Virus record (IMG/VR): IMGVR_UViG_3300013126_000263
Coordinates: 1-22,830 of that record
Length of the DNA stretch: 22,830 bases
Source of the DNA: a virus
Strand: one strand, 5' to 3'
A program made the translations under genes and the position numbers. The notes under the pieces are model-generated. The model was not told the origin of the DNA and searched no databases. It was given only the letters and a program-made list of their open reading frames with translations. How positions within the stretch are numbered: position 1 is the first letter of the stretch; every line of letters starts with the position of its first letter. Of this stretch, positions 1 to 22,830 are shown in pieces.

Positions 1-164
1 AGAACTTCAGCTGATGTGCTGTGGAGGGAAAATCCCCCCGCAGCTTCATCAAAGTTTCTGAATACATTATCATCTTTAGCGTACTCTTTATGCTTGGTTA
101 ATAGAGTTTGGCGGACTAGATTAATCCGCTTCTCTACCTTCTTGCTAAATTCTTCTCTTGTCAT
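1..164 (-). CDS. Small conserved phage protein, 3' end outside window (partial)
   Basis: An open frame starts at an ATG at 164 and runs off the left edge, giving 54 visible residues beginning MTREEFSKKVEKRINLVRQT. The start overlaps the stop of the upstream 321-codon gene as ATGA, a typical translational-coupling junction, which supports this start. The N-terminus is a charged helix followed by a K-x-x-EYA segment and an NF-x-x-AAGGF segment. From memory this resembles a small phage family of DUF1599 or MazG-like proteins proposed to act on nucleotides; I cannot confirm the family, because the catalytic part would lie outside the window. The gene is the last one visible in the transcription unit that carries the DNA polymerase, which would fit a nucleotide-metabolism role. 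Confidence 0.8.
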   Translation of the reverse strand, partial: MTREEFSKKVEKRINLVRQTLLTKHKEYAKDDNVFRNFDEAAGGFSLHSTSAEV

Positions 165-1126
165 AAATCTGGTAAATTATACGTTGTTGGTTCACCAAAG
201 ATACTAAAATCATCTTCAGGTTCACTTGTTTGAGCTTCAAAAAATTCTTGTGGAAATTCTTCAACAACAACTGAGTTAGCTTGATCAAGACATGGTTCTT
301 CAACATCTTGAATGACATCAAAAATACTCAATTGATTCTCAGGTTCTTGTACAATATCTTGTACAGGATCTTGTACATCTTCTATAGGTTCTTCAGTCAA
401 AGTAGCAAGTGCAAAGTACTTAGTAATAAGACTATGACATGCTGCTTGATCCTCAAACCAGTTCTTAGGATGTGACATACGCAAAGCTGTAGCTACAGAA
501 TTGTAGTAGTTCCATGCATTAGACCAAGCTATGTTGTCCAATAGGGCAACTTCATTAACTAGACGGTCACGCACTGAAGATACCTGCTCTTTATTAAGAC
601 ATTGCTCCTCAATAAACATACGTCCTGTTAATTCAGAATATGTACGTATAGTAGCACTAGATGTAACTAACATATCTCTTGCATGTACCAACTCAGTATA
701 GTGAGCATTAGCCATGTTAAGCTGAGTCTGAATCATTTGAATAGCTTCTTCATCAGCCTTACCGGTATGCTTTCTAGCATAGCTAGATAAGTTACCGGCA
801 AAAATATAGTTACCAGTCTTTGGTATATATACCCCGATACCGCATTTAAATCTCATAGACTTGTCATACGAGTTACCCCATACAAACATCATCTTCATAT
901 CAGGATCAGATCCTTGGTCTAGTATATACATACCATTTGCAACATTACCACCAATACTTGCGCGGTAAAGTTCTTGTTCTACATTAAAGCCACGTGCTGT
1001 AAGTTCCTCATGAACTTTATCTATAATAGATTTATGGCTAATAGGAGTGTAGCGCCCACCGTGGTTAGGTAGGGCTACAGACTCCAAGTACTCGCGGGTA
1101 ATACCCGTTGGAATTCTTTTACTCAT
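161..1126 (-). CDS. Conserved phage protein with acidic repeat tail and clamp-motif-like sites
   Basis: A 321-residue protein of unknown function lying directly after DNA polymerase with one base between them. Residues 1-240 look like a folded domain: a segment FVWGNSYDKSMRFKCGIGVY near residue 81 followed by ARKHTG near 117 faintly recalls DUF932-type phage and plasmid proteins, but I am not sure. Residues 245-321 are low-complexity and acidic, with a three-fold DQP-like repeat (VQDP, VQDI, VQEP). The tail contains QLSIF at 265-269 and FSIF at 307-310; the first fits the bacterial beta-clamp binding consensus QL[S/D]LF well. Its position next to the polymerase and this tail suggest a replication-linked role, which is inference. 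The stop codon overlaps the start of the next gene. Confidence 0.85.
   Translation of the reverse strand: MSKRIPTGITREYLESVALPNHGGRYTPISHKSIIDKVHEELTARGFNVEQELYRASIGGNVANGMYILDQGSDPDMKMMFVWGNSYDKSMRFKCGIGVYIPKTGNYIFAGNLSSYARKHTGKADEEAIQMIQTQLNMANAHYTELVHARDMLVTSSATIRTYSELTGRMFIEEQCLNKEQVSSVRDRLVNEVALLDNIAWSNAWNYYNSVATALRMSHPKNWFEDQAACHSLITKYFALATLTEEPIEDVQDPVQDIVQEPENQLSIFDVIQDVEEPCLDQANSVVVEEFPQEFFEAQTSEPEDDFSIFGEPTTYNLPDL
344..379 (-). repeat. Three 12-bp coding repeats (CTTGTACA core)
   Basis: The octamer CTTGTACA recurs at 346-353, 358-365 and 370-377, exactly 12 bases apart. In the minus-strand gene this encodes the tandem four-residue units VQDP, VQDI and VQEP in the acidic tail. The exact four-codon period and the conserved nucleotide core point to a recent slippage expansion within the coding sequence and not to a regulatory array. 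Confidence 0.8.
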
Positions 1127-1127
1127 T

Positions 1128-3125
1128 TTAAAATAAACTTAATTGTGATTTCTGCTTTGCTTTTGTAATATGCTCAATCTCTTTATAGATATTCTGTAGA
1201 TAGTAATCTTCATTAATATCATATTGAGCAAAAGGCTTTTCATCGTGTACATTATAAACAGTCTGCATCCATTTACCAGCTTCAAGCTGAATTTGGCGCT
1301 TATCTATTTTGTTATGCTTGATTATCTTACAGCCTCTATTAGATATATAATACCTTACAATGTGTTGTAGTTCTGTATCATAACGTTGATTACTCCTAAA
1401 GCATGTTTCTATAAAATACCAATCGCCTTTTATCTTGGCACCGGCACAGAAATCAAATATGTTTCTATTGGTTTTTATATACTGCTCTGGGATAATATCA
1501 TGAACAAAATAATTATATATACCTTTTGGTATTACTAGGAAGCTTTTATTCTTATGCAACGCCAAATCGGTAAACTCAAATCTACCTTTACACTTGGTTG
1601 CCTTAAAGAAATATTTACCGTCACGCTCTGCAAACACATAGTGCGGCGACTTCTTCTTAATACTTTCCCAGTCTTCTTTACTTACTTCTTTCTCACTATA
1701 GACTGCGATATAATTATTAACATCTCCTAAAACAAGCTTGTCATATTGATCATGCTCGAGCTGAAGATTAGTAATCTTTTCCCACTCATCACATACTTCA
1801 AGATACTTAGCTTTATATGTCTCAGGTATCATCATCTCAAGACCATCTGTGTTTTGCATGATTGGAATACTACCTGGAATAGCATCTGATAACATTTCAT
1901 ATAACATCATCAAACTTAGCTGACCATTCATAGTAATCCGCATAGTGAACTCAGGGTCATATAGAAAGCTATTCTCATCATTACTTAAACCATAAGTACT
2001 ATTAAGAATAATCTTATACACATAATTCTTTGGATCTTTTTTAGGTATCTTCTTTCTTTCTTCAAAGAACCACTCATATTGATCACAAAAAATATTCTTT
2101 GGTAAATGTGCCGGCGACCATTTATTACGGATAGCAAGGTTGGGATAAAAACTAGTAACGTCAGACGTCATTATTATCATACCATCTTGACTCTTATATA
2201 TACCCGCTTTATTAGCACCATGAACACCACCAAAACCAAAATCTGTTTTAACTCCTTTATGAGTCATTGTATACTTGAAAGCACCTTTGGTATTACTAGC
2301 ATCAATGTTAAGGCTTTTAAACTTCTCTAAAAGATTTTGAAATTCTTTACGATTAAACTTTACATAATCAAGTATGATATCTTTAACCGCAATCACCCCA
2401 CGCTTTGTTCTTAGTGATTTAAGCTCGGCTTTTTTCATGCCAAGGGCTTGACTCAAGAAAGAAGCAAACAACTCCTTAGAGATTCTTGGCTCAGATGCGC
2501 TATATAAGTTAATATTATATTCCTCTGTAAGATTTTTGCGTAATGCAATCTGCTCTTTACTAAGATGTAAAATCTTTTTAGTAGCAAGAACATCATTAAT
2601 ACAATAAGATATAATACTATTTATTTGGTCTTGTGTTTCAATAACAGTAGTGTGATGTATAGGCATCTCCTGTACATTATGCCAGTCCATGCTATACTCA
2701 ATCCACTTTAAACTAGACCTTTTAGCGTTGTTATCCCAGTGATTTAGTTTATATAAATCAATTTGTGGAACAGATAACTTCCACTCAGGATACTCCGAGA
2801 ATTCATTATTGTTACTACGCTCAATAACATTTTGGGCCTTCCTATATATAGCCTTAGCTATTTCATCTCCTGGTAAATCAATAAGCTGTTCTCCTTGCCT
2901 CATGATATACTCAGTGATTTGGGAGTCAAATGCTAAACCATTAAATGATACATGCCATTCATTATCTTCTTTGCATGTATGTAGGAAGTTCCACAGAGCA
3001 TAAAAATCATTCTTAGACTTATGAACGACAAATACTTTTTGCTCTTCTTCTTTGTAGTGTATGAATACCGCAACAAAACAATTTGTTAGGGTTTCATAAT
3101 CCATTACCCAGTGTCTCATATACAT
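1128..3125 (-). CDS. Family B DNA polymerase with 3'-5' exonuclease domain
   Basis: Replicative DNA polymerase of 665 residues. The exonuclease domain shows ExoI (D9-Y-E11), ExoII (FN-x4-FD near 61-67) and ExoIII (YCINDV near 174-179). A GGVHG segment near 299-303 occupies the linker position between the exonuclease and polymerase parts. Motif A is DVTSFYPNL from D322, motif B is K371-x3-NSTYG, motif C is QNTDGLE around D427, and a KATKCKGRF segment follows in the thumb. These identify family B. Motif C has Asn where most members have the first Asp of DTD, while the second, metal-binding Asp is kept. The protein ends in QLSLF, a canonical bacterial beta-clamp binding motif. It is shorter than many cellular family B enzymes but in the phage range. 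ATG codons lie at 3125 and 3119; either could be the start. A 62-base leader with hairpins precedes it. Confidence 0.96.
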   Translation of the reverse strand: MYMRHWVMDYETLTNCFVAVFIHYKEEEQKVFVVHKSKNDFYALWNFLHTCKEDNEWHVSFNGLAFDSQITEYIMRQGEQLIDLPGDEIAKAIYRKAQNVIERSNNNEFSEYPEWKLSVPQIDLYKLNHWDNNAKRSSLKWIEYSMDWHNVQEMPIHHTTVIETQDQINSIISYCINDVLATKKILHLSKEQIALRKNLTEEYNINLYSASEPRISKELFASFLSQALGMKKAELKSLRTKRGVIAVKDIILDYVKFNRKEFQNLLEKFKSLNIDASNTKGAFKYTMTHKGVKTDFGFGGVHGANKAGIYKSQDGMIIMTSDVTSFYPNLAIRNKWSPAHLPKNIFCDQYEWFFEERKKIPKKDPKNYVYKIILNSTYGLSNDENSFLYDPEFTMRITMNGQLSLMMLYEMLSDAIPGSIPIMQNTDGLEMMIPETYKAKYLEVCDEWEKITNLQLEHDQYDKLVLGDVNNYIAVYSEKEVSKEDWESIKKKSPHYVFAERDGKYFFKATKCKGRFEFTDLALHKNKSFLVIPKGIYNYFVHDIIPEQYIKTNRNIFDFCAGAKIKGDWYFIETCFRSNQRYDTELQHIVRYYISNRGCKIIKHNKIDKRQIQLEAGKWMQTVYNVHDEKPFAQYDINEDYYLQNIYKEIEHITKAKQKSQLSLF

Positions 3126-3142
3126 ATGTTCAGTTAAGCTGT

Positions 3143-3186
3143 TCCCCCGTAATTAAGTGAATAAAGGGGGATTGCTCCCTCTCTAT
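3143..3186 (-). promoter_or_regulatory. Structured leader with two mutually exclusive hairpins before DNA polymerase
   Basis: In the 62-base gap before the polymerase gene, the minus-strand RNA can form two overlapping hairpins. Hairpin 1 (3161-3186) pairs ATAGAGAGGGA with TCCCCCTTTAT around a GCAA tetraloop, with one A-C mismatch and one G-U pair. Hairpin 2 (3143-3171) pairs the same TCCCCC run with a downstream GGGGGA across a 17-base loop. Both use 3166-3171, so they cannot coexist. There is no U-tract, so this is not an ordinary terminator. A role in controlling polymerase expression is inference from position. Confidence 0.45.
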
Positions 3187-3187
3187 A

Positions 3188-3565
3188 TTATGCTTCTTTA
3201 ACTTGCATGTCTAAGTATTGAGTATAGTTATAAGTATCTGCATTAATAGCAAAATGCTTAATAAACCCTTCAATCTCAGCACGCTCTTCCAAGTAATATT
3301 CTTGGTAAGTTTCAATTACACGGCGCTCCTGTTTAACAGGTACACCATCCTTAGCAGGAACCTTGCGAAATTCTGGATCACCGTTAGCATCTAACTTAGG
3401 CATCATATGAAAGATATCTTTCTTATTAACACCAATAAGAGCTAGAATTTTATTGCCTGTATAAAAGATACCTTCAATGTAAGGACACTCTTCAGCAATA
3501 GGAATTAATTTAAAGGTTTTTTCTCCCTCTTTTGTACTAGAGGTAATCAACATCATGTTTTTCAT
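3188..3565 (-). CDS. Hypothetical protein, replication region
   Basis: A 125-residue protein I do not recognise. It is mixed alpha/beta in character, with a beta-rich first half (LITSSTKEGEKTFKLIPI, then a segment IEGIFYTGNKILALIG) and a charged helical second half ending near DMQVKEA. There is no signal peptide, membrane segment or Cys cluster. It lies between the 189-residue unknown and DNA polymerase and ends just before the structured polymerase leader. The start could be the ATG at 3565 or either of two ATGs three and four codons later. The placement suggests a small replication-associated protein, but nothing in the sequence shows a function. Confidence 0.8.
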   Translation of the reverse strand: MKNMMLITSSTKEGEKTFKLIPIAEECPYIEGIFYTGNKILALIGVNKKDIFHMMPKLDANGDPEFRKVPAKDGVPVKQERRVIETYQEYYLEERAEIEGFIKHFAINADTYNYTQYLDMQVKEA

Positions 3566-3568
3566 AAA

Positions 3569-4138
3569 TTACTTTTGTTCAAAGATATTAAAATTAATCA
3601 GCTCCTCAGCAGTAAGCTTTAGAGTTTCTTTCTTTAAATCTGGTGGGCTGCATAACTCACCAACTTCATGTAGTACTTCAACCGGAACTTTAAGTAGTTC
3701 TGCGTAAGAGTTAAAGTATTTTTCAGGGTTAAGATAACTATCTAAATATTTATAGTTACTATGATTGTTTTTAAAGAACTCTAAGATACGCCTCTTTACA
3801 GGTGCAGACATCTTAGCATAATGACCTTTGAGAAAACAATCCCAATCATTGGCAAAACCTTCAAAATCAAAGATATATACACCAACTTTATGGTTTGTTT
3901 CTCTAAAGTCACAAAGCAAACTGTTATCAAGTAACTTGGCTTTCTCAAAATCTGAGAACTCCTTATCTTCCCTTAGGTGATATGTAAGTATAAGCTTCCT
4001 ATCTTCTGCAAGAAACTCATCCTCCCATGCTACATATGTTTCCATAGGAGTTATTACAGCACCTCTTCTAATTCCCAAAAGCGGGTACAAAAATGCCCGG
4101 GACTTTTGAAAATACTCAGTATACAATTCACTAATCAT
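3569..4138 (-). CDS. Hypothetical protein, replication region
   Basis: A 189-residue soluble protein of unknown function, three bases upstream of the 125-residue gene and ten bases downstream of the PD-(D/E)XK nuclease gene. It begins MISELYTEYFQKSRAFLYPL and includes a segment VGVYIFDFEGFANDWDCFLK and a Tyr/Asn-rich segment around residues 130-145. Many aromatic and charged residues and the absence of repeats or membrane helices indicate a compact globular protein. From memory similar genes accompany the replication genes of Bacteroidota phages, but I cannot name a family. Confidence 0.85.
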   Translation of the reverse strand: MISELYTEYFQKSRAFLYPLLGIRRGAVITPMETYVAWEDEFLAEDRKLILTYHLREDKEFSDFEKAKLLDNSLLCDFRETNHKVGVYIFDFEGFANDWDCFLKGHYAKMSAPVKRRILEFFKNNHSNYKYLDSYLNPEKYFNSYAELLKVPVEVLHEVGELCSPPDLKKETLKLTAEELINFNIFEQK

Positions 4139-4148
4139 TTTTGATAGT

Positions 4149-5126
4149 TTACAAGATTACGTTGCCTTCCTTATATTCATAAGGTAAGTCATAATTGCGA
4201 GATGTGTAATGGTAGTCTGCAACTTTTAACACCTCATCTAATCTATCTAGCCATTCTCTAAGTGTTACAGAACTAACTTCAAATGCATAACTTTGGTTGA
4301 GCTTGTCAACCACTATGAAATGAAACTTAATACCGTAGGTACTTAACTCAGGCATAGATTTTCTCACAAGTCTTACATATACAGCTGCTTGCAACCAGTA
4401 TTTGTAATACTCAATTGTGTCAGGAAAATCCTGCAATAATTTACCTGTAGTCTTCAGGTCAGTGATATAGATAACTTTTTCTTCGTGGGATACACGAATA
4501 TTATCTACTATACCTTTAAGGCCAAACTTATGGTCATCAAGATCAGCTAGGAGTGGCACCTCACTTTTTGAATTAGGGTCACCAATTCCAAGCAAGCTCC
4601 ATGCTTTTTGATTCTGCTTAACCTCATCCACAGATAATTTTACTCTTTCCAGGGTCTCGTTATCAATAACAAGCTTGTCACCCTTAGTTCTGAGAAACTC
4701 ATAATAGCTTACATTTTCAGCAGTTATTAATTTCTCAACTCTTTGCGCATCCGTCTTAAGACTTTGATGCAAATTTATTTCTTGTAGCACAGCAAGTATG
4801 TGAAATTCTTGCATGTCCAAAGATAAGTCACTAGTACCATCATTGCAAGCCCTTGTGAATACAGTGTCAAGAACTTTCTTAGCACTATCTCCAGGAAGTT
4901 TGCCAGGTGATATTACAAACTTTTCATCAAACTTATTCTCTTCTAAAAGTAGACAATGAAGCAGCGACCCATCAACTAGGTGCTGCTCCATTTTGTCCTC
5001 CCTTTGGTTAAGGATATAGTGATTATAAAATGATCTTGGGGAGAACAATAACTTGTTCATCCCTGAATAACTAAAGTGAAACTTCTTGCTGTAGAAGTTC
5101 TCCTCCGCTTGAAAGTCTGTCAACAT
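4149..5126 (-). CDS. PD-(D/E)XK (RecB/Cas4/RecE-like) nuclease
   Basis: A 325-residue predicted DNA nuclease. The N-terminus carries FSYSGMNKLLFSP (residues 18-30), the alpha-helical entry typical of RecE-like phage exonucleases, followed by GSLLH at 53-57. The catalytic core is E189, D208 (in LKGIVDNI), D223-L-K225 (ITDLKTT), and the downstream QAAVY motif near 246-250, which matches RecB-family nuclease motifs. Such enzymes resect DNA ends and work with annealing or strand-exchange proteins; here the Sak4-like ATPase and SSB encoded upstream would be natural partners. The start at 5126 overlaps the preceding gene by 56 bases; it is preferred because the conserved FSYSG segment lies before the next internal Met. 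Confidence 0.88.
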   Translation of the reverse strand: MLTDFQAEENFYSKKFHFSYSGMNKLLFSPRSFYNHYILNQREDKMEQHLVDGSLLHCLLLEENKFDEKFVISPGKLPGDSAKKVLDTVFTRACNDGTSDLSLDMQEFHILAVLQEINLHQSLKTDAQRVEKLITAENVSYYEFLRTKGDKLVIDNETLERVKLSVDEVKQNQKAWSLLGIGDPNSKSEVPLLADLDDHKFGLKGIVDNIRVSHEEKVIYITDLKTTGKLLQDFPDTIEYYKYWLQAAVYVRLVRKSMPELSTYGIKFHFIVVDKLNQSYAFEVSSVTLREWLDRLDEVLKVADYHYTSRNYDLPYEYKEGNVIL

Positions 5127-6237
5127 ATCCTTTGTCTTTAAATATTTTATCTACTTTTGCTTGAGCCTCTGGAGTAAGGCGGATGTCTACAACCTCATAG
5201 TGGTTACTATAAGTTGCAGAACCTTCAGCATACTCCTTCTTGATTATATCTAGTAGCTCGGGAGTTAATAAACCTTTCTCAATACTAATGTCAAAGATTC
5301 TATCCTTATCAAATCTGTACTTGTTATAACCCATCCACTTAGTAAGAGATTTAAATGCTACAGTGTTCTTATAACTGTGGTTATCTATAATACCTCTACC
5401 AAACTCCTCTAGTAACAAAGCAAGATACATAAAGCTCTGCTCATAGTTACTGTTGGCCATAATGGTTAGACCCATAAGGTGATTAGTTTTATCTTGACTT
5501 TTAAACATAGATCTTACGGATTCATAAGCTTCTTTGTCTATTACTGTTTCACCAAGTAAGCTGATTAAATCTTTCTGGTCATAAGCCTTAGCAGAAAACG
5601 GTGGAGTATAGATACTAATGTCTTCTATAAAACTCATACTATTCCTACTTATAGGTGAATGATTAAAGTCAGCATCTTCATAGCGATACTCATAACCATT
5701 ACCCCAGTAAGTTTTATACTTACTAGGCATTTTATGATGATCTTTATAAATAACATTAAGCTTATTTCTGTCGTCTAGTATGCAATAAGTAATCTGCTCA
5801 GTAGCAAGATAAGCGTTTACTTGTGCAAGTATTTCTTGAGCATTACAAGTATCCTTAAAGTTAGATAAGAAATACTTGAGGCCGGTTACTTTAACATAGT
5901 CATTATAACTGTGCTTAATGTTAGAGTCATAGAAATCTTGACACGTAATAATTACATCTGCTTTATTAAGATCTCTTACAATCTTAATCCCTTTGTCCTC
6001 AAGAAATGGACGGACCCTTTCTCTAGGAATATTTACCTTAGGGGTAAAGTATATAGACTTTACATTAGTCAGGTCTAAACCTTGTTGTATACATGATACA
6101 GGTGTACTTTCTCCATACCACGTTATCCTTCTTATAGAGTTTGGTACACCGCTATCGTTTACATATATATCTACTAAATCTAGTTTAAAACTAGAACTAG
6201 TTTCCGTCATTAGGCGCAACGCTTTTGCTCTCTTCAT
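5071..6237 (-). CDS. Unknown protein, paralogue-like partner B of the MoxR/VWA cluster
   Basis: A 388-residue soluble protein I do not recognise. It shares architecture with the product of the gene just upstream. Residues 60-97 (strand, IYFTP, helix, then DLNKADVIIT) match residues 68-104 of that protein (VYVLP, helix, DISKADLFVG), and residues 232-283 (VIDKEAY, MF, NYEQS-x-x-Y, LLLEEF) match residues 219-270 (VIDSDIY, MF, DYDKS-x-x-Y, KLLKEH). The first block looks like half of a Rossmann-like or BRCT-like alpha/beta fold; the second looks like a helical repeat. The start at 6237 overlaps the upstream gene by 41 bases; an alternative ATG at 6210 (MTETSSS) would reduce this to 14. The context suggests joint function with the MoxR-like ATPase. 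Function unknown. Confidence 0.88.
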   Translation of the reverse strand: MKRAKALRLMTETSSSFKLDLVDIYVNDSGVPNSIRRITWYGESTPVSCIQQGLDLTNVKSIYFTPKVNIPRERVRPFLEDKGIKIVRDLNKADVIITCQDFYDSNIKHSYNDYVKVTGLKYFLSNFKDTCNAQEILAQVNAYLATEQITYCILDDRNKLNVIYKDHHKMPSKYKTYWGNGYEYRYEDADFNHSPISRNSMSFIEDISIYTPPFSAKAYDQKDLISLLGETVIDKEAYESVRSMFKSQDKTNHLMGLTIMANSNYEQSFMYLALLLEEFGRGIIDNHSYKNTVAFKSLTKWMGYNKYRFDKDRIFDISIEKGLLTPELLDIIKKEYAEGSATYSNHYEVVDIRLTPEAQAKVDKIFKDKGYVDRLSSGGELLQQEVSL

Positions 6238-7318
6238 TTTTAGGAGTATTTTCGTTAATATAATCTTGGTAAGACTTAGTTACCATAATGTCTACACCAA
6301 AGAAGTTTCTAAGTTTCTCTAGGTTATCTTTAAAGTACTTGGTTTGTTCCCTAGCTTCATCATAAAGAATCTCCATATAGTTATCCTCAGTAAGACACTT
6401 ATGGTCAAGTAAGTACTTAAGAGTATCTTTGTATGATTGCCTATTAATAGAACTAATATTAAAGCTCTTTCTAAATATATCTAGGTTCTTCCTATTCATA
6501 GATGACTCAATACGGTAACTATGTTCTTTAAGAAGCTTTACTATATAGTGTCTAGACTTATCATAGTCGCAGTTAAATAACATCTCAGCAGCTAAGCTTC
6601 GGTCATCATTACCGCTAGTCTCAAACATAATATTTAGGGTATTATATATATCCGAGTCTATAACTACACGCTCTATAGAATTGAATAACCTTTCTTCATT
6701 TACAACAGGTACACTACCTGATAAGATTCTATGTAAGATTGCTACACACTCTCCAGATACTATGTTATAAGTATGGTCTGTTGCATATAGCGGTCCCCAA
6801 GAATCCTTATAGTTATAATACCTGCCGGTAAATAATAGTTTACCTTCAATAGGAATTTCCAAATCAGGAAACTGAGGGAACTTAGCTTGTACAGTAGCAA
6901 TATCAAAATCAGTATTAATAAAGAAGTGCTTAAGATCAATACCCTCAGTACCTAGAGTTTGTGCAGGCTCATGATTTATAGGATTCAAGATGTTATTCTC
7001 ATTGCCTACAAATAAGTCTGCTTTGGAGATGTCAGTGGTTATAGTAAACCCATGCATCTTACATATCTCTCTGATATGCACTTGCGTATACATACAATTG
7101 GGAAGAACATATACCTTACTCTTTTTGGAAAGAGTAGGCATGTCTCCACCTGTCAATAGTTTTTTGATCTTTGGTAGATCATCATCGGTTACACTATACA
7201 TGTTATATAGTACAACAGTATCTTTAGGATAAGCTATGATGGGCATAGCCTCCCCGATAAAGGGAAGCTGCGCCAACATAGTAGATGTAACCGGATTAGA
7301 AGTTAAATTCGCTTTCAT
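6197..7318 (-). CDS. Unknown protein, paralogue-like partner A of the MoxR/VWA cluster
   Basis: A 373-residue soluble protein of unknown function. Its ATG overlaps the stop of the MoxR-like ATPase gene by one base (TAATG), so the two are probably translationally coupled. It has an alpha/beta segment at 68-104 that includes SKADLFVG, a middle region with an aromatic FTGRYYNYKDSWGPL stretch near 163-177, and a helical block at 219-270. The first and third blocks align with the following gene, pointing to an old tandem duplication. The C-terminal tail is polar and disordered-looking (NENTPKNEESKSVAPNDGN). I see no catalytic signature. A role as substrate-recruiting partner of the ATPase is inference only. 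Confidence 0.9.
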   Translation of the reverse strand: MKANLTSNPVTSTMLAQLPFIGEAMPIIAYPKDTVVLYNMYSVTDDDLPKIKKLLTGGDMPTLSKKSKVYVLPNCMYTQVHIREICKMHGFTITTDISKADLFVGNENNILNPINHEPAQTLGTEGIDLKHFFINTDFDIATVQAKFPQFPDLEIPIEGKLLFTGRYYNYKDSWGPLYATDHTYNIVSGECVAILHRILSGSVPVVNEERLFNSIERVVIDSDIYNTLNIMFETSGNDDRSLAAEMLFNCDYDKSRHYIVKLLKEHSYRIESSMNRKNLDIFRKSFNISSINRQSYKDTLKYLLDHKCLTEDNYMEILYDEAREQTKYFKDNLEKLRNFFGVDIMVTKSYQDYINENTPKNEESKSVAPNDGN

Positions 7319-8526
7319 TATTTTACCGCCATTTTAACAATCTCGCTATTTAACATGAGCTTAGTAAACTTAGTCTTATTACCATTAATAATACCTTTCA
7401 CAACTGCATACTTAAGGTCATTGGTGAACAAGTCCTTATCTGTGATAAAGTTAGTTACACGGTCAATGATCTTTTGGTCTACAGTATTACCATTAGAATA
7501 GTGGATAGTATAGTTAATCAAGCGATGTGCTAGTACACTAGCGATATCTGCGCGATAATCATTACCATCTACCTTACCCATAGCAGTACCCATCTGACCT
7601 TTGATGTGCTCCCAGTTAGTATGCGTTAACATATCTTTAGGAGAAACCATTTGGTCAAGCTTGTTATGGATAAACGTAGTAAACAAAGTAGCAAACTCTG
7701 CACCTACGCTACCCTCACCAATCATTTGGACTAGTGGTAAGCTATCTTCAAACTTCTCTAGGCTAGAGATACTGTTAAAGAAAGTAGTAATACTACGAGC
7801 ATTAGTCTTCTGAGTTACAGTCTCAGGGTGCATCAACAAGAAGTTAATACAGCGAGAGTCAATCTCATTTTGCTCTGCCCAACGAGCCCAGCATTCTACA
7901 TCAAACTTTAGGTTAGTAGTAATAAAACGAGTCTTCTGAGCTACGTCAATACTAGTAACATTATAGTCACCATTGTCTGGATTAGTAGTCAAGATGATAT
8001 GCCAATCCTTTGGTAACTTCCAAGAGATATAAGTTTGACGGTCAATTAATTCCATACACGCCTGCAAGAATCTGCTATCTGCACGAGTATAGTCATCGAG
8101 AATTAAGATACCGCCTTCTTCTTTACCTTGGATCCACTCTGGAGTAGCATGAGACATACGCTTTTCTCCAGTTGGTACATACTTATTCTGAATATACATT
8201 GGCATTACATTCTCGGGTATCCATTTAGATACCTTCTGCCCATCATCAGTAGTCTTAGCTACTTCAAATTCTTTAATAGGAAAACCGGTTAAGTCACCAA
8301 TCTCCTCAATCTGAGCAAGATTAATCTTAACAACATTAAGACCTAGGTCCTTACCTATCTCAAGGATGGTACTTGTCTTACCAATACCAGCCTCACCCTC
8401 TACAGCAATTGCTACTGGAACTTTACCATTAGCCTGCAGATATCTATTGTTATCTACAATATGATTTACAAAAGTCTTTAACTCGTCTGTGTTAAGATTT
8501 ACTTGGGTTGATTGTGCTTTACTCAT
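7318..8526 (-). CDS. MoxR-like AAA+ ATPase
   Basis: A 402-residue AAA+ ATPase. Walker A is GEAGIGKT at 44-51, Walker B is ILILDDYTR at 140-148, and sensor 1 is TTNPDN at 180-185. A DLTGFP segment at 78-83, just before Walker B, is the pattern seen in MoxR-type and other helix-2-insert AAA+ proteins (compare DLxG in that clade). MoxR ATPases usually work with VWA-domain proteins as chaperones that activate or remodel targets, for example RavA-ViaA or NorQ-NorD. The gene directly upstream encodes exactly such a VWA protein, and the two unknown downstream genes follow without gaps. No Shine-Dalgarno site is evident; the start is preceded by an A/T-rich run. The family call is strong; the substrate is unknown. 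Confidence 0.93.
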   Translation of the reverse strand: MSKAQSTQVNLNTDELKTFVNHIVDNNRYLQANGKVPVAIAVEGEAGIGKTSTILEIGKDLGLNVVKINLAQIEEIGDLTGFPIKEFEVAKTTDDGQKVSKWIPENVMPMYIQNKYVPTGEKRMSHATPEWIQGKEEGGILILDDYTRADSRFLQACMELIDRQTYISWKLPKDWHIILTTNPDNGDYNVTSIDVAQKTRFITTNLKFDVECWARWAEQNEIDSRCINFLLMHPETVTQKTNARSITTFFNSISSLEKFEDSLPLVQMIGEGSVGAEFATLFTTFIHNKLDQMVSPKDMLTHTNWEHIKGQMGTAMGKVDGNDYRADIASVLAHRLINYTIHYSNGNTVDQKIIDRVTNFITDKDLFTNDLKYAVVKGIINGNKTKFTKLMLNSEIVKMAVK

Positions 8527-8531
8527 TTTAT

Positions 8532-9734
8532 TTAGTTTAATTTAATTTTTGGTCCGGGAAGTTCATCATTCATCTGTGATCTAGAAGAAATTACCCACAA
8601 CATTTTACCTCTTGGTTTTACACTACAGTAGCATTCACCATCTGTTAAATAAATCATGCAGCTATAATGACCTACGTGCTCATTATAATACTCTATTACT
8701 GGGTCAAACTCGGTACCACCGCGCCCAAATATTTCTACAGTGTCTCCAGCCTTATATGGCTTAATACTATTAATCCTAGTGTCACATTGTAACACCGTGA
8801 TATCAGTACCTGTTTTATACATATGATCAATCTCGTGGAAGAACTCTCTTAGTTCATCATCACATACAGAACCGCTAGTATCTATAGCAACTAGGATGTG
8901 TCTCTTAGGCTTGATCTTTAGACCGGCCATATCTTCAAAGCGCTTGTTGAATTTTCTTCTAAGCTTCTTTGTAAATACATTTTGAGAACCTCCCGCAAAC
9001 CTTCTAAGATAACCTTTCCAGTCAAACTTAGGTGGCTCAGTGCTGCTCATCTTATCTAACAATCCTTGCATCTCTCCAGGTACATTACCGCGAGACTTAA
9101 CTTGCTCTGCTACTTCCTTAAGAGTATGCTCTAATTGTTTTTCTATAAGCTTTTTCTCAGCTTCTGGTAGATCTTCAAAGTCTTTCCATGTGCTATGATC
9201 AGGAACCGGGTCACCATCTTCATCATGACTTTGTCCATTACTCATAGCATCTAGAATCTTTTCTAGTTTACTTTTACCACCACCATTTTGCTGCTGTTGG
9301 TTCTTAGCCTTAGATAAGATTTCATAATACTCTCTACAACCAGCCTTAGCAGGTAAGTTGTATTGTTTAAATACTTCATTATCTATAGTACATCCGCCTT
9401 CTGGTAGATACTGGGGATCAATGTATTGATTAATCTCCAAGTCCATAGCAACGTTAGCTAGTCTTTTGTCTGCAAAGTTATCATGCATAGTAAGATGGAA
9501 GAATGCTATGTGCAATAGCTCATGCTTCAAGAGACCTATACGGTGTTCATGACTCAGGCTATTCCAGAATTCTTCATTAATAGTAAGCTGATAGTTAATG
9601 TTGTTCTTACTCACACCTGCGGTAGGAACTCTCTTCTCCCAAAGCTTGTTTAGTCCAATGAGAAAGAGCCCGTAAAAAGGCTCCTTCAACATTAGTTCTT
9701 TACTTGCTTTAGCTAGACTCTCATGTTTATCCAT
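8532..9734 (-). CDS. VWA-domain protein with metallopeptidase-like (DUF2201-type) N-terminus
   Basis: A 400-residue protein with two parts. The N-terminal part has HELLH at 71-75 plus H80, inside LLKHELLHIAFFHLTMHD, the zinc-binding signature of the putative metallopeptidase domain often fused to VWA domains. A charged, flexible linker with QQQQNGGGKSK follows (about 145-215). The C-terminal part is a VWA-like domain with the MIDAS sequence AIDTSGS near residue 290 and a later YLTDGE segment. This two-part arrangement is that of DUF2201-type proteins, which are commonly paired with MoxR ATPases. The gene overlaps the preceding one by eight bases and lies five bases before the MoxR-like gene. 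Whether the HExxH part is proteolytically active cannot be told from sequence. Confidence 0.92.
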   Translation of the reverse strand: MDKHESLAKASKELMLKEPFYGLFLIGLNKLWEKRVPTAGVSKNNINYQLTINEEFWNSLSHEHRIGLLKHELLHIAFFHLTMHDNFADKRLANVAMDLEINQYIDPQYLPEGGCTIDNEVFKQYNLPAKAGCREYYEILSKAKNQQQQNGGGKSKLEKILDAMSNGQSHDEDGDPVPDHSTWKDFEDLPEAEKKLIEKQLEHTLKEVAEQVKSRGNVPGEMQGLLDKMSSTEPPKFDWKGYLRRFAGGSQNVFTKKLRRKFNKRFEDMAGLKIKPKRHILVAIDTSGSVCDDELREFFHEIDHMYKTGTDITVLQCDTRINSIKPYKAGDTVEIFGRGGTEFDPVIEYYNEHVGHYSCMIYLTDGECYCSVKPRGKMLWVISSRSQMNDELPGPKIKLN

Positions 9735-10134
9735 GCTTCTTAGTTAAAGTGATTTTATAATTATTCATAAAGACAAACCCTGCGTCCTTAAGTTGTGTCT
9801 CTATCTCATTAGCAAAACGAGATATAACAAAACCTTCTTGTAAAGGATCGCTTTTCTTGGCAATCTCTATAATAGTTGCCCAGTCTACATTCTTAAAGTT
9901 TTGATCTTTAATAACAGCATACTTATTTACTGCAGTAACTATCTCATCTGTAAATAGCTTTTCTCTTTGGTGAGCAGTAGCTTCCTTATATAACATAAGG
10001 ATATATACAATGTTAGTATCCACATCTAGATTCTCTAAGATACTATGTGCAACGTTAATGTTGTCACCATCTGATGAACGAGCCATACTAAGTAGGTTAG
10101 TATACTCTGCTTCACTTAACTTAACTTTAGTCAT
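9727..10134 (-). CDS. Small unknown protein of the MoxR/VWA cluster
   Basis: A 135-residue, mainly helical soluble protein with no recognised family. It begins MTKVKLSEAEYTNLLSMARS and has a segment DWATIIEIAKKSDPLQEGFV near 84-103. It overlaps the 113-residue gene upstream and the VWA gene downstream by eight bases each, so it is almost certainly co-translated with the VWA/MoxR pair. This tight coupling makes it a candidate extra subunit or adaptor of that pair; the sequence itself gives no functional clue. Confidence 0.85.
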   Translation of the reverse strand: MTKVKLSEAEYTNLLSMARSSDGDNINVAHSILENLDVDTNIVYILMLYKEATAHQREKLFTDEIVTAVNKYAVIKDQNFKNVDWATIIEIAKKSDPLQEGFVISRFANEIETQLKDAGFVFMNNYKITLTKKHG

Positions 10135-10468
10135 TTATCTTTTGGGTTTTTAACATCCACAACGGTGGCTTGTCTAGATTAGTAATCCATTCTTTAGCAC
10201 TTGGTATATAACCATTGCAATCTTCTTTTACATGTTGCTCACCTATATAACGTACCATAACTTTTTTACCATCTGAGTTTGTTATATAAGTACCAAATAC
10301 AGCTTCACATTCAAAGATACCTTCACTATGATGTCTGAATAACCTATGACGGCTATCACCTAGCCATTTCTTAGTAGCATCAAACCAGTTATGAATATCC
10401 ATGTAATCTTCTATTTGCCCACCCCATTTATTAACGGAGCTGCGGGCATGATCATATGGATGAGCCAT
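10127..10468 (-). CDS. DUF6915-like small phage protein
   Basis: A 113-residue protein. The N-terminus MAHPYDHARSSVNKWGG, the IHNWFDATKKW segment, the RHRLFRHHSEGIF segment (about 41-53) and IGEQHVKED (about 75-83) form a conserved pattern that I associate with a DUF6915-like family found in phages and plasmids. The many His and Asp residues (DSRHR, RHHSEG, GEQHVKED) suggest a metal-binding site, possibly enzymatic, but no reaction is known to me. It abuts the preceding gene with a one-base overlap. The family name is from memory. Confidence 0.83.
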   Translation of the reverse strand: MAHPYDHARSSVNKWGGQIEDYMDIHNWFDATKKWLGDSRHRLFRHHSEGIFECEAVFGTYITNSDGKKVMVRYIGEQHVKEDCNGYIPSAKEWITNLDKPPLWMLKTQKIND

Positions 10469-10827
10469 TAGTAATCTACTTGTTCAATATCTACTTCAGT
10501 ACTAGCATCAGTAATGTCTCTAACATAACCATTAATATATATGTCACTAGTTTTTACATCAATGTTTACACTACCGTAACCACCTTCATTGTTATACCAG
10601 TCCCAGCTATAATGATTTTCTAGAATATGGTATGCTAAATCTTGGAGCTCAGCACCAAAGATAGCATGTAGTCTATCTGATTCTTCTCTGTTGTAGTCTT
10701 TAGAAGTACTTATATATACATCATCAATAGAACCTGAGTCTCCTGACCCACTATAATTAATTTCCACATGGGTAACACCCTCATCTCGTAAACGTGAGAT
10801 AAGTGCACTTAATTTAATACTTGCCAT
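10468..10827 (-). CDS. DUF6878-like small phage protein
   Basis: A 119-residue acidic protein. Residues 20-36 contain HVEINYSGSGDSGSIDD and residues 75-90 contain WYNNEGGYGSVNIDV; this pairing of a GSGDSG loop with an NNEGGYG loop is, from memory, characteristic of a DUF6878-like family in phages and plasmids. The protein appears beta-rich with no membrane or secretion signals. It is translated between the GIY-YIG-like gene (two bases away) and the DUF6915-like gene. Function unknown. Confidence 0.83.
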   Translation of the reverse strand: MASIKLSALISRLRDEGVTHVEINYSGSGDSGSIDDVYISTSKDYNREESDRLHAIFGAELQDLAYHILENHYSWDWYNNEGGYGSVNIDVKTSDIYINGYVRDITDASTEVDIEQVDY

Positions 10828-10829
10828 AA

Positions 10830-11249
10830 TTACTTTTGTTTATAGAATCTCCCCAGTATGTTAGCGTTTAACCAGAAATCTTTCTCTAGTACTTCGCACA
10901 TAAACTGGTGCTTTACTTCTTGATAAGAAAGCTCAGTCTTAGAGTAGCATATCTTTAGGATAGTCCTTTTGATTTGTACTCCAGCTTTATGAGCTGCCTT
11001 AAGTGTTTCATTACTACTATAGTAATTTTGATATACAGTTTTTCTTACACGTTTGTAAGCCTTTTTACGCTTGTCAGTAGGCAGAGCCTTCTTAGAAAGC
11101 TTAGTCTTAACATCAGCAAAGAAGTTCTTTTTACCTATGTAAGACTTACATTGACCATCTAGGATAACATCCATCTGATATATAAAACCTATGGCACCCT
11201 CAGGAATCATGTCCTCGGTGAACTCTTTATGCTGATATGTCCAACTCAT
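10830..11249 (-). CDS. GIY-YIG-like endonuclease (phage type)
   Basis: A 139-residue predicted nuclease. Residues 21-41 contain GFIYQMDV followed by CKSYIGKKNFF, a degenerate GIY-YIG motif (FIY in place of GIY, SYIG for YIG). Downstream are WQNYY-like spacing (VYQNYYSSNETL), an ILKICYSKTEL segment with the family's conserved Ser-Lys-Glu, the helix ELSYQEVKHQF, and a C-terminal NANILGRF that matches the usual NxNI-x-GR ending. This is the layout of small phage GIY-YIG proteins. The role may be genome processing or a freestanding endonuclease; the residues normally used in catalysis seem mostly kept. Its ATG overlaps the primase stop as ATGA, so it is co-translated with primase. Confidence 0.78.
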   Translation of the reverse strand: MSWTYQHKEFTEDMIPEGAIGFIYQMDVILDGQCKSYIGKKNFFADVKTKLSKKALPTDKRKKAYKRVRKTVYQNYYSSNETLKAAHKAGVQIKRTILKICYSKTELSYQEVKHQFMCEVLEKDFWLNANILGRFYKQK

Positions 11250-12205
11250 TTCTTTAATGCTTCTTTTAATAAAGGAAATAAATTTTCATGCACCTTATCT
11301 ATACCATAATCTCTTACTGAATCAGAGATATCCTTAGACATAGGTAGAATTACTTTTTCCAAGCCATATAACTTTTTGTACTTATCTGCAGATCTTATAC
11401 CTGCTTCATCAAAGTCAAATAAAGTACATATGGCTTTATAACGGTCTTTATACATTGCTATTGATCCACTAGGGATAATAGTATTTTCACTATCGGGAGC
11501 AACATACTCCGCATTATACCCAAACTTAGATAATGTCATGATATCTTTAAGAGAGCTTGCGATAATCAAATTAGGCTTATCAAACTTAAGTTGATCAGTC
11601 CCCTGAATATAGCTTTTAACTTTAAGAAACTTATTATCTTTAGATTTAGGTTGGTAAACTTTATACAATTCTCCATCGCTTCTAAAGTAACCATAGATAT
11701 AAGCATGTTTAATACTGATATCTCTACAATTTTCTTTCTCCATCATATAAGACTCAAGAGGTCTTACATCATAATGATTTAAAGTATTAGAATCAATCTT
11801 ATATTGGGTCCAATACGCCGCATCAAGATTTGTCCAGCTTCTTTCTTCATAGCTAGTTACTTCATATCTACCTTCAGATTTTATATAACGGTCATCATTA
11901 TTGTCTAACATAAACTTGTTATAGTCCTCAAGCATGATTGAAACAGCATGTTCAATACTGCACTTAAACCAAAGCTTTAAGAACTCCAAATGATTGCCAC
12001 CGTTATCTGTAGAAAAATCTTTAAAGAAATACCTATTACCTTTTACATATATACAAAAGCTAGGATTCTTTTCCCCAGGATTAAATGGTGAAGTAATTTT
12101 TACATCCTGACCAACAAGTTTAGTATCTAACTTGCAATAATGTTCAAACACCCAATAACTTGGAATATCGTTAGCACTAAGTGCTTGTAGTTTTGTACTA
12201 ATCAT
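11246..12205 (-). CDS. DnaG-like primase (Toprim), degenerate zinc and Toprim sites
   Basis: A 319-residue protein with a CHC2-like N-terminus and a Toprim domain. The N-terminal segment SPFNPGEKNPSFCIYVKGNR (39-58) plus FKDFSTDNGGNHLEFLKLW follows the primase zinc-domain layout, yet the usual Cys/His zinc ligands are absent. In the Toprim part, LIIASSLKD (213-221) sits where the catalytic Glu motif (EGxxD) is normally found, so the Glu is replaced by Ser, while the DxD motif is present as LFDFDEAG (D264, D266), and KDISD (291-295) follows. This pattern fits primases of Bacteroidota phages as I remember them. The missing C-terminal helicase-binding domain makes it shorter than cellular DnaG. 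A terminator lies 18 bases upstream of its start. Confidence 0.85.
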   Translation of the reverse strand: MISTKLQALSANDIPSYWVFEHYCKLDTKLVGQDVKITSPFNPGEKNPSFCIYVKGNRYFFKDFSTDNGGNHLEFLKLWFKCSIEHAVSIMLEDYNKFMLDNNDDRYIKSEGRYEVTSYEERSWTNLDAAYWTQYKIDSNTLNHYDVRPLESYMMEKENCRDISIKHAYIYGYFRSDGELYKVYQPKSKDNKFLKVKSYIQGTDQLKFDKPNLIIASSLKDIMTLSKFGYNAEYVAPDSENTIIPSGSIAMYKDRYKAICTLFDFDEAGIRSADKYKKLYGLEKVILPMSKDISDSVRDYGIDKVHENLFPLLKEALKK

Positions 12206-12220
12206 GTTATAAGTTTTTTG

Positions 12221-12249
12221 AATAAAAAGGGGAGCATTGCACTCCCCTT
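12221..12249 (-). terminator. Rho-independent terminator after SSB gene
   Basis: The minus-strand RNA forms AAGGGGAG paired with CTCCCCTT (12242-12249 with 12227-12234), an 8-bp GC-rich stem with a short loop, followed by a run of five U and then AUU. This is a textbook intrinsic terminator, placed 17 bases after the SSB stop codon and about 18 bases before the primase start codon. Confidence 0.88.
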
Positions 12250-12265
12250 CTATTCATGTTAAAAA

Positions 12266-12958
12266 TTAAAGTTCAAAGTCGCCAGTTGATTTTGGCGCTT
12301 CTGGTGCATCATCACCAAATGAACTCACACTTTCTACTTTACGCTTCTTAATGTGAATTTGCTCATCAAATGGCATTACTTTGCTCTTTGCTTCCTCTAC
12401 TTCAATAGTCTCAAATGGAACTTGTCCACGATTATATTTAGGTAAGAAAAGGTCAAAGTTTGTATAGCCTTCTTTGTTTACATACTCTTTACCTGCAACA
12501 CATACACGAAGAGTTTTGCCGGCAAAAGGTTTATCATTATTAAGAGCTTCAAACAAAGACTCAATAGTCTCATGCTTGTTATCTTGATCAGAGAACCAGC
12601 CTAAGCTATGAGTTTCTTTACAAAATGTTTGTAAGAAGCGCAGCAATTCTTTATCACGGCTAATTTGAACACCAGTCTTAGTAGTGCCATCAGCATAAGG
12701 ATACTCAGTAGCGCGGATGCGACCTACTTGACCTTTGTGACGTCCTAAAGACTCATTGTCCTTGTTAATCCAAAAACCCTCAAAGCCTTCGCCCATATCT
12801 GGACCTTCAACATTAAGGATAATATCATAACCACCTTCTTTAAAGCGAGCTGGTTCTAGCTTAATATTCAACACTGTGCACTCATTGTTACCTGGTTGAA
12901 TTACTTTAGGTACACTGGTCCCACCAGTAGTACCGATTACATCTTTTGTACTTATCAT
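12266..12958 (-). CDS. Single-stranded DNA-binding protein (phage SSB)
   Basis: A 230-residue protein with features of phage SSB. The body (about 20-180) is beta-rich with an OB-fold-like pattern (ECTVLNIKLEPARFKEGG, a GFEGFWINKDN segment, then TLRVCVAGKEYVNKEGYTNF). The C-terminus is polar and acidic, ending GDFEL, the kind of tail SSBs use to recruit partners, though it is not the standard DDDIPF. It follows the Sak4-like ATPase gene by 11 bases and precedes a strong terminator, so it is the last gene of the helicase-Sak4-SSB unit. The gene order (helicase, Sak4-like, SSB, primase) supports the assignment. Pairwise identity to Escherichia coli SSB is not evident, so the call rests on fold pattern, tail and context. 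Confidence 0.75.
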   Translation of the reverse strand: MISTKDVIGTTGGTSVPKVIQPGNNECTVLNIKLEPARFKEGGYDIILNVEGPDMGEGFEGFWINKDNESLGRHKGQVGRIRATEYPYADGTTKTGVQISRDKELLRFLQTFCKETHSLGWFSDQDNKHETIESLFEALNNDKPFAGKTLRVCVAGKEYVNKEGYTNFDLFLPKYNRGQVPFETIEVEEAKSKVMPFDEQIHIKKRKVESVSSFGDDAPEAPKSTGDFEL

Positions 12959-12969
12959 TTTACTTAGGG

Positions 12970-13713
12970 TTAATCAATATAAATTTTACTCCAATCTACG
13001 TTTATCTTATTGTCTTCTGTTAATTCAGATACAATAAACTCTTGATTTCTCAAGTGCTCCGGTCTTGCACCACAAGCAATTTCATCAGAAGTTTTAAAGC
13101 TTAAGATGTTAGTTTTGCCTTTGCGATATAAGTAACCAATTGCATCTGAATTTGAGCAAGAGATTCTCTTTAATTTACCGGTTAAGTCCAAGTCTAAAGA
13201 GTTAAACTCGGAACCGTTTTTCTCAAGCATGGTGTCCTTTACGTGTCCTACTAATATAGTTCTAGGAGCCCAGGTTTTGATATAATCAACTACCTTCGTA
13301 AAAGCTTCTCTGAGATAAGGATATCCAGCACCATTAGGTAGGCTAAGAATACTTCCGTATTGTGTTTTACCAGAACTAAACCAGTTCTTTCCCATAGGTG
13401 TTCTAGAATAAAGTTCCTCGGCGTAAGGAATACACATCTCCTCAAGTGCAGTAATTGTATCTACTGCAACATATTTATAGGGATGTCCTGCATCTTTAAT
13501 TGCTTTACCAATATGTTTAATTTCTTCAACAGAACTTGCTTTAATCTTAATAGCGTCAATATAATCAGCGCCATTTTCTAAATCAAGAATAAGACAGTTC
13601 TCTAAGTTGGCAAACAAGGTTGTTTTACCAGTCTTAGGCTTTGAGAAAATAATAAGATTGCTAGGACTATGTGATTCAGCCTTAACTTTTTCTAGAGGCA
13701 ATTTAATTTCCAT
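12970..13713 (-). CDS. Sak4-like RecA-fold ATPase (recombination)
   Basis: A 247-residue P-loop ATPase. Walker A is SKPKTGKTT at 24-32, an LILDLENGADYI segment follows at 41-52, and Walker B is YVAVDTITAL at 81-90. This short RecA-core arrangement is that of Sak4-type phage recombination ATPases (AAA_24-type). These work with an SSB to promote single-strand annealing or strand exchange. The SSB gene lies 11 bases downstream and the nuclease at 4149 would supply the resected ends. It follows the 185-residue gene with one base between them. Confidence 0.88.
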   Translation of the reverse strand: MEIKLPLEKVKAESHSPSNLIIFSKPKTGKTTLFANLENCLILDLENGADYIDAIKIKASSVEEIKHIGKAIKDAGHPYKYVAVDTITALEEMCIPYAEELYSRTPMGKNWFSSGKTQYGSILSLPNGAGYPYLREAFTKVVDYIKTWAPRTILVGHVKDTMLEKNGSEFNSLDLDLTGKLKRISCSNSDAIGYLYRKGKTNILSFKTSDEIACGARPEHLRNQEFIVSELTEDNKINVDWSKIYID

Positions 13714-13714
13714 A

Positions 13715-14272
13715 TTATTTTAATAAATCATTTAACCATTTTTTTGTACTAACAGGTTTCTTCAACAACAATGCTGCTAAATCGCGGATTGTTAATTGAT
13801 CAACAGGTGCATCACTATTAGGATCTAAGATTTCATCAAAGTCCATAGTTAGCGGTGCAGCAGGTGTACCTTTAGTTGCAATGGTTTTCTTTTCTACTTT
13901 TCCTGGTATGTTAACCTTTACTAACTCAGAAGCTGGAATAAGATATCTTACTTGACCATTAGCCATAGGCTCGGTGGTATCATATTCTTCTAACCAGTGT
14001 GGGTTATAACGCCACATATACAAGGTGCGATTAATATCTTCAGGATCTTTAGATTGGCTAACAGCCTCCGTATAAACATCTTGTTCTTTACGTAGCTCAC
14101 CAACAAACATACTAAAGTGCATTTCATCTTTACCTTGTGGGCGATAGATTAACTTAGGAATGTAAAGGGCATCTGGAATGCCAAGAGCTTCAAATGTACT
14201 TTCATGGTACTTTCTTAGCTCTGTGATTTTGTCTTTTGGGTTTTCTGCTTTTGTTGCTGTACTTATTGACAT
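13715..14272 (-). CDS. Unknown protein between helicase and Sak4-like genes
   Basis: A 185-residue protein not assigned to a family. The N-terminal half contains KYHESTFEALGIPDALYIPK and a mid-region WRYNPHWLEEYD (near 110-120). The C-terminal 30 residues hold QLTIRDLAALLLKKPVSTKK, followed by WLNDLLK, a short helical module that I associate with other phage replication proteins and that could be a protein-protein contact. A proline-rich segment (KGTPAAPL) separates the halves. It lies six bases after the DnaB-type helicase stop codon, so a helicase loader or accessory role is possible, but no ATPase motif is present, so this is conjecture. Confidence 0.83.
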   Translation of the reverse strand: MSISTATKAENPKDKITELRKYHESTFEALGIPDALYIPKLIYRPQGKDEMHFSMFVGELRKEQDVYTEAVSQSKDPEDINRTLYMWRYNPHWLEEYDTTEPMANGQVRYLIPASELVKVNIPGKVEKKTIATKGTPAAPLTMDFDEILDPNSDAPVDQLTIRDLAALLLKKPVSTKKWLNDLLK

Positions 14273-14278
14273 AACTTA

Positions 14279-15277
14279 TTAGAATTTAATTTTCTTTTCT
14301 TGTTGTGGCGGCGTAGCCATTTCAACAATTCTCATTTTCTCAAACTCAGCCTTAAAGAAACTCATTCTAGCATCGCCATTACGGCATTTGATAAAATGCA
14401 TTACAAGAACCTTATCATCCTCGATAATAAATCTATCGGGTCCGTATAAGCGTATCTTTTGTTTCCCAGGTCTGTTAATACCCACTAAAGTATCAGCATG
14501 TTGCAATAAAGCATCAGCTCCAAATAGGTCAGACTCTAATATGAAGTTACCATATTTACCGTCTTCACTACGCTCAGGATTATCAATGTTCCTATTAAGC
14601 TGACTTAAGATAATAAATGCTATTGGATACTTACGTTTAAGTTCCGTTAGCGCCTCACCTAAATTATACAACGTGTCATACTTGTCCTTCTCGAAGGGTG
14701 CCTTCTTCAACAAGAGCGAGTGGTCTAATGTTACAATTGTTTTCTTAAAGACTTTTTCCCCATCTTCATCAGATTCAGCGTAGTACTCCATGTAGTCCTT
14801 AATAATTTCTTTGAACTCATTAACTGTACAAGGGTCCTCCACGATATCTATGGGGTACTGAACTCTTTCTTTAGCATAGTTGTAACATACTTGTAGATCT
14901 TCATCGGTAATAGTCCCCGAAGCACTGCATAAGTACTTGTAGGGTTTACCAAGTACACTGGAATATTCACGAATAGCTGAAGTACGTGCTATCATCTCAA
15001 ACTGAAATTCCAGTACTCTAAAGTTTTCACCTTTATTCAAGATAAAAGCTTCGCGTACTATTTGATCTTTGATTAAAGTTTTCCCACTTGCCGGTCTTCC
15101 GCCAATAACCGTCATTGAGTTCCACTCTAATCCGCTAGTTGTAGCGTCATTAAACTTATCCCAAGGTGTCTTTAGGCTTTTGATATGGCCTTGTTGACGT
15201 CCTTTCATGTACTTCAAAGAGTCAAGAAATCCTTCGCGCTGGCTTTGCCAGGACGTATTTTTTTTCTTTGTTGTCAT
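14279..15277 (-). CDS. DnaB-type replicative helicase, C-terminal ATPase domain only
   Basis: A 332-residue helicase consisting of the RecA-like core of DnaB. The Lys-rich N-terminus leads into DKFNDATTSGLEW; Walker A is GGRPASGKT at 59-67, Walker B IVTLDHSL at 181-188, and a conserved SQLNR at 225-229, followed by ALLQHADTLVGI. The hexamer would unwind the fork 5'-3'. The DnaB N-terminal domain, which binds primase and loader in cellular helicases, is missing: the protein is about 120 residues shorter than bacterial DnaB, as in other compact phage helicases. It starts 11 bases after a terminator-like U-tract and leads the helicase-Sak4-SSB unit. Confidence 0.93.
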   Translation of the reverse strand: MTTKKKNTSWQSQREGFLDSLKYMKGRQQGHIKSLKTPWDKFNDATTSGLEWNSMTVIGGRPASGKTLIKDQIVREAFILNKGENFRVLEFQFEMIARTSAIREYSSVLGKPYKYLCSASGTITDEDLQVCYNYAKERVQYPIDIVEDPCTVNEFKEIIKDYMEYYAESDEDGEKVFKKTIVTLDHSLLLKKAPFEKDKYDTLYNLGEALTELKRKYPIAFIILSQLNRNIDNPERSEDGKYGNFILESDLFGADALLQHADTLVGINRPGKQKIRLYGPDRFIIEDDKVLVMHFIKCRNGDARMSFFKAEFEKMRIVEMATPPQQEKKIKF

Positions 15278-15287
15278 ATACTAAGGA

Positions 15288-15318
15288 TAAAAAACCCCGT
15301 ACTTACTCAGCACGAGGT
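15288..15318 (-). terminator. Intrinsic terminator overlapping end of small membrane protein gene
   Basis: On the minus strand ACCTCGTGC pairs with GTACGGGGT (9 pairs including two G-U) around the loop TGAGTAA, followed by TTTTTT. The stop codon of the 67-residue membrane protein lies in the loop (15303-15305). The U-tract ends about 11 bases before the start codon of the helicase gene, so it would end upstream transcripts or act as an attenuator for the helicase unit. Confidence 0.8.
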
Positions 15319-15506
15319 AGTTGTAACTTTTGCATTACGAATGTATAAAAATAATTTAATAAAAGCAAGATAAGTTCAATAAAAAAGTATTGACCTAAGC
15401 TAATATCAATTATAAACGTATTGGTAATGAACCAAGTAAGTATGGAAAAAAAGATACTAACAATCATTGCTAACATCCCTTCTCTAGTAAACAATCTTTT
15501 AATCAT
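15303..15506 (-). CDS. Small membrane protein, two predicted helices
   Basis: A 67-residue hydrophobic protein. Residues about 12-33 (LAMIVSIFFSILTWFITNTF) and about 40-58 (QYFFIELILLLLNYFYTFV) form two membrane helices with a short polar link, and the Lys/Arg-rich N-terminus suggests both ends face the cytoplasm. Its ATG overlaps the stop of the 186-residue gene as ATGA. Its 3' end is folded into a terminator hairpin. No family is recognised; small two-helix proteins in phages are sometimes holin-like or exclusion proteins, but nothing specific shows this. Confidence 0.78.
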   Translation of the reverse strand: MIKRLFTREGMLAMIVSIFFSILTWFITNTFIIDISLGQYFFIELILLLLNYFYTFVMQKLQLPRAE

Positions 15507-16063
15507 ACTACGTTATCGCTAAAATGTGGAGCTTGCTCTTCGTCATCTCCGTTAATAATTATCTCACAGTAATTAGCAAGCTCAGAGTCCCAAGACTTAT
15601 CGGTATTCTGCTTACGTATAAAGTATTGTGAGTTCTTCATGTACATATAGTTACTCTTTTCATAAGTTTCTATATAGTACCAAGTTGCACGTAAGATAGT
15701 GTCCCAATCATACGTATAGTTTTTAAAAAACCATTTAAAAGCATCTTCAATATTCTTCTTATTAACACGAGCTGGTTTACCACTAGGTAGTTTACCCTTA
15801 GGAAATATATTTATAAATTTATCAATGTTGTCACTTGCATCTTCAGGTAGTGTATTTTTAACATCTAAGTTAAATCTTACAATTTCTAAACCTTTAGAAG
15901 TTAGTTTTCCTTCATTGTCAATAAATCCTTTTTGAGTCATAGCTCGCATTTCCAATGGTACTTTTATATTTTGAGGTGATACCCCGGTATATATAGACCA
16001 TAGTAGATAATATCCATTGGGTGATACCCCAACAGTTATTAGATGATTAAATAGTTCTTTCAT
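15503..16063 (-). CDS. Conserved phage protein, possible replication accessory
   Basis: A 186-residue protein. The N-terminal 70 residues look like a winged-helix module (LYLLWSIYTGVSP-type start, then MTQKGFIDNEGKLTSKGLE with the typical beta-wing Gly-Lys-Leu-Thr pattern). The second part has FPKGKLPSGKPARVNKKNIE and DWDTILRATWYYIETYEKSN, a pattern I have seen in phages of Bacteroidota without known function. The acidic C-terminus (NGDDEEQAPHFSDNVV) is likely disordered. It overlaps the upstream DnaA-like gene by 17 bases. A DNA-binding or helicase-loading role is a guess. Confidence 0.83.
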   Translation of the reverse strand: MKELFNHLITVGVSPNGYYLLWSIYTGVSPQNIKVPLEMRAMTQKGFIDNEGKLTSKGLEIVRFNLDVKNTLPEDASDNIDKFINIFPKGKLPSGKPARVNKKNIEDAFKWFFKNYTYDWDTILRATWYYIETYEKSNYMYMKNSQYFIRKQNTDKSWDSELANYCEIIINGDDEEQAPHFSDNVV

Positions 16064-16589
16064 TTTTTAATTCTTCTAGCTGTAAATTTACAAAGTTTTC
16101 TTTCCTAGAGTTTAGAGCTTCCATTATTTTATTCCACACTGATAATATAACTCTATCCCCCATCTGAACACCATTAGTTACAACAGATCCGGCGTGTATC
16201 ATATTAGAATGGTGAGATACTTTAGCACCATGTCTATTATTCAATACTCTTACCATATGAGAGTAGCTAAGACCTAGTTCAACACCAATAGTATAGGTAA
16301 CTTGTCTAATAGCTACGGTTCTTTCACCACGATACCTGATATTCTTACTGAATGGAGCATCAATTGGAAATAAACTTTCTACTATATCAACAAGCTCGTT
16401 AAAGTCTGTAATACCAATAACCAACTTGTTAAAAGTTAAATCTGTATTGTTATATAAACTAATATGTTTTACAGCGTTGTTAAAAAATCTATTAACGGCA
16501 TTGTTAAGCTCATGGTTTAATCTTAGTAGGTCTTCATTAATACCTGCTCTAAGATCACCTATATCACGCTTCTTGCTCTTCCTTTTCAT
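16047..16589 (-). CDS. Protein with DnaA domain IV-like HTH
   Basis: A 180-residue protein with a basic N-terminus (MKRKSKKRD), a helical middle and a C-terminal DNA-binding part. Residues about 85-134 read RYRGERTVAIRQVTYTI, then ELGLSYSHMVRVLNNRHGAKVSHHSNMIHAG. This follows the DnaA domain IV layout, where an Arg-rich helix (xxARQxxxYL) is followed by a loosely conserved loop and a DHTTVLHA-type signature; here the signature is SHHSNMIHAG. No AAA+ domain is present. Such domain IV-only proteins could bind an origin or act as a regulator; either is inference. It overlaps the upstream and downstream genes by 26 and 17 bases. Confidence 0.8.
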   Translation of the reverse strand: MKRKSKKRDIGDLRAGINEDLLRLNHELNNAVNRFFNNAVKHISLYNNTDLTFNKLVIGITDFNELVDIVESLFPIDAPFSKNIRYRGERTVAIRQVTYTIGVELGLSYSHMVRVLNNRHGAKVSHHSNMIHAGSVVTNGVQMGDRVILSVWNKIMEALNSRKENFVNLQLEELKNERTI

Positions 16590-16830
16590 ATTTTCTATAT
16601 TCTGTTAAATGAATATTAAAGTAACGCCCATGTTTAAGGTCATCACTCATTTCTTCTACAATCTTTTTAGCTGTGTCCAGCTTGATACCAAATATGGATA
16701 GTGCATCATAGAGACACTTGTTCTCTACATCAGATCTACCGGATGCGGATATAATAAACCACATCTCTCCAAACTTCTTATCAAGTCTAGCAGTTACTCT
16801 TATTTTACCAGGATATTCTCTGTTGGCCAT
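16564..16830 (-). CDS. Small hypothetical protein
   Basis: An 88-residue protein without recognised motifs. It begins MANREYPGKIRVTARLDKKF, then a beta-type segment EMWFIISASGR and a helical, charged C-terminus ending YRKYEKEEQEA. It overlaps both neighbours by 26 bases (the end of uracil-DNA glycosylase and the start of the DnaA-like gene), which argues for a genuine coding sequence in this tightly packed unit. Function unknown. Confidence 0.75.
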   Translation of the reverse strand: MANREYPGKIRVTARLDKKFGEMWFIISASGRSDVENKCLYDALSIFGIKLDTAKKIVEEMSDDLKHGRYFNIHLTEYRKYEKEEQEA

Positions 16831-17506
16831 CTTGTTCTAGATATTCATTAATCTTATTCCACATATCATTGCAGTCCCATTTACTACCGCTATAAGCAGC
16901 ACTAGCAGGATGGCTTACCATAATCTTATGATTACTATCTGGTACCATATCTGCAAACTCTTGAGCTTTTTTACCTAGAAAAACATATACTAAATTGTCT
17001 TTAGTATGAGTTAGTATATCTAGGAGGTAAGCGATAAATGGTTGCCACAATTCTTGATGCGTACCGGGCTTGCCAATAGTTGTAGTTAATGCTGAGTTCA
17101 ACATTAACACGCCTTGTTCAACCCAGGGTAATAAATCTGCGCTCCCTACATATCCCACATCAACTGTTTCTTTTATACTAGCATGCATATATTGTAAAGA
17201 CTTCTCAATCTTACCTGTATTACTACAGCTAAATGCAATACCATCAGCAACACCTAATTGTGGATATGGATCTTGTCCTATGATAACTACTTTAACATTA
17301 TCTAGAGGACATTTTTCTAATGCAGTAAACAAACTTTTAACAGGTGGAGTAAAGCGTTTACCTTGCTCGACTTCTTTTACTAACTTTTCTAAGATATCAT
17401 CCATATCAGATGATAACAAAAAAGTGCGAAGCTTATTCCAACCTTTGTCCTTTACTTTATCATAAAGTTTTTGGCTAATTTCTTGTATATTAATTTCTTG
17501 AGTCAT
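16805..17506 (-). CDS. ung: Uracil-DNA glycosylase, family 1
   Basis: A 233-residue base-excision enzyme that removes uracil from DNA. Signature elements are VVIIGQDPYPQLGVADGIAF, with GQDPYP carrying the catalytic Asp, then LMLNSALTTTIGKPGTHQ, matching the uracil-binding Asn loop, and VSHPASAAYSGSKW in the position of the HPSPLS loop, here divergent. The start is set at the ATG at 17506 (MTQEINIQE); the reading frame continues upstream, but that extension is hydrophobic and overlaps the divergent plus-strand gene. The gene begins 22 bases from that plus-strand gene. UDG is common in Bacteroidota phage replication regions and would correct cytosine deamination or dUTP incorporation. Confidence 0.95.
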   Translation of the reverse strand: MTQEINIQEISQKLYDKVKDKGWNKLRTFLLSSDMDDILEKLVKEVEQGKRFTPPVKSLFTALEKCPLDNVKVVIIGQDPYPQLGVADGIAFSCSNTGKIEKSLQYMHASIKETVDVGYVGSADLLPWVEQGVLMLNSALTTTIGKPGTHQELWQPFIAYLLDILTHTKDNLVYVFLGKKAQEFADMVPDSNHKIMVSHPASAAYSGSKWDCNDMWNKINEYLEQDGQQRISW

Positions 17507-17513
17507 AAGTTTG
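17483..17513 (+). promoter_or_regulatory. Candidate promoter for the plus-strand gene
   Basis: TAAGTTTG at 17506-17513 matches the Bacteroidota -7 pattern TAnnTTTG, with a TTG at 17483-17485 as a weak -33 element 20 bases upstream. Transcription would start about 8-10 bases before the ATG at 17529, giving a very short leader. It lies in the 22-base divergent gap and the UDG coding region. Tentative, from pattern alone. Confidence 0.35.
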
Positions 17514-17528
17514 TATAAATTAAAAACT

Positions 17529-17876
17529 ATGTCAGAGAAGAAAACACAAAAGGTAAAGGTTATTGATAAAGATTCTATCATTAAAGCCGAAATACCTGGT
17601 ATTTTCTACTATAGATTTAATAAAATGCTTGGTGAACACTTTGAATACAAAGACAAAGAGCACTTTAAGCAAATTATGGAAGATATAAAAGAAGGCAAGC
17701 AGGAAACCCCGCTCGCCTATCATATTTATACCGTTATGGCATTTCAAATTCTACTAGAAGACTTAGCTGAAGAGCAAGGTCTAATGAAAGAAATTGAAAT
17801 AGATTTAGAAACAGGAGAAAGGATTAATACAGAGAAAAACCCACAAGCTCCCCAATCTCAATCGACGCCTGAATAG
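17529..17876 (+). CDS. Unknown protein, only plus-strand gene in the window
   Basis: A 115-residue protein starting MSEKKTQKVKVIDKDSIIKA. It is hydrophilic, alpha/beta with a helical C-terminal half (TPLAYHIYTVMAFQILLEDL, then EEQGLMKEIEID), and a polar Pro/Gln-rich tail. It fills a 300-base stretch that would otherwise be empty on the minus strand, and its composition is that of a real protein. The ATG at 17511 is less likely than 17529 because it lies within the candidate promoter. Its 3' end overlaps the convergent 124-residue gene by 53 bases. It is transcribed against the rest of the region, so it may belong to a different expression class. From memory similar small proteins occur in crAss-like phages, but I cannot name one. 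Confidence 0.85.
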   Translation: MSEKKTQKVKVIDKDSIIKAEIPGIFYYRFNKMLGEHFEYKDKEHFKQIMEDIKEGKQETPLAYHIYTVMAFQILLEDLAEEQGLMKEIEIDLETGERINTEKNPQAPQSQSTPE

Positions 17877-18198
17877 CCATAGCTAATTCTTCTTTACTAC
17901 AATCTGCAAAGGATCTACATTCATCATTACTACAAAGTCCTGCACGTAACTTAACCTGGAGTTTCATATCTTCAAATGAATCACCGGTATAGTTAGCGAG
18001 TTCTCTTATATGCTTATGAACCTTACTCATCTGTGCATAACTAGCATCAGAGGTTTGTGTTTCATAAGTAATGATAACTGTATCACCTTCTTCAAGTCCT
18101 TTAATAAATAGACCTAGCTTAGCAGATCCTAATGGATCTATCTCTAGATTCTTATTTACTACTTTTGCGCGTATACTTACGGGTAGTTGGTTTGACAT
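17824..18198 (-). CDS. Possible NinB-like recombination-associated protein
   Basis: A 124-residue protein. The first half is beta-rich (SIRAKVVNKNLEIDPLGSAK). The middle carries DASYAQMSKVHKHIRELANY followed by TGDSFEDMKLQVKLRAGLC, which recalls the NinB pattern (QNxKLHxxxxEIA then a segment with conserved Lys). NinB acts with single-strand recombination proteins in lambdoid phages. Cys-rich CSNDECRSFADC follows and could bind a metal. The NinB link is a resemblance, not a proven match. Its 3' end overlaps the convergent plus-strand gene by 53 bases and its start overlaps the AT-hook gene by 47 bases. Confidence 0.72.
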   Translation of the reverse strand: MSNQLPVSIRAKVVNKNLEIDPLGSAKLGLFIKGLEEGDTVIITYETQTSDASYAQMSKVHKHIRELANYTGDSFEDMKLQVKLRAGLCSNDECRSFADCSKEELAMAIQASIEIGELVGFSLY

Positions 18199-18439
18199 TA
18201 CTCTTAGATTTATTTTTACTTCCTTTAGGTCTTCCAGGTCCTCTTCTCTTTGCTTGAGAAGCTCTTTGGTTTATATAAAATTCTGTCAAATGATCTGTGT
18301 AAGCATTAGCAAGGTTACTATATCTTTCCTGTTGCCATTCTATTTCTTCCTCAAGACGTTTGATATAACGCTTTTTAATAAAGATAGCACCTAGAATAAC
18401 CAATGCAGCAGATGCTGCTAATACAATTGTTTCTACCAT
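18152..18439 (-). CDS. Membrane-anchored protein with C-terminal AT-hook
   Basis: A 95-residue protein with three parts. Residues 3-21 (ETIVLAASAALVILGAIFI) form one membrane helix, followed by the basic KKRYIKR. Residues about 29-58 (RLEEEIEWQQERYSNLANAY) look coiled-coil. The C-terminal 32 residues are Lys/Arg-rich and contain RRGPGRPKGSKNKSK, an AT-hook with its GRP core. This architecture suggests a membrane tether for AT-rich DNA, which is inference. The Lys-rich tail is encoded in the 47-base overlap with the next gene. No signal peptide cleavage site is apparent, so the N-terminus probably stays as an anchor. Confidence 0.85.
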   Translation of the reverse strand: MVETIVLAASAALVILGAIFIKKRYIKRLEEEIEWQQERYSNLANAYTDHLTEFYINQRASQAKRRGPGRPKGSKNKSKSNVKPTTRKYTRKSSK

Positions 18440-18443
18440 TTTT

Positions 18444-18752
18444 TTAAGGTTTTAGGTGGAGATAGGCTATGCCTTCTTCCACGGTTATGTAATTAATTTT
18501 TAATCCTTGCCAGTCATATAAGAATTCTCCCATGTCTGTACCGCTAGTTTCTTCACCATGCCATTCTGCTTGTGCAGTAATGTATGGTCCACCGCTAGGG
18601 TCAATCATGGAGAACTTATAGTTAGGCATCTCTGTTTCATCGGGCCAACCTCCTAGACGGAAGTGCTCAGTGAACCCTGTCATCTCTATGACATTGTCTT
18701 TTTTCTCAAAGGTGATCACATCACCATGCCTGTTTCTAAACTGTGTCTTCAT
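18444..18752 (-). CDS. Small hypothetical protein
   Basis: A 102-residue soluble protein with no recognised family. It is beta-rich and Gly/Trp/Asp-containing (FRLGGWPDETEMPNYKFSMI, DPSGGPYITAQAEWHGEET), which suggests a small beta-barrel or a lipocalin-like sheet. No secretion signal. It lies between the SPL-like radical SAM gene (one base) and the AT-hook membrane gene (four bases). Function unknown. Confidence 0.8.
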   Translation of the reverse strand: MKTQFRNRHGDVITFEKKDNVIEMTGFTEHFRLGGWPDETEMPNYKFSMIDPSGGPYITAQAEWHGEETSGTDMGEFLYDWQGLKINYITVEEGIAYLHLKP

Positions 18753-18753
18753 A

Positions 18754-19644
18754 CTAAAAGATATAACGTATTGTATTCCAAGGGATTAGTAACTCATGTA
18801 AGGCTCTAAACTGGTAGATATAATCCGCCTTAAGTTTATGCTCATAGCGGATATTTAACTGACCATTACTAGAGATTTTATTCTCTTGTATATCAGGCCT
18901 CCATAGTAGATCTTCCCCGGGTATATTGTTAGCAAGATTATACTCATGCTTCTTCTCATTATGAGTAAGAAAGATAACCTCAGACTTTATACCATTTTCT
19001 CTTTTGTACCTAGCATACACCATCTTATCTACCAGCATAAACAAATCCCGGTAATCCTCTAACCAAGTATCAGTAACTATAACAGGACTGAAGTTAATGT
19101 GTACATCATAGCCACGAGATATAAAATCATTGATAGCAGATATCCTTTCTTCTATAGGACTAGTATTAGGTTCTAGTATATCCGCATACTTCTGCGGCAT
19201 AAGACTAAATCTAATACGGGTTCTACTAGGATGTACATCAAGATGTAACAAATCATAGTTTACATACTTAGTAGCAAACGAGAACATCATTGTCTTACCT
19301 ATAGGTTCATCAAGTATCTTCTGTAAGTCATAGTACTTAGCATGTAAAGCTAGGTCTTCATTAGTACCTATATCATAAGTAATTCTATCCTCATGTGTCT
19401 GGTTAGGTTTATTAGTTGAACACCATAAATAAGGATTGATATTATGGTAATGGTCAGTTATAGCATCTAATACATCATCTACATTTTTTGCAATCTGTAA
19501 TCCGGTAGGTCTATGTCTTTTCATGTAGCAGTAACTGCAGTTGAATAAACATCCGTGTCCAAAGCTAGGAGCAATAAAGTCCGTGCTTCTACCTGATTCA
19601 GTTATCTTAAGTTGTCTTCTAGTTACTTCTTTTACCAGACTCAT
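18754..19644 (-). CDS. Radical SAM protein, spore photoproduct lyase-like
   Basis: A 296-residue radical SAM protein. C32, C36 and C39 in GHGCLFNCSYCYMKRHRP make the CxxxCxxC iron-sulfur site. Downstream are YDIGTNEDLAL, FATKYVNYDLL, TRIRFSLMPQ, EPNTSPIEERI and GYDVHINFSPVIV, the order and spacing of spore photoproduct lyase-like proteins. SPL repairs a thymine photodimer in Bacillus spores; related phage proteins may repair DNA or modify other substrates, and I cannot say which. It is a little shorter than Bacillus SPL, and the Cys acting as H-atom donor there is not evident here. The start overlaps the preceding 53-codon ORF by 26 bases. Confidence 0.9.
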   Translation of the reverse strand: MSLVKEVTRRQLKITESGRSTDFIAPSFGHGCLFNCSYCYMKRHRPTGLQIAKNVDDVLDAITDHYHNINPYLWCSTNKPNQTHEDRITYDIGTNEDLALHAKYYDLQKILDEPIGKTMMFSFATKYVNYDLLHLDVHPSRTRIRFSLMPQKYADILEPNTSPIEERISAINDFISRGYDVHINFSPVIVTDTWLEDYRDLFMLVDKMVYARYKRENGIKSEVIFLTHNEKKHEYNLANNIPGEDLLWRPDIQENKISSNGQLNIRYEHKLKADYIYQFRALHELLIPWNTIRYIF

Positions 19645-19780
19645 TAGCTAACTGCTTTATCTTTCTTTGTACTATCTCAATGCAATCATCTATACCCTTA
19701 TATGGGTTTAGATAGGGCACAGTTCTGTTATTACGCAAATTCTCCATCTGCATAACAAGTTCTTCTAATACCTCTTTCAC
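19619..19780 (-). CDS. Small ORF with GTG start, helical
   Basis: A 53-codon frame begins with GTG at 19780, one base after the stop of the GroES-like gene (TAAT then GTG), and ends at TAG (19619-19621). It encodes VKEVLEELVMQMENLRNNRT, then a short turn with YLNPYKGID and a Lys-rich helix. It fills an otherwise empty 137-base gap and overlaps the radical SAM gene by 26 bases, as neighbours in this region do. The heptad-like Leu/Val pattern suggests a coiled coil. Internal ATG codons at 19753 and 19747 are alternative starts. No family recognised. Confidence 0.6.
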   Translation of the reverse strand: MKEVLEELVMQMENLRNNRTVPYLNPYKGIDDCIEIVQRKIKQLANESGKRSN

Positions 19781-19781
19781 A

Positions 19782-20054
19782 TTACCAGGTAATACAAACA
19801 GCAGCTTCGTTAACTAGGAAGTATAAGCTACCATCAATGTCAATGATCTCAGCATTTGCAAGAGCATTACCTACATATACCAAACTACCTGGTTCTACTA
19901 TAGTACATTCACTACCTACAGCGTGTACTTTGAGCTTAGTCCAGCTCTTCATCCACTCTTTTTCCATAAGAGCTTCAGACTCATCCGTTAATAACACCTG
20001 AGACTCAGGTTTAACGGGCTTCTCAATGAGAATTCTTTTTCCGTGCAATTTCAT
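19782..20054 (-). CDS. GroES-like (co-chaperonin fold) small protein
   Basis: A 90-residue protein with the layout of a GroES (Cpn10) chain: an N-terminal strand MKLHGKRILIEKPVKPESQV, a mobile-loop-like stretch of 20-35 residues, LKVHAVGSECTIVEPGSLVYV (the equivalent of xVxAVG followed by VKxGDxVxF), and a C-terminal EIIDIDGSLYFLVNEAAVCI that matches the final GroES strands. Some phages encode GroES substitutes to fold capsid proteins. The match is structural, not in catalytic residues (GroES has none), so the call is tentative. The Cys-Ile-Thr-Trp tail is unusual. Confidence 0.62.
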   Translation of the reverse strand: MKLHGKRILIEKPVKPESQVLLTDESEALMEKEWMKSWTKLKVHAVGSECTIVEPGSLVYVGNALANAEIIDIDGSLYFLVNEAAVCITW

Positions 20055-20064
20055 AAGTGTTGGT

Positions 20065-20445
20065 TTAATATTCTGCTAGTTCATAGAACCAGCCGTAATT
20101 TTTATATTCTACAAACAAATATACTGAATTATTCATGTTGGTTATATAAATATTACATCTATTACCATCAACATCAATAGTCTTCCACATGGTAGAATAC
20201 TCATCTAAAGTTTCTCCAGAACTAATAGCAATGTACTTTTGGGTTATTTGAGAATAAATGGTGACAGTGTTATCATCATCTATATGAATAGGAATGCTAA
20301 GTCCAGCATCTTCTTCATCCCATTTAAAGTTATCGCTAATAGTTGGTCTAGTACCATAAGTTAGACTAATACCTTTATACGTAGACTGTGCTTCAACCCA
20401 AGTACTTAACAGTACGAGGATTATAATCAATACTTTTTTAATCAT
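20065..20445 (-). CDS. Exported small protein with signal peptide
   Basis: A 126-residue protein with a clear Sec signal: MIKKVLIIILVLLSTWVEAQ has a basic start, hydrophobic core and a VEA cleavage-like end near residue 19. The mature part is beta-rich with many Tyr/Asn/Thr (KWKTIDVDG-type strands, then SVYLFVEYKNYGWFYELAEY) and lacks Cys, so it would be soluble in the periplasm or attached to the envelope. An envelope-directed phage protein outside a lysis cassette could act in superinfection exclusion or host-surface change; this is speculation. It overlaps the preceding gene by eight bases. Confidence 0.85.
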   Translation of the reverse strand: MIKKVLIIILVLLSTWVEAQSTYKGISLTYGTRPTISDNFKWDEEDAGLSIPIHIDDDNTVTIYSQITQKYIAISSGETLDEYSTMWKTIDVDGNRCNIYITNMNNSVYLFVEYKNYGWFYELAEY

Positions 20446-20731
20446 TTTCTTGTTCTAGTTCAGGACGGTGAACCTTAAGGCCCCACATCAGGTTATACAT
20501 AGAAGCAGATGTTTTTGCATGTCTTACCGTAAGACTCCTATGCTTACGGAAGTACCCTACCATCCACTCCATCCATTTAGCTTCTTGCTCAGGAGTCATG
20601 GCCCAGTCATAGTACCATTGGTCCTTGCGGTCTTTAATATCCTCATAGGATACATCATGACCAGCTATAATAAACATGGTATTGATTATATCTTTTACCA
20701 TGTCATCATCAGTTAGTCTTTTACTTTTCAT
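20438..20731 (-). CDS. Small hypothetical phage protein
   Basis: A 97-residue, Trp-rich, helical protein. It contains KDQWYYDWAMTPEQEAKWME near 36-55, followed by a basic helix YFRKHRSLTVRHAKTSASM and a C-terminal MWGLKVHRPELEQEND. From memory this pattern (TPEQ-x-x-x-W, then a C-terminal GLK) recurs in phages of Bacteroidota without assigned function. It overlaps the 73-residue gene by 11 bases. Confidence 0.82.
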   Translation of the reverse strand: MKSKRLTDDDMVKDIINTMFIIAGHDVSYEDIKDRKDQWYYDWAMTPEQEAKWMEWMVGYFRKHRSLTVRHAKTSASMYNLMWGLKVHRPELEQEND

Positions 20732-20942
20732 CTTTTACAAATATTGGTGTAACAGTTTCCATAGGATCACCCTTAAATCTAGATAAAATAAATACTTTAC
20801 CTACAAAAAGATCTAAATCATCATTGTTTTTTGTATAGATAACAAGTGCTTTAAACTCTAAAAGGCTTAAGTGATCTTTAGTAACATCCTCTTTTAGATA
20901 TAAGACATTGTCTCCTATCTGTACATAGTCTCCTACTTTCAT
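20721..20942 (-). CDS. Small hypothetical protein
   Basis: A 73-residue protein. It is beta-rich (MKVGDYVQIGDNVLYLKEDV, FKALVIYTKNNDDLDLFVGK, VFILSRFKGD) and looks like a small SH3-like or KOW-like barrel. No function can be assigned. Its ATG overlaps the ClpS stop codon as ATGA. Confidence 0.75.
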   Translation of the reverse strand: MKVGDYVQIGDNVLYLKEDVTKDHLSLLEFKALVIYTKNNDDLDLFVGKVFILSRFKGDPMETVTPIFVKDEK

Positions 20943-21238
20943 GGGTCTTCTATTTCACAGGTTAAATCCATTTGCCCAAGTATATCTGCTATAGGCTCAA
21001 GCTTATCGCGAGATCCATACTTAGCCACAGCTTTACCCTCATTATGTACCTTCATAGCTATCTCAGCAGCTTTAGCAGCACTTACTTGACAGTAGATAAT
21101 AAGAGCCATGATAACTTTATCAAAGCTGTTATGGTCATCATTAAACAAGATGAGCTTGCTGTCCTCCATAAAGGACAGGTCAAGCTTTACATCTTCTAGT
21201 TCAAGAGTACTAGTCTCTCCAGTTGTGCCAGTCATCAT
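20939..21238 (-). CDS. ClpS-like N-end rule adaptor
   Basis: A 99-residue ClpS-type protein. The core KLILFNDDHNSFDKVIMALI (28-47) contains the NDD triad (N33-D34-D35) that lines the N-degron pocket in ClpS, followed by helical AAKAAEIAMKVHNEGKAVAK with H65 at the position of the conserved His of ClpS (VHxxGKA). ClpS delivers proteins with N-degrons to ClpAP. An acidic, flexible N-terminal tail of about 25 residues precedes the fold, as in cellular ClpS. A phage copy could redirect host ClpAP or ClpCP proteolysis; that is inference. The gene lies in the early-type accessory block after the SF2 helicase. Confidence 0.92.
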   Translation of the reverse strand: MMTGTTGETSTLELEDVKLDLSFMEDSKLILFNDDHNSFDKVIMALIIYCQVSAAKAAEIAMKVHNEGKAVAKYGSRDKLEPIADILGQMDLTCEIEDP

Positions 21239-21479
21239 CTGCTATTTCTTCTTTATAACATTCTTTACATATAGAAACATCTTCTAGCATAGATTCTAAT
21301 GCTTCATTATAATCTCTATCGCTATTAGTAGCTTCTTGATCCGCTATATCACGGATAACATCCATATCGCAATTGCGACAAAGATCTTCATAGTTCCAAA
21401 TTGCGCGGGGATCTTTATCTGCCCCCGCTGGTAAATTACTATTCATTTGCTTTAACCCATTTAATTTTTGTGTCATCAT
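21210..21479 (-). CDS. Small acidic protein with two Cys pairs
   Basis: An 89-residue acidic protein with CRNC (near 34-37) and CKEC (near 71-74) separated by a helical, Asp-rich stretch, a layout suited to a zinc-ribbon-like fold. An ATG at 21479 overlaps the helicase stop by 41 bases; the ATG at 21446 (MNSNLPAGADK) overlaps it by eight bases and may be the true start, giving 78 residues. It overlaps the ClpS gene by 29 bases. Function unknown. Confidence 0.78.
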   Translation of the reverse strand: MMTQKLNGLKQMNSNLPAGADKDPRAIWNYEDLCRNCDMDVIRDIADQEATNSDRDYNEALESMLEDVSICKECYKEEIADDDWHNWRD

Positions 21480-22527
21480 ATTGCTCTAAAGCATTCTGTA
21501 CCCAAGTAGTATCTACTGTGTTATCATAACAAAGTATATGTACTACTGCTTTTTCATTTGGGTTTAATCTTAACATACGACCAAGTCTTTGTGCAGACTT
21601 ACGCTCATTACCATATGCATGCATAATGATACCCTGTTTAAGATTAGGGATATTAACACCCTCATTTAACTGTAATACACAGCTGAGTTTATCAATAACA
21701 CCATCTTTAAACAACTTAAGATTGTCTTCGGACGCTTTATTACTACTATGATAACTATGCGTACACATTCTATCTGCTTGCTCTTGTGTATTAGCAAATA
21801 GAATCACTTTATCAGTTATCTTATTGAACAATCTTAAAGCATAGCGTTCTTTACTGGGATAACCCATCATAGACTTCATACGCATTACTCTAAGTATTTG
21901 CTCTTCTTTAAAACCATTAGCATTCATTAGCTTTTCCGTCCAGTAGTTATAATTCTTTAACTCTGAAGATGGAAAATAACCTTTTTTAGTTTTTTGCTTA
22001 TAAGTTAAGCTTTTATCTAAATCTAATAAATGTATAATAATTTCATAGTCGTTTAGAATACCATGTTCTACTGCTTCATCAGTAATGTAACGGTATTTAA
22101 TAGGGCAATACTTGGCCACCATTTGCCCCTTCTCGGACTTTGCAATGCGCGGCGGTGTACCAGTAAGACCTACAATTGTACCTTTATACTGTGAAAGCCA
22201 GGGCTCATGAGATTCTAAAAGATTGTGACATTCATCTAAATATACCACATCATAATCTAATGCTTGCTTTGTAATAGACAAGTATGTAGTAAACGTAATG
22301 TGTGGTTTAAGATAATCCATATTAAACTTATCAGCTTCTTCAAGCCACGATTTAAATATAGATCTCTTTGGCGCTACAACTAATACTTTTAACTCTTCAT
22401 AATAGTGACCGGCAATATGCTGTAGACCTATAAGAGTTTTACCAACTCCCATAGATACAGCAATGCCTGCACGTTTATTAGAATTTAAAGTATCAAGAGC
22501 TTGTTTTTGAATTTCTTCTCTACTCAT
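21439..22527 (-). CDS. SF2 (DEAD/SNF2-type) helicase
   Basis: A 362-residue superfamily 2 helicase. Motif I is SMGVGKT at 25-31, motif Ia VLVVAPKRSIFKSW at about 48-61, motif II DECH at 98-101, motif III LTGTP at 121-125, motif V near the segment LQLNEGVNIP, and motif VI QRLGRMLRL near residue 315-325. This short form, with two RecA domains and no large extension, is typical of phage replication or recombination helicases such as T4 UvsW-type or crAss-like SNF2-type proteins. It may act in fork remodelling or DNA repair. The ATG overlaps the stop of the HNH gene as ATGA. Confidence 0.93.
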   Translation of the reverse strand: MSREEIQKQALDTLNSNKRAGIAVSMGVGKTLIGLQHIAGHYYEELKVLVVAPKRSIFKSWLEEADKFNMDYLKPHITFTTYLSITKQALDYDVVYLDECHNLLESHEPWLSQYKGTIVGLTGTPPRIAKSEKGQMVAKYCPIKYRYITDEAVEHGILNDYEIIIHLLDLDKSLTYKQKTKKGYFPSSELKNYNYWTEKLMNANGFKEEQILRVMRMKSMMGYPSKERYALRLFNKITDKVILFANTQEQADRMCTHSYHSSNKASEDNLKLFKDGVIDKLSCVLQLNEGVNIPNLKQGIIMHAYGNERKSAQRLGRMLRLNPNEKAVVHILCYDNTVDTTWVQNALEQYDDTKIKWVKANE

Positions 22528-22830
22528 GATTCTCTTGATTTACTAAAGTCTAAAAGTTTTGCTTCAACAGGATGCAGTTCTATCCAAGAATGGCACATTC
22601 TACATACTGCTAAAAATTCTGAATCATCTAGGAATAACGTACCGACTCTACCTTTCTTATGGTGTATGTCGGTAGCTACCATACTACACCCAGGTATTCT
22701 AGCTTGACAACAAGAATGATGTTTCAAAAATTGCTCTCTTAATACAGAATATGCTGCATTTAGTTTAACAATCTTGGAAGATTGAAGGCGCATTGGTTTC
22801 TTAGCTGTTGGTTTTTTAGTGCTTGATTTA
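22524..22830 (-). CDS. HNH-type endonuclease-like protein, 5' end outside window
   Basis: A protein of at least 101 residues. The zinc/HNH pattern is CCQARIPGC, then DIHHKKGR, a spacer with LDDSEFLAVC, and RMCHSWIELHP, matching the Cys-Cys/DIHH/CxxCH-x-WIE layout of small phage HNH-type proteins. Metal binding is very likely; nuclease activity is expected. The first internal ATG is at 22793, but the frame stays open to the right edge with a basic stretch KSSTKKPTAKKP just before it, which fits the usual Lys-rich N-terminus of this family, so the true start probably lies outside the window. It leads the visible minus-strand array. Confidence 0.85.
   Translation of the reverse strand, partial: KSSTKKPTAKKPMRLQSSKIVKLNAAYSVLREQFLKHHSCCQARIPGCSMVATDIHHKKGRVGTLFLDDSEFLAVCRMCHSWIELHPVEAKLLDFSKSRES

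Follow-up and report, generated by a model that had tools for sequence, protein, structure and literature searches.

The DNA analysed here, in the following called the window, is a 22,830-base fragment with a GC content of 35%. It encodes a small protein, the hook protein, in which a predicted transmembrane segment (TM), a basic cluster (KKRYIKR), a helical spacer, the AT-hook region KRRGPGRPKGSKNKSK and a basic tail follow one another, and we see an even chance that this protein is a phage-made tether between DNA and the membrane. The claim is carried by the repeated retention of this layout at one genomic place. Hydrophobic N-termini are common among small phage proteins (16 of 90 annotated small genes in a hand-typed selection from crAss001 and the first half of phi14:2), and the layout in one protein alone is therefore unsurprising. 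To our knowledge, there is as yet no agreed answer to the question of where in the cell crAss-like phages replicate; with one short, conserved gene as a candidate for keeping DNA at the membrane, this question becomes directly testable.

Layout and predicted orientation of the hook protein

18152–18439, minus strand: the AT-hook protein, whole open reading frame, 95 residues with an ATG start (open reading frame list, homologues and AlphaFold2 model)
18377–18427, minus strand: predicted TM, residues 5–21 (hydropathy and charge; K/R absent before it, KKRYIKR cluster after it)
18254–18376, minus strand: coiled-coil-like helical spacer, residues 22–62 (heptad a/d positions 26, 29, 33, 36, 40, 43 and 47)
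18203–18250, minus strand: AT-hook region, residues 64–79, with the core GRPKGSKNK at 18209–18235

One TM, a coiled-coil-like segment and a C-terminal AT-hook in 95 residues had already been read from the DNA in the initial annotation, and this layout is borne out by the exact ends of the open reading frame, by hydropathy, by the heptads and by the motif. TM and coil were judged by hydropathy, charge and heptads. The best hydrophobic stretch of 17 residues (residues 5–21) has a Kyte–Doolittle mean of 2.85. In the AlphaFold2 model (11-row alignment, mean pLDDT 77.3) an unbroken helix runs from residue 2 to residue 65, with means of 10-residue blocks of 81–94 up to residue 60, and the tail (residues 66–95) is unstructured, with block means of 56–59. 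A TM plus a coil would be expected to look like such a long single helix in a model, which does not prove either of them independently. The best heptad register in the helix after the TM was matched by 75 of 20,000 column shuffles (21 proteins of the close relatives, group 1); the sequences have the heptad pattern of a coiled coil, and an oligomer is a candidate.

The window's protein has a single C-terminal AT-hook, KRRGPGRPKGSKNK, with a G-R-P core among basic residues. The motif pattern is matched once in the window as compared with a mean of 0.00 in 100 shuffles, and in the relative contig G002 (97,988 bases, read in five pieces and six frames) GRPKG occurs once, inside the hook protein. 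The hook protein matched no Pfam family at the cut-off, and its PHROG matches were weak (Mu Gam-like, E = 0.0026; Rz-like spanins, phrog_739 with E = 0.027 and phrog_214 with E = 0.44). PADLOC, run on two window proteins, gave no match.

By the positive-inside rule the hook protein is predicted to be a single-pass protein with the N-terminus outside, the C-terminus inside and the tail in the cytoplasm. All 36 records compared, which amount to 35 distinct sequences since L146 and L148 share one protein, have more K/R in the flank after the TM than in the flank before it, where there are none, and their last 30 residues carry a net charge of +5 to +13. This predicted orientation would place the hook where the DNA is.

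Genomic setting and relatives

17824–18198, minus strand: downstream gene, 124 residues, possibly NinB/Orf-like by predicted fold
18444–18752, minus strand: upstream conserved gene, 102 residues, 77–94% identity in 12 relatives
16805–17506, minus strand: uracil-DNA glycosylase (UDG), same gene block
14279–15277, minus strand: DnaB-like replicative helicase, same gene block

By profile, the window encodes a family-B DNA polymerase, a DnaB-like helicase, a UDG, an SF2 helicase and a spore-photoproduct-lyase-like radical SAM protein. It very probably comes from a crAss-like phage, because the contigs of its relatives carry a Crassvirales capsid gene and because its helicase resembles those of crAss-like phages. 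The phage records that the helicase matched best were an unannotated faecal phage, at 31.6%, and crAss-like phages, at about 30%. The capsid family Crass_capsid (PF23898) was found in 6 of the 16 records searched, namely in G001–G005, which are large contigs with close homologues, and in G006, the other ten being fragments of 4–38 kb. In G002, for example, the Crassvirales capsid was matched with E = 9.2e-32, besides matches to portal, terminase and head proteins; the capsid, portal and terminase genes of this contig lie on one strand and its hook gene on the other. A capsid gene of the Crassvirales type was recognised on the L103 contig (E = 1.1e-79) and none on the L291 contig (33.8 kb).

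The downstream gene possibly encodes a NinB-like protein, to judge from its modelled fold. The AlphaFold2 model, built from 30 sequences, has a pLDDT of 85.0 and a pTM of 0.56; NinB entries were among the best matches in Foldseek against viral models (E = 4.7e-4 and weaker), and in VIA-align NinB (1pc6) reached Z 8.2 (75 aligned, rmsd 3.1), level with an unrelated dikinase at Z 8.3. Foldseek against the PDB gave nothing below E = 0.31, and Pfam gave no match.

Several other genes of the window deserve mention. A lone plus-strand gene (17529–17876) between the downstream gene and the UDG gene has the same opposite orientation in relatives, at identities from 97% to 29%. The radical SAM gene (18754–19644, minus strand) matches SPL in Pfam (E = 3.1e-20) and is present in related viral contigs; a tblastn search for it in 50,697 phage records gave nothing at E ≤ 1e-5. 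Two adjacent minus-strand genes (7318–8526 and 8532–9734) read, by eye, like a MoxR-type ATPase and a VWA-domain metal-binding protein.

With the hook protein alone, tblastn against the phage records gave one chance match only (E = 5), and no match came from viral contigs scanned with this one sequence. Close relatives were reached mainly via the UDG and helicase genes, and then via an alignment and the motif pattern; the alignment search yielded 13 loci, five of which (L104–L108) matched at the motif only. The group-1 set of 21 was selected for containing GRP, and a fairer count therefore starts from the downstream gene: at all 22 distinct loci where this gene is at least 75% identical (window included), GRPKGS[KT]NK is encoded in the open reading frame just upstream. 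L100 and L211 among the 22 were fetched only by hook searches, the other 20 being the window itself or brought in by UDG or helicase. The count includes a broken copy on a short contig (L083, 1950–2300), in which the frame of the hook gene is interrupted just after the TM and before the hook, either in reality or by an assembly error. The hook protein changes fast and keeps its plan: it shares 36–47% identity with the ten relatives in alignment A1, and the neighbours are better kept in relatives, with 81–95% for the downstream gene, 77–94% for the upstream gene and 68–95% for UDG.

The distant set consists of 28 loci with a downstream gene less than 70% identical; these are not deduplicated (25 after deduplication), and two are without upstream sequence. 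A hook variant, RGRKPG or RGRRPG, is found at 13 of the 26 loci with upstream sequence (13 of 23 on deduplicated loci). These hooks are different sequences and stand, too, behind a TM and a coil; at L142 the hook open reading frame is cut before the TM. One of the 26 (L165) has a TM, a coil and a basic tail without a hook, and at 12 nothing similar was found within the 1.4–1.7 kb read upstream. The initial annotation had made its reading depend on conservation of the AT-hook, which is thus complete at the close loci, present at half of the distant ones and not seen in the sequence read at the remaining half.

A third set, L103 and L291, was found through the hook itself and has a TM, a coil and GRPKGSKNK with other codons. 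The small genes beside these hook genes resemble, by eye, the window genes 20438–20731 and 21210–21479. Directly before the TM-hook gene both have a gene for 55–56 residues (L103, 5734–5904; L291, 1647–1814), which looks lipoprotein-like (ASCK box, by eye).

Searching parts of four isolates (crAss001 minus 50001–52679; phi14:2, 1–50000; cr52_1, 47296–88198; cr125_1, 1–23422 and 50000–98095) with the pattern GRP or RGR followed by P/K/G, which is blind to RGRRPG, brought up no hook protein. The architecture, for which a survey of related phages had been suggested, is thus kept at the close loci, at half of the distant ones and in L103 and L291, and is in none of the isolate parts read. From its absence there and from 12 of the 26 distant loci it follows that the hook protein is not essential to crAss-like replication.

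In 13 loci the gene order is TM-hook gene, downstream gene, opposite-strand gene (in 12 of the 13) and UDG gene. At 8 of these 13 loci an upstream radical SAM gene was noted, about 6 kb away for the distant clade. Of the 14 distant loci with a TM-hook or TM-coil gene, 12 encode a hydrophobic protein of 130–132 residues between this gene and the downstream gene. Comparison of the profiles of the close and the distant clade gave a probability of 92.4% over 29 columns, in the TM/juxtamembrane part. Common descent of the two clades rests mainly on gene order, composition-driven profile matches being weak.

Frozen hook codons and the overlapping gene

18218–18235, minus strand: 18 invariant bases, GGAAGACCTAAAGGAAGT, identical in 20 of the 21 group-1 genes, synonymous sites included
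18152–18198, minus strand: overlap of 47 bases between the 3′ end of the hook gene and the start of the next gene (open reading frame coordinates, relatives)

The overlap, a point missing from the initial annotation, spans the last 15 codons of the hook gene. The 18 invariant bases end 19 bases before the start of the next gene and are thus outside the overlap. In group 1, pS falls from 0.60 in the spacer to 0.097 in the hook and 0.01 in the overlap tail. The invariant tail of the TRKYTRKSSK type is probably explained by the gene overlap; as a functional signature it was dropped, since it lies inside the overlap, where pS is this low, and is missing in L102, where the overlap is a single base. 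The hook lies upstream of the overlap, and the overlap therefore does not explain why its codons are frozen. Rather, a constraint at the DNA level seems to act on them, perhaps as a leader of the downstream gene or as a recombination joint. With the hook codons frozen and the tail overlapping, conservation in the window's clade is not purely a matter of protein selection.

Selection at the protein level is seen in the distant clade, where KRGRKPG has a pN of 0.011 at a pS of 0.26 (11 sequences, two being identical proteins) and the coil a pN of 0.40 at a pS of 0.62. For L102, L103 and L291 the codons suggest the same. In L102, for example, GRPKGSKNK is kept with GGT TCT AAG for the usual GGA AGT AAA, the serine codon having gone from AGT to TCT. 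Just before the hook core both codons and residues vary, and the residues are mostly still basic. L102 (2142–2429) is the sole group-1 gene without a long overlap; its tail, KKPGPKRNK, looks like a second, degenerate hook.

These data bear directly on the possibility that the protein is a charged-tail adaptor, which would bind a protein of the phage or of the host, RNA or acidic lipid, its likeness to an AT-hook being incidental and the frozen bases mainly serving expression of the downstream gene. The 18 bases shared so close to the next start, the pS of the overlap tail and the basic tail without a hook in L165 are all in its favour, but the distant clade has kept RGRKPG despite synonymous change and without overlap with the next gene, the same GRPKGSKNK is written with other codons in L102, L103 and L291, and the residues before the core remain largely basic as they vary in codon and residue. 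We therefore regard this explanation as unlikely.

Proposed role in comparison with known systems

What the sequences show is the layout, the way it is kept and remodelled among relatives, the orientation bias and the gene context. If the hook protein is a tether, its N-terminal helix would insert into the cytoplasmic membrane with the C-terminus inside, as the charge distribution suggests, and the helical spacer would, going by its heptads, join copies to dimers or oligomers. One AT-hook alone binds weakly; several weak hooks would grip AT-rich DNA through avidity. As the product of a replication/recombination gene block, the protein would then keep replicating phage DNA and the replication machinery at the membrane, to judge from gene order. 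Since the gene lies among replication genes, the DNA that would be held is more likely that of the phage than that of the host. It should be considered, against a tether, that the hook codons of group 1 may be frozen for the sake of a nucleotide element and not of the protein, and that the basic tail could bind RNA or lipid head groups instead.

The protein could also be thought of as a membrane-held silencer or host-nucleoid binder similar to H-NS and Lsr2, which would pull the host chromosome, or AT-rich genes of the host or of rivals, to the membrane and silence them. H-NS and Lsr2 are, as is generally known, soluble; the hook protein is without a family match, and specifically without an H-NS/Lsr2 match in Pfam or PHROG at E ≤ 1, and its gene is located in the replication gene block. 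This makes a silencer improbable, although an N-terminal oligomerisation region followed by a C-terminal contact of the AT-hook type is also the plan of H-NS and Lsr2 (excerpts of PMC10011098) and phages carry relatives of these proteins (excerpts of PMC10011098; see also PMC8612146 and PMC7074111). Least probable is an i-spanin-like lysis protein, with a TM, a periplasmic coiled coil and a basic tail touching the outer membrane or a lipoprotein partner: the weak PHROG matches to Rz-like spanins and the small lipoprotein-like gene just upstream in L103 and L291 point to it, but the charge bias predicts the reverse of i-spanin topology in every record, no lipoprotein-like open reading frame was seen by eye directly beside the hook gene in the window, the hook gene of G002 is opposite in strand to the capsid, portal and terminase genes, and a conserved AT-hook has no evident periplasmic role.

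The hook motif is found in other proteins as well. A sample taken by motif, blind to architecture, comprised 119 loci among the matches listed. Among these matches, an N-terminal hydrophobic segment was present in 8 of 29 small proteins with a C-terminal hook, in none of 58 with an N-terminal hook and in 1 of 21 other proteins (Fisher test for 8/29 versus 0/58, p = 7e-5). An enrichment of TMs in proteins with a C-terminal hook was nevertheless dropped, since 8 of 29 among the matches listed compares with 16 of 90 small phage genes (p = 0.29), and amphipathic N-termini of look-alikes were dropped because just 1 of 11 was clearly above its own shuffles.

In a scan of genome contigs 22 loci were found, matching almost only at the motif, and the phage layout (TM, coil, C-terminal hook) was in none of these 22. 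Three of them (L185, L190 and L193, on bacterial MAG contigs) are FtsK-type translocases, confirmed by Pfam, which start with GRPKGSKNK or GRPKGSTNK; DNA-handling membrane proteins thus do carry the hook motif. The N-terminus of FtsK is cytoplasmic. These translocases and the phage protein have in common the same motif on an integral membrane protein; in the translocases, however, the motif is N-terminal on a DNA-handling motor of 696–898 residues, whereas the phage protein is motorless. FtsK/SpoIIIE look-alikes with the same N-terminal motif were noted on Firmicutes and other bacterial contigs (L186–L188, L194–L196, L200 and L201). The DUF4282 membrane protein of a Hellea MAG (L203) has several hooks of the GRPKGSKNK/GRPKGSTNK type in its C-terminal part, and is in this respect like the phage protein; it is, however, bacterial and longer, and the phage protein has one hook only. 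Together with the translocases it provides independent cases in which a membrane protein bears the motif.

Small proteins with a C-terminal GRPKGSKNK are also encoded on viral contigs (L242, 2974–3246; L267, 3198–3458; L231, 1320–1649; L293, L236, L220, L224 and L330). These proteins share, by eye, a segment R.R...G.Y..DD.ST..NEA, and their N-terminus is either a TM or short and aromatic-rich. Proteins of 37–54 residues in L276, L235, L279, L310 and L337 begin with a short stretch rich in W and L, and KRGRPKGSKNK or KRGRPKGSTNK comes soon after it. A protein search with the look-alikes L242 and L235 against the phage records gave nothing, for which the low-complexity filter is possibly responsible.

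Whether membrane-anchored AT-hooks are a general and repeatedly evolved device, by which several crAss-like lineages and other viral contigs would tie their genomes to the membrane, seems doubtful. The look-alikes cited for it have a TM and a C-terminal GRPKGSKNK (L242, L267, L231, L296 and L319), further ones having a short aromatic N-terminus. If true, one short fused protein would give lytic phages a membrane-bound replication site.

The hook itself is similar to the type-I hook of plant AHL proteins, in which Gly-Ser-Lys-Asn-Lys comes after an Arg-Gly-Arg core (excerpts of PMC4209074); here the same extension is seen in GRPKGSKNK, with GRPKGSTNK as the other form. Unlike the phage protein, with its single hook attached to a predicted membrane helix, AHL proteins are found in the nucleus and contain a PPC domain. 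A role in replication or regulation has been proposed for phage AT-hook proteins, for example in a PM2-like element (excerpts of PMC1950889) and in a filamentous prophage (excerpts of PMC10011098). In the open-licence literature searched, no description of a membrane-anchored phage AT-hook was found, as far as its available excerpts go, and nothing on an AT-hook together with crAssphage.

In p16.7 of phage phi29 an N-terminal TM, a coiled coil and a C-terminal DNA-binding part follow one another, the last being a folded domain for dimerisation and DNA binding, and the solved structures are said to be those of this C-terminal domain. According to the excerpts of PMC4974454 and PMC11476376, the phage protein p16.7 resides in the membrane, binds DNA and acts as an organiser of replication, and p1 of phi29 is likewise a phage membrane protein organising replication; the earlier remark that no such phage anchor was known must therefore be corrected. 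p16.7 interacts with the terminal protein and with displaced single strands (excerpts of PMC4974454), and its structures, deposited in the PDB, were solved experimentally (excerpts of PMC11476376). Both p16.7 and the hook protein are small, the one a known phage membrane protein, the other a predicted membrane protein with a putative DNA contact. They differ in that the tail of the hook protein is predicted to be disordered and has one AT-hook and no predicted folded C-terminal domain. By analogy, the hook protein may work like p16.7 without being a member of its kind, and, if it does tether DNA, it would be a second DNA-binding solution among phage membrane organisers such as p16.7.
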